57,170 nucleotides of DNA, from positions 1-57,170 of the forward strand of contig JAOARP010000037.1 of assembly GCA_025210525.1 (NCBI GenBank), given 5' to 3'. The DNA is from Marinisporobacter sp. (GTDB taxonomy: Bacteria; Bacillota; Clostridia; Peptostreptococcales; Thermotaleaceae). Shown here one piece after another: positions 1-57,170 of the stretch. The first letter of the stretch is position 1. Every line of letters starts with the position of its first letter. The position numbers and the translations under genes are program-made. Under the pieces are notes generated by a model. The model did not search any database. It saw only the letters and a list, made by a program, of their open reading frames with translations, and was not told the origin of the DNA.

Positions 1-1
1 A

Positions 2-1030
2 CTTGGGAAAATATTAGGAAACTTATTTTTAACATTTGCTATAACTGGTTTGATTGCTGCTTTTATAATGATTGTTGTAGTGAATGTATTTCCACCAGCA
101 GAAGGTGTTAATCTTAAATTACAGGCTGCTGAAGCTATAGAGCCTTTTGAAACAGCCGATCAAATTGTATCAGCCTTGACGGTAAAGGATTTCCCTGATT
201 TAATCTCTAGACAAAATATGTTACCATTAATTATATTTTCTATTATCTTTGGATTGTGTATCAATATGATTGGAGAAAAAGGAAAAATAATCGCTAATGG
301 ACTCGATGCATTATCAGATGTATTTTTAAAAATGGTATCTTTACTGATGTACTATGCGCCCATAGGCTTAGGTGCTTACTTCGCTTCCTTGATAGGAGAA
401 TTTGGTCCGGAATTATTAGGTTCTTATGCACACGCTATGCTAGTTTATTATCCTGTATGTATTCTATATTTTATTATAGCTTTTACTGCATACACTTATT
501 TTGCAGGAGGGAAACAAGGGGTTACTACATGCTTTAAGAATATTATATCTCCTGCTATAACGGCACTAGCAACCCAAAGTAGTATTGCAACATTACCTGT
601 TAATTTAGAAGCTACGGAGAAGATGGGGGTACCAAAGGATATTAGAGAAATTGTACTTCCAATAGGTGCTACTATGCATATGGATGGTACATGTCTTAGT
701 TCTATACTAAAGATATCTTTTATGTTCGGAATATTTGATATTCCATTTGAAGGGGTAGGTACGTATGTTAGTGCAATCCTATTATCCGTATTAGGTGGAG
801 TAGTTATGTCAGGAGTACCAGGAGGCGGACTTATAGGAGAGATGCTTATTGTAAATATGTATGGATTTCCAGCAGAAGCATTTCCTATTATAGCTACGAT
901 CGGATTTTTAGTAGATCCAATTGCTACGATGATCAATGCATCTGGAGATGCAGTAGCATCTATGATGGTTACTAGATTGGTAGAAGGAAAAGATTGGATG
1001 AAGCAGAGATTGGGTGCACATGTACAATAA
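2..1030 (+). CDS. Dicarboxylate/amino acid:cation symporter (DAACS family), 5' end missing
   Basis: This is a sodium- or proton-coupled symporter of the glutamate/aspartate/C4-dicarboxylate type in the cytoplasmic membrane. The frame is open from base 2, so the N-terminal helices lie outside the window; about 342 residues remain of a family usual length near 400. The C-terminal transport core is intact: the segment with MHMDGT corresponds to the family's NxDGT region, a PGGG hairpin turn follows, and VDPIATMINASGD matches the conserved Asp/Asn/Gly-Asp region of helix 8 that binds substrate and sodium. Several hydrophobic segments are visible. Family assignment is firm; the substrate (glutamate, aspartate, succinate, fumarate or serine/threonine) cannot be told. 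A strong hairpin follows the stop. Confidence 0.9.
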   Translation, partial: LGKILGNLFLTFAITGLIAAFIMIVVVNVFPPAEGVNLKLQAAEAIEPFETADQIVSALTVKDFPDLISRQNMLPLIIFSIIFGLCINMIGEKGKIIANGLDALSDVFLKMVSLLMYYAPIGLGAYFASLIGEFGPELLGSYAHAMLVYYPVCILYFIIAFTAYTYFAGGKQGVTTCFKNIISPAITALATQSSIATLPVNLEATEKMGVPKDIREIVLPIGATMHMDGTCLSSILKISFMFGIFDIPFEGVGTYVSAILLSVLGGVVMSGVPGGGLIGEMLIVNMYGFPAEAFPIIATIGFLVDPIATMINASGDAVASMMVTRLVEGKDWMKQRLGAHVQ

Positions 1031-1042
1031 AGCGTTCATAAA

Positions 1043-1075
1043 AACAAAGGTGAAGTAGATTACTTCGCCTTTGTT
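1043..1075 (+). terminator. Hairpin after symporter gene
   Basis: A 15-bp stem (AACAAAGGTGAAGTA with TACTTCGCCTTTGTT, one G-U pair) with a 3-base loop lies 12 bases after the symporter stop. The T-rich tail is short (TTGTT within the stem end), so it is a probable rather than certain intrinsic terminator. Confidence 0.7.
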
Positions 1076-1078
1076 CCG

Positions 1079-1108
1079 TTGATAAACAAGGAATATATGG
1101 TATATAAT
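1079..1108 (+). promoter_or_regulatory. Probable sigma-A promoter for the D-cysteine desulfhydrase-like gene
   Basis: TTGATA and TATAAT are separated by 18 bases, 48 bases before the start codon at 1156. Match judged by eye. Confidence 0.5.
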
Positions 1109-1155
1109 GGATATAGTGTGATGATAAAATTATAATAAAGGGGGAATGATTTATA

Positions 1156-2142
1156 ATGAAATTACCTAATAAAATAGATATTGCAAATTTACCTACAAAA
1201 ATTGAAAAGCTAGAAAGATTATCAAAAAGCTTAGAGGGTCATGAAATATACATAAAAAGAGACGATCAAACAGGGTCTGAAATATCAGGAAATAAAGTAA
1301 GAAAGCTAGAATATGCAGTAAAAGAAGCACTAGATCAAGGGTGTGATTATTTGATCACTTGTGGAGGAATACAATCAAATCATGCAAGAGCTACTGCAGC
1401 TGTTGCTGCAAAGCTAGGAATTAATTCATTTTTAGTTCTTAGAAGTAAGGGAGAAGAAAAGCTAGAAGGAAACTGTTTTTTAGATCAAGTATTAGGTGCT
1501 AAGATTCGATATATTACTGCTGATGAATATAGAGATCATAGAATGGATATTATGAAAGAAGTAAAGAATGAATTAGACAAAAAAGGACATAAGGCATATA
1601 TTATACCAGAGGGAGCTTCTAATGGTATTGGTACTTTTGGGTATTATGGTGCTATGGAGGAAATATTAAAGCAAGAAGAGGAAATGGGGATAAAATTTGA
1701 TGCTGTTGTTATGGCTGTAGGTTCTGGAGGGACTTATGCAGGACTCTTTTATGCAAATAAAGTAAATGAAAATACTGCAAAAATATTGGGTGTGAATGTA
1801 TGTGATGATGCTGGTTATTTTAAAGAAGCTATTTTCAATATACTTCATGAAAGTTTTGGATATACAAGTAAATCTATAGAATTTTCTAAAGAAGAAATAA
1901 ATATAATAGATGGATATGTGGGAGAGGGGTATGCTTTGAGCCGTCCTGAGGAACTGACATTTATTCATGAATTAGCTAAATTAGAAGGTCTTATATTAGA
2001 TCCTGTTTATACAGGAAAGGCTATGTATGGCTTGGTAGAAGAGATTAAAAAAGGGAATCTGAAGGATTATAAAAATATCTTGTTTATTCATACAGGAGGA
2101 CTTTTTGGACTATTCCCTAAAAAAGATCAATTTTCTTTCTAA
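1156..2142 (+). CDS. D-cysteine desulfhydrase / ACC deaminase family PLP enzyme
   Basis: This is a 328-residue fold-type II PLP enzyme of the D-cysteine desulfhydrase/1-aminocyclopropane-1-carboxylate deaminase family. D-cysteine desulfhydrase cleaves D-cysteine to pyruvate, sulfide and ammonia. SGNKVRKLEYA near residue 45 carries the PLP-binding lysine, GGIQSNHARATA near 75 is the substrate/cofactor loop, and the GSGGTYAG glycine-rich loop near residue 193 binds the PLP phosphate. Length matches the family. The start is ATG with GGGGGA about 8 bases upstream. It has its own promoter and terminator, so it is probably monocistronic. Neighbouring an amino-acid/dicarboxylate symporter suggests amino-acid catabolism. 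Other amino acids, such as 2,3-diaminopropionate or L-cysteate, are used by relatives, so the substrate is open. Confidence 0.82.
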   Translation: MKLPNKIDIANLPTKIEKLERLSKSLEGHEIYIKRDDQTGSEISGNKVRKLEYAVKEALDQGCDYLITCGGIQSNHARATAAVAAKLGINSFLVLRSKGEEKLEGNCFLDQVLGAKIRYITADEYRDHRMDIMKEVKNELDKKGHKAYIIPEGASNGIGTFGYYGAMEEILKQEEEMGIKFDAVVMAVGSGGTYAGLFYANKVNENTAKILGVNVCDDAGYFKEAIFNILHESFGYTSKSIEFSKEEINIIDGYVGEGYALSRPEELTFIHELAKLEGLILDPVYTGKAMYGLVEEIKKGNLKDYKNILFIHTGGLFGLFPKKDQFSF

Positions 2143-2181
2143 AAAATAAAGCTGAGAAAATTTCCTCAGCTTTTATTTTTT
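2142..2181. terminator. Bidirectional terminator between convergent genes
   Basis: AAAGCTGAG pairs with CTCAGCTTT around an 8-base loop, flanked by A-rich and T-rich runs so that it works for both strands. It separates the convergent desulfhydrase-like gene and dapH; the dapH stop overlaps its edge. Confidence 0.85.
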
Positions 2182-2917
2182 AACCTCTTAGATCATCTAA
2201 TAATTGTGTCTTATCTGCAGTTTTTTCATCCTTTTCCTTGATAACTTTTGCAGGAGAGCCAGCAACAACGCACCCAGCAGGAACATCTTTTGTAACGATA
2301 GCTCCAGCAGCAACAACGGCTCCTTTTCCTATACGTACTCCCTCTAAGATTACTGCATTAGCACCGATTAGTACATCATCTTCTACGATAACTGGAGTTG
2401 CTCTAGGGGGTTCTAATACACCTGCAATAACAGCCCCTGCACCTACATGGGCGTTTTTACCGATGGTAGCACGAGCACCAAGGACAGCATTCATATCGAT
2501 CATAGTGCCTTCTCCAACTTCAGAACCGATATTAATGACAGCTCCCATCATGATAACAGCGTTTTTTCCTATTTTTACACGGTCTCGTATGATGGCACCA
2601 GGCTCAATACGTGCATTGATTTCTTTTAGATCAAGCATAGGGATAGCAGAGTTTCTTCGATCATTTTCTATTTCGTAATAATTGATTATATTTTCATGTT
2701 CTGATAAGTAATCTAATACTTCACTATGCTCACCAAAGAGTACCCAAAAGTTATCTTGACCAAATTTTTTCATATTTGTAGTTGGAGCATCGTTAAGATC
2801 TCCGTTTACATAAACCTTTACAGGAGTAGATTTTTTTACATGCTTAATAAATTTTGCAATTTCATAAGGGTTTGTTAAATCTACATTTTCGTTGGTTAAG
2901 TTTTTTTCTATAGTCAT
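2180..2917 (-). CDS. dapH: 2,3,4,5-tetrahydropyridine-2,6-dicarboxylate N-acetyltransferase
   Basis: DapH acetylates tetrahydrodipicolinate with acetyl-CoA, committing lysine/meso-diaminopimelate synthesis to the N-acetyl branch found in Bacillus and many clostridia. The 245-residue protein has a small N-terminal alpha/beta domain (residues 15-85) and the family signature [11 protein letters not shown] near 90. A left-handed beta-helix of hexapeptide repeats (IGKNAV, IGSEVG, IGANAV, IGKGAV) runs from about 105 to 225. Length and motifs match B. subtilis DapH rather than the succinyl-using DapD. It is the last gene of the asd-dapA-dapB-dapH unit, 39 bases after dapB, with GAAAGGA upstream of its ATG. 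Product feeds peptidoglycan and, through dipicolinate, the spore. Confidence 0.95.
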
Positions 2918-2956
2918 TAGTGAAATCAGTCCTTTCTCTTTCTATTATAATTTCAG

Positions 2957-3706
2957 TTATTTTAGTAAATCATTCATGTTATAGAAACCATTTTTTTGTA
3001 CGTTTAAAAACCGTGAAGCTTTGATTGCGCCTAAAGCAAATATATCTTTAGAAAGGGCTGTGTGCTTGATTTCTATTATTTCATCAGGTCCTGCAAAAAT
3101 AACTGTATGTTCGCCAACTATACTACCTCCACGAATAGCATGGATGCCTATCTCACTATTTTTTCTTTTTTCACTGCGACCGTATCTTCCGTAAATGAAT
3201 TCTTTCTGATCATTAAAGACTTCGTTGATGCCATTTGCAATCAAGTAAGCAGTGCCACTAGGGGCATCTACTTTTTGATTGTGATGTTTTTCGATGATTT
3301 CAATATCAAAGTCTTTAAGTCCAAGAGATGCACGTTTTGCTAAATCTGTAAGAACGTTGACCCCTAAGGACATATTTCCTGTCTGGAAGATTGGGATATC
3401 TTTAGAAGCATCCATAAGTGCTTTTAAATCTTCTCCGCTAAGTCCTGTAGTTGCAACAACTAAAGGTGTTTTTGTTTTCACGCTATAAGCTAAAACATCT
3501 CTTAAGGCACTATGATGAGAAAAATCAATGAGTACATCAGCTTTTTCCTTGCAATATTCAGCTTTTTTATAAACAGGGAATGGATTTTCATACCTTTCAT
3601 GATTTACGTCGATTCCGGCTACAATTTCTAAATCTTTTTCCTCGTTGATGAGCTTTACTAATACTCTACCCATTTTTCCGTTGCATCCACTTAAAATGAT
3701 CTTCAT
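2957..3706 (-). CDS. dapB: 4-hydroxy-tetrahydrodipicolinate reductase
   Basis: DapB reduces 4-hydroxy-tetrahydrodipicolinate to tetrahydrodipicolinate with NAD(P)H. The 249-residue protein begins with the nucleotide-binding motif SGCNGKMG (residues 6-13). ATTGLS near 85 lines the cofactor site, and the catalytic signature EKHHNQKVDAPSGTA spans about 139-153, with His141/His142 and Lys145. Length is normal for the family (about 240-270). It lies 18 bases after dapA and 39 before dapH, so all are probably one transcript. There is a clear GGAGG sequence before the ATG. Confidence 0.96.
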   Translation of the reverse strand: MKIILSGCNGKMGRVLVKLINEEKDLEIVAGIDVNHERYENPFPVYKKAEYCKEKADVLIDFSHHSALRDVLAYSVKTKTPLVVATTGLSGEDLKALMDASKDIPIFQTGNMSLGVNVLTDLAKRASLGLKDFDIEIIEKHHNQKVDAPSGTAYLIANGINEVFNDQKEFIYGRYGRSEKRKNSEIGIHAIRGGSIVGEHTVIFAGPDEIIEIKHTALSKDIFALGAIKASRFLNVQKNGFYNMNDLLK

Positions 3707-3724
3707 GAAAAAACATCCTCCCCT

Positions 3725-4606
3725 TTAAATTAAACCATATTCTTTCATTCTTTGTTTTAAAACAGCTAAGTTTTCACTATCCATATCTACAAGTGGTAAT
3801 CGAAGATTTCCCATTTCAAAATTCATTAAATTCATAGCTGTTTTCACTGGAATAGGATTTACCTCTATGAATAATGCATCAATCAATGCTTTCATATCTA
3901 GTTGCAATTTGCAAGCTCCTTTTACATCTCCATCAATGAATTTTTGTACCATTGTATGGGTATCCTTAGGAGCAATATTTGCAACAACAGAAATAACACC
4001 AGAGCCGCCTAGAGACATTAAAGGAACAACCATGTCATCGTTACCAGAATAAATGGAAAAGTCATCAGGCGTTAGACGAGCCATTTCTGCCACTTGAGCA
4101 ATATTTCCACTAGCTTCCTTTACGCCTTTTATATTAGGATATTGATTGGCTAAAGCAGCTAAAGTTTTAGGGAGTATATTTACTCCAGTTCTTCCAGGAA
4201 CATTATAAACGATAATTGGAACGCTTATAGCCTTTGCTACAGCGCCAAAGTGTGCTATAAGACCTCTTTGCGTAGTTTTATTATAATATGGAGTAATGAC
4301 TAATACTCCATCTGCACCAATTTTTTCTGCGTATTGACTCATTTCTATAGCATGATTTGTACAGTTACTTCCTGTTCCGGCGATTACTGGAATACGCCCG
4401 TTAATTTTTTCTACTGTAAATTTAATGGTTTTCTTTTGTTCCTCGTCTGTCATAGTAGAAGCTTCTCCAGTAGTACCACAGATGACAATGCAATCTGTCC
4501 CTTGTTCTACATGCCAATTTAACATTTCTTCTAGCTTTTTAAAGTTTACCTTTCCATCTTTAAAAGGAGTAACAATGGCAACGCCAGAACCGGTAAATAA
4601 ACTCAT
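3725..4606 (-). CDS. dapA: 4-hydroxy-tetrahydrodipicolinate synthase
   Basis: DapA condenses pyruvate with aspartate-4-semialdehyde, the first committed step of diaminopimelate/lysine synthesis. I place the start at the second ATG (4606), because AAAGGA sits 8 bases before it and family members start with similar MS[12 protein letters not shown] residues; an ATG at 4615 would add three residues and overlap the RBS region. The resulting 293 residues match the family. Catalytic residues are visible: GTTGE (Thr46), YY at 107-108, Tyr134 in VYNVPGRTG, and the Schiff-base Lys163 in GVKEASG. It follows asd by 50 bases and precedes dapB by 18. Confidence 0.96.
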
Positions 4607-4656
4607 AAAAACCATCCTTTCATTATTATTTAAGACTATATACTATTTTATGCTGA

Positions 4657-5655
4657 TTACTCTAGAGTAGGAATCAAAATTTCAGCAATTTGAACAGTAT
4701 TTGTTGCTGCGCCTTTTCTGATATTATCAGCTACTACCCATAAATTCAGACCATTTTCAAGACTGAAATCTCGTCTTATACGACCAATATATACTTCATC
4801 ATGTCCTGCAGCACTTCTTGCTAGAGGATATACATTATTTGCTACATCATCTTGAAGAATGATACCAGGAGCATTTTCTAAAGTGTTTTTTACTTCTTCT
4901 AATTCAAAAGGTTTTTCAAATTCAATATTGATGGATTCACTGTGAGAATCTCTTACAGGAACTCTTACTGTAGTTGCTGTGATTTTTAAATCGTAATCAT
5001 TTAAAATCTTTTGTGTCTCGTTAATCATTTTCATTTCTTCTTTTGTATAACCATTTTCTAAGAATACATCAATGTGAGGAAGGCAATTTCCAGCGATAGG
5101 ATGTGGATAAGCGGATAAAAGATCATTTCCTTTTAAGCCTTCTTCAAGATCTGCTACACCCTTTACACCTGAACCAGATACGGCTTGGTAAGTAGAGTAT
5201 ACAATTCTTTTGATATTAAATTGATCGTGTAGTGGTTTTAGAGCAACTACTGCTTGAATAGTAGAACAATTAGGATTTGCAATGATTCCTTTATGCCACT
5301 TGATATCTTCAGGATTTACTTCTGGAACCACTAGTGGAATATCCTTATCCATTCTCCAAGCACTACTATTGTCTACAACGATTACTCCCTTTGAAGCAGC
5401 AATAGGAGCGAATTTTTTACTAATATCTCCACCAGCTGAGAAAAGAGCGATATCGATATCTCTATCAAAAGAATTTTCAGTTAATTCTTCTACTGTAAAT
5501 TCTTGACCTTTACAAGTTACTGTTTGACCAGCTGATTTCTTTGATGCAAATACATATAGATTTTCATATGGAAAATCTCTTTCTTCTAATACCTTTAAGA
5601 ATGTTCTTCCAACCATACCAGTAGCACCTACTACTGCAATATTTACTTTCTTCAT
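4657..5655 (-). CDS. asd: Aspartate-semialdehyde dehydrogenase
   Basis: Asd reduces aspartyl phosphate to aspartate-4-semialdehyde using NADPH, supplying DapA. The 332-residue protein has the N-terminal nucleotide-binding loop VGATGMVGRTF (residues 9-19), SAGGDISKKF near 73, the catalytic Cys130 in NPNCSTIQ, and a C-terminal segment with the AAGHDEVYIGRIR signature around the catalytic His. Length is typical of the Gram-positive enzyme. It lies 28 bases downstream of the DeoR-type regulator and opens the asd-dapA-dapB-dapH run. No aspartokinase gene is in the window, so that step is encoded elsewhere. Confidence 0.96.
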   Translation of the reverse strand: MKKVNIAVVGATGMVGRTFLKVLEERDFPYENLYVFASKKSAGQTVTCKGQEFTVEELTENSFDRDIDIALFSAGGDISKKFAPIAASKGVIVVDNSSAWRMDKDIPLVVPEVNPEDIKWHKGIIANPNCSTIQAVVALKPLHDQFNIKRIVYSTYQAVSGSGVKGVADLEEGLKGNDLLSAYPHPIAGNCLPHIDVFLENGYTKEEMKMINETQKILNDYDLKITATTVRVPVRDSHSESINIEFEKPFELEEVKNTLENAPGIILQDDVANNVYPLARSAAGHDEVYIGRIRRDFSLENGLNLWVVADNIRKGAATNTVQIAEILIPTLE

Positions 5656-5683
5656 CTTTCATTACCCCCTAAATTTGTTTTTT

Positions 5684-6454
5684 TTATATTGAAATATTTC
5701 CAATTTCCACATGTACTCCTTTTTTTGCTATTTTGTTTACTTCGTCTTTATTTCCTTTATCATCTGTAATGAGTATATGAATTTTATCAAGATCACATAC
5801 ATGAGCAAAGGTAATTCTTCCAATTTTTCTGTAGTCTGTAATGATAATATTTTGTCTGCTACGCGTTATAACAGCCTGTAAAAAATCACTACTGTCAATA
5901 GTTGAAGTGCTAACACCTGTTTGATTGATACCAGCACAAGGGATAAATGATTTATCAAAATAATAATTTTTCAAATCATTTACGGCTCTAGAGCCGAGGA
6001 TATTTCCTTTGTAGTTTTTGATATGCCCCCCGATTAGGATGGTTTCAATGTTAGGAATTTGACAGATTTCTTTTGCTACATCTAAAGAATTTGTAACGAC
6101 TGTAATATTTTTATCTTTAATCATTGGAATCATTAATAAACTAACCATACTGCCCATCAGTAGAATCGTATCCCCATCATCTACAAATTGTGCTGCTTTG
6201 TGAGCGATTTTTTTCTTTTCTTCAAGAGCTTCTGTTTTTCCTTCCTCTATGGAAGGGATCCACTTTGACTTTTCTACTCGAATAGCTCCGCCATGGGTTT
6301 TTTTAAGAAGTCCTTTTTTTTCTAAAGTCGTAAGATCTCGTCTGATTGTATAGATGGATACGTTGAAAGTATCTGTTAATTGCTGCAAATTTACAATGCC
6401 TTCTCTTTCAATCAGTTCTAATATTTTTTTTCTTCGAGCTTCTGTAATCAACAC
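5684..6454 (-). CDS. DeoR/GlpR-family transcriptional regulator
   Basis: This 256-residue regulator has a DeoR-type winged helix at the N terminus (residues 1-57; the RRKKILELI and SIYTIRRDLTTLEKKG helices match the family signature). A DeoR C-terminal sugar-phosphate-sensing domain (residues 75-250) contains GDTILLMGS and ITDYRKIGR-like segments. The start is GTG, chosen because AGGAGG lies 5 bases upstream. It sits between the lysine riboswitch and asd, 28 bases from asd, so read-through from the riboswitch would transcribe regulator and lysine genes together. It also has a possible promoter of its own. DeoR proteins normally control sugar catabolism, so its presence here is odd and its target is unknown. 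Confidence 0.88.
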   Translation of the reverse strand: MLITEARRKKILELIEREGIVNLQQLTDTFNVSIYTIRRDLTTLEKKGLLKKTHGGAIRVEKSKWIPSIEEGKTEALEEKKKIAHKAAQFVDDGDTILLMGSMVSLLMIPMIKDKNITVVTNSLDVAKEICQIPNIETILIGGHIKNYKGNILGSRAVNDLKNYYFDKSFIPCAGINQTGVSTSTIDSSDFLQAVITRSRQNIIITDYRKIGRITFAHVCDLDKIHILITDDKGNKDEVNKIAKKGVHVEIGNISI

Positions 6455-6535
6455 AATTGCCTCCTGTGTTTATAATTTGATGACTAACTTCTGCTAATAT
6501 TATTATAATATATTTATGAAAAAATGGTTACTTTT

Positions 6536-6564
6536 ATGATATAGGATTATGCAATATATGTCAA
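6536..6564 (-). promoter_or_regulatory. Probable sigma-A promoter upstream of the DeoR-type gene
   Basis: On the minus strand TTGACA (6564-6559) and TATCAT (6541-6536) are separated by 17 bases, about 80 bases before the GTG start. It lies downstream of the riboswitch terminator and could give lysine-independent transcription. Confidence 0.6.
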
Positions 6565-6653
6565 AATATTTTTAAAAAATTTTCAGGGAATTAAGATGAA
6601 TAAAGGAAGGTGTTAGAGGGAGTGTTTTATCGGCATCAAAGGAAAAAAACCAA

Positions 6654-6692
6654 TAAAAAAACGGCAAAAGAGTAAAAGGTACTCTCAGCCGA
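6654..6692 (-). terminator. Expression-platform terminator of the lysine riboswitch
   Basis: Minus-strand hairpin with CGGC/GCCG outer and AGAGTA/TACTCT inner pairs, followed by seven T. It lies directly 3' of the lysine aptamer, as expected for lysine-induced termination. Confidence 0.75.
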
Positions 6693-6925
6693 TTAGTACT
6701 GAAAAGAATACAACTTTCACCCCGTGTGAAGTAGCGCACCATTAATAAACTGGGTAATCTATTAATGACAGTATTATGTTTATTCAACATAATGCCAGCA
6801 ATATTCTCAAGGGAAGAGAAAGTTGCTTCGGCGATGACACCTTTCATTTAAACATGAGGATTCCCTTAGCCTAGTTTAAAATACTCATTGTCTATCGCGA
6901 CCTCTAAGACACAACGCTTTTGTAA
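6693..6925 (-). promoter_or_regulatory. Lysine riboswitch (L box)
   Basis: Read on the minus strand, the non-coding segment shows conserved L-box elements in order: AGAGGTCGCGA at the 5' end, GAAAGGTGTCATCGCCGAAG in the junction region, then GCTGGCATTATGTTG and a late CTGTCATTAATAGA arm closing near 6730. The 3' boundary of the aptamer is approximate. It precedes a terminator, a DeoR-type gene and asd-dapA-dapB-dapH, all on the same strand, so lysine should turn the pathway down by premature termination. The fold was not computed. Confidence 0.85.
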
Positions 6926-7050
6926 TATTCATTTTTACGTATCGTAACATAACTTAAAAGTTGTGTCAACTAAAAACTTTTACTTTTCTAAGATCAAAAA
7001 AAAGGATACAATACAATATAGATGATTTTATTAGAGGTTGGGGTGAGAAA

Positions 7051-8217
7051 ATGATTTATATAAAAAAAGATCTTATAAACATCAAGGAAGAAGTGATTCT
7101 TACAAGAAGGGAGCTTCATAAGATTCCTGAAGTTGGGTTTGAAGAGAAAAAAACAAGTAGCTTTATTGTAAAAAAACTAAAAGAGTATGGCATAGAGGTT
7201 TATGAAAATATTGCAAAAACAGGTGTAGTGGGGTATCTAAAGGGAAGTGCTGGAGAAAAGACTATTGCATTTCGAGCAGATATGGATGCTCTTACTATTG
7301 AAGAAGAGACAAATCTTCCTTATAGGTCAAAGCATGAAGGGATGATGCATGCTTGTGGACATGATGCCCATATGGGAGTTGTCTTAGGTCTTGCAAAATA
7401 CTTATCAATGAATAAAGAAAAATTAAGAGACAATATTGTTTTCTTATTTCAGCCAGCAGAAGAAGGACCAGGGGGCGCAGAGCCTATGATTGAAGACGGC
7501 GTCATTGAAAAATTTTGTATTGATAAAATCATAGGACTACATGTTTATCCAGAAATAGAAGAAGGGAGAATTGGATGTAAAAAAGGTGCTATGATGGCTC
7601 AAACAGGTGAGTTTGATATAGATATTTACGGAGAAAGTGGTCATGGTGCTATTCCGCAAAAGGCAAAGGATAGTATTGTTATTGCTGCTAATTTGCTTAG
7701 CTCCTATCAGACCATTGTAAGCAGAAGTATTGATCCTGTGAAGGGGGCAGTTCTTACTATTGGGAAAATGTATTCAGGAGAAAGAAGAAATATTATTGCA
7801 GCAAGTGCTCGATTAGAAGGAACACTAAGGGCTTTTCATGAAGATGTATATATAAAAATGAAAGAAAGAATGATAGAAATTGCAAAGGGCATTGAAAAAA
7901 TGTATGATTGTAAAATAGAAATTACCTTCAGAGATATGTATCCAGCAGTAAACAATGATGATGATTTAGTAGAAAATTTGATAAGGGCTGTTGGAAGGGA
8001 AAATATTGATTTTGTAGATCCACAGATGATTGCGGAGGATTTTTCGTATTTTCAGAAGAAAATTCCGGGAGTATTTTTCTTCTTAGGTGTCAGAAATGAA
8101 AAGGAAGGAGCTATTTATCCTCTTCATAATTGTCGCTTTAATTTTCATGAAGATGTTTTACTTACAGGGATACAAGTCTATGTAAATATTTTAAAAGAGA
8201 TAAAAGGGTTAGAATAA
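7051..8217 (+). CDS. M20 family amidohydrolase, probably N-acetyl-diaminopimelate deacetylase
   Basis: This 388-residue zinc hydrolase belongs to the M20 amidohydrolase family (hippurate hydrolase, N-acetyl-diaminopimelate deacetylase). RADMDAL near 75, the metal-binding HACGHDAHMG near 100, and the QPAEEGPGGAEPM signature near 135 are visible, followed by a dimerisation domain and a C-terminal metal residue region (PLHN). The last signature resembles B. subtilis N-acetyl-diaminopimelate deacetylase. The gene is divergent from the dapH-containing operon, which needs exactly this enzyme, so that role is inferred. The ATG at 7051 was chosen because GGGGTGAG lies 4 bases upstream; upstream in-frame codons lack an RBS. 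Confidence 0.85.
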   Translation: MIYIKKDLINIKEEVILTRRELHKIPEVGFEEKKTSSFIVKKLKEYGIEVYENIAKTGVVGYLKGSAGEKTIAFRADMDALTIEEETNLPYRSKHEGMMHACGHDAHMGVVLGLAKYLSMNKEKLRDNIVFLFQPAEEGPGGAEPMIEDGVIEKFCIDKIIGLHVYPEIEEGRIGCKKGAMMAQTGEFDIDIYGESGHGAIPQKAKDSIVIAANLLSSYQTIVSRSIDPVKGAVLTIGKMYSGERRNIIAASARLEGTLRAFHEDVYIKMKERMIEIAKGIEKMYDCKIEITFRDMYPAVNNDDDLVENLIRAVGRENIDFVDPQMIAEDFSYFQKKIPGVFFFLGVRNEKEGAIYPLHNCRFNFHEDVLLTGIQVYVNILKEIKGLE

Positions 8218-8241
8218 AGCTATGCATAGGGAGTGAATTTA

Positions 8242-9204
8242 TTGGAAAAAAAAGATGAAATCGGATTATTGGGGGTCAATATATTATATTTGATTACAGC
8301 TATTTTGCTATTAACTGTAGGATATTATGTGCAAAGCAAAAATATAAAAAGTGGATTAATTATTACAGAATATATTCTTGTTTTAATGCCTCCGCTTATT
8401 TATATTAAACTGAAAGGCGATTCTTTTAAAAGGGTTTTAAGGATGAATAAGTTAAAAGGAAAACATGCGTTAATCGTTATGGGAATTACCGTATTGATTT
8501 ATCCGGTGGCGTTGTTTTTTAATTTGATTATCATGACGGTTCTTAGTACTTTAGGAAAGATTGAACCACCACCCATTCCTACGGCAAACAATATGAGTGA
8601 ATATTTTGTGCTAATGCTCATTATTGCTATGTCTGCAGGAATTTGTGAAGAAGTATTTTTTAGAGGACTTGTTATGAAAGGATATGAAAAGCTAGGTCAA
8701 ATCAATGGGATTGTATTATCTGCTCTTTTGTTTGGATTGTTCCACTTTAATATTCAGAATTTTGCAGGACCTGTTGTTCTTGGACTTGTTTTTGGGTTTT
8801 TAGTATATAGAACGAACTCTATTTTTGCAGGAATCATTGGACACATTACAAATAATGGAATAGCTGTAACCTTTGGATTTTTGATGAATTATATTCATTC
8901 AAAATTACCAGAAACAAATATAGATATGCAACCTCAGATGCCAAATACAATGCAGCTAATCTTTGGGACGGTTTTTATGGGTATGATTGCTGTTCTTACA
9001 GGGGCTATAGCATACTTTCTTATAAGAATCATTATAAAAGATACAAAAAATATATATTCGAGTATGGATGATTATGTAGAAAATGAAGAAAATAATATAG
9101 AGGGTAAAAAAATGTCTCTATTTGTATTTACACCCATATTTCTAACGGGTATTATATTTATATATGTTGCATATATGCAGTTACAATATATTATGGCAGC
9201 ATAA
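8242..9204 (+). CDS. CPBP family intramembrane glutamic endopeptidase
   Basis: This is a polytopic membrane protein of about 320 residues with roughly eight hydrophobic segments. The CPBP (CAAX protease/bacteriocin-processing) signature is present: CEEVFFRG near residue 137, FGLFHF near 165 and GHITNN near 198, giving the paired Glu, the His and the Asn/His of the active site in adjacent transmembrane helices. The start is taken as TTG at 8242 because AGGGAG lies 8 bases upstream; a GTG at 8233 overlaps that site. It follows the M20 gene by 24 bases and is 16 bases from the DegV gene, so the three may be co-transcribed. The substrate is unknown. Confidence 0.85.
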   Translation: MEKKDEIGLLGVNILYLITAILLLTVGYYVQSKNIKSGLIITEYILVLMPPLIYIKLKGDSFKRVLRMNKLKGKHALIVMGITVLIYPVALFFNLIIMTVLSTLGKIEPPPIPTANNMSEYFVLMLIIAMSAGICEEVFFRGLVMKGYEKLGQINGIVLSALLFGLFHFNIQNFAGPVVLGLVFGFLVYRTNSIFAGIIGHITNNGIAVTFGFLMNYIHSKLPETNIDMQPQMPNTMQLIFGTVFMGMIAVLTGAIAYFLIRIIIKDTKNIYSSMDDYVENEENNIEGKKMSLFVFTPIFLTGIIFIYVAYMQLQYIMAA

Positions 9205-9220
9205 AATTGGGAGTGTTGAA

Positions 9221-10063
9221 ATGAATAAAATTGCGATTATTACAGATTCTTCTTGTGACTTACCTGAGAAAATGGTGAAAAAATATCATATAAAAATTCT
9301 GCCTCTTCGAATCATTTATTCCAGTAAAGAGTATAGAGATCGAATAGAGATTTCTGCGGGAGAAGTTTATAAAAATTTAGAAGAGGAAATTCCAAAAACC
9401 TCCCTACCTTCACCGGAAGATGTGAAAAACCTATTTAAAAAATTAAAAGAAGAAGGATATACTCATGTATTAGGTATATTTATTTCTAGTGGATTGAGTG
9501 GCACCTATAATATGGTGAAAAACTTTACAAGTTCTTATGAAGAATTAAAGATCAAATTATTAGATGCAAAAAACCTATCTATAGGTTTAGGGTTTATTGT
9601 GATTGAGGCAGCCAAGGAATTAGAGAGAACAAATGATTTTTCTAAGGCTTGTGAAAAGGCAGAAAAGGGGATAAAGAATTCAAATCTTTTCTTTGTTCTA
9701 AAGACACTAGATTATTTGAGAAAAGGTGGAAGGATTGGTGTTGTAGAAGGGACCATAGGGGAACTACTTGGAATAAAGCCTGTTATTGCTGTAGATGAAG
9801 AAGGAAAATATTATTCTCATACAAAAGTTAGAGGAAGAAAAAAATCTATAGAAGAACTTTATAAAATTGCAAAAGAAAAATTAGCCAATAAAAAATGTTA
9901 TGTAGCTGTTATGCATGGTGATGCTGAAAAGGAGGCTTTAAACCTTCTTGAGAAAATAAAACAAATTGATAATGTAGAAGAAACATTTTTTGGTCAAATC
10001 AGCCCTGTTTTAGGAGTTCATACAGGACCTGGGTTAATTGGATTAGGAATTTTTGAAGTGTAA
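9221..10063 (+). CDS. DegV family fatty-acid-binding protein
   Basis: This 280-residue protein is of the DegV/FakB family, which binds a fatty acid and can present it to a fatty-acid kinase. The start IAIITDSSCDLP is the family N-terminal signature, LPSPEDV and FISSGLSGTYN (near residue 85-97) form the lipid-binding loop, and LRKGGRIG plus the C-terminal HTGPGLIGLG are also conserved. The ATG at 9221 has GGGAG 8 bases upstream. It lies just after the CPBP protease. An inverted repeat (GGTATAA/TTATACC) overlaps the region right after the stop at 10064. Confidence 0.92.
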   Translation: MNKIAIITDSSCDLPEKMVKKYHIKILPLRIIYSSKEYRDRIEISAGEVYKNLEEEIPKTSLPSPEDVKNLFKKLKEEGYTHVLGIFISSGLSGTYNMVKNFTSSYEELKIKLLDAKNLSIGLGFIVIEAAKELERTNDFSKACEKAEKGIKNSNLFFVLKTLDYLRKGGRIGVVEGTIGELLGIKPVIAVDEEGKYYSHTKVRGRKKSIEELYKIAKEKLANKKCYVAVMHGDAEKEALNLLEKIKQIDNVEETFFGQISPVLGVHTGPGLIGLGIFEV

Positions 10064-10114
10064 GGTATAAAAATTATACCCCTTACCAATAATATCAATA
10101 GGGGAGGGGTATAA

Positions 10115-10327
10115 ATGTCTAAGAAAAATAGTGAGAAAAATAAAAAGAAAAAAATAGAAACCATTGAAGACAAATGGAAATATGAAATTGCCAAAGAATT
10201 AGGATTGATGGAAAAAGTGGAAACCCTTGGATGGGGCGGTCTTACTGCAAAGGAGACAGGAAGAATCGGTGGGCTGATTACTGTAAAAAAGAAACAGCTT
10301 AAAAAGAATAAAGAACTAGAGGGATAG
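10115..10327 (+). CDS. Alpha/beta-type small acid-soluble spore protein
   Basis: A 70-residue, lysine-rich protein. The segment KYEIAKELG (residues 23-31) matches the germination-protease cleavage region of alpha/beta SASPs (Glu followed by Ile/Phe-Ala), and TAKETGRIGG near residue 47 matches the second DNA-binding helix and turn of the family. Such proteins saturate and protect spore DNA. The long charged N-terminal extension (about 20 residues of K/E/N) is typical of the clostridial subclass. A strong GGGGAGGGG site precedes the ATG. A sigma-G promoter was looked for and not found with confidence. It is evidence that the organism forms spores. Confidence 0.85.
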   Translation: MSKKNSEKNKKKKIETIEDKWKYEIAKELGLMEKVETLGWGGLTAKETGRIGGLITVKKKQLKKNKELEG

Positions 10328-10350
10328 AGAAAATCTATCTCTTTTTCTTT
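10318..10350 (+). terminator. Intrinsic terminator after the spore protein gene
   Basis: GGGATAGA pairs with TCTATCTC around GAAAA, followed by a T-rich run (CTTTTTCTTTT). The stem overlaps the stop codon. Confidence 0.75.
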
Positions 10351-10443
10351 TCTAAAAGGAATGAAATCGGTATAATATAAAAATAACATAGTTATAGAGT
10401 AATGCTTTGATAGACAATTAGGTAAAAATAGAGGAGCGATAAG

Positions 10444-11184
10444 ATGAATAGCTATAGTGCTTTTGCTTATGTATATGATAAGCTGATGGAAGATGTGGAT
10501 TATGAGAATTGGGTGGATTACATTGAAGAGATATTTAAAAAATATGAAGTGAAACCTCAAAATATAGCTGAATTAGCTTGTGGAACAGGGAATATTACGA
10601 ATATTTTAGCGAAAAGAGGGTATAATCTTATTGGCGTAGATATTTCAGAGGACATGCTCTTTCTTGCTCAAGAAAAGGCAAGGGATATGGGCACTGAGGT
10701 GATTTACTTAAATCATGATATGAGAGAGCTTGCTTTACCTAGTGAATTAGATAGTATTTTATGCATTTGTGATGGAATCAACTATATTGTTGAGGAAAAA
10801 GACTTGCTGAAGGTTTTTAGGTCTGTTTATGATCACCTAAAAAAGGAAGGGTTGTTTATATTTGATATTAGTTCCTATTATAAATTATCAAATATACTTG
10901 GAAACAATACATATGCTGAAAATTTCCAAGAAGTTTCTTATATATGGGAAAATTATTTTGACGAAGAAAGAGATGTTTGTGATTTTGATTTAACTATCTT
11001 TTCAAAGGAAGGAAAAATGTATAAAAAATATGAAGAATCCCATAGTCAAAAAGCGCACAAAGAAGACGAAATAGTAGAAAATTTGAAAAATGTAGGATTT
11101 CATAAAATAGAAAGATTTGAAGCTTTTACATTTGATAAGCCTGGAGATGAAAGTGAAAGAATTTACTTTATATGTCAGAAGTAG
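10444..11184 (+). CDS. Class I SAM-dependent methyltransferase
   Basis: A 246-residue methyltransferase. Motif I is AELACGTGN near residue 42, followed by GVDISEDML (acidic residue binding the SAM ribose) and a motif near 95 (CICDGINYI). The N-terminal YSAFAYVYDKLMEDVDYENW is typical of a widespread uncharacterised Firmicutes family. The substrate cannot be told. The gene stands alone, with GAGGAG before the ATG, between the spore protein gene and the cold-shock gene. Confidence 0.85.
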   Translation: MNSYSAFAYVYDKLMEDVDYENWVDYIEEIFKKYEVKPQNIAELACGTGNITNILAKRGYNLIGVDISEDMLFLAQEKARDMGTEVIYLNHDMRELALPSELDSILCICDGINYIVEEKDLLKVFRSVYDHLKKEGLFIFDISSYYKLSNILGNNTYAENFQEVSYIWENYFDEERDVCDFDLTIFSKEGKMYKKYEESHSQKAHKEDEIVENLKNVGFHKIERFEAFTFDKPGDESERIYFICQK

Positions 11185-11204
11185 ACTGAAAAAATTTCCT
11201 TTCA

Positions 11205-11233
11205 TTGACATAAATTAAGAGCTATGATAAACT
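11205..11233 (+). promoter_or_regulatory. Sigma-A promoter of the cold-shock gene
   Basis: TTGACA and TAAACT are separated by 17 bases, about 50 bases before the ATG at 11286. Confidence 0.7.
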
Positions 11234-11285
11234 CTAAATAGCGTAAAGAAATTACGTATGAAATTTGTTAGGAGGTATTGTTTCA

Positions 11286-11486
11286 ATGGAAAAAGGTACT
11301 GTAAAATGGTTTAATTCAGAAAAAGGTTATGGATTTATTTCAAGAGAAAATGGTGACGATGTTTTTGTACATTACTCAGCAATCACTATGGATGGTTACA
11401 AAACTTTAGAAGAAGGTCAAGCAGTTGAATTTGAAGTAGTTCAAGGCGAAAAAGGACCTCAAGCTACAAACGTTGCTAAAGGGTAA
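11286..11486 (+). CDS. Cold-shock protein (CspA/CspD family)
   Basis: A 66-residue single cold-shock domain, an RNA/ssDNA chaperone. RNP-1 (KGYGFI, residues 13-18) and RNP-2 (VFVHYSAI, about 25-32) are present, and the start [10 protein letters not shown] is characteristic. I use the ATG at 11286 rather than an upstream in-frame codon because AGGAGG lies 10 bases before it. It is monocistronic with its own promoter and a terminator hairpin downstream. Confidence 0.95.
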
Positions 11487-11541
11487 TAAAAGCTCATACA
11501 TAGAAGTAAAATAAAAAACTTTAATAATTGTAGCATGGAAT

Positions 11542-11564
11542 AGCCCTGGTGATTCAGGGCTTTT
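11542..11564 (+). terminator. Intrinsic terminator after the cold-shock gene
   Basis: GCCCTG pairs with CAGGGC around GTGATT, followed by TTTT. Confidence 0.85.
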
Positions 11565-11625
11565 ATTATGTTTATAGATATTTATAGATGAGGTATAATA
11601 TAAAAGAAGTGAGGAGGCGTTAGGA

Positions 11626-12507
11626 ATGAAAAATTATGTAATGCGTGCAGTAGCTGCCAATAAAAATTTAAGAGTTTTTTTAGCTATTACAACAGATCTA
11701 GTTGAAGAAGCAAGAAAAATACACAAAACAACACCTGTTGTGACGGCAGCACTAGGAAGAACTATTACAGCAACAGCTATGATGGGAATTATGCTTAAAG
11801 GGGATCGGGATAAATTATCTGTACAAATAAAGGGAGATGGACCTGTTAAACAAATTTTAGCAGTAGCCAATTCTCATGGAGATGTAAAGGGATATGTAGC
11901 AAATCCATATGTAGAATTACCTTTAAGAGAAGATGGGAAATTAGATGTTGGTGGAGCGGTAGGAAGAAATGGAAAGATGGTAGTTATTAAAGATTTAGGG
12001 TTGAAGGAACCTTATATTGGACAATCAAATTTAGTATCTGGAGAGATTGCACAAGATTTTACTACTTATTTTGCGTATTCAGAACAACAACCTTCTGCTG
12101 TAGCTTTGGGTGTTTTAGTAGATCGTGATTATTCTGTAAAGGCAGCTGGTGGATTTATTATTCAAGTTTTACCAGATGCTGAAGAAGAAGTTATTGCAAA
12201 GCTTGAAGAAAAATTAAACAATCTGCCATCTGTTACGGAGATTATGGAAACGGTAAAAGATGGAGAAGCAATGTTCAATAAAATACTGGAAGGCTTTGAT
12301 TTTGAAATATTAGATAAAAAAGAAGTAAAATTAACTTGTGATTGTTCTGTAGAGAAATTAGAAAAGGCATTGATTAGTGTTGGAGAAAAAGATTTGAGAG
12401 AAATGATTGAAGAAGACGGACAAGCAGAACTTACTTGTCATTTTTGTAATCAAAAATATCATTTTGATAAAGAGCATTTATTAAGATTATTAGAACAAGC
12501 AAAATAA
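11626..12507 (+). CDS. hslO: Hsp33 redox-regulated chaperone
   Basis: A 293-residue Hsp33, a cytoplasmic holdase activated when its zinc-binding cysteines are oxidised. The N-terminal domain contains the expected RAVAAN start region, GDGP near residue 67 and the GGFIIQVLP segment near 175. The C-terminal zinc module has the four cysteines Cys238, Cys240 (CDC) and Cys271, Cys274 (CHFC), so the redox switch is intact. Length is normal. The start has GTGAGGAGG upstream. The gene is followed by a hairpin (12508-12540) with little T-tail and then the tRNA operon promoter. Confidence 0.96.
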   Translation: MKNYVMRAVAANKNLRVFLAITTDLVEEARKIHKTTPVVTAALGRTITATAMMGIMLKGDRDKLSVQIKGDGPVKQILAVANSHGDVKGYVANPYVELPLREDGKLDVGGAVGRNGKMVVIKDLGLKEPYIGQSNLVSGEIAQDFTTYFAYSEQQPSAVALGVLVDRDYSVKAAGGFIIQVLPDAEEEVIAKLEEKLNNLPSVTEIMETVKDGEAMFNKILEGFDFEILDKKEVKLTCDCSVEKLEKALISVGEKDLREMIEEDGQAELTCHFCNQKYHFDKEHLLRLLEQAK

Positions 12508-12556
12508 TTGGTGGAATTAGCATTTTGCTAGTTCTGCCAATTGTTTGAAAAAAATC

Positions 12557-12584
12557 TTGACATTATATGTATTCATGGTATAAT
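12557..12584 (+). promoter_or_regulatory. Sigma-A promoter of the tRNA operon
   Basis: Consensus TTGACA and TATAAT separated by 16 bases, 29 bases before the first tRNA. Confidence 0.75.
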
Positions 12585-12612
12585 ATTCTTTGTCAGTAAG
12601 AGTAAGTTTTCA

Positions 12613-12688
12613 GGGCGCATAGCTCAGCTGGGAGAGCACCTGCCTTACAAGCAGGGGGTCATAGGTTCGATCCCTATTGCGCCCACCA
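12613..12688 (+). tRNA. tRNA-Val(TAC)
   Basis: Cloverleaf seen by eye: acceptor GGGCGCA/TGCGCCC, anticodon stem CCTGC/GCAGG with TAC anticodon, GGTTCGATCCC T-arm region, and an encoded 3' CCA. First of five tRNAs in one operon. Confidence 0.95.
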
Positions 12689-12768
12689 TAAGTAGATATC
12701 CAAAATCTTTGATTTTGTGAGAGGTACTTAGTTAGCAAGAATTGCTAACATCCTTGCTTTTGTAGGAT

Positions 12769-12845
12769 GGCCCGGTAGTTCAGTTGGTTAGAATGCCAGC
12801 CTGTCACGCTGGAGGTCGAGGGTTCGAGCCCCTTCCGGGTCGCCA
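12769..12845 (+). tRNA. tRNA-Asp(GTC)
   Basis: Acceptor GGCCCGG/CCGGGTC, anticodon stem CCAGC/GCTGG with GTC anticodon, T-arm GGGTTCGAGCCC, encoded 3' CCA. Confidence 0.95.
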
Positions 12846-12849
12846 ATTT

Positions 12850-12925
12850 GCCCAGATAGCTCAGTCGGTAGAGCAGGGGACTGAAAATCCCCGTGTCGGT
12901 GGTTCGATTCCGCCTCTGGGCACCA
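12850..12925 (+). tRNA. tRNA-Phe(GAA)
   Basis: Acceptor GCCCAGA/TCTGGGC, anticodon stem GGGGA/TCCCC with GAA anticodon, encoded 3' CCA. Only 4 bases after tRNA-Asp. Confidence 0.95.
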
Positions 12926-13050
12926 TCAATAAATATTTTGGCATAAATGATGGTGCGTATGAATATTATGAATTGTAAGATGAAACTCAGAAACTGAAGT
13001 TCCTGAGTACTACAATTACACAAAATATGAAATTTTGGTAATTGCAGCAT

Positions 13051-13125
13051 GCGGAAGTGGCTCAGTGGTAGAGCATCGCCTTGCCAAGGCGAGGGTCGCG
13101 GGTTCGAATCCCGTCTTCCGCTCCA
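13051..13125 (+). tRNA. tRNA-Gly(GCC)
   Basis: Acceptor GCGGAAG/CTTCCGC, anticodon loop TTGCCAA giving GCC, T-arm GGGTTCGAATCCC, encoded 3' CCA. A 125-base spacer separates it from tRNA-Phe. Confidence 0.95.
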
Positions 13126-13130
13126 AATAT

Positions 13131-13205
<75 letters not shown>

Positions 13206-13216
13206 TAAGAAATTAG

Positions 13217-13243
13217 AATCCTAGTAGATGCTAGGATTTTTTT
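13217..13243 (+). terminator. Terminator of the tRNA operon
   Basis: AATCCTAG pairs perfectly with CTAGGATT around TAGATG, followed by TTTTT. Confidence 0.9.
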
Positions 13244-13299
13244 GTTTATTATATATGTGATATAATGAGGATGTTGATATAAAAGGGGAGGTATCCTTA

Positions 13300-15387
13300 T
13301 TGAAAGTTAAAGATCTGATGACAAAAGACCCTATTGTAGTAACGGTTAATGATACGCTAAATGATGTTGTGAAAATTTTTATATCGAATAGAATTGATGG
13401 CGCACCCATAGTTGATCAATGTGGGAAGCTTATAAGTATTATTACAAAAACTGATCTGATGAAGGCTTTTGTAAATCAAGTGTCTCCCTTTACTTCTATA
13501 GAAGAGATTTCTGCTAAACGGGTGATTACCATAAATGAAGATGCAGATATTAAAGAGGCTTGGGATGCAGGGGTAGGAAGACTACCTGTTGTTAATTGGA
13601 AGGGGAATTTAGTGGGGATTCTTACCCATACGGATTTATCAAAAAGAGTTTTAGAGAAGGAAGTTCAGGATTCTAAGGAGATTAAGGCAATCTTAAAGTC
13701 TACAAATAATGGAGTCATTATCGTGAATCAGGAAGGAATCATTACTAGATGTAATCCTTCTGCCATTAGGATATTGAATTTAGATTATAGAAACATGATA
13801 GGATTAGAAGTAGAGGCTGTTTTGCCAGAATTAAAGCTACATGAAACAATAAGTACGGGGATGACTACTTATACAGAAAAAATTGAGTTTAAGGATAAGT
13901 TTCTTATATGTGATCGAATTCCTTTATTTAAAGAGGAAGAGATTATTGCAGGTGTGATTGTATTTAAAGACAGTTCTGATTTACAAAGTACAATAGATGA
14001 ATTAAATACGGTGCAGCAAATATCAAAAAAATTAGATGCCGTTATTGAGTCCTCTTATGATGGTATTTATATCACAGATGGACAAGCCAATACCATGAAG
14101 ATTAACAAGGCGTACGAAAGAATTACTGGCGTTAAAAGAGAAGAAATGCTAGGGGCAAATATGATGGAATTAGAAAAATCAGGATGTATTTCTGAATCTG
14201 CAACGCTAAGGGTATTGAAGACTAGAAAAACCACTACTATACATCAAAAGTTTCGAACAGGAAAGAATGCATTAGTTACTAGTACTCCTATTTTCGATAA
14301 AGATGGAAAAATATCTATGGTTGTAACCAATGTTAGAGATATTACAGAACTTGCAAAACTAAAAAAACAGCTTGAAAAAAATAAAGAGCTGGCACAAAAG
14401 TATTATTCCGAAATTGAGGAAATGAGATTACAGCTTCTTAATACCTTACATATTATTGCGGAAGATGAAAAAATGCTTGAAACTATGAGGATCGCTAAAA
14501 GAGTTGCAAAAGTAGATACGACGGTATTGTTATTAGGAGAAACTGGTGTTGGAAAAGAAGAAGCTGCAAAATTTATTCATAAAAATAGTAATCGAAAAAG
14601 AAATCAATTTATAAAAATCAATTGTGGTGCAATTCCTATCAACTTAATTGAATCTGAATTATTTGGGTATGAGAAAGGGGCTTTTACTGGAGCTAATAAA
14701 GAAGGTAAAGTAGGGCTATTTGAAGTTGCAAATGGAGGAACCCTCTTTTTAGATGAAGTGGGAGAATTACCCTTAGATATGCAAGTAAAGCTTCTTCGAG
14801 CGCTGCAGGAAAAAGAAATTAAACGTGTAGGTGGAACGTTATCTATTCAAATAGATGTTCGGATTTTAGCAGCAACCAATCGTGACCTTGAGGAAATGGT
14901 AAAGCAAAAACGATTCCGAGAAGACCTTTACTATAGGTTAAATGTTGTGCCTATCAATATTCTTCCTTTAAGAGAAAGAAGAGGAGATATTTTGCCTCTT
15001 GTACATTATTTTCTTTCTGAGTTGAATAAAAGATATAATTGGGAAAAAGAATTTAGCAAAGATGCACTAGAAGTATTATATGAATATGATTGGCCAGGAA
15101 ATGTTAGAGAATTAAAAAATATTGTAGAAAGAGTATTTATTATGAGTAGTGAAAATAAAATGACTTCTGAAGATCTCCCTAAAAATATAGTTGGTAGCAA
15201 TAAAACTAGGGATATTACTTTGGGGGATGGTATTGTACTGCTAAAGGATGCAGTTGCAAAGGTAGAGATGGAGCTACTTGATAAAGCTTTTGAAAAACAT
15301 GGGAATGTCAGAAGTGCAGCGAAGGCTTTGGGAATAGATGCGTCTACATTTGTTAGGAAAAGAAAAAAATATAAAGAAGCAAAATAG
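13300..15387 (+). CDS. Sigma-54-dependent transcriptional activator with CBS and PAS sensor domains
   Basis: This 695-residue bacterial enhancer-binding protein has two CBS motifs (residues about 1-120, possible adenine-nucleotide sensing), two PAS domains (about 125-235 and 245-355) and a short coiled coil (355-390). A sigma-54-interacting AAA+ ATPase follows (about 395-625; Walker A GETGVGKE, sigma-54 loop GAFTGA at 460-465, Walker B LFLDEVGELP), then a Fis-type helix-turn-helix (about 655-690). It starts with TTG, supported by GGGGAGG 9 bases upstream. It lies immediately before a sigma-54 promoter that drives a 4-hydroxybutyryl-CoA dehydratase gene. The repeated dyads next to it are probable binding sites. 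Which ligand the sensor domains detect is unknown. Confidence 0.93.
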   Translation: MKVKDLMTKDPIVVTVNDTLNDVVKIFISNRIDGAPIVDQCGKLISIITKTDLMKAFVNQVSPFTSIEEISAKRVITINEDADIKEAWDAGVGRLPVVNWKGNLVGILTHTDLSKRVLEKEVQDSKEIKAILKSTNNGVIIVNQEGIITRCNPSAIRILNLDYRNMIGLEVEAVLPELKLHETISTGMTTYTEKIEFKDKFLICDRIPLFKEEEIIAGVIVFKDSSDLQSTIDELNTVQQISKKLDAVIESSYDGIYITDGQANTMKINKAYERITGVKREEMLGANMMELEKSGCISESATLRVLKTRKTTTIHQKFRTGKNALVTSTPIFDKDGKISMVVTNVRDITELAKLKKQLEKNKELAQKYYSEIEEMRLQLLNTLHIIAEDEKMLETMRIAKRVAKVDTTVLLLGETGVGKEEAAKFIHKNSNRKRNQFIKINCGAIPINLIESELFGYEKGAFTGANKEGKVGLFEVANGGTLFLDEVGELPLDMQVKLLRALQEKEIKRVGGTLSIQIDVRILAATNRDLEEMVKQKRFREDLYYRLNVVPINILPLRERRGDILPLVHYFLSELNKRYNWEKEFSKDALEVLYEYDWPGNVRELKNIVERVFIMSSENKMTSEDLPKNIVGSNKTRDITLGDGIVLLKDAVAKVEMELLDKAFEKHGNVRSAAKALGIDASTFVRKRKKYKEAK

Positions 15388-15421
15388 TTGCAAAAATGCA
15401 ATTTTGTTGCATGTTTACAAC
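15387..15421 (+). promoter_or_regulatory. Two GTTGC-N6-GCAAC-like dyads (upstream activator site, distal)
   Basis: GTTGCAAAAATGCAAT (15387-15402) and GTTGCATGTTTACAAC (15406-15421) are near-palindromes with five-base half-sites and 6-base spacers. The first begins 258 bp before the -24 element at 15645 and overlaps the activator's stop codon. They match the perfect dyads upstream of the second dehydratase promoter, so I infer activator binding. Confidence 0.65.
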
Positions 15422-15491
15422 AAAACCTAAAGATAGGAGAACTATCATAAAAAAACCTTAAAAAGAAATATATGGAATGAGTAATTTGAAA

Positions 15492-15521
15492 AAACCGTTG
15501 CATTTTAGCAACGGTTTTTTT
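15492..15521 (+). terminator. Terminator-like hairpin containing a perfect GTTGC-N6-GCAAC dyad
   Basis: A 10-bp stem (AAACCGTTGC with GCAACGGTTT, loop ATTTTA) followed by a T run has the form of an intrinsic terminator for the activator gene. Its core, 15497-15512, is also a perfect copy of the dyad seen at the other sites and begins 148 bp before the -24 element, matching the proximal site of the second promoter. It may serve both purposes. Confidence 0.75.
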
Positions 15522-15644
15522 ATTTATGTAGAGGAGAAGGTTGTGAAAAAAAGAATAGGTAATAAATTTATTATATGGATTAAACTTGCAAAATACATAC
15601 ATTATGGAATAATTTATAAGAAATATAGATAATTTCATAAAAAA

Positions 15645-15660
15645 TGGCATATCTCTTGCT
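15645..15660 (+). promoter_or_regulatory. Sigma-54 (-24/-12) promoter of the first dehydratase gene
   Basis: TGGCATATCTCTTGCT matches the TGGCAY-N5-TTGCW consensus with exact GG-to-GC spacing. It lies 48 bases before the ATG. The 320-base gap between activator and dehydratase thus holds dyads, hairpin and this promoter. Confidence 0.9.
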
Positions 15661-15707
15661 TTATTAAGGACATATCGAAAATAATTCCAAAAGGGAGCTG
15701 ATTTTAA

Positions 15708-17198
15708 ATGGCATTAATGACAAAAGAGCAATACCTTGAAAGTTTAAGAAAGTTAGACATAAAGGTGTACATGTTTGGAGAATTAGTTGAAAATATTGTG
15801 GACCATCCAGTGATCAGACCATCTATTAACTCAGTAGCTATGACTTATGAATTAGCACAAGATCCTCAATATGAAGATTTAATGACAGCTACATCAAATT
15901 TAACAGGTAAAAAAGTAAATCGTTTTACACATTTACATCAAAGCACTGATGATTTAAGAAAGAAAGTAAAAATGTTAAGACTTCTTGGACAACACACTGG
16001 ATCATGTTTCCAAAGATGTGTTGGGATGGATGCTTTCAATGCTGTATATAGTACAACTTTTGAAACTGATAAGGCTCATGGAACAAACTATCATGAGAAT
16101 TTCAAAAAATATATGGAATTTGTACAAGAAAATGACTTAGTAGTAGATGGAGCCATGACTGACCCTAAAGGAGATAGAAGTTTAGCGCCAAGTAAGCAAG
16201 CTGATCCTGATCTTTTCTTACATGTAGTAGAGCAAAGAGAAGATGGTATTGTAGTAAGAGGAGCAAAAGCTCATCAAACAGGATCTATTAACTCCCATGA
16301 ACATTTGATCATGCCAACAATTGCTATGAGAGAGGGAGACGAAGCTTACGCTGTATCTTTTGCTATTCCAACAGATGCTAAAGGTATTTATATGATCTAT
16401 GGAAGACAAAGCTGTGATACAAGAAAGTTAGAAGATGGAGCAGATATTGATGTAGGAAATAAAGAATTTGGAGGACAAGAAGCGTTAGTAGTATTTGATG
16501 ATGTATTTATTCCAAATGATAGGATTTTCTTAAATGGAGAAGTAGAGTTTGCAGGTATGTTAGTAGAAAGATTTGCAGGATATCATCGTCAAAGCTATGG
16601 TGGATGTAAAGTAGGTGTTGGTGATGTACTTATAGGAGCAGCAGCTCTTGCAGCAGAATTTAATGGAGCAGCAAAAGCTTCTCATGTTAAAGATAAGTTA
16701 ATCGAAATGACTCACTTGAATGAAACATTATACTGCTGTGGTATTGCCTGTTCAGCAGAAGGATATCCAACAGAGGCTGGAAACTATCAAATTGATTTAC
16801 TACTTGCAAATGTATGTAAGCAAAATGTAACAAGATTCCCATATGAAATCACAAGACTTGCAGAAGATATTGCTGGTGGACTAATGGTAACAATGCCATC
16901 AGAGAAAGATTTCAAACATCCAGTAATAGGACCTGTTTGTGAGAAATACTTTAAGGGAGTAAATGTTGTTCCAACAGAGCATAGGATGAGAGTGTTAAGA
17001 CTCATTGAAAATATGACATTAGGAACAGCAGCAGTAGGATATAGAACAGAATCAATGCATGGAGCAGGATCTCCACAAGCACAAAGAATTATGATTGCAA
17101 GACAAGGAAACCTTGCTCATAAGAAGGATTTAGCAAGAAGAATTGCTAGAATCGATGAAGTATCTGTAGCAGCAAGAGAAGCAGCAGCTACTAAATAA
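15708..17198 (+). CDS. abfD: 4-hydroxybutyryl-CoA dehydratase / vinylacetyl-CoA delta-isomerase, copy 1
   Basis: AbfD dehydrates 4-hydroxybutyryl-CoA to crotonyl-CoA by a radical mechanism with FAD and a [4Fe-4S] cluster, and isomerises vinylacetyl-CoA. The 496-residue protein is of the AbfD family known from Clostridium aminobutyricum. Cluster ligands Cys100, Cys104, His293 and Cys300 are visible (CFQRC and YHRQSYGGC), with Tyr297, Glu258 and Glu449 (YRTESMHG) at the positions of known active-site residues. Start ATG has AAAGGGAG upstream in a leader nearly identical to that of copy 2. It is driven by the sigma-54 promoter at 15645 and followed by a strong terminator, so it may be transcribed alone. 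It differs from copy 2 at about 29 residues. Confidence 0.95.
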   Translation: MALMTKEQYLESLRKLDIKVYMFGELVENIVDHPVIRPSINSVAMTYELAQDPQYEDLMTATSNLTGKKVNRFTHLHQSTDDLRKKVKMLRLLGQHTGSCFQRCVGMDAFNAVYSTTFETDKAHGTNYHENFKKYMEFVQENDLVVDGAMTDPKGDRSLAPSKQADPDLFLHVVEQREDGIVVRGAKAHQTGSINSHEHLIMPTIAMREGDEAYAVSFAIPTDAKGIYMIYGRQSCDTRKLEDGADIDVGNKEFGGQEALVVFDDVFIPNDRIFLNGEVEFAGMLVERFAGYHRQSYGGCKVGVGDVLIGAAALAAEFNGAAKASHVKDKLIEMTHLNETLYCCGIACSAEGYPTEAGNYQIDLLLANVCKQNVTRFPYEITRLAEDIAGGLMVTMPSEKDFKHPVIGPVCEKYFKGVNVVPTEHRMRVLRLIENMTLGTAAVGYRTESMHGAGSPQAQRIMIARQGNLAHKKDLARRIARIDEVSVAAREAAATK

Positions 17199-17213
17199 GA
17201 AATTTTCATAAAC

Positions 17214-17240
17214 AAAGGGGGAAGCTCCTTCCCCTTTTTA
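17214..17240 (+). terminator. Terminator after dehydratase copy 1
   Basis: GGGGAAG pairs with CTTCCCC around CTC, preceded by A and followed by TTTTT. Confidence 0.88.
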
Positions 17241-17388
17241 ATTTTAAAAAATTTGGCGAAAAATGTTGTATGAGAAAGTGTTGGGAAATTATATATATTC
17301 GCAAAATAGGACTGATAAGAAATTATATTTATATTTTAAAATTCAAAAAGCTATTACAACAGAAAAAAATAAAAAAGGAGGAAACATT

Positions 17389-18756
17389 ATGGCAATGAAA
17401 AGAGAACTAGGAAAAGAACAGTCATTTATTCCAGCAGGACCATTTAAGATTCGTATTCCATTTATCCATTACAAATTTGAATGGGCAGATTATATTCAGG
17501 GATTGTTAATGTGTGCAGTCTGTCTTGGTGCTGTGCCTATGCTTCAAGAATATTTAGGAATGCCTTTTGAAGTAGCTATGGCGGTAGTTGTTTTAAATGG
17601 ATTATTCTATTGTGCTCATGTATTTTTAGGAGACCCGGTAGTACCTGGATGGGTAACACCAGCCATTCCGCTTTTAATGCTTCATGTAAGTCAATATGAA
17701 ATAGGTCCTGAAAGAATGCAAGCGTTAATTGCATTTGAGATGTCTTTAGGTATTTTAGCTATTATTTTAGGTATTACAGGACTTGGTAAAAAAATTGTTT
17801 CTATTGTTCCGAATGCAATGCAATCAGGGATCATAATGGGGGCAGGTTTTGCTGCTGTAATCCTTATATTTAAGAAGGGTGCTAAGTTTGATAGTTTTCC
17901 ATTATCGATTATTATTTGTGTAGGAATAGGTTTTTATCTTTTATTCTCAAATCATTTTAAAAGCATCAGAGAAAATAACTCTATATTAAAGGTTATTGCG
18001 AATTTAGGGATTTTGCCAGTTGTTGTTTTAGCCATTGTAGTAGGTCCTATGCTTGGGGAGACACCATGGCCACAAATTGAGTGGGGAATTACAAAACCTG
18101 CATTCGCTACACTTTGGAAAGAATGGACATTCTTGGGAGTAGGTTTTCCGCCAGTAAGCATGTTTGTTGAAAGTTTACCTACAGTTATTTCTGCGTATAT
18201 CGTATTATTTGGAGATATGATTCAATCCCAAGCATTACTTGAAGATGCAGGAAAGGTTCGTACAGATGAACATATTGATTACAATCCTAATAGATCTCAT
18301 TTAGTATTTGGTTTAAGAAACTTCATTATGTCTATTATTGGACCAGACTTAACTATGTGTGGACCTTTATGGGCAGCAATGCAGGTTGTTATTTGTGAAC
18401 GTTATAAGCATGGAAGAAAAGCCATGGATTCAATTCATGGTGGAGCAGGATCTTTTAGATTTGGTACTTTTACAGGTTACTTAATTCTTCCGATTGTAAC
18501 CCTTTGTAAACCTATATTAGGAATTGCTCTTGCGTCTACTATGTTGATTCAAGGATATGTTTCTGTACGTGTTGGAGTTATGAAGGCTCGCACATTTAAT
18601 GATTTAGGTATTGCTGGTGTAATGGGTGCTGTTCTTTGTACTCGTGGAGCTGCATGGGGACTAGCAGCAGGGATTGTTCTTTGCTTACTTGTTAATTTAG
18701 GAAATAAACCAGAATATGATGTTTATATATTTGGGGAAGAAGAAAAAGCAGCTTAA
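17389..18756 (+). CDS. NCS2-like (xanthine/uracil permease superfamily) membrane transporter
   Basis: This 455-residue protein has about 12 hydrophobic segments and no signal peptide. Features resembling the NCS2/SLC23 fold are the short helices ending GWVTPAIPLL near residue 88, the QSGIIMGAGFAAV segment near 145, and the GGAGSFRFGTFTGY region near 350. It is only a distant relative of xanthine or uracil permeases. Start is ATG at 17389, chosen because AGGAGG lies 7 bases upstream; an upstream in-frame start would add 42 residues without an RBS or homology. It sits between the dehydratase copies, so import of 4-hydroxybutyrate or a related carboxylate is an inference. A strong terminator separates it from copy 1, and its promoter was not identified. 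Confidence 0.72.
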   Translation: MAMKRELGKEQSFIPAGPFKIRIPFIHYKFEWADYIQGLLMCAVCLGAVPMLQEYLGMPFEVAMAVVVLNGLFYCAHVFLGDPVVPGWVTPAIPLLMLHVSQYEIGPERMQALIAFEMSLGILAIILGITGLGKKIVSIVPNAMQSGIIMGAGFAAVILIFKKGAKFDSFPLSIIICVGIGFYLLFSNHFKSIRENNSILKVIANLGILPVVVLAIVVGPMLGETPWPQIEWGITKPAFATLWKEWTFLGVGFPPVSMFVESLPTVISAYIVLFGDMIQSQALLEDAGKVRTDEHIDYNPNRSHLVFGLRNFIMSIIGPDLTMCGPLWAAMQVVICERYKHGRKAMDSIHGGAGSFRFGTFTGYLILPIVTLCKPILGIALASTMLIQGYVSVRVGVMKARTFNDLGIAGVMGAVLCTRGAAWGLAAGIVLCLLVNLGNKPEYDVYIFGEEEKAA

Positions 18757-18770
18757 TTTAAATAAAAGGA

Positions 18771-18800
18771 TGCAGATAGTCTTTGGCTATCTGCAATTTT
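18771..18800 (+). terminator. Hairpin between permease and selenoprotein genes
   Basis: TGCAGATAG pairs perfectly with CTATCTGCA around a 7-base loop, followed by ATTTTCT. It is a weak terminator or a processing hairpin. Confidence 0.55.
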
Positions 18801-18818
18801 CTGTATGGAGGAGATTTT

Positions 18819-19139
18819 GTGAATGTTACTATTACGCAAGAAGCAAAAACGTATATAAAAAAACAAAAGGCTCCTTATGTTATTATTCATATGATTCCAG
18901 AAGAAACAAGTGGAGGCTGAGGTTGTGGAAATACAAAAAGGTATTATATTCCTTCCGTGAGAATGGGATTTAAAAGGTTAAAAGATATAAACAAATACAA
19001 GAAAGTAAATGTTGACGGAATAGGTGTTTATTTGTATTCTAAGATAGAAAGCCAAGAAGAAGGAATTACTATTTTTCTTGAAAAAATATTTTTTCAAAGA
19101 AAATTAGGAGTAAAAGGAATATTGCTTCAGTTAGAGTGA
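18819..19139 (+). CDS. HesB-like selenoprotein (in-frame TGA read as selenocysteine)
   Basis: The frame from GTG 18819 (AGGAG 5 bases upstream) to TGA 19137 encodes 106 residues if the TGA at 18918-18920 is read as selenocysteine 34, in the context SGG-U-GCGNTKRYY. Both flanks are good coding sequence, and the family of HesB-related small (seleno)proteins is known to carry Sec or Cys at this position, aligned with a conserved cysteine of the HesB/IscA A-type Fe-S carrier. Cys36 is two residues later. Downstream, GGAA-ATAC can pair with GTAT-TTCC around AAAAAG (18927-18952), a weak SECIS candidate. It lies 14 bases before DUF1847 and between two dehydratase genes. A Cys-free nonsense pseudogene is less likely given the intact flanks. 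Confidence 0.85.
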
Positions 19140-19153
19140 GGGAGGATTTTTTT

Positions 19154-19768
19154 ATGTTTACATGTGCAAATTGTGAAATTATAGGATGTCGAAAAGGAGA
19201 GTTTGAAAAAGCACCTGCTAATTGTCCTATAAAAGAGGAAGAGGTTAGAGAAAGAGCAAGGGAAGAGTATGAGAAAGAAGGAATTAAAAAGTTTATAGAT
19301 GGAACCATAAAGCTTGAAAAAGAAGGACGAGGTAGATGGTCTCGAGTTGAAGAAACCATACAATTTTGCAAGATGATGGGTTATAAAAAAATTGGTGTGG
19401 CTTTTTGTTTAGGGCTTAAAAAGGAAACGAAAATATTTGTAAAAATTCTTAGAGAGCATGGTTTTGAAGTTTCATCAGTCATTTGTAAAAATGGAGGAAT
19501 TGATAAAAAAGCATTAAGTATAGATGGGGATGAAGATTTGAGAGGTGTAAGCTGTAATCCAATCGGGCAAGCGATGCTGCTTAACAAAGAGAAGACGGAA
19601 TTCAACATTACTGTAGGACTTTGTGTAGGACATGATGCGTTGTTTTTTAAATACGCTGAGGCACCAACTACAGTGCTTCTTACAAAAGATAGGGTGTTAG
19701 CTCATAATCCTGTTGGAGCTTTAAATTGTGCTCATAATTTTTATAAAAGAAAATTAAAAAACAAATAA
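19154..19768 (+). CDS. DUF1847 family cysteine-rich protein
   Basis: A 204-residue protein of the uncharacterised, probably metal-binding DUF1847 family. The N terminus has clustered cysteines (MFTCANCEIIGCRKG and then a Cys near residue 23), with further cysteines at CKMMGYKK, FCLGLKKET, ICKNGG, SCNPIGQ and LCVGHD. The last is a conserved CVGHD motif, and LNCAHNF is near the end. I place the start at ATG 19154, with GGGAGG 6-7 bases before; an upstream in-frame GTG overlaps the selenoprotein stop. It is 14 bases after the HesB-like gene, so the two are probably translated from one mRNA. Function unknown; a link to Fe-S or redox chemistry of the dehydratases is only inferred from position. 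Confidence 0.85.
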   Translation: MFTCANCEIIGCRKGEFEKAPANCPIKEEEVRERAREEYEKEGIKKFIDGTIKLEKEGRGRWSRVEETIQFCKMMGYKKIGVAFCLGLKKETKIFVKILREHGFEVSSVICKNGGIDKKALSIDGDEDLRGVSCNPIGQAMLLNKEKTEFNITVGLCVGHDALFFKYAEAPTTVLLTKDRVLAHNPVGALNCAHNFYKRKLKNK

Positions 19769-19772
19769 AAGT

Positions 19773-19807
19773 GTTGCCAAAATGCAACGGGCGTGCAAGA
19801 GTGCAAC
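19773..19807 (+). promoter_or_regulatory. Distal activator dyad plus extra half-sites upstream of dehydratase copy 2
   Basis: GTTGCCAAAATGCAAC (19773-19788) is a perfect GTTGC-N6-GCAAC dyad starting 256 bp before the -24 element at 20029. Two further TGCAA half-sites follow by 19807. It parallels the distal site of the first dehydratase promoter. Confidence 0.7.
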
Positions 19808-19882
19808 AAAGATGTAGATGTAGTAAAATGCTTATATGGAACAAAAATTGACTATTATTTAACATGAAATTATGATAAAAGT

Positions 19883-19898
19883 GTTGCTATTTTGCAAC
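19883..19898 (+). promoter_or_regulatory. Proximal activator dyad upstream of dehydratase copy 2
   Basis: GTTGCTATTTTGCAAC is a perfect GTTGC-N6-GCAAC dyad starting 146 bp before the -24 element, compared with 148 bp at the first promoter. No T run follows, so it is not a terminator. The 392-base gap between DUF1847 and copy 2 holds these sites and the promoter. Confidence 0.75.
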
Positions 19899-20028
19899 GA
19901 ATGATAAAAATATTTTTTCCTAAAATGAAAAGATGTAAGTGGATCGTGAAAGGCTGAAATGCAGTAAATATAAATGTTATATGGATTATCTATCTAAAAA
20001 TCGAAAAAAGTTGCATGCTATTAAATAA

Positions 20029-20044
20029 TGGCATGGGACTTGCT
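20029..20044 (+). promoter_or_regulatory. Sigma-54 (-24/-12) promoter of the second dehydratase operon
   Basis: TGGCATGGGACTTGCT matches TGGCAY-N5-TTGCW exactly in spacing. It lies 117 bases before the ATG, a longer leader than that of copy 1. Confidence 0.9.
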
Positions 20045-20160
20045 TTAATGTATGAGTGTAAAAAAATAATTGGAAAATAATTAAATTTTTTTCAAAATGT
20101 ATGTACAAAAATAAAATTATTTGTTAAAATAATAACAAATCGAAAGGGAGCTGATTTTAA

Positions 20161-21651
20161 ATGGCATTAATGACAAAAGAGCAATATATTGAAAGCTTAA
20201 GAAAATTAAATATAAAGGTGTACATGTTTGGTGAATTAGTTGAAAACTTTGTAGACCATCCAGTAATTAGACCATCTATTAATTCAGTTGGAATGACTTA
20301 TGAATTAGCAAATGATCCTCAATATGAAGATCTAATGACAGCTACATCAAATTTAACAGGTGAAAAAATAAATCGTTTTACAAACTTACATCAAAGTACT
20401 GATGACTTAAGAAAGAAAGTAAAAATGTTAAGACTTCTTGGACAAAAAACTGGATCATGTTTCCAAAGATGTGTTGGTATGGATGCTTTTAACTCAGTAT
20501 TCAGTACAACTTTTGAAGTTGATAAAGCACATGGAACAAACTATCATGAAAATTTCAAAAAATATTTAGAATTTGTGCAAAAAAATGATTTAACAGTAGA
20601 TGGAGCTATGACTGACCCTAAAGGGGATAGAGGTTTAGCACCAAGTAAGCAAGCTGACCCTGACCTTTTCTTACATGTAGTAGAGCAAAGAGAAGATGGT
20701 ATTGTAGTAAGAGGAGCAAAAGCTCACCAAACAGGAGCAGTAAACTCTCATGAACATTTAATCATGCCAACAATTGCTATGAGAGAGGGAGACGAAGCAT
20801 ACGCTGTATCATTTGCTATCCCATCAGATGCTGAAGGTATTTTCATGATCTACGGAAGACAAAGCTGTGATTCAAGAAAGACAGAAGAAGGTGCAGACAT
20901 TGATGTAGGTAATAAAGAGTTTGGTGGACAAGAAGCATTAGTAGTATTTGATGATGTATTTATTCCAAATGATAGAATCTTCTTAAATGGAGAAGTAGAA
21001 TTTGCAGGAATGCTAGTAGAAAGATTTGCAGGATACCATCGTCAAAGTTATGGTGGATGTAAAGTAGGTGTTGGTGATGTGCTTATAGGAGCAGCAGCAC
21101 TTGCAGCAGAATTCAATGGAGCAGCAAAAGCTTCTCATATTAAAGATAAATTAATCGAAATGACTCACTTAAATGAAACATTATACTGCTGTGGTATTGC
21201 CTGTTCAGCAGAAGGATATCCAACAGAAGCTGGAAACTATCAAATAGACTTACTACTTGCAAATGTATGTAAGCAAAATGTAACAAGATTCCCATATGAA
21301 ATCACAAGACTTGCAGAAGATATTGCAGGTGGACTAATGGTAACAATGCCATCAGAGCAAGATTTCAAACATCCAGTACTTGGACCTGTTTGTGAGAAAT
21401 ATTTCAAGGGAGTAAATGTAGTTCCAACAGAGCATAGAATGAGAGTATTAAGACTTATTGAAAATATGACATTAGGAACAGCAGCAGTAGGATATAGAAC
21501 AGAATCAATGCATGGAGCAGGTTCTCCACAAGCACAAAGAATTATGATTGCAAGACAAGGAAACCTTGCACATAAGAAGGATTTAGCAAGAAAAATTGCT
21601 AGAATAGATGAAGCTTCTGTAGCAGCAAGAGAAGCAGCAGCTACTAAATAA
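20161..21651 (+). CDS. abfD: 4-hydroxybutyryl-CoA dehydratase / vinylacetyl-CoA delta-isomerase, copy 2
   Basis: A second 496-residue AbfD with the same reaction and cofactors as copy 1. Cluster ligands Cys100, Cys104, His293, Cys300 and the active-site Tyr297, Glu258 and Glu449 are all retained, so both copies should be active. By eye it differs from copy 1 at about 29 positions (about 94% identity), and about 24 of these fall in the first 260 residues, leaving the C-terminal half almost unchanged. The ribosome binding region and first codons are nearly identical to copy 1. It leads the operon containing the Nfu-like gene, the small CGGC gene, the CoA-transferase and the dehydrogenase, under the sigma-54 promoter at 20029. 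Confidence 0.95.
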   Translation: MALMTKEQYIESLRKLNIKVYMFGELVENFVDHPVIRPSINSVGMTYELANDPQYEDLMTATSNLTGEKINRFTNLHQSTDDLRKKVKMLRLLGQKTGSCFQRCVGMDAFNSVFSTTFEVDKAHGTNYHENFKKYLEFVQKNDLTVDGAMTDPKGDRGLAPSKQADPDLFLHVVEQREDGIVVRGAKAHQTGAVNSHEHLIMPTIAMREGDEAYAVSFAIPSDAEGIFMIYGRQSCDSRKTEEGADIDVGNKEFGGQEALVVFDDVFIPNDRIFLNGEVEFAGMLVERFAGYHRQSYGGCKVGVGDVLIGAAALAAEFNGAAKASHIKDKLIEMTHLNETLYCCGIACSAEGYPTEAGNYQIDLLLANVCKQNVTRFPYEITRLAEDIAGGLMVTMPSEQDFKHPVLGPVCEKYFKGVNVVPTEHRMRVLRLIENMTLGTAAVGYRTESMHGAGSPQAQRIMIARQGNLAHKKDLARKIARIDEASVAAREAAATK

Positions 21652-21673
21652 GAATGAAATGTTAATTTAAAGA

Positions 21674-21693
21674 GGGGTGGAAAATTCCACCCC
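21674..21693 (+). other. Intercistronic hairpin without T run
   Basis: GGGGTGGAA pairs perfectly with TTCCACCCC across a minimal loop. No T tract follows, so it more likely stabilises or processes the abfD message than terminates it, which could raise dehydratase levels over the downstream genes. Confidence 0.65.
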
Positions 21694-21715
21694 AACCTTA
21701 TAATGGGGTGATGGG

Positions 21716-21994
21716 ATGTTTAATAGAGTAAATGAAGTAATAGATAAAATCATAAGACCAAAGCTAAAAGAACATTATGGAGATATTGAGCTTGTAGAAG
21801 TGAAAGAGGGTATTGTAAAAGTAAAGTTTTTAGGAGCTTGTAGTGGATGCCCATCTGCAAAATTTACTCTTGAGGATATTGTTCTTCGTGATTTACAGGA
21901 AAAGATTCCTGAGATTAAGGAAGTTTTATTAGTGACAGAAGTTAGTCAAGACCTTATAGATATGGCAAAGAAAATATTAAATAAGGAAAAGTAG
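21716..21994 (+). CDS. NifU C-terminal (Nfu-type) Fe-S scaffold protein
   Basis: A 92-residue protein made only of a NifU C-terminal domain. The GACSGCPSA motif (residues 40-48, CxxC) is the family's Fe-S cluster-binding signature; such proteins carry or deliver [4Fe-4S] clusters. N- and C-terminal helices around it fit the Nfu fold. The ATG has GGGGTGATGGG just upstream. It is 64 bases after dehydratase copy 2 and 5 bases before the next small gene. Since AbfD needs a [4Fe-4S] cluster, a dedicated maturation role is a reasonable inference, not shown by sequence. Confidence 0.88.
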   Translation: MFNRVNEVIDKIIRPKLKEHYGDIELVEVKEGIVKVKFLGACSGCPSAKFTLEDIVLRDLQEKIPEIKEVLLVTEVSQDLIDMAKKILNKEK

Positions 21995-21999
21995 GTAGA

Positions 22000-22269
22000 T
22001 TGGCTTTGAAAATAGGAATAAAGTATTGTGGAGGATGTAACCCTCGGTATGATCGAAAAAAGTTTATAGAAGACGTACAAAAGGCTTTAGGAGAAAATTT
22101 CATTTTTGAAATAGCAAGAGAAGGAAATGCATATGATTTCCTTTTGGTAGTAGGTGGATGCACCAACTGTTGTGCGAGTTTTGCAAATATTCCTTCAAAA
22201 AAGGGTGTATTTTGTATAAAAAGGCATGATGACTATGAAAAGGTGATTGAAGCTATTAAAAAAATATAG
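22000..22269 (+). CDS. Small cysteine-rich protein with CGGCNPRYDR motif, unknown function
   Basis: An 89-residue protein that I do not recognise as a named family. It begins KIGIKYCGGCNPRYDRKKF (CxxC near residue 10-13), then has GGCTNCCASF near 53-61 with three more cysteines, and a Cys near 72. The layout suggests a ferredoxin- or thioredoxin-fold-sized protein binding a metal or cluster; similar CGGCNPxxDR proteins occur in anaerobic clostridial gene clusters, as far as I recall. Start TTG is at 22000, 5 bases after the Nfu-like gene; TTG at 22006 is an alternative. It sits between the Nfu-like gene and CoA-transferase in the 4-hydroxybutyrate operon. Confidence 0.75.
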   Translation: MALKIGIKYCGGCNPRYDRKKFIEDVQKALGENFIFEIAREGNAYDFLLVVGGCTNCCASFANIPSKKGVFCIKRHDDYEKVIEAIKKI

Positions 22270-22292
22270 AATGAAGGGAAAGGGTGGAGAAA

Positions 22293-23594
22293 ATGAGTTG
22301 GCAAGATGTTTATAAGTCAAAGCTTACAACTGCTGAAGAAGCTGTAAAGCATATAGAGTCAGAAAATAGAGTTGTTGTGGGTCATGCATGTAGTGAACCT
22401 TTAGCACTAGTAGATGCAATGGTTGCAAATAAAGACCAATACAAAGATGTGGAAATCGTTCACATGGTAGCTATGGGAAAAAGCGAATATGCAAAACCAG
22501 AAATGGCACCTCACTTTAGACACAATGCATTATTCGTAGGAGGAACTACAAGAAAAGCAGTGAATGAGGCAAGAGCTGATTATACACCTTGTTTTTTCAC
22601 AGAGATTCCAAGACTTTTCAAAGAAGAATATTTACCAGTAGACGTGGCACTTATTCAACTAAGTCGTCCAGATGAACATGGATATTGTAGCTTTGGTCTT
22701 TCTGCTGATTACACAAAACCAGCAGCAGAATGTGCAAAAATTGTAATTGCAGAAGTGAATGATCAAATGCCTAGAACTATGGGTTCTTTCATCCATATTT
22801 CTGAAATAGATCATATTGTTGAAACTTCTTATCCAATTATAGAACTTCAACCTCCAAGAATTGGTGAAATTGAAAAAGCTATTGGTGAAAACTGTGCAAA
22901 ATTAGTTGAAGATGGTTCAACTCTTCAATTAGGAATTGGAGCTATTCCAGATGCGGTACTTCTATTCTTAAAAGATAAAAAAGATTTAGGGATTCACTCT
23001 GAAATGTTCTCTGATGGTGTTGTTGAACTAGTAGAGGCAGGCGTTATCAATAATAAAAAGAAAACTTTACATAAAGGAAAAATGATTGTAACATTCTTAA
23101 TGGGTACAAAGAGACTTTATGATTTTGTCGATAACAATCCAACTGTAGAATTACATCCAGTAGATTATGTAAATAATCCTTGTGTCGTGATGCAAAATGA
23201 AAACATTATTTCTATTAACTCTTGTATCCAAGTGGATTTAATGGGTCAAATTGTATCAGAAAGTATAGGATTAAAACAATTCAGTGGTGTAGGAGGACAG
23301 GTTGATTATATTCGTGGAGCAAGTATGGCAAAGGGAGGAAAATCCATTATTGCTATTCCATCTACAGCATCAAAGGGTAAAGTATCTCGTATTGCTCCAT
23401 TTATTGATCAAGGTTCAGCTGTTACAACATCACGTAATGATGTACACTATGTAGTTACTGAATATGGTATTGCTCAACTTAGAGGAAAGAGCTTAAAAGA
23501 AAGAGGGAAAGCTCTTATCAATATTGCTCATCCAGACTTTAGACCGATGTTAATAGAAGAATGGGAAAGAAGATTTAACTCAAAATTTGAATAG
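22293..23594 (+). CDS. abfT: 4-hydroxybutyrate CoA-transferase
   Basis: AbfT transfers CoA from acetyl-CoA or butyryl-CoA to 4-hydroxybutyrate, making the dehydratase substrate. The 433-residue protein is a family I-type acetyl-CoA hydrolase/transferase. Its catalytic Glu237 sits in GIHSEMFSDGVV, matching the known active-site Glu of the C. aminobutyricum enzyme. LGIGAIPDAV near 213-222, FSGVGGQVDYIRGA near 330 and the C-terminal INIAHPDF are also conserved. The ATG at 22293 aligns with the start of that enzyme (MSW compared with MDW); an in-frame GTG at 22284 would add three residues. It is followed 20 bases later by the dehydrogenase gene. Confidence 0.94.
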   Translation: MSWQDVYKSKLTTAEEAVKHIESENRVVVGHACSEPLALVDAMVANKDQYKDVEIVHMVAMGKSEYAKPEMAPHFRHNALFVGGTTRKAVNEARADYTPCFFTEIPRLFKEEYLPVDVALIQLSRPDEHGYCSFGLSADYTKPAAECAKIVIAEVNDQMPRTMGSFIHISEIDHIVETSYPIIELQPPRIGEIEKAIGENCAKLVEDGSTLQLGIGAIPDAVLLFLKDKKDLGIHSEMFSDGVVELVEAGVINNKKKTLHKGKMIVTFLMGTKRLYDFVDNNPTVELHPVDYVNNPCVVMQNENIISINSCIQVDLMGQIVSESIGLKQFSGVGGQVDYIRGASMAKGGKSIIAIPSTASKGKVSRIAPFIDQGSAVTTSRNDVHYVVTEYGIAQLRGKSLKERGKALINIAHPDFRPMLIEEWERRFNSKFE

Positions 23595-23614
23595 AGAATA
23601 GAAAGGGGATTATT

Positions 23615-24730
23615 ATGAAATTTTTTAAACTACCAACACAAATCCATAAATTTGACGACTTTAAAGGCTTTGCAGAAGAATTCCAAATTGGAGAAAATGA
23701 TTTAGTTCTAACTCACCAATTCCTTTTTGATCCTTTCATGAAGGGGTTAGATTTAAAAGCTGATTTTATCATGCAAGAAAAGTATGGTGTAGGTGAGCCT
23801 TCAGATGAAATGATCGATGAAATTTTAAAAGAAGTAGTTGATAAGCCATATAAAAGAATTATTGCAATCGGTGGAGGATCTGTAATCGATATTGCAAAAT
23901 TATTAATCTTTAAAGATGGTAAAAATGCATTAGATATGTTTGAAAAGAGAATTGATTTCATAAAAGACAAGGAATTAATCATTGTACCTACGACTTGTGG
24001 AACAGGAAGTGAAGTAACAAATATTTCTATTGCAGAAATCAAGTCAAAGCATACAAAAATGGGTCTTGCTATTGATGAATTATATGCTGATTATGCGGTA
24101 CTTGTTCCAGAACTTATAAAAGGTCTTCCATACAAATTCTTTGTATTTAGTTCAATTGATGCATTAATCCATGCTATTGAATCTTATGTATCACCAAATG
24201 CTAATGATTTTACACAAATGATCAGTGTAAAAGCTATTGAGATGCTTTTAAAAGGATACATGGAAATTATTGAAAAAGGTGAAGATCACCGTCAAGAATT
24301 GTTAGAAGATTTTGCAGTTGCAAGTAACTATGCAGGAATTGCATTTGGAAATACAGGCGTTGGAGCTGTACATGCATTATCTTATCCATTAGGAGGTACA
24401 TATCATGTTCCTCATGGAGAAGCAAACTATCAATTCTTTACAGAAGTATTTAAAACTTACAATCGTTTAGATCCTAATGGAAAAATCAAAGCATTAAATA
24501 CTTTCTTAGCTTCTTTATTAAATGTAGATGAAGCAGAAGTATATGATGCTATTGAGAAAGTACTTGATAAGCTTTTAAGTAAAAAAGCTTTAAAAGAGTA
24601 TGGTATGAAGGAAGAAGAAATTGAAAGCTTTACAGATAGTGTACTTGAAAAGCAACAAAGACTTCTTGCAAACAACTATGTACCACTATCAAGAGAAGAA
24701 ATTTTAAATATCTATAAGAATTTATACTAG
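23615..24730 (+). CDS. 4-hydroxybutyrate dehydrogenase (iron-containing alcohol dehydrogenase)
   Basis: A 371-residue group III (iron-dependent) alcohol dehydrogenase that most likely interconverts succinate semialdehyde and 4-hydroxybutyrate with NAD(H). GGGSVIDIAK near residue 86-95 is the nucleotide-binding motif. TTCGTGSEVTN near 127 and the metal-binding positions in DALIHAIESYVS (about 181-192), HALSYPLGG and HGEAN are present. It resembles the C. kluyveri/C. aminobutyricum 4-hydroxybutyrate dehydrogenase in length and N-terminal residues. It is the last gene of the operon and is followed by a strong terminator. No succinate-semialdehyde dehydrogenase or GABA aminotransferase is in the window, so the source of the semialdehyde is not known. 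Confidence 0.92.
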   Translation: MKFFKLPTQIHKFDDFKGFAEEFQIGENDLVLTHQFLFDPFMKGLDLKADFIMQEKYGVGEPSDEMIDEILKEVVDKPYKRIIAIGGGSVIDIAKLLIFKDGKNALDMFEKRIDFIKDKELIIVPTTCGTGSEVTNISIAEIKSKHTKMGLAIDELYADYAVLVPELIKGLPYKFFVFSSIDALIHAIESYVSPNANDFTQMISVKAIEMLLKGYMEIIEKGEDHRQELLEDFAVASNYAGIAFGNTGVGAVHALSYPLGGTYHVPHGEANYQFFTEVFKTYNRLDPNGKIKALNTFLASLLNVDEAEVYDAIEKVLDKLLSKKALKEYGMKEEEIESFTDSVLEKQQRLLANNYVPLSREEILNIYKNLY

Positions 24731-24747
24731 AAATTTCATATAAAGAG

Positions 24748-24786
24748 ACAAGAATTCCTTTCATCAAGGAGTTCTTGTTTTTTTTG
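24748..24786 (+). terminator. Terminator of the 4-hydroxybutyrate operon
   Basis: ACAAGAATTCCTT pairs with AAGGAGTTCTTGT (one T-G pair) around a 5-base loop, followed by eight T. Confidence 0.92.
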
Positions 24787-24853
24787 AGATTAAAGTATAT
24801 CTATAGAATATAAAATGATATACTATGGAAAAATAATAGAATTAGGTGAGTAA

Positions 24854-25618
24854 ATGAATGTCAAATTTTTAGAAAAAACTTTTTTACCCCAGAAAAATGT
24901 GAAGCTAGTAGTTGTGGATGGTCGTGCATCAGATAACTTGGTGAATAATTTAAAACATATGGGTATAAATATAATAAAGACACCTTATTGTAGAGAACTA
25001 TATAATGCCATTTCTTATCATCCAGATATATTATTACATCCTATAAATGGGAAAGATATGATAGTAGCTCCTAACGTCTATGAAGGTTTAGAAAAACCTC
25101 TTAAAAGATATGGAGTGAATGTAATAAAAGGAGAAACGGTGTTAAAGAGGAACTATCCAGATAATATTGCATATAATATAGCAAGAGTTTCGAACTTTGC
25201 TATACATAATTTTAAATACACAGATCCATTAACATTAAAATTACTTGAAGAGAATCAAGTAGAGTTGATTCATGTAAAGCAAGGATATTCAAAATGTTCA
25301 ATCTGTATTGTGAATGAAAAAGCCATCATTACATCTGATAGAGGTATTGCAAAAACAGTAGAAAAGTATGGAATAGACCCTTTAGTAATAAAACCTGGAT
25401 ACATAGATCTTTCGGAGCTTGAGTATGGATTTATTGGAGGGATTTCAGGGCTTATTGGCAAAAACAAAATAGCTTTTTCAGGATTGTTAGAACACCATCC
25501 TAATTATGATGAAATTCTAAAGTTTCTAGAAAAGTATGAAGCAAAGCCCATATTTCTTGAAAATAAAAAACCAATAGATATTGGCTCCATCATACCTATT
25601 TTAGAAATGGCATATTAA
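24854..25618 (+). CDS. DUF6873 family GME-fold protein
   Basis: A 254-residue protein that I assign to an uncharacterised clostridial family described as having the guanidino-modifying-enzyme (GME) fold. Visible conserved pieces are VVDGRASDNL near 20, HPDILLHPING near 58, a Lys/Gly/Tyr-rich GYSKCSICIVNEKAIITSDRG-like segment near 145-165 and FIGGISGLIG near 197. A His and a Cys in the middle are plausible catalytic residues but cannot be verified. The ATG has AATTAGGTGAG upstream. It stands after the 4-hydroxybutyrate terminator and before ytxC, so it is probably unrelated to that pathway. No function is proposed. Confidence 0.72.
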   Translation: MNVKFLEKTFLPQKNVKLVVVDGRASDNLVNNLKHMGINIIKTPYCRELYNAISYHPDILLHPINGKDMIVAPNVYEGLEKPLKRYGVNVIKGETVLKRNYPDNIAYNIARVSNFAIHNFKYTDPLTLKLLEENQVELIHVKQGYSKCSICIVNEKAIITSDRGIAKTVEKYGIDPLVIKPGYIDLSELEYGFIGGISGLIGKNKIAFSGLLEHHPNYDEILKFLEKYEAKPIFLENKKPIDIGSIIPILEMAY

Positions 25619-25700
25619 GCAATAACTGTAATCTAGTATTTTGAATATCACTTCTTATTACACATATACTACTAATACAGTAGCAGAAGGAGTGAAAAAA

Positions 25701-26612
25701 ATGACTTTACTAACAGTAATATTCAATGAATGTTGGGAAGATGCTTACGATACATTAAACGACGAAATGGATTTTTTTTTAAAAGAAGGAATTGTCATAG
25801 ATAAAAGTATTGAAAAAATAAAAAAAGATATATATATTAACTATTCTATAAAGGAATTAGATTTAAAAAAGTATACAGCAGATGATTTTAAACATATATT
25901 TAAATATTATATGGCAAATATTCTTTCAAACCAAATGATTGAGTATATGGAAGAAAAATTGGCTTATAAGATTTTGTGTAAGGAATACTATTATTTTGGA
26001 TTACAGGAAAGGAAAGGGATTTTTAAGCATTTTAGGGATATACAAAAAGATGAAATGTGTAAATATGAGGATGGGGTAGTTTGTAGAATTAGTAGAAAAA
26101 GCAAAATCGTACAGCTTGTGATGGATTATTTTATGGGAAATAATGCAATTCATATGGAGGGATTTGTTCGATTTAGATTAAGCAATTATATTGAAGAACT
26201 GGAAAATAATATAGATAAAGCAGTGGAAGATTTTCTTATGGAAAAGGAATATAATGAATTTATAAGACTTTTGAGATATTTTGTAGATATTCAAGAAGCA
26301 AAAATAGATGTGGTGCATGTACTTATGCTAGATAATGGACACTATCACCTTTATGATAGTAAAAATAGAATGATTAATAATGAATACCTTGAAGATTTAG
26401 CCCTTGAAATGGCAGATAAGGATATTAGTTGTGATGATTTATTGATTAGTTCCTTAATTACTTTAGTACCTAAAAAAGTGGTGATGCATTTTTCGGGAAA
26501 TGCTTCTAAAAGGGAAATCGTAGATACTATTCAAAACGTTTTTTCTAATAGAGTATATATTTGCAATGGTTGCGATTTATGTGGCTCTATTAAAAACATT
26601 AAACAAGAGTAG
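25701..26612 (+). CDS. ytxC: Putative sporulation protein YtxC
   Basis: A 303-residue protein matching the YtxC family, found in spore formers and, as in Bacillus, encoded close to thrS. The central YFMGNNAIHMEGFVRFRL segment (about 152-170) and the C-terminal CNGCDLC cysteine cluster near 292 are features of the clostridial group. Function is unknown beyond its distribution. I place the start at ATG 25701 because AGAAGGAG lies 7 bases before it; an in-frame TTG at 25641 would add 20 residues without a good RBS. Its terminator overlaps the stop codon. Confidence 0.82.
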   Translation: MTLLTVIFNECWEDAYDTLNDEMDFFLKEGIVIDKSIEKIKKDIYINYSIKELDLKKYTADDFKHIFKYYMANILSNQMIEYMEEKLAYKILCKEYYYFGLQERKGIFKHFRDIQKDEMCKYEDGVVCRISRKSKIVQLVMDYFMGNNAIHMEGFVRFRLSNYIEELENNIDKAVEDFLMEKEYNEFIRLLRYFVDIQEAKIDVVHVLMLDNGHYHLYDSKNRMINNEYLEDLALEMADKDISCDDLLISSLITLVPKKVVMHFSGNASKREIVDTIQNVFSNRVYICNGCDLCGSIKNIKQE

Positions 26613-26636
26613 ACAATATCTACTCTTGTTTATTTT
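26601..26636 (+). terminator. Terminator after ytxC
   Basis: A perfect 13-bp stem, AAACAAGAGTAGA with TCTACTCTTGTTT, around CAATA and followed by ATTTTT; it overlaps the last codons of ytxC. Confidence 0.9.
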
Positions 26637-26763
26637 TAATAAGAATCTATTGTATAAGTAAGTTAACTATGCTATACTGGATACGAAAAATGGACATATT
26701 TTAAGAATAAACCTATAAATAGGATGATTTTTGCAAAAGATAAGGTAGTAGAGGTGAAACAGA

Positions 26764-27366
26764 TTGTTTTGGATGAAATTATTTATTTTAGCAACGGTAG
26801 GTGCAATTATTGGATGGATTACCAATGTATTAGCCATTAAGTTTATTTTTAGACCCTTAAAGCCTGTAGAGATTCCTATAGTCAATATGAAAATACAAGG
26901 ACTCATTCCTAAAAGAAAAGCAGAACTGGCTAAAAGTGTTGGAGAAATCGTAGAAACAGAGCTTATATCTATGGAAGAGATTATTGATAAATTTGTTGAA
27001 GCTGAAAATAAAAGCGAAATTATTTTTAATATTAAGAGAAAGATAAAAAGTCTTATAGATGAGAAGCTTCCGGCATTTATTCCTAGTACCTTCAAAGGAA
27101 TGATTGAAGATTATATTGAAGAGATTATCGATAAAGAAGCAGATAAAATGATTACGGAGTTAACGGAAAAATTAATCCATAGAGCTACTGAAAAAGTAAA
27201 GATTGCAGAGATTATTGAAGAGAAAATCAATGATTTTGAATTGGAAAAATTAGAAGAAATTGTACTTCGTATAGCGAAAAAAGAGTTAAAGCATATAGAA
27301 ATTTTAGGTGCTATTATTGGTTGTGTTATTGGGTTAATTCAAGGAGTTATTATACTTATTCCATAA
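26764..27366 (+). CDS. DUF445 family membrane protein
   Basis: A 200-residue protein with one transmembrane segment at the N terminus (about 4-27, ending in the GWITNVLAIKFIFRP signature), a long Glu/Lys-rich helical middle, and a hydrophobic C terminus (about 178-199). The N-terminal signature and the LIPKRKAELAKSVGEIV segment match DUF445 (YheB-like). It is shorter than many members. Start TTG at 26764 is supported by GAGGTG 7 bases upstream; the ATG at 26773 is 16 bases away. Function unknown; location between ytxC and thrS. Confidence 0.8.
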   Translation: MFWMKLFILATVGAIIGWITNVLAIKFIFRPLKPVEIPIVNMKIQGLIPKRKAELAKSVGEIVETELISMEEIIDKFVEAENKSEIIFNIKRKIKSLIDEKLPAFIPSTFKGMIEDYIEEIIDKEADKMITELTEKLIHRATEKVKIAEIIEEKINDFELEKLEEIVLRIAKKELKHIEILGAIIGCVIGLIQGVIILIP

Positions 27367-27411
27367 ATTTTCAATAAGTATGTATAAAAAAGGAAAATTT
27401 GAACAAACTTA

Positions 27412-27440
27412 TTGACAAATAGAAAAAATATTTTTATAAT
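27412..27440 (+). promoter_or_regulatory. Sigma-A promoter of thrS
   Basis: Perfect consensus TTGACA and TATAAT with 17-base spacing, directly before the T-box leader. Confidence 0.9.
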
Positions 27441-27444
27441 GAAA

Positions 27445-27710
27445 CAAAGCTAAAAAGATATTATGTGAAAAGCGATGAGAAGGAAAAGTACTATAGGTTC
27501 AGTCAAAAGAGAGAGAATGTCATAGGCTGAAAGCATTCTTAGATATGATTATAGGAAAAACTACCTTTGAGCTATACCTGATTAACCAAAAGGTGAAAAG
27601 GATATGGGTTAGGCAACCTTAATGCCTTAAAGTGGATGAAATCAATCTGGGTGGAACCGCGGGAGATACCTCTCGTCCCAAAGAATTACTTTGGGATGAG
27701 GGGTTTTTTA
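27445..27710 (+). promoter_or_regulatory. T-box leader, threonine-responsive
   Basis: The untranslated leader contains the T-box sequence GGGTGGAACCGCGGG (about 27649-27663), an AGAGAGAGAATG-type stem I region, and a terminator (CCTCTCGTCCCAAAG with CTTTGGGATGAGGGG, then TTTTTT). An ACC at 27563-27565 is a plausible threonine specifier. Uncharged tRNA-Thr should favour the antiterminator and thrS expression. The fold was not computed. Confidence 0.92.
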
Positions 27711-27742
27711 TATTTTTAGCAAAATTAAAGGAGGTAATATAG

Positions 27743-29656
27743 ATGGAACAAGTAAAGATTACTTTAAAAGATGGATCAGAAAAGGTTTGTCAAAGAGGCG
27801 TTACAATACTTGAAATTGCAAAAGAAATTAGTGGAAGACTTGCAAAAGAAGCAGTAGCAGGAGAAGTAGATGGTGAGGTTGTAGGATTAAGCTATGCTAT
27901 TGAAAAAGACTGCGAGGTAAATATTTTAAAATTTGATGATGAAAAAGCACAAGAGGTTTTCAGACATACAAGTTCTCATATTTTAGCTCAAGCAGTTAAA
28001 AGACTATTTCCTAATACAAAGCTTGCAATAGGACCAGCTATTGACAATGGATTTTACTATGACTTTGATTCAGAACATCGATTCACAGAAGGTGATTTAG
28101 AAAAAATCGAAAAAGAAATGAAAAAAATAGTTAGTGAAAATTTAGAATTAGAAAGATTCGAATTGCCTCGCGATGAAGCAATCAAGTATATGAAGGAAAG
28201 AGAAGAAAAATATAAAGTAGAATTAATTGAAGACTTACCAGAAGATGCAGTTATTTCTTTTTATAAGCAAGGAGATTTTGTAGACCTATGTGCAGGACCT
28301 CACCTAGTAAGTACTAAGCCTGTAAAAGCAATAAAACTATTAAGTCTTGCAGGTGCATACTGGCGTGGAGATGAAAAAAGAGAAATGCTTCAAAGAATCT
28401 ATGGTACATCATTCCCTAAACAAAAGCTTTTAGAGGAATATCTTCATAGATTAGAAGAAGCAAAGAAAAGAGATCATAGAAAAATAGGAAAAGAATTAAA
28501 GCTCTTTACAATCCTTGAAGAAGGACCAGGTTTTCCATTCTTCTTACCAAAAGGAACACAGCTTAAAAACACTTTGATGGAATACTGGAGAGATGTTCAT
28601 ACAAAGTGGGGATATGTTGAAGTAGAAACTCCTATTATATTAAATAAGAAGCTATGGGAGACTTCTGGACACTGGTATCATTATAAGGAAAATATGTATA
28701 CTTTAAAAATTGATGATGAAGATTATGCTATAAAGCCTATGAACTGTCCAGGTGGAATGCTTGTATATAAAACAGATATGCACTCTTATAGAGACTTCCC
28801 TATTAGAATGGGTGAAGTAGGTAGAGTTCATAGACATGAATTATCTGGTGCTCTTCATGGATTGATGAGAGTTAGAGCCTTTACACAAGATGATGCCCAT
28901 ATCTTTATGCTTCCAGAGCAAATTAAGGATGAAATCAAGGGTGTAGCAAAATTAATTGATGAAGTTTATACTCGATTTGGATTTAAATACAATGTAGAGT
29001 TATCTACAAGACCAGAAGATTCAATGGGTACAGATGAAGAGTGGGAAATGGCAGAGTCTTCATTAAAAGCTGCATTAGAAGAGTCAGGGCTACCTTACAA
29101 GTTAAATGAAGGGGATGGTGCATTCTATGGACCAAAGATTGACTTCCATTTAGAGGATTGTATTGGTAGAACATGGCAGTGTGGAACTATTCAGCTTGAC
29201 TTCCAATTACCACAAAGATTTGATTTGAATTACGTTGGAAAAGACGGAGAAAAACATAGACCAGTAGTTATTCATAGAGTTGCTTTTGGTAGTATTGAAA
29301 GATTTATAGGGATTTTAATTGAACATTTTGCTGGAAAATTCCCAACTTGGTTAGCTCCAGTTCAAGCAAAGGTTCTTCCTATTGCTGATAAATTTATGCC
29401 ATATGCACAAAAGGTTGTAGAGGAAATGAAAGCAAATGGTATACGTGTGGAACTAGATGATCGAAATGAAAAAATAGGATATAAAATTCGTGAAGCTCAA
29501 TTAGAAAAAGTTCCTTACATGATTATTGTAGGAGAAAAAGAACAAGAATCAGGAATGATTTCTGTTCGTTCAAGAGATGAAGGAGAACTTGGTAGCCAAG
29601 AAATGGGAAGCTTTATAGAAAAAGTAAAAGAAGAAATTAAAAATAGAACATTATAA
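27743..29656 (+). CDS. thrS: Threonine--tRNA ligase
   Basis: A full-length 637-residue ThrRS that charges tRNA-Thr. An N-terminal TGS domain (residues 1-62) is followed by the editing (second additional) domain with HTSSHILAQAVKRLFP near 72 and DLCAGPHL near 180. The class II catalytic core (about 245-535) contains zinc ligands in MNCPGG, QDDAHIF and VIHRVAFGS, and the C-terminal anticodon-binding domain follows (about 540-637). The ATG is preceded by AAAGGAGG. It is monocistronic under a T-box and a consensus promoter. Confidence 0.97.
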   Translation: MEQVKITLKDGSEKVCQRGVTILEIAKEISGRLAKEAVAGEVDGEVVGLSYAIEKDCEVNILKFDDEKAQEVFRHTSSHILAQAVKRLFPNTKLAIGPAIDNGFYYDFDSEHRFTEGDLEKIEKEMKKIVSENLELERFELPRDEAIKYMKEREEKYKVELIEDLPEDAVISFYKQGDFVDLCAGPHLVSTKPVKAIKLLSLAGAYWRGDEKREMLQRIYGTSFPKQKLLEEYLHRLEEAKKRDHRKIGKELKLFTILEEGPGFPFFLPKGTQLKNTLMEYWRDVHTKWGYVEVETPIILNKKLWETSGHWYHYKENMYTLKIDDEDYAIKPMNCPGGMLVYKTDMHSYRDFPIRMGEVGRVHRHELSGALHGLMRVRAFTQDDAHIFMLPEQIKDEIKGVAKLIDEVYTRFGFKYNVELSTRPEDSMGTDEEWEMAESSLKAALEESGLPYKLNEGDGAFYGPKIDFHLEDCIGRTWQCGTIQLDFQLPQRFDLNYVGKDGEKHRPVVIHRVAFGSIERFIGILIEHFAGKFPTWLAPVQAKVLPIADKFMPYAQKVVEEMKANGIRVELDDRNEKIGYKIREAQLEKVPYMIIVGEKEQESGMISVRSRDEGELGSQEMGSFIEKVKEEIKNRTL

Positions 29657-29660
29657 AATA

Positions 29661-29690
29661 TAAAAGAGAGTCTTAAGTGACTCTCTTTTA
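29661..29690. terminator. Bidirectional terminator between thrS and the FtsH-like gene
   Basis: TAAAAGAGAGTC pairs perfectly with GACTCTCTTTTA around TTAAGT, with A/T-rich ends usable from both strands. Confidence 0.88.
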
Positions 29691-31214
29691 TACGTTTAGG
29701 ATACATTTTTTTTTGTGAAGCTTTAAAATATTTTCTAATTCTTCTCCTGTAAGGGTTTCTTTTTGGTATAGTTCATCGGCGATAGAGGATAATAAGCTTT
29801 TATTATTTTGTAACGTTTCGAATGCGTCTTGATAGCATCCATCTATAATCCCTTTAATTTCTCCATCAATTAAAGGATAACAATTTTTTATTAAAGTGGA
29901 TTCAAAGACACGGTTTTTTAAATTACTCATTCCATACTCACAAACCATTTGATAGGCAATGGAGTTTGCTTTTTGTAAATCATCCTTTGCACCTGTTGAA
30001 ACTTCTCCGAAGATAATTTGTTCTGCACATCTGCCACCTAGTAAAACTTTTATTTTATTCTTTAGCTCGTTGGTTGTAGTTAAATAACGATCTTCCTCAG
30101 GAGCATACAGAACATATCCTAAAGCTTGCCCCCTTGGAACTATAGATACTTTTGAAACCAAATCACAATTTAGTATTTTTCCCATTAAAGCATGACCTGC
30201 TTCATGAAAAGATACCTTTCTTTTTTCTTTGTCGAGGATTACAGCATTTTTCCTTTGAAGACCAGCAATAACCTTCTCAATGGCTTCGTTAAATTCTAGA
30301 ATACCAATATCTTGTTTATTTCTTCTTACAGCTAGTATAGCAGCTTCATTAGCAATATTAGAAAGGTGAGCTCCTGACATACCATGCGTCCTTTGGGCCA
30401 ATTCTTTTATGCTTACACTAGGATCAATAGGTTTATTTTTAGTATGAACCAAAAGAATTTCTTCTCGTGCATGCAAATCAGGATTTCCAATGAACATATG
30501 TCGATCGAATCTACCAGGTCTTAAAAGGGCTTCATCTAAAAGATCTAATCGGTTTGTGGCACCAATTACAAGGATTGTTTGCTCTGAATGAAAACCATCC
30601 ATTTCTATAAGGAGTTGATTGAGTGTTTGATCTTTTTCATTATTGCTTTCAGAAGTCCTCTTAGCACCAATGGCATCGATTTCGTCTATGAATATGACAC
30701 TTGGAGCAGCCTTTTTTGCCTTTTCAAAAAGGGTTCTCACTCTTTTAGCTCCTACACCCACATACTTTTCAACGAATTCAGAACCACTAGTAGGAAAAAA
30801 ACTAGAATCAGTTTCTCCTGCAAGCGCTTGAGCAAGGAGTGTTTTTCCTGTTCCAGGAGGACCATAAAATAACATTCCCTTAGGAATGGTGGCTCCCATT
30901 TTCTGATATTTGCTAGGATTCTTAATGAAATCGATGATTTCAAACAATTCTTCCTTTACTTCATCAAGACCAGCAACATCATTGAAACGAACAGAAGGTT
31001 TATTGGTGTTGTTATTTTGTTTATCGTCTTTTTCCATTTTTATATGAACCGGTTCTAGTTGAGGTGCTTTTTCTAATTTCATGCAGTAGATAAATACTCC
31101 CACACATAAAAAAATCAGAAAAAGTCTGTGAAAATTGGTTATAGGTATAGGGACCATGGTCCTGCTAAATACATTTTGAGCAATGAAGATACCGATCATT
31201 AGAACGAAGCCCAA
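29688..31214 (-). CDS. Short FtsH-like AAA+ zinc metalloprotease, 5' end uncertain
   Basis: A membrane-bound ATP-dependent protease of the FtsH family, 508 residues from a TTG at 31214. Two N-terminal hydrophobic segments (about 1-14 and 30-45) are separated by only about 15 residues, so the usual extracytoplasmic domain is missing. The AAA+ module (about 76-320) has Walker A GPPGTGKT (118-125) and Walker B IFIDEID; the protease has HEAGH at 337-341. The TTG has no RBS. A good ATG (31251) with AGGA about 8 bases before it lies upstream in another frame; removing one base from the seven-A tract 31213-31219 would join it to give an MNYLQQKIFF start. It is single-gene and convergent with thrS. 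Confidence 0.85.
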   Translation of the reverse strand: MGFVLMIGIFIAQNVFSRTMVPIPITNFHRLFLIFLCVGVFIYCMKLEKAPQLEPVHIKMEKDDKQNNNTNKPSVRFNDVAGLDEVKEELFEIIDFIKNPSKYQKMGATIPKGMLFYGPPGTGKTLLAQALAGETDSSFFPTSGSEFVEKYVGVGAKRVRTLFEKAKKAAPSVIFIDEIDAIGAKRTSESNNEKDQTLNQLLIEMDGFHSEQTILVIGATNRLDLLDEALLRPGRFDRHMFIGNPDLHAREEILLVHTKNKPIDPSVSIKELAQRTHGMSGAHLSNIANEAAILAVRRNKQDIGILEFNEAIEKVIAGLQRKNAVILDKEKRKVSFHEAGHALMGKILNCDLVSKVSIVPRGQALGYVLYAPEEDRYLTTTNELKNKIKVLLGGRCAEQIIFGEVSTGAKDDLQKANSIAYQMVCEYGMSNLKNRVFESTLIKNCYPLIDGEIKGIIDGCYQDAFETLQNNKSLLSSIADELYQKETLTGEELENILKLHKKKCILNV

Positions 31215-31251
31215 AAAAATGAAAAAATATTTTTTGTTGGAGATAGTTCAT

Positions 31252-31561
31252 CACCTTCTTCCTAAATTCTTTGTTAATAGTTTTCCCAAGAAAGTAGAGA
31301 AAATATTAATCAAATTCATAAATTTTTGATAGGAAATAAAATATCAGAAAATAAAAAAAATTCCGCAATATAAAAAGGAAAAATAATACAAATGTAGAAT
31401 ATATATCCATGAAGAAAAATAAAAAAATTCAAAATAGAAAGAAAACGGAATGAAATGGGACATTGTCTGCATAGTAATAATTAAACCAAAGTCTTTTATA
31501 GAAAAAAGAAAAGAAAGGGTTATTCTTTTTTCTTAAAAAATAAAAAGTGGGAGGAATTTTA
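31252..31561. other. AT-rich intergenic region between divergent genes
   Basis: This 310-base gap separates the divergent FtsH-like and DUF3798 genes. It must hold both promoters, but I could not place either with confidence. No ORF, tRNA or riboswitch motif was seen; a short TGATA/TATCA dyad occurs around 31327-31345. Confidence 0.5.
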
Positions 31562-32719
31562 ATGTTGAAAAAATTTTTATCAGTTCTTTTGGTGTTAATG
31601 ATGTTAGTAAGTCTTGCAGCTTGTGGGCAGCAGCAACAAGCATCAGAAGAGCCAGCAGCATCAGAATCTTCTGGAGACAATTGGAAGATTGGTATTATGA
31701 CAGGGACTGTTTCTCAAAATGAGGAAGAGTATAGAGCAGCTCAAAATGTTTTAGAAAAGTATGGAGAAGAACATGTTATTGTAATGACTTATCCTGATAA
31801 ATTTATGGATGAGCAGGAAACAACAATAGCAAATGTTGTAAGTATGGCATCTGACCCTGATGTTAAAGCCATAATTATTGTTCAAGCTGTTCCTGGAACT
31901 TCAGCAGCAATTGATAAAGCAAAAGAAATAAGAGATGATATTTTATTTGTATGCGGTGTTCCTGGAGAAGATCCAAAGATGATTGCATCAAAGGCTGATG
32001 TTGTATTTGCTATGGATGAGTTATCTATGGGTCATACATTACCAGAGCAGGCAAAAAAACAAGGGGCAACTAGATTTGTTCATTATTCATTCCCAAGACA
32101 TATGTCTTATGCACTTCTTTCAGCAAGACGTGATTTACTCAAAGAACATTGTGAAAAATTAGGACTTGAATTTATTGATGCAACAGCTCCAGACCCAACA
32201 GGTGATGCAGGCACATCAGGAGCTCAACAATTTATCTTAGAAGATGTCCCAAGAAAAGTTGAACAATACGGAAAAGATACAGCATTCTTTAGTACAAATT
32301 GCTCTATGCAAGTACCTCTTATTAAATCTGTACTAGATGAAGGTGCAATTTATCCTCAACCTTGTTGTCCTTCTCCATATCATGGATTCCCTTCTGCATT
32401 AGGAATTAAAATTCCTAAAGATAAAAAAGGAGACATTGATTTTGTAGTAGATCAAATTACAGAAAAGGTAGCAGAAAAGAATGGTACAGGAAGAGTATCT
32501 ACTTGGCCAGTACCTTGTGCTATGATGTTTGTTGAAGCAGGAGCTGAATATGCAAAAGCATATATTGATGGAGAAACAAATGGAAAATTAGATATGGAAA
32601 AAATCAATGAAAAATGCAAAGAATATGCACAAACAAAGGTTACTTTAACACCACTAGAAGAAGGCGGGAATAAATATGACAATTATTTAATGGTGTTAAT
32701 GGATTTCTTAAACTTCTAA
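31562..32719 (+). CDS. DUF3798 family lipoprotein, probable ABC-transporter substrate-binding protein
   Basis: A 385-residue exported lipoprotein. The signal peptide is KKFLSVLLVLMMLVSLAAC, with the lipobox LAAC placing the lipidated Cys near residue 21, followed by a low-complexity QQQQASEEPAASES linker. The mature part begins with WKIGIMTGTVSQNEEE and has the periplasmic-binding-protein pattern of DUF3798. The ATG at 31562 follows GGGAGGAATTTTA. It precedes an ABC ATPase and two permeases, which identify it as their binding protein by context. A hairpin downstream may give this gene more transcript than the rest. The ligand is unknown; the transporter type suggests nucleosides or sugars. 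Confidence 0.88.
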   Translation: MLKKFLSVLLVLMMLVSLAACGQQQQASEEPAASESSGDNWKIGIMTGTVSQNEEEYRAAQNVLEKYGEEHVIVMTYPDKFMDEQETTIANVVSMASDPDVKAIIIVQAVPGTSAAIDKAKEIRDDILFVCGVPGEDPKMIASKADVVFAMDELSMGHTLPEQAKKQGATRFVHYSFPRHMSYALLSARRDLLKEHCEKLGLEFIDATAPDPTGDAGTSGAQQFILEDVPRKVEQYGKDTAFFSTNCSMQVPLIKSVLDEGAIYPQPCCPSPYHGFPSALGIKIPKDKKGDIDFVVDQITEKVAEKNGTGRVSTWPVPCAMMFVEAGAEYAKAYIDGETNGKLDMEKINEKCKEYAQTKVTLTPLEEGGNKYDNYLMVLMDFLNF

Positions 32720-32755
32720 TACTGGATGAGTTGTATTATACATAAAAATTAAAAT

Positions 32756-32785
32756 AAGGTTGCCGTATAGGCAGCCTTACCTTTT
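32756..32785 (+). terminator. Hairpin between binding-protein and ABC ATPase genes
   Basis: AAGGTTGCC pairs with GGCAGCCTT (one T-G pair) around GTATA, followed by a weak T-run (ACCTTTTAT). It is probably a partial terminator. Confidence 0.7.
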
Positions 32786-32903
32786 ATGAGGAAAGAGATA
32801 ATTGTCGAAAAAATGAATAAAATAGGATGATTTCTGTTTGCTTAATATACCATATAAATATTTTTAGTTTATAGCATAGTAAATTTCTTAAGGTGGTGGA
32901 AAA

Positions 32904-34511
32904 ATGACTTCAGGCTATGTGCTACAAATGAAGAAGATAAAAAAAGAATACTTTGGAAATAAAGTATTAAAAGGTGTTAGCCTTTCTGTAAAACCAGGAG
33001 AGATTCATGCATTGTTAGGAGAAAATGGTGCAGGAAAATCTACCCTTATGAATATATTATTTGGCATGCCTGTGATTCATTCTACAGGAGGATTTGAGGG
33101 AGAGGTTATGATTGATGGAAAGCAAGTAAATGTAAAATCTCCCAAAGAAGCTATGGAAATAGGGATAGGGATGGTTCATCAAGAGTTTATGTTAGTTCCA
33201 GGTTTTAGTCTAACAGAAAATATAAAGCTAAATAGAGAAATTACAAAGGAAAACCCTCTTAGCAAATTAGTTGGTAAAAGTTTAAATATTTTAAATTATA
33301 AACAAATGAACAAGGATGCAAGAAAGGCATTAGACACCCTTGAGATCAATATAGAGGAGTGGGCAAAAGTAGAAGGATTACCTGTTGGATATATGCAATT
33401 TGTAGAAATTGCAAGAGAAATTGATAAAAGTAATGTAAAGCTTTTAGTATTTGATGAGCCAACGGCTGTTTTGACGGAGAGTGAAGCAGATAATTTGATG
33501 AAATCTATGAAACTAATAGCCGCTTCAGGAATTGCTATTTTATTTATAACCCATAGATTAGATGAAGTAATGGAGTGTGCTGATCATGTAACGATTTTAA
33601 GAGATGGAGAATTAGTCGCAACACGAAAAAAAGAAGAAACAAGTGTAGGAGAGCTTGCTGAATTGATGGTTGGCAGAAAGGTTGAAGTTACAAGCCAATC
33701 GGAAGATGGTAAGAAAAATTTTGAAAATCTAGAAACTATGCTTTCTATGAAAAATTTTCAAGTAGCTATGCCAGGGGAAGAAGTAAAGGGAATTGATTTA
33801 GAAATAAAAAAAGGAGAGATATTAGGTATAGGAGGACTTGCAGGACAAGGAAAAATAGGTATCGCCAATGGAATTATGGGTCTTTATGAATCAAATGGAG
33901 AAGTGTCTTTGAAAGGAAAAAAATTAAAACTTAATGATACGCGTACAGCCCTTAAAAGTGGTTTGGCTTTTGTTTCTGAGGATAGAAGGGGTGTTGGGCT
34001 TTTGTTAGATTCTTCTATTGAACATAATATTGTTGTAACAACCATGCAAGTAAAAGGTAAGTTTTTAAATAGAATTGCTTTTTTTGATCAATTAGATCGT
34101 AAGAAAATTCGAAAACATGCCTTAAAGATGATTGAGGATTTAGATATAAGATGTACAGGACCTATGCAGCTAACAAGAAGGCTGAGTGGAGGAAATCAGC
34201 AAAAGGTTTGTGTAGCAAGAGCATTAACATTAGAGCCAGATATTTTATTTGTTTCAGAGCCTACTAGAGGGATTGATATTGGAGCGAAAAAATTAGTATT
34301 AGATTTATTAGTAAAATTAAATGAAAAACTTGGAATGACCATTGTTATCACATCAAGTGAGCTAGCTGAATTAAGGTCTATTTGTGATCGGATTGCTATT
34401 ATCTCGGAAGGGGAAGTGGAAGGGATTCTGAGTCCTTTTGCAAGTGATAGAGACTTTGGTTTAATGATGGCTGGCGAATACCGTAAAATGCATAGTAAGG
34501 AGGCTTTATAA
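32904..34511 (+). CDS. ABC importer ATP-binding protein with two ABC domains (RbsA/MglA-type)
   Basis: A 535-residue protein with two fused nucleotide-binding domains, as in sugar and nucleoside importers. The first has Walker A GENGAGKST near residue 39, Q-loop HQEFMLVPG and the Walker B LLVFDEPTAVL near 177. The second, from about 280, has a degenerate Walker A (GLAGQGKIG), the usual situation in this class, with signature LSGGNQQK near 427 and DILFVSEPTRG near 446. The ATG has AAGGTGGTGG upstream. It is followed directly by two permease genes (stop TAA, then ATG). It probably works with the DUF3798 lipoprotein at 31562. Confidence 0.93.
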   Translation: MTSGYVLQMKKIKKEYFGNKVLKGVSLSVKPGEIHALLGENGAGKSTLMNILFGMPVIHSTGGFEGEVMIDGKQVNVKSPKEAMEIGIGMVHQEFMLVPGFSLTENIKLNREITKENPLSKLVGKSLNILNYKQMNKDARKALDTLEINIEEWAKVEGLPVGYMQFVEIAREIDKSNVKLLVFDEPTAVLTESEADNLMKSMKLIAASGIAILFITHRLDEVMECADHVTILRDGELVATRKKEETSVGELAELMVGRKVEVTSQSEDGKKNFENLETMLSMKNFQVAMPGEEVKGIDLEIKKGEILGIGGLAGQGKIGIANGIMGLYESNGEVSLKGKKLKLNDTRTALKSGLAFVSEDRRGVGLLLDSSIEHNIVVTTMQVKGKFLNRIAFFDQLDRKKIRKHALKMIEDLDIRCTGPMQLTRRLSGGNQQKVCVARALTLEPDILFVSEPTRGIDIGAKKLVLDLLVKLNEKLGMTIVITSSELAELRSICDRIAIISEGEVEGILSPFASDRDFGLMMAGEYRKMHSKEAL

Positions 34512-35552
34512 ATGAGTGAAGCAGTTAAACAATTTTCCAATAAAGTAGGTCTTCCGAGGATTATTATAAGTGCTTTTTTCATATTCCTTTTTCTAGTAGC
34601 CTTAATATTGAAATTACCAATAGCTAGCTTGATGTCTGATAGCATTAGAAGATTTGGTATGTATGGTGTATTAGTATTAGCCATGGTACCTGCTATACAA
34701 TCAGGAATAGGTCCAAACTTTGCATTACCCCTAGGAATTATTTGTGGTCTTTTAGGAGGCCTTATGAGTATAGAATTTGGATTTGTAGGAGCTAAAGGTT
34801 TTTGGGGAGCAATCATTATTTCATTGCCCTTCGCTGCAATTGTAGGATGGATTTATGGGATGCTTCTTAATAAGATTAAAGGGTCAGAAATGCTTGTTGC
34901 AACTTATACGGGTTTTTCAATTGTTTCTTTTATGAGCATTATGTGGATATTACTTCCCTTTAATCATCCTGAAATGGTTTGGCCCATAGGAAACGGACTT
35001 AGGGTAACTATTGCATTAGATTCAACCTTCGGGCAAATATTAAATAATTTTTTGTCAAAATCTATTTTAGGAGTAAATATTCCTACAGGCTTATTGTTAT
35101 TTTTCTTTAGTTGTTGTTTTCTAGTTTGGTTGTTCTCAAGAAGTAAGCTTGGAATTGCAATGAAAGCAGCAGGGGATAGTCCGAAATTTGCTTTAGCTTC
35201 TGGGATTAATGTAGATCAATGTAGAATCGTTGGAACTGTATTATCTACTGTGCTTGGAGCAGTTGGGATACTTGTTTATGCCCAAAGCTATGGGTTTATT
35301 CAATTGTATCAAGCACCGCTTATGATGGCGTTTCCAGCAGTGGCATCTGTATTAATCGGTGGTGCTTCAGCTACTCGTGCAAAAATATCCCATGTTATTT
35401 TAGGAGCTTTTTTATTCCAAGGTCTTTTAACGGTTGCTCTCCCAGTGGCAAATGAAATTGTAAGCGAAGGAAATTTATCAGAGGTTCTTAGAATGATTGT
35501 GCAAAACGGAATCATTCTTTATGCATTAACAAAAGTTGGGGGGGAAGAGTAA
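34512..35552 (+). CDS. ABC transporter permease, BPD_transp_2-type, subunit 1
   Basis: A 346-residue inner-membrane permease with about 8-10 hydrophobic segments, of the branched-chain/ribose/nucleoside (BPD_transp_2) type. The segment GSEMLVATYTGFSIV near residue 123 and the KAAGDSPKFALASGI coupling region near 217, which contacts the ATPase, are typical. A PAVASVLIGGASATRAKI segment follows near 275. It begins immediately after the ATPase gene stop and ends one base before the second permease start, so all are translationally linked. The substrate is unknown. Confidence 0.9.
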   Translation: MSEAVKQFSNKVGLPRIIISAFFIFLFLVALILKLPIASLMSDSIRRFGMYGVLVLAMVPAIQSGIGPNFALPLGIICGLLGGLMSIEFGFVGAKGFWGAIIISLPFAAIVGWIYGMLLNKIKGSEMLVATYTGFSIVSFMSIMWILLPFNHPEMVWPIGNGLRVTIALDSTFGQILNNFLSKSILGVNIPTGLLLFFFSCCFLVWLFSRSKLGIAMKAAGDSPKFALASGINVDQCRIVGTVLSTVLGAVGILVYAQSYGFIQLYQAPLMMAFPAVASVLIGGASATRAKISHVILGAFLFQGLLTVALPVANEIVSEGNLSEVLRMIVQNGIILYALTKVGGEE

Positions 35553-35553
35553 T

Positions 35554-36864
35554 ATGGCACCTATGAGTAATGCAAAGTCGTCAATGAGTACATTAGAAAA
35601 TAAAGAGACAGCATTTAATTTTAAAAACTTTTTAATTAACAATAGTGTAACCATATTATTTATGATTATATGTTTAATAGGCGTTAAACTTTCAAAGCTA
35701 CCATTATTCTTTATAGGAAGCGAACTTTTAACAAGAATTACGAGAAATTCATTTTTAGTACTTTCCTTGATTATTCCTGTATTAGCAGGTATGGGACTCA
35801 ATTTTGGAATCACTATTGGGGCAATGGCTGGACAAATAGCTATTTTTACAGTAATGCACTGGGGTATTACAGGAATAAAAGGCTTTTTATTATGTGCCTT
35901 ATTAGCAGTGCCTTTGGCTTTATTATTTGGTAGCCTTATAGGAAAATTACTGAATAAAACAAAGGGACAAGAAATGATTGCTAGTATGATAGCTGGTTTC
36001 TTTGCTAATGGAATTTATCAATTTATATTTTTATTTTCTATTGGTACCATCATACCTATAAAAGATCCTGTGATGATTTTAAGTAGTGGTGTAGGTGTAA
36101 GAAATACTATTGATTTGTCAAGAAATGTGGGGATCAAATATGCATTAGATAATCTTATTAAATTACCTGCTTTTCATGTGTTTTTAGTAGGGGCCATCTT
36201 GACTATGTTTATTTACACTGGATTTAGAATCTATAGTAAAAAAGAAAAAATTTTCACAGGAAAATATGCAATAACTATGGTTAGTTGTTTTGTATTGGCA
36301 GTAGTGAGTGGTATATTTATTTTGGGGGGTAGCTATCTTCCAAATGAATTAAAAATGTTTAAAAATATAAAACTACCTGTGATCACATGTGTTGTTGTTG
36401 CGGCACTTTGTATATTTAATGTATTGATAGTAAAAACAAAATTAGGGCAAGATTTTAGAACAGTTGGTCAAGATAATCATATTGCAAAGGTTTCTGGGAT
36501 TAATGTAGATAAGGTGAGGATGATTGCCATTACTCTTTCAACCTTACTAGCTGCATGGGGACAATTGATCTTTCTACAAAATATGGGAACCCTCAATACC
36601 TATGGAAGTCATGTTCAAATTGCTACCTTTTCAATTGCAGCCCTTCTAATTGGTGGAGCATCTGTATCAAGAGCAACTATTGGGCAAGCACTTCTGGGGA
36701 CTGTATTATTTCACACATTATTTATTGTTTCCCCAAAGGCGGGCAAAAATCTATTTGGAGATGCCCAAATAGGAGAATTCTTTAGAGCCTTTGTTGCTTA
36801 TGGTGTTATTGGTCTTTCTTTAGGACTTCACGCGTGGAAAAAGCGGATACAATTAAAAAAATAG
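35554..36864 (+). CDS. ABC transporter permease, BPD_transp_2-type, subunit 2
   Basis: A 436-residue permease of the same class as its neighbour, longer because of an N-terminal extension and a central hydrophobic insertion (about 215-290). GQEMIASMIAGFFANGI near residue 140 parallels the TM helix of the first permease, and TVGQDNHIAKVSGINVDKVRM near 300-320 is the ATPase coupling region, followed by LIGGASVSRATIG. The start is taken as ATG 35554, with GGGGGAAGAG upstream and one base after the preceding stop; an upstream in-frame TTG overlaps that gene. The two permeases should form a heterodimer. Confidence 0.9.
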   Translation: MAPMSNAKSSMSTLENKETAFNFKNFLINNSVTILFMIICLIGVKLSKLPLFFIGSELLTRITRNSFLVLSLIIPVLAGMGLNFGITIGAMAGQIAIFTVMHWGITGIKGFLLCALLAVPLALLFGSLIGKLLNKTKGQEMIASMIAGFFANGIYQFIFLFSIGTIIPIKDPVMILSSGVGVRNTIDLSRNVGIKYALDNLIKLPAFHVFLVGAILTMFIYTGFRIYSKKEKIFTGKYAITMVSCFVLAVVSGIFILGGSYLPNELKMFKNIKLPVITCVVVAALCIFNVLIVKTKLGQDFRTVGQDNHIAKVSGINVDKVRMIAITLSTLLAAWGQLIFLQNMGTLNTYGSHVQIATFSIAALLIGGASVSRATIGQALLGTVLFHTLFIVSPKAGKNLFGDAQIGEFFRAFVAYGVIGLSLGLHAWKKRIQLKK

Positions 36865-36883
36865 AATAAAATAAGAAAAAGCG

Positions 36884-36912
36884 TTGACAACATAAAATTT
36901 TAGTGATAAACT
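36884..36912 (+). promoter_or_regulatory. Sigma-A promoter of infC-rpmI-rplT
   Basis: TTGACA and TAAACT with 17-base spacing, just before the leader RNA. Confidence 0.75.
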
Positions 36913-36918
36913 ATGCAA

Positions 36919-37058
36919 GTAATATCAAGCAGAAGATTTCCGCTTCTCACCTTACAACTAGGGTTCGTAAGGTTCATAGCTTAGTGACTTGCTACATAAT
37001 AATGCAAGGGTTTTATTGGCTTGTGAAGCGGATGTGTTTATGCATCCGCTTTTTATTT
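36919..37058 (+). promoter_or_regulatory. L20 leader (ribosomal protein autoregulatory leader)
   Basis: The untranslated leader upstream of infC has a terminator, AAGCGGATG with CATCCGCTT then TTTATTTT (37027-37058). A complementary upstream segment, CCGCTTC (36940-36946), can pair with GAAGCGG (37025-37031), offering a mutually exclusive fold. This is the arrangement of Firmicute L20 leaders, in which protein L20 controls termination. Confidence 0.8.
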
Positions 37059-37113
37059 TGTTATATATATTTATGTCTCTCTGGGGAGAATTAATTTTAG
37101 GAGGTGTCCAATC

Positions 37114-37623
37114 ATTAAAGAATTAGATATTAATGAAGCGATTAGGGACCGAGAAGTTAGACTGATTGATACGGATGGTGAGCAATTAGGAGTTGTTGCA
37201 GGAAGAAAAGCATTAGAGATGGCTATAGAAAAGAGATTAGATTTAGTAAAAATAGCGCCTCAAGCAAAGCCACCTGTTTGTAAGATCATGGATTATGGAA
37301 AATATAAGTTTGAGCAAGCAAAAAAAGAAAAAGAAGCAAAGAAAAAACAAAAAGTCATTAATGTAAAAGAAGTTCGATTAAGTCTTAATATCGAACAACA
37401 TGACTTAACTGTAAAAGCAAATAGAGCTATTTCATTCTTATCAAAGGGTGACAAAGTAAAAGTTACCTTAAGATTTAAAGGTAGAGAAATGGGTTATACC
37501 AAATTAGGATATGATGTAATGAACAAATTTAGTGAGCTCATTTCAGAAGTTAGTACCATAGAGAAAAAGCCAAAATTGGAAGGTAGGAGCATGACTATGT
37601 TCTTAGCACCAAAAAATGCTTAG
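37114..37623 (+). CDS. infC: Translation initiation factor IF-3 (non-ATG start)
   Basis: IF-3 keeps the 30S subunit free and checks the initiator tRNA. No ATG lies near the conserved N terminus: the frame runs [23 protein letters not shown] from about residue 6, and AGGAGGTG (37099-37106) is followed by ATC (37111) and ATT (37114). I choose ATT, giving 169 residues, because infC of E. coli and Bacillus also starts with AUU and IF-3 discriminates against such codons, giving autoregulation. [12 protein letters not shown] near 75 and the C-terminal domain from about 85 are intact. It is followed by rpmI and rplT. Confidence 0.93.
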
Positions 37624-37646
37624 ATGATAGAGGGGAGGAAACAATC

Positions 37647-37844
37647 ATGCCAAAAATGAAAACACATCGAGGAGCAGCAAAGAGATTCAAAATAACAAAA
37701 AGTGGAAAAGTTAAAAGAGCAAAAGCTTACAAAAGCCATATTTTAACTAAAAAGAGCCCTAAGAGAAAGAGAAATTTAAGAAAAGCTGCTATGATGCCAA
37801 AGGCTGAAGAGAGAAGAATAAAGAAAGTATTACCATACGCATAG
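37647..37844 (+). CDS. rpmI: 50S ribosomal protein L35
   Basis: A 65-residue highly basic protein with the L35 signature: [19 protein letters not shown] at the N terminus and the central [14 protein letters not shown]. Length is standard. It lies 23 bases after infC and 29 before rplT, with GAGGGGAGGAAAC upstream, in the conserved infC-rpmI-rplT order. Confidence 0.98.
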
Positions 37845-37873
37845 AAATAGGAAGGTAAAGGAGGTAGAAACAA

Positions 37874-38233
37874 ATGGCAAGAGTAAAAAAAGCAATGAAT
37901 GCAAAAAAGAAACATAAAAAAATATTAAAACTTGCAAAAGGATTTTATGGAGCTAAAAGTAAGATTTTCAGAGCTGCAAATCCAGCAGTAATGAGATCTT
38001 TAAGATCTGCATATATAGGAAGAAAATTAAAGAAAAGAGATTTTAGAAAGTTATGGATTGCAAGAATTAATGCTGCTGCAAGAATGAATAATATTTCATA
38101 CAGCAGACTAATCAATGGATTAAAGCTAGCAGGAGTAGGAATCAACAGAAAAATGTTAGCTGAAATGGCAATTTATGATGAAAAAGGTTTTGCACAATTA
38201 GTAGATGTTGCAAAACAAAAATTGAATGCGTAA
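37874..38233 (+). CDS. rplT: 50S ribosomal protein L20
   Basis: A 119-residue protein. The N-terminal basic helix ([25 protein letters not shown]), followed by the [25 protein letters not shown] signature around residues 45-70, identifies L20. It builds 23S rRNA and likely represses its own operon through the leader at 36919. GGAGG precedes the ATG. Confidence 0.98.
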
Positions 38234-38235
38234 AA

Positions 38236-38266
38236 ATAGACTCTATTGATGAGTCTATTTTTTTCA
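38236..38266 (+). terminator. Terminator of infC-rpmI-rplT
   Basis: AAATAGACTC pairs with GAGTCTATTT around TATTGAT, followed by a T run. Confidence 0.92.
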
Positions 38267-38393
38267 TTGTTTATTCATATCTTTATAATAATTTGTTTAA
38301 AATAATATGTAGGAGTCTATAACTTTTCTTTTAAAAATAGTTTGTTAATGCTATAATAAATGCATGAGAAAATGAGGAAAAATTTGGACAGGG

Positions 38394-39758
38394 GTGATTT
38401 CAATCGATATTAATAAAAGAATTGACAAATATAAGTTAAACCCTGCACAGATACTTGTTTTAGGATTTGCTAGTGTCATTTTAATGGGGGGGATACTTTT
38501 AAGTCTTCCTATTGCATCAAAGTCTGGACACAGTGTAGGTTTTTTGAATGCAGTTTTTACAGCCACGTCAGCCGTATGTGTAACAGGACTTGTTGTTGTT
38601 GATACGGGGACTCACTGGACTGTTTTTGGGCAAACGGTTATTATTCTTTTAATTCAAATTGGTGGACTTGGATTTATGAGTATGGCTACCTTTTTTGCCT
38701 TGATTTTTGGGAAAAGAATCACTTTAAGAGAACGTCTAGTTATGCAGGAGGCACTCAATCAATTTAATATATCAGGAATTGTACGTCTTACAAAATATAT
38801 ATTGATTACAACCTTTACCATAGAAGGAATAGGAGCAATTCTTTTATCTTTTAAGTTTATTCCTCTATATGGGTTATCCAAAGGAATAGGATTTAGTATA
38901 TTCCATGCTATTTCTGCTTTTTGTAATGCAGGTTTTGATTTAATAGGAAACTTTAGAAGCTTAACGCCTTTTGCTGATGATTTTCTTATTAATATTGTTA
39001 TAAGTTTTTTGATTATAGCAGGAGGATTAGGATTTACAGTAATTGTTGAAGTGATTCAAAAAAGAAAGTTTTCAAAATTTAGTTTACATACAAAATTAGT
39101 ACTTTATATTACAGGAGTTTTATTATTAGTAGGTTTTATAGCTGTTTTTATACTAGAGTATAGCAATCCAGAAACTCTTGGGAAACTCACTTTTAAAGGA
39201 AAATTATTAGGGGCACTATTTCATTCTGTTACACCTAGAACAGCAGGATTCAATACTTTACCATCAGACAAATTAACAACAGCTACCATTTTTATGACAA
39301 TGGTATTTATGTTTATTGGTGGTTCTTCAGGCTCCACAGCTGGAGGAGTAAAGACCACAACAGCAGGAGTGATTGTCTTTACCATTATCAATATTATCAA
39401 GGGAAAAGAAGATACAGAAGTTTTTAATAGAAGAATTCCTAGAGATATTATTAACAGATCTTTGGCTGTAATAGGGATTGCTATGTCGTTAGTTATATTT
39501 GTCACTATGATTTTATCTATAACAGAAGTAGGTCATAGCTTTATGGAAATTTTCTTTGAAGTGACTTCCGCCTTTGGAACAGTAGGATTATCTTTAGGAA
39601 TGACACCAAGTCTTAGTATTGTAGGAAAAATTGTTATTTCTCTTACTATGTTTGCAGGTAGAGTAGGTCCTATGACCATTGCATTAGCTTTAGCAAGACA
39701 ACAACAGAAACACAAGGGATTGATTAAATATCCAGAAGAAAGAGTAATCGTAGGATAG
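38394..39758 (+). CDS. ktrB: Potassium uptake protein, TrkH/KtrB membrane subunit
   Basis: A 454-residue potassium channel-like transporter with about ten hydrophobic segments and four P-loop-type repeats: TSAVCVTGLVVVDTG near 62, FHAISAFCNAGFDLIGN near 170, HSVTPRTAGFNT near 278 and EVTSAFGTVGLSLG near 390. These carry the selectivity-filter glycines. The TrkA/KtrA gene follows 10 bases downstream, and the pair forms the Ktr system. The start is uncertain: GTG at 38394 is used, but AGGGGTG lies at 38390-38396, just where an RBS for an in-frame ATC (38403) or ATT (38409) would be. No c-di-AMP riboswitch was seen. Confidence 0.93.
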   Translation: MISIDINKRIDKYKLNPAQILVLGFASVILMGGILLSLPIASKSGHSVGFLNAVFTATSAVCVTGLVVVDTGTHWTVFGQTVIILLIQIGGLGFMSMATFFALIFGKRITLRERLVMQEALNQFNISGIVRLTKYILITTFTIEGIGAILLSFKFIPLYGLSKGIGFSIFHAISAFCNAGFDLIGNFRSLTPFADDFLINIVISFLIIAGGLGFTVIVEVIQKRKFSKFSLHTKLVLYITGVLLLVGFIAVFILEYSNPETLGKLTFKGKLLGALFHSVTPRTAGFNTLPSDKLTTATIFMTMVFMFIGGSSGSTAGGVKTTTAGVIVFTIINIIKGKEDTEVFNRRIPRDIINRSLAVIGIAMSLVIFVTMILSITEVGHSFMEIFFEVTSAFGTVGLSLGMTPSLSIVGKIVISLTMFAGRVGPMTIALALARQQQKHKGLIKYPEERVIVG

Positions 39759-39768
39759 GGGTGTTATA

Positions 39769-40419
39769 ATGAAACAATTTGTAGTAATAGGTTGTGGAAG
39801 GTTTGGTTCAAGTGTGGCTAGAACTCTTTATGGATTAGGCTTTGATGTATTAGCAATCGATGGAAATGAAGATGTAATCCAAGGAATAGCTGATTCTGTT
39901 ACCCATGCAGTACAAGCAGATGCAACAGAAGAGGCGTCTATTAAATCTCTTGGAATGAGTAATTTTGATGTTGCAGTTATTACAATTGGTTCCAATATAC
40001 AAGCTTCTATTATGGCTACCCTCATTGTAAAAGAATTAGGTGTAAAGCATGTAGTAGCTAAAGCTCAAAATGAACAACATGCGAAGGTTCTTTATAAAAT
40101 CGGAGCTGATAGAGTTGTATTTCCTGAAAGAGATATGGGAGTTAGGGTTGCTCATAACCTAGTATCATCCAATTTCTTAGATATTATAGAATTGGCTCCT
40201 GATTATAGTATTGTAGAAATATCTGCTCTTGAAGAATGGGCAGGAAAAAACTTAAAAGACTTAAATATGAGAGCAAACTATGGTATTAATGTAATGGCCA
40301 TTAAGCATGGAACAGAGATTAATATATCTCCAAGGGCAACAGACACGGTAAAGGGTGATGATGTATTAGTGGTGATTGGACATAATGATGATTTACAGAA
40401 GATAGAACAGAAAGCATAA
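39769..40419 (+). CDS. ktrA: Potassium uptake regulatory subunit TrkA/KtrA
   Basis: A 216-residue cytoplasmic RCK protein that gates the KtrB channel. The Rossmann motif GCGRFGSSVARTLY (residues 8-21) binds NAD(H) or ATP, VLAIDGNEDVI carries the conserved Asp, and the C-terminal RCK_C/TrkA-C domain spans about 135-216. Domain order and length are normal. ATG with AGGGGTG upstream. It lies 10 bases after ktrB and 18 before the RNA methyltransferase gene. Confidence 0.95.
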   Translation: MKQFVVIGCGRFGSSVARTLYGLGFDVLAIDGNEDVIQGIADSVTHAVQADATEEASIKSLGMSNFDVAVITIGSNIQASIMATLIVKELGVKHVVAKAQNEQHAKVLYKIGADRVVFPERDMGVRVAHNLVSSNFLDIIELAPDYSIVEISALEEWAGKNLKDLNMRANYGINVMAIKHGTEINISPRATDTVKGDDVLVVIGHNDDLQKIEQKA

Positions 40420-40437
40420 AATAAGAGGTGGAAATAG

Positions 40438-41250
40438 TTGATCTTAAAGATTAATTCTAGTGACAATGGAACCATTAAACATGTAAGAGAATTAAAGAAA
40501 AAAAAATATAGACAAAAATATAGTGAGTACATAGTAGAAGGAATACGAATTATTCGTGATGCCTTAGCGAGCAATAAGAAAATCCAATATATATTGTTTG
40601 ATGAAAAGCTCTATACCGTAGCTGGAGGAGAAGCGTTACTCAATGATTTAATGGGGAACAATATAAAAATTTATGAAATTCCTAATAAGATTTATATGAA
40701 TCTTTCGGATACACAAAATCCACAAGGAATTATGGCTATTCTTCCTATGGAGGATTATGATTTAGACCATGTACTAGATGATTCAAAGGATTTGTTTTTA
40801 GTTCTTGATCGAGTACAAGATCCAGGAAATTTAGGAACAATTATACGGACAGCTGATGCTGCAGGCTTTTCTGCTGTTATTTTAGCAAAGGGATGTGTTG
40901 ACTTATACAATTTAAAGACTATAAGGTCAACAATGGGTTCTATATTTCATTTTCCTATTATTCAAGGAGATGAAACGATGGACATTATCAAAAAACTAAA
41001 ATCAAAAGATATTAAAATCGTTAGTACAAGCTTAGAAACAGAAAAGTACTATGATGAAGTGAACTATAATGAAAGAACAGCATTTATTATAGGAAATGAA
41101 GCAAATGGTGTGTTAGAGGAAGTGTTAGAGTATTCTGATGAATTAGTAAAAATTCCAATGATGGGTAAGGCGGAATCATTGAACGCTTCTATTGCCGCAT
41201 CCATCATGATGTATGAAGCAGTAAGACAGAAAAGGAATCAGAAAATTTAA
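40438..41250 (+). CDS. TrmH-family (SpoU) RNA 2'-O-methyltransferase
   Basis: A 270-residue RNA methyltransferase. An N-terminal substrate-binding domain (about 1-95; YIVEGIRIIRDAL) is followed by the trefoil-knot SPOUT domain (about 115-268). The three motifs are visible: DPGNLGTIIRTADAAGF near 128, FIIGNEANGV near 219 and AESLNASIAASIMMYE near 245. It most likely methylates rRNA or tRNA ribose at an unknown position. The start is TTG at 40438, supported by AGAGGTGG 6 bases upstream. It may be transcribed with ktrB-ktrA. Confidence 0.92.
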   Translation: MILKINSSDNGTIKHVRELKKKKYRQKYSEYIVEGIRIIRDALASNKKIQYILFDEKLYTVAGGEALLNDLMGNNIKIYEIPNKIYMNLSDTQNPQGIMAILPMEDYDLDHVLDDSKDLFLVLDRVQDPGNLGTIIRTADAAGFSAVILAKGCVDLYNLKTIRSTMGSIFHFPIIQGDETMDIIKKLKSKDIKIVSTSLETEKYYDEVNYNERTAFIIGNEANGVLEEVLEYSDELVKIPMMGKAESLNASIAASIMMYEAVRQKRNQKI

Positions 41251-41279
41251 AAAATAGTACAAATAGACAATTTATTTTC

Positions 41280-41308
41280 TTGTAAACCGGATTTTGCTGT
41301 GCTATAAT
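41280..41308 (+). promoter_or_regulatory. Sigma-A promoter of the yqzL-like gene and pheST
   Basis: TTGTAA and TATAAT with 17-base spacing. No other promoter was seen before the pheS T-box, so this one may serve both. Confidence 0.7.
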
Positions 41309-41345
41309 GGAGGAAAAGCGGCTATTAAAAAGGGGTGCAGCCATT

Positions 41346-41441
41346 ATGATAGGTACAGCTGAGTGGTTTTGGAAAGTTTTTATGTTAACCGGAAGTATTA
41401 ATGCCTATTTGGGTTACAGAGAATTAGTTGCAAATTATTAA
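41346..41441 (+). CDS. YqzL-like small protein (31 residues)
   Basis: The frame encodes 31 residues, MIGTAEWFWKVFMLTGSINAYLGYRELVANY, split here as a Trp/Phe-rich first half and a TGSINAYLGYREL core. The core resembles the YqzL family of short Firmicute proteins (x-TG-x-I-x-AYL-x-Y-x-EL). AAGGGGTG lies 9-14 bases before the ATG. It is too short for most gene callers. It sits between the TrmH-type gene and the pheS T-box, downstream of a strong -10 region. Function unknown. Confidence 0.78.
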   Translation: MIGTAEWFWKVFMLTGSINAYLGYRELVANY

Positions 41442-41449
41442 TATGGATA

Positions 41450-41688
41450 TGGGTAATGATAGAGAAAAGTAGGTTATGAATTGCTTTACAGAGAGAAAAT
41501 GCCGAGGGCTGAGAGCATTTTTAAATGACAATATAATTGAAGTTCCCTCTTGAACTATAGAGCTGAAAAATGAGTAGGTTCTATCGGTAGACGCCGTTAA
41601 GTCAAAGAAGTGGTTAAAGAAATTTAACTATTAGGGTGGTACCGCGGAGAATCTTCGTCCCTTTTGGGATTGAAGATTTTTTTATTTG
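41450..41688 (+). promoter_or_regulatory. T-box leader, phenylalanine-responsive
   Basis: The T-box sequence AGGGTGGTACCGCGGAG (about 41633-41650) is followed by a terminator, AATCTTCGTCCC with GGGATTGAAGATT and then TTTTTT. A TTC at 41543-41545, in the expected specifier region, fits phenylalanine. The 300-base gap upstream of pheS is filled by this leader. Confidence 0.92.
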
Positions 41689-41740
41689 GTTATAATTAAA
41701 TAATATATTTATATAAGGATTAATAGAAAGGAGCATATAA

Positions 41741-42760
41741 ATGAAAGAGCAACTAAAAAACATACAAAATGTTGCAGAGGGTGCAATAAAAGAAGCACAG
41801 TCTATGCAAGAGCTAGAACAAATTAGAATAAAATATTTAGGAAAAAAAGGGGAACTTACTGCTGTTTTAAGAGGGATGAAGGATTTATCTAATGAAGAAA
41901 GACCTGTAGTAGGGAAAATTGCTAATGAAGTAAGAGCAGCTATTGAAGGTGCTCTAGATGCAGAAAAAAATGAGATGAAGCAAAAAGAAAAAAATCTAAG
42001 ATTAATGAATGAGACTATTGATGTAACTATGCCAGGAAAGGCTAAAGATTTAGGACGTAAGCATCCTCTTACAATGGTTTTAGATGAAATAAAAGATATC
42101 TTTATGGGGATGGGCTTTAAGATTGCTGAAGGACCAGAGGTTGATACAGTATATCACAATTTTGATGCACTCAATGCACCAAAGAACCATCCATCTAGAG
42201 ATTTAACAGATACTTTCTATATTACAGATGATTTATTGCTTAGAACACAAACTTCAACTGTACAAATTAGAACCATGAAAAAAAGCAAGCCTCCTATTAA
42301 GATTATTTCTCCAGGAAGATGCTTTAGATCTGATGAATTAGATGCAACCCATTCACCCATGTTTCATCAGATAGAAGGTTTAGTAGTAGATAAAAACATT
42401 ACTATGGCTGATTTAAAAGGAACATTAGATTTATTTGCAAAGCAGCTATTTGGAATAGGAACAAAGACAAAGTTTAGACCTCATCATTTCCCATTTACAG
42501 AGCCAAGTGCAGAAGTAGACGTTACTTGTTTTAAATGTAATGGTGAAGGTTGCCGTGTATGTAAAGGAAGCGGCTGGATCGAAATTCTAGGATGCGGTAT
42601 GGTACATCCAAATGTTTTAAAGGAATGCGGCATTGATCCAGAAGAATATAGTGGATTTGCCTTTGGTATGGGTCTTGATAGAATAACTATGTTAAAATAT
42701 GGAATAGATGATATTAGATTACTTTTTGAAAATGATATGCGTTTTATTAATCAGTTCTAA
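41741..42760 (+). CDS. pheS: Phenylalanine--tRNA ligase alpha subunit
   Basis: A 339-residue subunit carrying the class II catalytic core. An N-terminal coiled coil (about 1-95) binds tRNA. Motif 2 is in the [23 protein letters not shown] region (about 192-214) and motif 3 in [16 protein letters not shown] near 307-322. The cysteine-bearing segment [17 protein letters not shown] (about 266-282) is a zinc-ribbon-like insertion seen in a subset of PheS. AAGGAG precedes the ATG. It is 23 bases before pheT and controlled by the T-box. Confidence 0.97.
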
Positions 42761-42783
42761 AGAAAAAGATAGGAGGAAAAGTT

Positions 42784-45180
42784 ATGTTCGTACCAGTAGA
42801 ATGGTTAAAACAATATGTAGATATTGAAAATATAGAAATTAATGAATTAAGAGATGCTCTTATTATGTCTGGTTCTAATATAGAGACAGTAGAGCATTTA
42901 GGAGAAAGAGTAAACAAAATCGTTGTAGGAAAAATTTTAGAAATCGAAAAGCACCCAGATGCACAAAAATTAGTAGTAACACAAGTAGATGTGGGAGAAG
43001 AAACTATCCAAATCGTTACAGGAGCAAATAATATAGAGGTAGGTCAATATATTCCAGTGATTTTAAATGGAGGAAGACTTCCAGATGGAACAAAAATAAA
43101 AAGAGGAAAGCTTCGTGGAATCGTATCTAATGGAATGATGTGTTCTGGAGAAGAATTAGGTATTGAAGATAAGGTATTACCAATACATCAAAATAAAGAT
43201 GGTATTTACATATTAGATCAGGAATATCCACTAGGAATGGATATTAAAGACGTATTTGGACTGAATGATCATATTATAGAATTTGAAATTACACCAAATA
43301 GACCAGATTGTCTTAGTATGCTAGGAATGGCAAGGGAAGCATCAGCAACTTTTAATGTTCCTTTAAAAGAGCTAAAAATCAATGCAGCAGAAGAAGTAGA
43401 TACTATAGAGCATTATGCAGCTGTAGAGATAGAAGATGAGACCCTTTGTAATCGATGTGTAGCTAGAGTTATTAAAGATGTAGAAATAAAGCCATCTCCA
43501 CAATGGATGCAAAATAGATTGATGAAAGCTGGCATGAGACCTATTAACAATATAGTAGATATAACAAATTATGTAATGCTTGAATTAGGTCAACCCCTTC
43601 ATGCTTATGATTTAAGTACATTAGAAGGAAATAAAATCGTTATAAAGAGAGCAAAAGATGGAGAAACATTTATCACTCTTGATGAAGCAGAAAGAAAATT
43701 AGACAGTAGCATGCTTATGATTGAAGATGGTAAAAAATATGTGGGTATAGCTGGTGTTATGGGAGGACTTAACTCAGAAATTACAGAGAGTACAAAGACT
43801 ATTTTACTTGAAGCTGCAAACTTTAGTGCAGATTCTGTGAGAGCTACCTCTAAGAAATTAGGATTAAGAACAGAAGCATCTGCAAGATTTGAAAAAGGAA
43901 TTGACCCAAATACATCAATTATTGCTGCTAATAGAGTATGTGAGTTAGTAGAAGAATTAAAGATTGGTAAAGTTGTAAAAGGTGTTATCGACATTTATCC
44001 AAATAAAAGAGAAGCAAGTATAATAGAAGTAAGACCTAAGCGAATGAACGATTTATTAGGTACTAATTTATCGCATGAAGAGATGATCAGTATTCTAGAA
44101 AGATTAGGCATGAAAGTAGATGTGAAGGAAGAAAAGTTCTTAGTTACAGTACCTACTTTTAGATTAGATATTACCCAGGAAATAGATTTCGTAGAAGAGA
44201 TCGCAAGAATCTATGGATTTAACAATCTTGGAATGACCCTTCCAAAGGGAAATACTCAAGGGGCTATGACAAATGGTCAAATTATTGAAGGGTTAGCTAA
44301 GAACGCATTAAATGCAGCAGGATTAAATGAAATTACAACTTATTCTTTTGTAAGCCCTAGAACTTTTGATTTACTATGTATAAAAGAAGAAAGTTTCATG
44401 AGAAGAGTTGTAAAATTGATCAACCCTCTAGGAGAAGAAACAAGTGTTATGAGAACTACTCTAATGGGGAATATGCTAGAGGTATTAGCTAGAAACTATA
44501 ATCGTAATGTGGAAGAAGCTAAGGCATTTGAATTAGGAAATACATTTATTCCAAAGAGTATTCCTGTTGAAAGTCTGCCAATAGAGAAAAAAGTATTGAC
44601 CCTTGGAATGTATGGAAAAGAAATAGACTTTTATAGTTTAAAAGGAACTATAGAAAGATTATTTGAAAGACTTGGTATAAAGGGATATGAGTATACTCCA
44701 GAGAAAAATCATAGCTCTTTCCATCCAGGAAGATGTGCAAGTATTACTTATGGTAATCATACATTAGGTGTAATGGGTGAAATTCATCCAGACGTAATGG
44801 AAAATTACAATATTGATACACGTGTATATGTAGCAGAAATAGATTTCAATATTATTTATCAAATTACAAGACTAGACCGATTATATGAACAACTTCCTAA
44901 ATATCCTGCTATGACAAGAGATATGGCATTAGTTGTAAAAGATGAAGTGTATGTAAAACAAATCGAAGATATAGCAAAAGAAAATGGCGGAAAAATATTA
45001 GAAAGCATTAAACTGTTTGATGTGTATAAGGGTAAGCAAATCGAAGAAGGTCATAAGAGTATAGCTTATTCTTTAACTTACAGAGCGAAGGATAGAACAC
45101 TTACAGATGAAGAAGTAACAAAGGTACATGAAAAAATAGTAAAAGAATTGGAAGAAAAATTGAGTGCAGCTTTAAGATAA
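42784..45180 (+). CDS. pheT: Phenylalanine--tRNA ligase beta subunit
   Basis: A 798-residue subunit. The N-terminal EMAP/tRNA-binding domain spans about 40-150 (EKHPDAQKLVVTQVDVG and MCSGEELG), and the B3/B4 editing domain about 215-390 includes INNIVDITNYVM and HAYD. The B5 domain (about 405-475) and the inactive catalytic-like region come before the C-terminal FDX-ACB domain (about 705-798), which binds tRNA. Length is standard. AGGAGG lies before the ATG. It is followed by a strong terminator. Confidence 0.97.
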   Translation: MFVPVEWLKQYVDIENIEINELRDALIMSGSNIETVEHLGERVNKIVVGKILEIEKHPDAQKLVVTQVDVGEETIQIVTGANNIEVGQYIPVILNGGRLPDGTKIKRGKLRGIVSNGMMCSGEELGIEDKVLPIHQNKDGIYILDQEYPLGMDIKDVFGLNDHIIEFEITPNRPDCLSMLGMAREASATFNVPLKELKINAAEEVDTIEHYAAVEIEDETLCNRCVARVIKDVEIKPSPQWMQNRLMKAGMRPINNIVDITNYVMLELGQPLHAYDLSTLEGNKIVIKRAKDGETFITLDEAERKLDSSMLMIEDGKKYVGIAGVMGGLNSEITESTKTILLEAANFSADSVRATSKKLGLRTEASARFEKGIDPNTSIIAANRVCELVEELKIGKVVKGVIDIYPNKREASIIEVRPKRMNDLLGTNLSHEEMISILERLGMKVDVKEEKFLVTVPTFRLDITQEIDFVEEIARIYGFNNLGMTLPKGNTQGAMTNGQIIEGLAKNALNAAGLNEITTYSFVSPRTFDLLCIKEESFMRRVVKLINPLGEETSVMRTTLMGNMLEVLARNYNRNVEEAKAFELGNTFIPKSIPVESLPIEKKVLTLGMYGKEIDFYSLKGTIERLFERLGIKGYEYTPEKNHSSFHPGRCASITYGNHTLGVMGEIHPDVMENYNIDTRVYVAEIDFNIIYQITRLDRLYEQLPKYPAMTRDMALVVKDEVYVKQIEDIAKENGGKILESIKLFDVYKGKQIEEGHKSIAYSLTYRAKDRTLTDEEVTKVHEKIVKELEEKLSAALR

Positions 45181-45191
45181 TAAAAAGATAT

Positions 45192-45232
45192 AAAAAAGGT
45201 AGAATCACTTTTAAGTGGTTCTACCTTTTTTT
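45192..45232 (+). terminator. Terminator of pheST
   Basis: AAGGTAGAATCACTT pairs with AAGTGGTTCTACCTT (one T-G pair) around a tiny loop, followed by TTTTT. Confidence 0.93.
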
Positions 45233-45295
45233 GTAAAAAACTTTGCAAGGAATAGTATTTTATAAAGATTTATTATAGAGGAACATGTTGAATAA

Positions 45296-45318
45296 CTTAT
45301 TAATAATATATTAATAAG
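45296..45318. promoter_or_regulatory. Perfect 10-bp inverted repeat upstream of the cytidylyltransferase-RraA gene
   Basis: CTTATTAATA and TATTAATAAG are exact inverted repeats separated by ATA, 19 bases before the start at 45338. It could be an operator; no regulator gene is adjacent. AT-only composition leaves chance as a possibility. Confidence 0.4.
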
Positions 45319-45337
45319 GATAGAAGGGAGGCGTGTT

Positions 45338-46633
45338 ATGAAGGTTGTGGCATTTTTACCTGTTAAAGGAAATAGTAGGAGAATAGAAAATAAAAATAGT
45401 AAACTTCTTGATGGAAAACCGTTGTTTTTACACACACTAGAAAAGCTTGTTCAGTATGACTTTATAGATGAGGTATATTTAGATTCAGAATCATCTATGA
45501 TTTTTGATTTAGCATCCAATATAGATTGTAAACTTTTAAAAAGAGATGTAGCTTTAGCCAGTAATAAAACAGATGGTCATGCATTATTTTTTAATGAAGT
45601 GTCAAAGGTAGATGCAGATATTTACGTGCAAATATTGTGTACGAGTCCTTTTATAAAGAAAGAAACTATTGAAAAAGGAATTAATATCTTAAAGAATCAT
45701 GATGAATACGATTCAGTAGTATTAATAAAAAAAGATAAACAGTATTTATGGAAGGATCATCAACCCCTATACAATAAAAAGCATATCCCAAATAGCATAG
45801 ATTTGCCAGATACTATTGTTGAAACAATGGGGCTATATATAGTCAAAAAAAAAGTTGCTCATGAAAAAAGAATGCGATATGGAGAGAAGGTATATCTATT
45901 AGAAGCAGATCCTGTTGAAGCAATAGATATTAATTATTCAAAGGATTTTGAACTTGCAGCATATATAGCAGCGGGAATGAGAGAAAAGAATACAAAATTA
46001 TTTAAAAATTTAGCACAAGCATTAAGTAGCCCTATATTATCAGACATATTAGATGATTTGAATATAAAAAGTGTTATTAAGGGACTAAGGTTAAATATAG
46101 AAAATAAAAAGATATTAGGAAGAGCCAAAACCATAAAGCTACGAAAATTAAAGGATAAAGAAGACTACAAAGGGATTTATGATGCGTTGTATTCTTATGA
46201 GACAATTGTTCCGAATGATATTATTCTTGTGGAAAATGAATGCTCAGAATATGCTTATTTTGGAGATTTAAATGCAAATTTAGCTATTAAAGCAGGAGCC
46301 ATAGGTGCCATCATAGGAGGAAAAACGAGGGATTATAGAAATGTAAAAGCTTTAGATTTTCCTGTTTTTTCCTATGGACAAAATTGTAAAGATGTGAGAA
46401 AAAGAGCTACCCTTGAGAGTATCAATAAAAAAATAACCATAGAAGGGGTAGAAATTTTACCTGGAGATTTGGTTTTTGGAGATATAGATGGTGTTGTGGT
46501 AATTCCTAAGAAGTATGAAGAAAATATTCTAAAAAAGGCATTGGAAACTCTTAGAAAAGAAAAAGATGTTTTATTAAATACTCTTTTAGATCAAACACCT
46601 ATTGAAATTTTAGAAAGGATAGGAGAATTTTAA
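45338..46633 (+). CDS. Cytidylyltransferase fused to an RraA-like (HMG/CHA aldolase superfamily) domain
   Basis: A 431-residue two-domain protein. Residues 1-225 match the CMP-sugar synthetase fold (NeuA/KdsB-like): VKGNSRRIENKNSKLL at 9-24 is the NTP-binding loop, LCTSPFIK near 100 and VETMGLYIV near 161 follow. Residues 230-431 form an RraA-like domain (LSSPILSDILDD start, and GGKTRDYRNVK with Arg331-Asp332 and DxFPVFS). The RD pair and Asp310 match the metal/substrate site of HMG/CHA aldolases and oxaloacetate decarboxylases. It precedes kdsA-kdsD-kdsC, so activating Kdo or a Kdo-like sugar with CTP is the likely role. The second domain's role is unknown. ATG with AGGGAGG upstream. Confidence 0.82.
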   Translation: MKVVAFLPVKGNSRRIENKNSKLLDGKPLFLHTLEKLVQYDFIDEVYLDSESSMIFDLASNIDCKLLKRDVALASNKTDGHALFFNEVSKVDADIYVQILCTSPFIKKETIEKGINILKNHDEYDSVVLIKKDKQYLWKDHQPLYNKKHIPNSIDLPDTIVETMGLYIVKKKVAHEKRMRYGEKVYLLEADPVEAIDINYSKDFELAAYIAAGMREKNTKLFKNLAQALSSPILSDILDDLNIKSVIKGLRLNIENKKILGRAKTIKLRKLKDKEDYKGIYDALYSYETIVPNDIILVENECSEYAYFGDLNANLAIKAGAIGAIIGGKTRDYRNVKALDFPVFSYGQNCKDVRKRATLESINKKITIEGVEILPGDLVFGDIDGVVVIPKKYEENILKKALETLRKEKDVLLNTLLDQTPIEILERIGEF

Positions 46634-46714
46634 TTATAGATAAACAAGTTAAAGATGGAATTTTAAAAGGGTTCGTCAGTATGTGAAAAATAATAGAAGA
46701 AGGTGCTAAAAGGA

Positions 46715-47545
46715 ATGGATAAAGAAATCTATGTTGATGATATTAAAATCAGTAACAAAGATCAGTTGATACTCATGGCAGGACCTTGTGTCATTGAATC
46801 AGAAGGACTTATTATGAAAACGGCTGAGAAAATAAAGGAAATTACTGCTAGACTCAATATTCCTTATATATTCAAAGCTTCCTTTGACAAGGCAAATAGA
46901 ACATCTATTGATGGGTATAGAGGATTAGGGATGAAAAAAGGTCTTAAGATATTAAAAAAAGTAAAGCAGGAATTGGATATACCTGTGATTACAGATATTC
47001 ATTTACCCAAACAAGCAAATATTGTAGCAGAAGTAGCTGATATATTACAAATACCAGCTTTTTTATGTCGACAAACAGATTTACTTGTTGCAGCAGGAAA
47101 AACAAATAAAGTTGTAAATATAAAAAAAGGTCAGTTTTTAGCTCCGTGGGATATGAAAAATGTAGTAAAAAAGGTGATAAAAACAGGAAATCATCAGGTA
47201 TTACTATGTGAAAGAGGTACCAGCTTTGGATATAACAACTTGGTAGTAGACATGACAGGGATGATAGAAATGAAAAAGAGTGGATATCCTGTAATATTTG
47301 ATGCGACCCATAGTGTTCAAAAACCTGGAGGAAAAGGTTCAGAAACGGGAGGAAATAGAACTTATGTGAAAGATTTGGCTAAAGCTGGAATAGCGCTAGG
47401 GATAGCAGGATTATTTATGGAGGTGCATCCTGATCCAGATCATGCACTTTCTGATGGACCGAATATGGTTTTTTTGGATGACTTAGAAAATATTTTAAAG
47501 AGCGTGAAAGAGATAGATGATTGTGTGAAAAGGGAGTTTTTTTAA
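46715..47545 (+). CDS. kdsA: 3-deoxy-8-phosphooctulonate (Kdo-8-P) synthase
   Basis: KdsA condenses phosphoenolpyruvate with arabinose-5-phosphate to Kdo-8-phosphate. The 276-residue protein has MAGPCVIES near 23-31 (with the metal-ligand Cys of the metal-dependent class), FKASFDKANRTS near 51, the TDIHLP and FLCRQTDLL segments, the CERGTSFGYNNLVVDM region (about 166-181) and EVHPDPDHALSDGPN near 238. The ATG at 46715 is preferred, with GAAGG about 10 bases upstream; an in-frame GTG at 46703 would add four residues. KdsA is typical of Gram-negative lipopolysaccharide synthesis, so its presence in a clostridium is notable. It overlaps kdsD by one base at TAATG. Confidence 0.92.
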   Translation: MDKEIYVDDIKISNKDQLILMAGPCVIESEGLIMKTAEKIKEITARLNIPYIFKASFDKANRTSIDGYRGLGMKKGLKILKKVKQELDIPVITDIHLPKQANIVAEVADILQIPAFLCRQTDLLVAAGKTNKVVNIKKGQFLAPWDMKNVVKKVIKTGNHQVLLCERGTSFGYNNLVVDMTGMIEMKKSGYPVIFDATHSVQKPGGKGSETGGNRTYVKDLAKAGIALGIAGLFMEVHPDPDHALSDGPNMVFLDDLENILKSVKEIDDCVKREFF

Positions 47546-48531
47546 TGCTAGAAATTATTCATGAAGCAAAAAAAGTATTTGAAACAGAAATTCAGTCTCT
47601 AAATAAAGTTAAGTATGAGCTAGGAGAAGAGTTTATAGCTTTAGTAAATGAAGTTTTAAAAATAGAAGGAAGAGTAATTTTGACAGGAATGGGTAAATCA
47701 GGACATATTGCTAGAAAAATTTCAGCCACTCTCTCTAGCTTAGGAGTGCCTTCTTATTTTCTGCATCCAGCAGAAGCAGCACACGGAGATTTAGGCATGA
47801 TTACAAAGGAGGATATTGTACTTACTATGAGCAATAGTGGAGAAACAGATGAGATTATCCAACTGATTCCATCTATAAAGCAAATAGGAAGTAGATTAGT
47901 AAGTATTACATGTAATGAAAATTCTACGTTAGAGAAACATTCTGATTTGAAAATCCATTTAAAAATCATACAAGAAGCAAGCCCAGAGCAATTAGCACCT
48001 ACAACGAGTACAACGGCTATGCTAGTATTTGGAGATGCTTTAGCCGTTGTATTATCTAAGCTTATTGGCTTTAAATCTGAAAAATTTGCAATTTTTCATC
48101 CGAAAGGGGCTTTAGGAAAAAGACTGCTAATAAAGGTTTGTGATTTAATGCATAAAGGCGAAGAAAACCCTACAGTATTTAAAGATGCAGCATTAAAGGA
48201 TGCTATTTTAGTTATGAGTGAAAAAGGACTTGGTGGAGTAAGTATAGTAAATAAAGATTTTAGATTGATAGGTTTAATAACAGATGGAGATTTAAGAAGG
48301 ATTTTAGAAAAACATGATCATATTGCAGGATTAAAAGTAAAAGATTTTATGAATCAAAAACCTGTTACTGTAAGAGAAAATACGTTAGCAGTAGATGCAC
48401 TAAAATTAATGGAAAATAGAGAAAAGCCTATTGCTTTATTGTTGGTGGTAGATCAAAAAAATAAATTGTTAGGAACTATTCGACTGGTTGATATTGTTAA
48501 GAAAGGAATCATAAAAAAATATGATGCGTGA
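47545..48531 (+). CDS. kdsD: Arabinose-5-phosphate isomerase (KdsD/KpsF family)
   Basis: A 328-residue protein with an N-terminal SIS sugar-isomerase domain (about 20-175) and a C-terminal CBS pair (about 210-325). It interconverts ribulose-5-phosphate and arabinose-5-phosphate, the KdsA substrate. LTGMGKSGHIARKISATLSS near 49 and HPAEAAHGDLG near 80 contain the phosphate-binding and catalytic residues, and TMSNSGETDEI near 97 is conserved. The ATG at 47545 shares a base with the kdsA stop and has AGGGAG 9 bases upstream. It overlaps kdsC by 11 bases. Confidence 0.94.
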   Translation: MLEIIHEAKKVFETEIQSLNKVKYELGEEFIALVNEVLKIEGRVILTGMGKSGHIARKISATLSSLGVPSYFLHPAEAAHGDLGMITKEDIVLTMSNSGETDEIIQLIPSIKQIGSRLVSITCNENSTLEKHSDLKIHLKIIQEASPEQLAPTTSTTAMLVFGDALAVVLSKLIGFKSEKFAIFHPKGALGKRLLIKVCDLMHKGEENPTVFKDAALKDAILVMSEKGLGGVSIVNKDFRLIGLITDGDLRRILEKHDHIAGLKVKDFMNQKPVTVRENTLAVDALKLMENREKPIALLLVVDQKNKLLGTIRLVDIVKKGIIKKYDA

Positions 48532-49018
48532 ACAATTGAAAGAGAAATTTTCAAAAATAAAACTTTTCATTATGGATGTAGATGGCACATTAACAGATGG
48601 AAAAATATATCTAACCCATGAGGGGCAAGAGATGAAAGCTTTTCATGTAAAGGATGGCATGGGAATTAAAATACTTCAAAAGCATGGAATCCTTCCTGTG
48701 GTCATTACAGGTAGAACTTCAAATATTGTAAATATTAGAGCCAAGGAATTAAATATATCTGAAATATATCAAGGAGTAAGAATCAAACTAGAAATTTATA
48801 AAGAATTAAAAGAAAAGTATCATTTAAAGGATGAAAATATTGCCTATATAGGTGATGACCTCAATGATTTAGAGATAATGAAGCAGGTAGGTGTAAAATT
48901 TGCAGTGGGGGATGCCATAGAGGAAATAAAAGAAATAGCAGACTATGTTACAAATGCAAAGGGAGGAGAAGGAGCCGTAAGAGAAGCTATAGAATGGATG
49001 ATAAAAAATTATGGATAG
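48521..49018 (+). CDS. kdsC: 3-deoxy-D-manno-octulosonate 8-phosphate phosphatase (KdsC-type HAD)
   Basis: A 165-residue HAD phosphatase of the KdsC class, small and without a cap domain, normally a tetramer. DVDGTLTDG at residues 19-27 holds the nucleophile and general acid Asp, VITGRTS near 61 is motif II, and GDDLNDL near 111 is motif IV. It releases phosphate from Kdo-8-P. It overlaps the kdsD end by 11 bases, and the next gene starts 26 bases after its stop. The order kdsA-kdsD-kdsC is a complete route to free Kdo. Confidence 0.93.
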   Translation: MMREQLKEKFSKIKLFIMDVDGTLTDGKIYLTHEGQEMKAFHVKDGMGIKILQKHGILPVVITGRTSNIVNIRAKELNISEIYQGVRIKLEIYKELKEKYHLKDENIAYIGDDLNDLEIMKQVGVKFAVGDAIEEIKEIADYVTNAKGGEGAVREAIEWMIKNYG

Positions 49019-49044
49019 CTAGGTTTTTAGAGGGAGAGAAAAAA

Positions 49045-51957
49045 ATGAATATTTTATTTTATATGGAACCTCTTATTGAAATGGGAAATCCTTATTTTAA
49101 AAAAGGCTGGATGAACCGTTGTATAAGTATTATAGAAACATTAAAACAATCAAAGAATGGTTCAAATTACAAATTTTCGTGGATATTAAATGAGCCTTTA
49201 AATGACCAATTAAAAGTTGATAAAAATGTTCAAACAATTGTATTAACACAATCAGAATTATTAAAACCCTTTAAAGGAGGGAATTATTTAGATGCTACTT
49301 TAGCATGGTATAAAAAAACTTATACAGAAGAGCAATTAGAATACTATATCTATCTAATAGAAGAAAAGCTGATTGAAAAACCAGATATTATCATCACTTT
49401 TTCACCTGTGCCTTTTTTAGAGAAAGCTTATGAAGATGCACTCATTTTACATTATGAATATAGTATTTTTTCTAGAGCCCCTTATCCTGAATCTTGGTAT
49501 TTAGATATTGTAGGAATGAATGGAAGTGCCTATTTATCAAAATACTGGAAGGAGCTAGATGGAAATTTCAAATGGACTGATGAACAAAAAACTCTCTTAA
49601 AAGACTTTAAAAATAAAATAAAAGCATTACTAAAAGAAAAAAATCCCTATAAGGAATGGATCAAAAAATATAAAAAGGAATTTGACAAATTGATTCTTTT
49701 ACCTTTGCAATTTAGTCAGTATTATTTATTTGATGGCGAGACAGACTATAAAAATCAATATGATTATATGATCGATGTACTTGAAAAGGTTCCTAAGAAT
49801 ATTGGAGTCATTGTAACAACTCATCCAGAATACAATATTTTAACTTCAGAAGTAATAGACTTTTGTAGAAGGAAATATAAAAATTTTATCTACAGCATTT
49901 CTTTTGAAGAATATTATGCAGCTTCCCAATATATGATGGCATTTGTTGATGGGGTTGTGACCGTATCCTCTAGTGTAGGATATCAAACACTTATATGGGA
50001 TAATCAACTAATTACCCTAGGAAATAGTTACTTGAATTTTATAGCTGATTCAAATACCCTTGAAGATATAAAATGGACTTTAGAAAAATTTCACCCATCA
50101 AAGGATAAAATATTATTTTGGATGCTCACGCATTTTGTATTTACGAGAGAATATATTTACAATCCTAGGTGGCTAGATGAATTTTTAGTAAAATCCATAA
50201 GAAAATATAGAACAAAAGAAAGTTTGTTAAATTTTTATGAATGGATAGATGAGGATCTATATAAATTATTTACAGTTTTAAAGAATAGCTTATATACAAA
50301 TATACCTAGAAGACAATCTTTAAATAATTATTCAAAAGCTAGATTAAAAGATTTGTGTATTGAGCAACAAAGAAAATTAAAGCCTATTAAACATGCACAG
50401 CTTTTTTTAGATATGGGAAAGGGATTTTGTGAAGAACATTCAATAAAATATCCTATTCATTCCAGTACTATTGTTTTTGAATATGATTTAAGGAATTATA
50501 AAAATATTGTTAATTTAAGATTTGATCCAGCTGATGTTCCTATCATCGTAGAGATAAAAAAGATAGAAGTTATCACTTGCGAATCCATAGAAGGAATAAA
50601 AAGAATTACTACAAATGCAGAGTATACAAAGAAAAATACTTGTTACTTTCTAACAGAGGATGGTCAAATTTATTTTGAACCACTAAGGGGTTACGATAAA
50701 ATTGAAAAACTGCGTATTCATGTAAACTATAAAAATTTAGATAAAGATAGCAAAAAAATTATAATAGACAGCTATCATCATGATTTAGAGAAGGATTATA
50801 TGATGGATTTGTTTTATAAATCATGTAGTCAATCTCCTGAGTTTGTAGAAGATGAAAAAGATTTTTATGTAGACTTAAAAGAAGAGGATGTAAAATTAAT
50901 TGCTTTTTATCTTCCACAATTTCATCCAATTCCAGAAAATGATGAGTGGTGGGGGAAAGGTTTTACAGAATGGACAAATGTAACAAAGGCTGTACCCCAG
51001 TTTATAAACCACCACCAACCACAATTACCAATAGATGTAGGCTTTTATGATTTGAGAAATATAGAAGCACAAAAAAGACAAATCGCATTGGCTAAAAAAT
51101 ATGGTATATATGGTTTTTGTTTTTATCATTACTGGTTTGGAGGTAAAAGATTATTAGAGACTCCTATGGAAAACTTTTTAGCAAATCCGAAAGAATTAGA
51201 TTTCCCATTTTGTCTATGCTGGGCAAATGAAAACTGGACGAGAAGATGGGACGGATTAGATAATGAAATATTAATCAGTCAAAAAAATTCACCAGAGGAT
51301 GATCTGAAGCTCATTGAAGATCTAAGAAAATATATAGAAGACAAAAGATATATAAGAGTGAATGGAAAACCTCTTGTAATGATTTATAGACCACGGATTT
51401 TGCCACAACCAAGTGAAACAGTTAAGCGGTGGAGAGATTATTGTAGAGAAAAAGGCATGGGAGAAATTTATTTAGTAGGGGTTAAGAATTTTGAGTTAGA
51501 AGATCCAACCATCTATGGATTTGATGCAGCTGTAGAATTTCCACCTAATAATTATAATACATGGAAATATTTAATGACAGAAAAAGTAAAGATCATCAAT
51601 CCAAACTTCAAAGGGCATATATGGGATTATGTTGCTTATGTAAGAGAGAAAATATATTTAGCCAAGGATAGCTGTACAACTTTTAAGACTGTTTGTCCAG
51701 GATGGGATAATACCCCTAGAAGACCAAATGGGGGACATCTTTTTTATGGGTCCAATCCAAAGGTATATAAAGAATGGTTAGAAAATGTGATGCGCTTTAC
51801 AAAAGAAAATATGGGAAAAAATATGCAATATGTATTTATCAATGCATGGAATGAATGGGCTGAAGGAGCACACTTAGAACCGGATAGAAGATATGGATAT
51901 GGAAATTTACGCTCTTGTGCAGAAGCGATTATAGAGAGTAGAAAAAATAAAAATTAA
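49045..51957 (+). CDS. Large bifunctional protein: KpsS/KpsC-like glycosyltransferase half and WbsX-like half
   Basis: A 970-residue protein that I divide by eye. Residues about 1-410 resemble capsule polysaccharide transferases of the KpsS/KpsC type (PF05159-like): THPEYNI near 265 and the VDGVVTVSSSVGYQTLIWD segment near 299-317, followed by a TLGNSYL loop. Such proteins transfer beta-Kdo. A linker/beta-rich region (about 420-620) follows. Residues about 625-970 match the WbsX (PF14307) domain: LIAFYLPQFHPIPENDEWWGKGF, GFCFYHYWFGGKRLLE, CWANENWTRRWDG and FINAWNEWAEGAHLEPD. WbsX proteins occur in O-antigen and rhamnan loci. ATG 49045 has AGAGGGAG upstream. It follows the Kdo genes, so the substrate is probably a Kdo-containing glycan. 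Confidence 0.78.
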   Translation: MNILFYMEPLIEMGNPYFKKGWMNRCISIIETLKQSKNGSNYKFSWILNEPLNDQLKVDKNVQTIVLTQSELLKPFKGGNYLDATLAWYKKTYTEEQLEYYIYLIEEKLIEKPDIIITFSPVPFLEKAYEDALILHYEYSIFSRAPYPESWYLDIVGMNGSAYLSKYWKELDGNFKWTDEQKTLLKDFKNKIKALLKEKNPYKEWIKKYKKEFDKLILLPLQFSQYYLFDGETDYKNQYDYMIDVLEKVPKNIGVIVTTHPEYNILTSEVIDFCRRKYKNFIYSISFEEYYAASQYMMAFVDGVVTVSSSVGYQTLIWDNQLITLGNSYLNFIADSNTLEDIKWTLEKFHPSKDKILFWMLTHFVFTREYIYNPRWLDEFLVKSIRKYRTKESLLNFYEWIDEDLYKLFTVLKNSLYTNIPRRQSLNNYSKARLKDLCIEQQRKLKPIKHAQLFLDMGKGFCEEHSIKYPIHSSTIVFEYDLRNYKNIVNLRFDPADVPIIVEIKKIEVITCESIEGIKRITTNAEYTKKNTCYFLTEDGQIYFEPLRGYDKIEKLRIHVNYKNLDKDSKKIIIDSYHHDLEKDYMMDLFYKSCSQSPEFVEDEKDFYVDLKEEDVKLIAFYLPQFHPIPENDEWWGKGFTEWTNVTKAVPQFINHHQPQLPIDVGFYDLRNIEAQKRQIALAKKYGIYGFCFYHYWFGGKRLLETPMENFLANPKELDFPFCLCWANENWTRRWDGLDNEILISQKNSPEDDLKLIEDLRKYIEDKRYIRVNGKPLVMIYRPRILPQPSETVKRWRDYCREKGMGEIYLVGVKNFELEDPTIYGFDAAVEFPPNNYNTWKYLMTEKVKIINPNFKGHIWDYVAYVREKIYLAKDSCTTFKTVCPGWDNTPRRPNGGHLFYGSNPKVYKEWLENVMRFTKENMGKNMQYVFINAWNEWAEGAHLEPDRRYGYGNLRSCAEAIIESRKNKN

Positions 51958-51965
51958 AAAATAAG

Positions 51966-52013
51966 AATCTCTTCCTTAGTAAGATTTAAATATTTGTTAA
52001 GGAAGAGATTTTT
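51966..52013. terminator. Terminator between the convergent polysaccharide operons
   Basis: AATCTCTTCCTTA pairs perfectly with TAAGGAAGAGATT around a longer loop, with TTTTTT on the plus side and A-rich flank for the minus strand. Confidence 0.85.
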
Positions 52014-52019
52014 TATAAT

Positions 52020-53384
52020 TTATAATTTTTTTGCTTTCACTAAATATTGAGAAGCTTTATATTGTTGTAGCATATTTTTTCCTACCATATGGCATAAGCT
52101 TTGAATGAAATTTTTATCTTCTTGAGTCTCCTGTAGAGAAAGGGAAGAGATGGCCTCGATGATATAATTTGAATCTTCAAAAATATGTTTGATTTTTTCT
52201 AATGTAAAAAAATGTATAGGTATTTTGTTTAAGAAGGGGTCTTCCTTTTGTGGAAAATTTCCCGTTAGTAAGCTTTTAAGGATACCATAATGAATGATAT
52301 TTGGGATAGACGCTATAATTTGCCCATTGTCTTTTAAATATACATTTAAATTTTTTAATATTTTTTGTGGTGCATATAAAAGGGGAAGAATATTTCCTAA
52401 TAGAATATAATCAAAAAATTCTTCTTCATAAGGAAGAGCTTTCTTTTCTATATCTAAATGATGAACATGAGCAAAGGTACCAGCAATAGCTAAAGCATTT
52501 TTGTTAGAATCTATTCCATAAAGGGTAGCATTTTTATAAATATTTTTAAATTGAAGTAAAGTACCACCACACCCGCAACCAATCTGTAATACATTTATTT
52601 TTTTTAGAGGTGTATCATTTATAAAGTCAATCAAATGCTTATGAATATTTGTTTTGTGCCATCCGTCAAATCCCCACTTTTCTTGAAATTTTTTTCGGTT
52701 AATAGAAAGAAGATCATTGAACTTGTTGTTGTTTGTATGAAAGGAAGTATGACCAAAATGGTGGATAAAAGCATCTTTGCAGAGAAATAATTGATAACCA
52801 GCTTTTTTTATTCGAAGAGAATAGTCATCATCTTCAAAATTTCCTGGGGAAAATCTTTCATCTAACAATCCTACCTTTTCTACAATTTCTTTTTTTATGA
52901 GCATGCAAAAGCCTATAAGCTTCAATCTTTCTTCCCATTTAAGGGGAGTGGAAATATTATTTTTTTGTGCAAAAGTGATCATTTCAGTTTGGTTTTTGTA
53001 GTGAGTAGGTATGGTTTGATAATAAGAACAATAATTTGTAACAGCTCCTACAGCGCCTATAGCTTCATCACTATATAAGCATTTGTTCAAATTTGTAAGC
53101 CAATTAGGTGTAACAATAACATCGTTATTTAAAAGAAGGACATTATCTCCTGTTGCCATTTTTATTCCTTGATTACAGCCTTTAGGAAATCCTAAATTTT
53201 TTTCATTTAATATGCATTGAATATCTTCTTGCTCCTTTAACCACTGAGGCGTTCCATCTGTAGAGTGATTATCTATGACAATGAGTTCATAGGTATTTTT
53301 GTCTGTGTATTTCCTAATACTATCTATACAGAGCTTTGTATAATGTAGTTGATTATAAGTTAATATTACAATACTTGTTTTCAT
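52020..53384 (-). CDS. Family 2 glycosyltransferase fused to a class I methyltransferase
   Basis: A 454-residue protein. Residues 1-250 are a GT-A glycosyltransferase of family 2 (rhamnosyltransferase-like): SIVILTYNQ at the N terminus, VIDNHSTDGTP near 36, LLLNNDV near 84 (DXD-type position), and FEDDDYSLRIKKAG near 188. Residues about 260-400 form a SAM methyltransferase, with VLQIGCGCGGTLLQF near 266 (motif I) and GIDSNKNAL following. It starts with a 4-base ATGA overlap with rmlC and ends the rml operon, so a rhamnose-containing glycan is a likely target. Methylated terminal sugars can cap chains, but that is inference. Confidence 0.85.
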   Translation of the reverse strand: MKTSIVILTYNQLHYTKLCIDSIRKYTDKNTYELIVIDNHSTDGTPQWLKEQEDIQCILNEKNLGFPKGCNQGIKMATGDNVLLLNNDVIVTPNWLTNLNKCLYSDEAIGAVGAVTNYCSYYQTIPTHYKNQTEMITFAQKNNISTPLKWEERLKLIGFCMLIKKEIVEKVGLLDERFSPGNFEDDDYSLRIKKAGYQLFLCKDAFIHHFGHTSFHTNNNKFNDLLSINRKKFQEKWGFDGWHKTNIHKHLIDFINDTPLKKINVLQIGCGCGGTLLQFKNIYKNATLYGIDSNKNALAIAGTFAHVHHLDIEKKALPYEEEFFDYILLGNILPLLYAPQKILKNLNVYLKDNGQIIASIPNIIHYGILKSLLTGNFPQKEDPFLNKIPIHFFTLEKIKHIFEDSNYIIEAISSLSLQETQEDKNFIQSLCHMVGKNMLQQYKASQYLVKAKKL

Positions 53385-53947
53385 AGAGAATCCATCCTTC
53401 TTTTATATTCCTCAAAATTGATCCAGCGTTGATCTTTATCAGATAATAGGATTGTATTTATAGAAGCTAAAGGCCATTGAATGTGAATGGTTGGATCGTT
53501 CCAAATAATCCCATATTCATCTTCCCTATGATAAAAATCACTACACTTATAGGCAAATTCAGCTTCAGAAGAAAGAACTAAAAAGCCATGAGCAAAATTT
53601 TTAGGAATGTAAAATTGTCTTTTATTGTTACTACTTAGGATACATCCATACCAGTGACCAAAGGTAGGAGAATTTTTTCTTAGGTCTACTGCCACATCAA
53701 AAACTTCTCCATTTAGAACTCTTACTAATTTTCCTTGAGGATATTTTTTTTGAAAATGAAGCCCCCTAAGAACTCCTTTTTTTGATTTAGACTGATTGTC
53801 TTGAACAAACACCATATTAAGTCCTGCCTCGTTAAAAGCTTTATAATTATAGGTTTCCATAAAATAGCCTCTTTTGTCTTCAAAAATCTTTTGTTCAACA
53901 ATATATAGTCCTTCTATGGGGGTTTTAAGAAATTGAAATTTATTCAT
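53381..53947 (-). CDS. rmlC: dTDP-4-dehydrorhamnose 3,5-epimerase
   Basis: RmlC epimerises dTDP-4-keto-6-deoxyglucose at C3 and C5. The 188-residue cupin has the family signature: GYFMETYN near 27, FVQDNQSKSKKGVLRGLHFQ (residues about 46-65, with the catalytic His in RGLHFQ), KLVRVLNGEVFDVAVDLRKNSPTFG near 74 and FAHGFLVLS near 118. Length is standard (about 180-190). It overlaps rmlB by 8 bases upstream and the glycosyltransferase gene by 4 bases downstream. Confidence 0.96.
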   Translation of the reverse strand: MNKFQFLKTPIEGLYIVEQKIFEDKRGYFMETYNYKAFNEAGLNMVFVQDNQSKSKKGVLRGLHFQKKYPQGKLVRVLNGEVFDVAVDLRKNSPTFGHWYGCILSSNNKRQFYIPKNFAHGFLVLSSEAEFAYKCSDFYHREDEYGIIWNDPTIHIQWPLASINTILLSDKDQRWINFEEYKRRMDSL

Positions 53948-55010
53948 CTTGACCTCCTAAATTTCCATAGATTTTTTTATAATAATCTTGATAAGCTCCA
54001 CTACTCATATGCTCAAGCCAAGTTGTATTGTCTAAATACCACTGGATGGTTTTTTGAATGCCTACTTTAAAATTTGTTTCAGGATACCAGCCTAATTGAT
54101 CGTTTATTTTTGAAGGGTCTATAGCATATCTTCTATCATGTCCTTTTCGATCCTTTACATATTGGATGAGCTCTTCCGAAACAGAAGGGTCAACCTTTTT
54201 GTGGATATATTGAATGATTGTTTTTACCACATCTATATTTGTTTTTTCATTATGAGAACCAATATTGTAGACATGACCTAACTTTCCTTTTTTAATGACT
54301 AAATCAATGGCTTTACAATGATCCTCTACATAAATCCAATCTCTAACATTTAATCCATCTCCATAGATCGGTAATCTCTTTTTATTTAAAGTGTTGTGAA
54401 TGATAAGAGGAATTAGCTTTTCTGGAAATTGGAAAGGTCCATAATTATTAGAGCATCTAGTAATAGTAATGGGCATTTTGTAGGTGTCATAATACGCTTT
54501 TACCATTAAATCAGCAGAGGCTTTACTAGAAGCGTAAGGACTATGAGGATCTAAGGGGGTACTTTCTATAAAGTATCCAGTATTGCCTAAAGAACCATAT
54601 ACTTCATCTGTAGAAATCTGCAAAAATCTTTTTCCCTCAAGAAATCCATTTTTTGTTTCCCATGCATTCTTTGCACAGTTCAATAGATTTATAGTACCCA
54701 ATATATTTGTTTGAACAAATATATGAGGGTGATGGATACTTCTATCTACATGAGATTCAGCTGCAAAGTTGACTATATAGTCAATTACATTTTCTTTAAA
54801 AATATTTTCAAAGGTCCTTTGATCGCAGATATTAGCTTTTACAAAATTATATTGTGGATTTTTTTCTATATCCTTTAGATTTTCAAGATTTCCAGCATAA
54901 GTTAATTGGTCTACATTGATGATTTTTATATCTTCATATTTTTTTAGCATATATTTTATGAAATTAGAACCAATAAAGCCTGCACCACCAGTAACTAAAT
55001 AAGTTTTCAT
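53940..55010 (-). CDS. rmlB: dTDP-glucose 4,6-dehydratase
   Basis: RmlB converts dTDP-glucose to dTDP-4-keto-6-deoxyglucose with bound NAD. The 356-residue short-chain dehydrogenase has TGGAGFIGSNFIKY at residues 7-20 (NAD binding), NFAAESHVDRSI near 85, the STDEVYGSLG segment near 133 and YASSKASADLM near 163 (Tyr-x-x-x-Lys). RCSNNYGPFQFPEKLIP near 190 is also conserved. It overlaps rmlD by 4 bases and rmlC by 8 bases. It resembles the Firmicute enzyme in length. Confidence 0.96.
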   Translation of the reverse strand: MKTYLVTGGAGFIGSNFIKYMLKKYEDIKIINVDQLTYAGNLENLKDIEKNPQYNFVKANICDQRTFENIFKENVIDYIVNFAAESHVDRSIHHPHIFVQTNILGTINLLNCAKNAWETKNGFLEGKRFLQISTDEVYGSLGNTGYFIESTPLDPHSPYASSKASADLMVKAYYDTYKMPITITRCSNNYGPFQFPEKLIPLIIHNTLNKKRLPIYGDGLNVRDWIYVEDHCKAIDLVIKKGKLGHVYNIGSHNEKTNIDVVKTIIQYIHKKVDPSVSEELIQYVKDRKGHDRRYAIDPSKINDQLGWYPETNFKVGIQKTIQWYLDNTTWLEHMSSGAYQDYYKKIYGNLGGQDE

Positions 55011-55903
55011 GATAAAGGTACATTCCTTTCATAGTTATTGATAAAATCTTCTAAAGCAACTTTCCAATGTCGCATTTTATCTCCTATGGTGCATCGTAGC
55101 ATCATATGATCTAGGGTTGAGTAATTTGGTCTTGTGGCAACACTTTTATAATCAGAGGAGGAAGTTGGTTGAATCTTACAGTTGCTATTTGTATATTGAA
55201 GGATAGCTTTTGCAAATTCATACCAGCTACAAGAATCGTTACCTGTACAGTGATAAATACCATATTCTTTCGTGGGTCCTAGTTTTAAAATGTGATAGGC
55301 TAAATCTTCTGCATAGGTGGGATTACCTATTTGATCATTTACAACACGTAGAACTTCTTTTTCCTTTGATGCTTTCAGGATTGTTTTCACAAAGTTTTTT
55401 CCTTTATGTCCGTAAAGCCAGCTTGTTCGAAGAATAAAATATTTAGAACAAAATTGCTTTACATATTCTTCACCTAAATATTTACTCTTTCCGTAGATAT
55501 TGATAGGATGAGGGGAATCAAATTCCTTATAAGGAATTTTGCTTTTTCCATCAAAAACATAATCTGTAGAGATGTGAATAAGCTTTGCTTGTATTTCTTC
55601 ACAAATAATGCTTAGGTTTCTAGGGCCTAGAGCATTAATTTTATAAGCTAAATCTATATTGGATTCACAATCATCTACATGGGTATAAGCTGCTGTGTTG
55701 ATGACTATACCAGGTTTTATTTTTTTAAAATAAGATTTTACATGTTCTAAGGAAGTAATATCTAAATGATGTTTATCTACACAAAAAATTTGGCCATGAA
55801 AATAAATTTCATCAACCTTACCTAATGAACATTCTCTCCTTTTAAATAAATCCATAATAGAATTAGCCAGCTGCCCCTTTCCTCCAGTAATGAGTATATT
55901 CAT
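55007..55903 (-). CDS. rmlD: dTDP-4-dehydrorhamnose reductase
   Basis: RmlD reduces dTDP-4-keto-L-rhamnose to dTDP-L-rhamnose, the final step. The 298-residue protein has the ITGGKGQLANSI nucleotide-binding start (residues 4-15), INTAAYTHVDDCE near 71, STDYVFDGK near 110 and YGKSKYLGEEYV near 131 (Tyr-x-x-x-Lys), with RTSWLYG near 153. The order rmlA-rmlD-rmlB-rmlC is unusual compared with the common rmlBDAC but contains the whole set. It lies 7 bases after rmlA. Confidence 0.95.
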   Translation of the reverse strand: MNILITGGKGQLANSIMDLFKRRECSLGKVDEIYFHGQIFCVDKHHLDITSLEHVKSYFKKIKPGIVINTAAYTHVDDCESNIDLAYKINALGPRNLSIICEEIQAKLIHISTDYVFDGKSKIPYKEFDSPHPINIYGKSKYLGEEYVKQFCSKYFILRTSWLYGHKGKNFVKTILKASKEKEVLRVVNDQIGNPTYAEDLAYHILKLGPTKEYGIYHCTGNDSCSWYEFAKAILQYTNSNCKIQPTSSSDYKSVATRPNYSTLDHMMLRCTIGDKMRHWKVALEDFINNYERNVPLS

Positions 55904-55910
55904 AAATATG

Positions 55911-56663
55911 TCACCTACTTTCTGTATAATTTTTACTGAGTAGGTGATCTAAATAAATATCTTTAGCAAATATATTCGCATCTAATAAAGAATGAAATGT
56001 TCCTGCATCAGACCACCAGCCATTTAAAATATCATAGGTTAAGGATTGATTTTGTATATACCAATTATTAACATCTGTGATCTCTAATTCTCCTCGATTA
56101 GAAGGTTTCAAAGTTTTAATAATATGAAAGACCCTATGATCATACATATATATCCCTGTAACACAATAATTGCTCTTAGGGTTTTTGGGCTTTTCTTCTA
56201 TGTCAATGATCTTATTTTCTTGTAGCTGAGCAACTCCATATCTTGTAGGGTTTTTTACTTGTTTGATTAATATTTTTGCTCCTTTTTCTTGATTTTCAAA
56301 TCTTTTAACATAGGGATAAATAGAATCTTCAAAGATATTATCACCTAGCATGACTACACACTTATCTTTTTTTACAAATTCTTCACATAGTCCTAGGGCT
56401 TGAGCAATTCCACCAGGCTGATCTTGTATGCGAAATGTAAAGTTTACCCCGTACTCATAGCCACTACCTAATAGATTTACTACTGAACCCATATGTTCTT
56501 TACCAGAGATAATCATAAGATTGGTTATATCAGCTTCTTTCATTTTGGCTACTAAATATAGAATCATTGGATATTTTCCTACAGGAAGCAAATGTTTATT
56601 AGTAACTTTTGTTAAAGGATAAAGTCTTGATCCAGTCCCTCCTGCTAAAATAATACCTTTCAT
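55911..56663 (-). CDS. rmlA: Glucose-1-phosphate thymidylyltransferase (short form)
   Basis: RmlA makes dTDP-glucose from dTTP and glucose-1-phosphate. The 250-residue protein has the signature GGTGSRLYPLTKVTNKHLLPVGKYPM at residues 8-33, the PGGIAQAL segment near 83, GDNIFED near 105, EEKPKNPKSN near 155 and WWSDAGTFHSLLDA near 214. It is about 40 residues shorter than the E. coli enzyme, as in many Firmicute short-form RmlA proteins. It leads the minus-strand rml operon; AGGAGG lies 8-9 bases upstream of the ATG, and a promoter is at 56703-56731. Confidence 0.94.
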   Translation of the reverse strand: MKGIILAGGTGSRLYPLTKVTNKHLLPVGKYPMILYLVAKMKEADITNLMIISGKEHMGSVVNLLGSGYEYGVNFTFRIQDQPGGIAQALGLCEEFVKKDKCVVMLGDNIFEDSIYPYVKRFENQEKGAKILIKQVKNPTRYGVAQLQENKIIDIEEKPKNPKSNYCVTGIYMYDHRVFHIIKTLKPSNRGELEITDVNNWYIQNQSLTYDILNGWWSDAGTFHSLLDANIFAKDIYLDHLLSKNYTESR

Positions 56664-56702
56664 TTTTATATGTCCTCCTAGTTAAATTTTCTCTCCTAAT
56701 AC

Positions 56703-56731
56703 AGTATATTTTGGGCATGAGGATTTGTCAC
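56703..56731 (-). promoter_or_regulatory. Probable sigma-A promoter of the rml operon
   Basis: On the minus strand GTGACA (56731-56726) and TATACT (56708-56703) with 17-base spacing, 40 bases before rmlA. It overlaps the -35 region of the plus-strand promoter. Confidence 0.6.
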
Positions 56732-56753
56732 AATTGCAATAGACTTACATAAT
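56725..56753 (+). promoter_or_regulatory. Probable sigma-A promoter of the repeat-protein gene
   Basis: TTGTCA and CATAAT with 17-base spacing, 62 bases before the ATG at 56816. Confidence 0.6.
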
Positions 56754-56815
56754 ATGAACTAGGATTAAGGAGACAACTCCTAAGCCTATATAAAGTTTAA
56801 GGAAGGAGGAATTTT

Positions 56816-57170
56816 ATGCCTAATAATTTAGTATTTAATAATGTGGCAGATCAATTGAAAACAAAAGTATATGGTGATGACAATGGAACTACAAAAGCAA
56901 TAGCAGTAGATAGTGATGGAAAATTATTAGTGGGTGAAATTAGTACTGTAACAACAGTAAGTGAAGTGTTAAATGTACAATCAGTAGATTTAGTAGATGC
57001 AGTAACAACAGTAACAGAAGTAACAAATGTAGCATCAGTAGACGCAGTAGATGCAGTAACGACAGTAACAGAAGTAACAAATGTAGCATCAGTAGACGCA
57101 GTAGATGCAGTAACGACAGTAACAGAAGTAACAAATGTAGCATCAGTAGACGCAGTAGTTGCAGTAACGA
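56816..57170 (+). CDS. Repeat-containing protein similar to DUF6385 proteins, 3' end missing
   Basis: The first 118 codons of a gene that continues past the window. The N terminus, MPNNLVFNNVADQLKTKVYG, resembles DUF6385-type proteins of clostridia. From about residue 61 it consists of near-identical 18-residue repeats of the form DAVTTVTEVTNVASVDAV, rich in Val, Thr and Ala, preceded by a diverged copy. No signal peptide or transmembrane segment is visible in this part. AAGGAAGGAGG lies before the ATG. A surface or spore-coat role is a guess from its composition and its place beside polysaccharide genes. The number of repeats is unknown. Confidence 0.75.
   Translation, partial: MPNNLVFNNVADQLKTKVYGDDNGTTKAIAVDSDGKLLVGEISTVTTVSEVLNVQSVDLVDAVTTVTEVTNVASVDAVDAVTTVTEVTNVASVDAVDAVTTVTEVTNVASVDAVVAVT
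56996..57170 (+). repeat. 54-bp in-frame tandem repeats
   Basis: Three 54-bp units (56996-57049, 57050-57103, 57104-57157) and the start of a fourth are nearly identical, differing at single bases such as ACAACA/ACGACA. The region 56942-56995 is a diverged earlier copy. All are in frame (18 codons). Such arrays can change copy number by slippage. Confidence 0.95.

Follow-up and report, generated by a model that had tools for sequence, protein, structure and literature searches.

What controls the two 4-hydroxybutyryl-CoA dehydratase-like genes (abfD) of Marinisporobacter sp., and why does a palindrome upstream of one of them also form the apex of a hairpin behind a regulator gene? Both genes lie in the stretch of DNA analysed here (contig JAOARP010000037.1, 57,170 nucleotides, referred to as the window), each behind a putative sigma-54 promoter and a set of GTTGC-N6-GCAAC dyads. 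The reading that we favour, with a probability of about 0.83, is that the dyads are the upstream activating sites of a XanR-type activator encoded at 13300, that there are three of them per abfD promoter, and that the third one, site C, at promoter 1 also forms part of a terminator hairpin.

The activator, the dehydratase genes and the dyads

The activator gene (13300..15387, + strand) is predicted from its open reading frame and from profile matches. The matches cover two CBS domains, two PAS domains, the Sigma54_activat AAA+ module and a Fis-type helix-turn-helix (HTH) domain, with 242 bits for PF00158 and 33 bits for PF02954, and the GAFTGA motif can be read in the translation. An adjacent sigma-54 activator (enhancer-binding protein) with CBS and PAS domains, as proposed in the first-pass annotation, is thus borne out. 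In the same genome, a single rpoN match passes the cut-off of its family (TIGR02395, 464 bits vs 277). Five tRNA genes (Val, Asp, Phe, Gly and Cys) are located immediately 5' of the activator gene, at 12613-13205.

Copy a of abfD (15708..17198, + strand) is assigned by profile and by a structure match to the solved 4-aminobutyrate-pathway dehydratase 1u8v. Copy b (20161..21651, + strand), found by profile and by a search with copy a, is 94% identical to it. On the same strand, copy b is followed by a run of genes (21716..24730, from ORFs and profile matches) for a NifU-like protein (21716-21994), a hypothetical protein (22000-22269), a CoA hydrolase/transferase (22284-23594) and an iron alcohol dehydrogenase (23615-24730). 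The order is that of the target operon abfD-nifU-hyp-ach-golB in the predicted XanR regulon (Nie, Dong and Yang 2019, PMC6615313). It is this gene order that assigns the activator at 13300 to the XanR type, probably correctly, as one part of the joint explanation given above.

Two further genes are found between the dehydratase copies. The product of the transporter gene at 17389-18756 has a strong match to 7tak, the solved structure of the membrane protein PurT (E 1e-110), and no match in Pfam and NCBIfam searches up to E 1. The small ORF at 18819-19139 has an in-frame TGA in a GGUGCG context and scores 48.3 bits with the NCBIfam model for CC/Se motif (seleno)proteins, where the cut-off is 40. 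The genome of the window also contains a selB match that exceeds its cut-off, and the ORF is probably a selenoprotein gene.

The -24/-12 elements of promoter 1 (TGGCATATCTCTTGCT, 15645..15660, + strand) and promoter 2 (TGGCATGGGACTTGCT, 20029..20044, + strand) are found by pattern search exactly where they had been placed before, and both recur in relatives. By itself, the pattern is about as frequent in the window as chance predicts: when up to one mismatch is allowed, 4 matches are found where 3.76 are expected. The elements gain weight because abfD in relatives carries the element too.

The sites, which have no strand of their own, were identified by a dyad search. At promoter 1, site A (GTTGCAAAAATGCAAT, 15387..15402) has one mismatch and begins on the final base of the activator's stop codon. 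Site B (GTTGCATGTTTACAAC, 15406..15421) also has one mismatch, and site C (GTTGCATTTTAGCAAC, 15497..15512) is exact and forms the apex of a hairpin. At promoter 2, sites A (GTTGCCAAAATGCAAC, 19773..19788) and C (GTTGCTATTTTGCAAC, 19883..19898) are exact. The degenerate site B (CGTGCAAGAGTGCAAC, 19792..19807) scores under the motif threshold; it was read by eye from its register and its counterparts in G001 to G003, and entered into the layout table by hand. Site C of promoter 2 has 1 further pair outside the dyad and therefore no long hairpin. Site order and A-C spacing (110 bp) are identical at both promoters. The first-pass annotation had listed four exact dyads, two per promoter, starting 258 and 148 bp before the first element and 256 and 146 bp before the second. 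Positions and distances are right, but the dyad at 15387 is not exact, and a third site per promoter (15406 and the degenerate 19792) had been missed.

The window contains five dyads with at most one mismatch, against 0.62 expected, a number that none of 100 shuffles reaches. Across the 4.69 Mb of the genome there are four exact dyads, of which three are in the window and the fourth sits in a long ORF. With at most one mismatch, there are 28 matches genome-wide, compared to 10 for the reversed pattern. Ten of the 23 matches outside the window were inspected. All ten are inside ORFs of at least 100 codons, and one has a -24/-12-like match beside it (one mismatch, 3-kb locus).

Recurrence of the sites in relatives

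The activator was searched for in a relatives set of 59 genomes, in the family (16 genomes), and in samples from the order (393) and the class (391); the sets overlap and include the genome of the window (G000). At strict cut-offs, it is matched in 10 of the 16 family genomes, 19 of the 393 order genomes and 10 of the 391 class genomes. An abfD match at cut-off is present in 21 of the 59 genomes of the relatives set, and in five of six further genomes. Forty upstream regions were tabulated. G671 and G521 stand outside this table. G671 has the array 3' of the activator gene and 5' of an aldehyde-dehydrogenase-like gene, and its abfD match is cut; no such sites were found in G521. By eye, sites A and B behind the activator in the G671 locus (L136) combine into a single extended inverted repeat, aaaatagttGTTGCG ... 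CGCAACaactatttt. The aldehyde-dehydrogenase-like gene after the array appears, also by eye, to have its own -24/-12 element.

The motif derived from 47 sites in 16 loci is GTTGCA-N4-TGCAAC. In 19 held-out loci with the promoter element, certain of which are closely related to training loci, it finds 43 sites, against 1.2 in simulations (maximum 3 in 40 runs), with at least one site in 18 of the 19. At the same threshold, no site is found at five abfD-like genes that lack the -24/-12 element (G033, G022, G021, G032 and the second one in G034). Motif and layout recur alongside orthologous activators in several families, and the array abuts the activator gene in most of the loci that were found via the activator. 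The dyad was also looked for directly before the abfD-like genes of relatives, and is present there in several families. Because motif and layout recur in this way, the dyads are predicted to be the sites of the activator, and the earlier suggestion to this effect is supported by the comparison of genomes.

No site was detected behind the activator gene itself in G198, G129, G151, G713 and G521. In G713, G151 and G129, the sites are located before abfD, which in these genomes is not adjacent to the activator gene. G198 has a single exact dyad, 469 bp before the -24/-12 element of abfD. The sites of G151 and G129 have the same layout and a GTTTCA-N4-TGAAAC-like sequence, which is degenerate in G129. 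In aligned activators, no single HTH residue tracks this change of motif. The idea that HTH and motif had coevolved was abandoned, since G671 and G594 share the special-looking HTH residues, yet keep GTTGC-type sites. Many distant orthologs of the activator align only from about residue 230 onward, and the CBS pair is therefore not a general feature.

The layout is A, then B after 17-21 bp, then C after mostly 73-101 bp, then the promoter, and it is found across families. The A-B spacing is within its range in all 29 three-site loci, and the B-C spacing in 31 of 33 loci, the exceptions being G594 (57 bp) and G020 (33 bp). Site C is 77-198 bp before the -24/-12 element except in G023 and G034 (365 bp), where an ORF that reads as NifU-like lies between the two. 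The start of site A was located relative to the last base of the stop codon in 18 three-site loci whose activator gene is immediately upstream, and it falls in a range from 18 bases before that base to 19 bases after it. The matched spacing that had been noted at the two promoters of the window is thus kept in relatives as far as order and spacing within the array are concerned, and these are the conserved part of the layout. The equality of the distances from C to the promoter is not kept: for paired promoters, they are 148/156 bp in G001, 121/151 bp in G002, 149/147 bp in G003 and 110/132 bp in G009. The near-equal 148/146 bp of the window is local or due to chance, and not a rule. The B-C spacings of 21 loci are phased at 10.5 bp with a Rayleigh p of 0.009, a value that comes from five periods and three spacings tried and is uncorrected for kinship, and helical phasing is not claimed.

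The first-pass annotation had also suggested that the whole control region was duplicated together with the gene. In this simple form, the suggestion is unsupported, and we consider it rather unlikely. It would agree with the identical order and spacing of the sites at both promoters, with the identity of the coding copies over their first 1050 bases (91.4% in G000, 97.4% in G002), and with G009, where the two arrays align better than shuffles (52 vs 35) over about 43 bp around site C. Against it, the control regions a and b score 36, 36, 38 and 32 in G000 to G003, whereas the best of 100 shuffles score 42, 40, 45 and 35; orthologous a-a and b-b control regions of the genus score 175-484. Moreover, the similarity between a and b begins about 20 bp before the ATG and ends at the stop codon. 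G009 has two arrays and one abfD match, so arrays and gene copies are not tied to each other. It is possible either that only the coding part was copied, or that gene and control region were duplicated together long ago and the coding copies alone were evened out afterwards; the 97.4% identity in G002 may reflect gene conversion. A tree computed from 24 abfD protein rows leaves 9 of its 21 inner branches open and does not date the duplication.

A transporter gene, the counterpart of the PurT-like gene in the window, follows the array behind the activator in two places, namely in G009 and in a second cluster of L002 (a Marinisporobacter MAG). A remnant of an abfD leader before the G009 transporter is hinted at, no more, by a local score of 30, equal to the best of 200 shuffles. 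The second activator copy of L002 (7998-9631, 73% identical) is split into two ORFs, and is either a broken gene or an assembly error; it still has a full three-site array and hairpin behind it.

A terminator-like hairpin around site C

The dyad at 15497 is the apex of a longer palindrome, AAAAAACC-GTTGC-ATTTTA-GCAAC-GGTTTTTT, which the first-pass annotation had not noted. According to folding and a terminator scan, it forms a terminator-like hairpin of 15 pairs with a T-rich tail (15487..15522, + strand), with a folding energy of -19.7 kcal/mol compared to a mean of -4.2 for shuffled sequences. Among the 22 terminator-like sites in 13000-25000 (4.9 expected), it has the longest stem. The sequence has what is expected of an intrinsic terminator, namely a stable hairpin followed by a T-rich stretch, 3' of a gene.

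Stems were counted outward from the dyad, with one mismatch allowed. At least seven further pairs are present at 20 of 33 C sites, and at none of 61 A or B sites. The 33 C sites are those without G033, G022, G021, G032, G034x and G041, with G198 labelled apart, and for G011 an outer weak match was dropped from both stem and layout counts. Of the 23 loci that were judged, by reading them, to have the activator directly upstream, 18 carry the stem; among the 10 others, 2 do (Fisher p 0.005, uncorrected for kinship). G541, G594, G027, G023 and G034 have no stem despite the activator directly upstream, and G129 has one without an adjacent activator. T-rich tails (at least 6 T in eight) follow 18 of the 20 stem-bearing C sites. 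They do not discriminate, because the DNA is AT-rich and C sites without stem often have them too.

Covariation was tested on an unselected alignment of 23 rows (A3). An alignment of 18 rows (A1), 96% paired, had been picked for having the stem and was not used as the test. In A3, 85% of cells pair, against 42-54% when the partner is slid by one to three columns. There are 56 cells with two-sided changes (19.7 in shuffles), and 10 pairs show a two-sided change, a number that 19 of 500 shuffles reach. The inner pairs of the dyad are nearly invariant, while the outer stem changes in matched pairs and accepts G-T pairs. In five loci without adjacent activator, the same columns pair in 60% of cells, compared to 57% in shuffles. 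As judged from these comparisons, the predicted enhancer site C doubles as a terminator-like hairpin behind the activator gene.

The same overlap was looked for at three further activator genes of this genome. At two of them, no -24/-12 element lies within 520 bp. The third does have one, and the palindromes and the hairpin in its vicinity do not clearly overlap. At L163 (G000 contig 4, 10300-11450), the DNA after an activator gene contains a hairpin with its T run, TGCA-type palindromes, and a -24/-12 element 236 bp behind the stop codon. The packing is similar, but site and terminator do not clearly overlap.

It appears highly improbable that the dyad at 15497 is a terminator hairpin only, with a coincidental likeness to the other dyads and with A and B as the sole sites of promoter 1. 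The sequence does fold as a textbook terminator-like hairpin directly 3' of the activator gene. However, in G000b, G001b, G002b, G003b and G009b a C site with the same core lies at the same distance from B and has no hairpin. The fixed core in the 23-row alignment also speaks against this reading, because a terminator by itself requires no fixed core, and the reading was rejected on both grounds. Another possibility, which we regard as very unlikely, is that the outer stem serves DNA binding, as a longer palindrome, or a cruciform, rather than termination. Palindromes look alike in DNA and RNA, and T-rich tails are common in the region regardless. Still, the stem is missing from all 61 A and B sites and rare at C sites away from the activator gene (2 of 10). 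Its outer sequence is free to vary provided that it pairs, and the tolerated G-T pairs are better suited to RNA than to a DNA site.

We likewise see little room for the idea that a regulator other than the activator at 13300 binds the dyads. It could draw on the change of motif in one lineage, which no HTH residue that could be named matches, and on the genomes in which activator and abfD are not adjacent. Against this, array and activator gene abut in most loci where the activator was found, the absence of the element at five abfD-like genes goes together with the absence of a site, and the tandem sites, at 100-260 bp from a -24/-12 element, are where such activators usually have theirs, judging from the available text of PMC6615313.

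Proposed mechanism and known systems

At each abfD promoter, the activator would find two closely spaced tandem sites, A and B, and, some 90 bp beyond them, the lone site C. When bound to these sites, it may loop to the sigma-54 RNA polymerase at the -24/-12 element. An intracellular signal, received by the sensor part of the activator, would then cause the polymerase to be opened at the abfD promoter. The predicted array of promoter 1 lies where the activator gene ends: A shares a base with its stop codon, and the hairpin has C at its apex. The palindrome of this site C would act as a binding site in DNA and as a hairpin in RNA, and the hairpin would end activator transcripts before they run through sigma-54 promoter 1. 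At promoter 2, the sites are present and the hairpin is not. The composite element could further be a switch, in which the activator at A, B and C alters transcription at the end of its own gene, either by blocking polymerase or by letting some transcripts read into abfD. We find this unlikely, if somewhat less so than a foreign regulator. If it were true, occupancy of the sites would fire abfD and also set the amount of activator mRNA.

The RocR enhancer of Bacillus subtilis is located behind rocG, and thus is also a sigma-54 type enhancer immediately 3' of a gene. In contrast to the case described here, the gene before it, rocG, is not that of the activator, and we know of no overlap with a terminator.

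The XanR regulon is the closest match. XanR is a sigma-54 activator group with a distinct binding motif, and in the available text of PMC6615313, sites of sigma-54 activators are mostly at 100-250 bp and most groups have multiple sites. The gene order behind copy b is that of its target operon. The differences are that Table 1 of that paper gives XanR for Clostridium only, whereas the window and its relatives represent other genera, that the target is duplicated, that a PurT-like transporter gene stands behind the array in some relatives, and that the available portions of PMC6615313 do not mention a terminator overlap. Among the papers searched, this is the only one in which XanR occurs together with Clostridium and sigma54. 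COG2368, the dehydratase family, is named as sigma-54 regulated, mainly in Clostridia, in PMC12316311.

For a DNA motif inside a terminator, the closest precedent is set by the DNA uptake signals of Neisseria and Pasteurellaceae, which form terminators (Kingsford 2007, PMC1852404). In both cases, an intrinsic terminator takes its stem from a sequence that is also recognised at the DNA level. However, the uptake signals occur in a thousand or more copies per genome, whereas here a likely activator-binding site is found in the activator's own terminator, at one place per genome. Literature searches found no report of an activator's own binding site inside its terminator, although reports in other wording could be missed. 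The element is thus, by its predicted features, a sigma-54 enhancer of a kind already predicted, and its overlap with a terminator was not found reported in these searches.

For motif finders, the case is a caution, as such a site would be called either a terminator or an operator. For several families of Clostridia, the sites provide a testable map of gene control in 4-hydroxybutyrate fermentation. They also point to an enhancer element that is seemingly conserved for its palindrome in DNA and, in one location, also for its hairpin in RNA, with a near-fixed core and an outer stem that drifts in pairs. If the overlap works in the cell, binding of the activator would be tied to the end of its own transcript.
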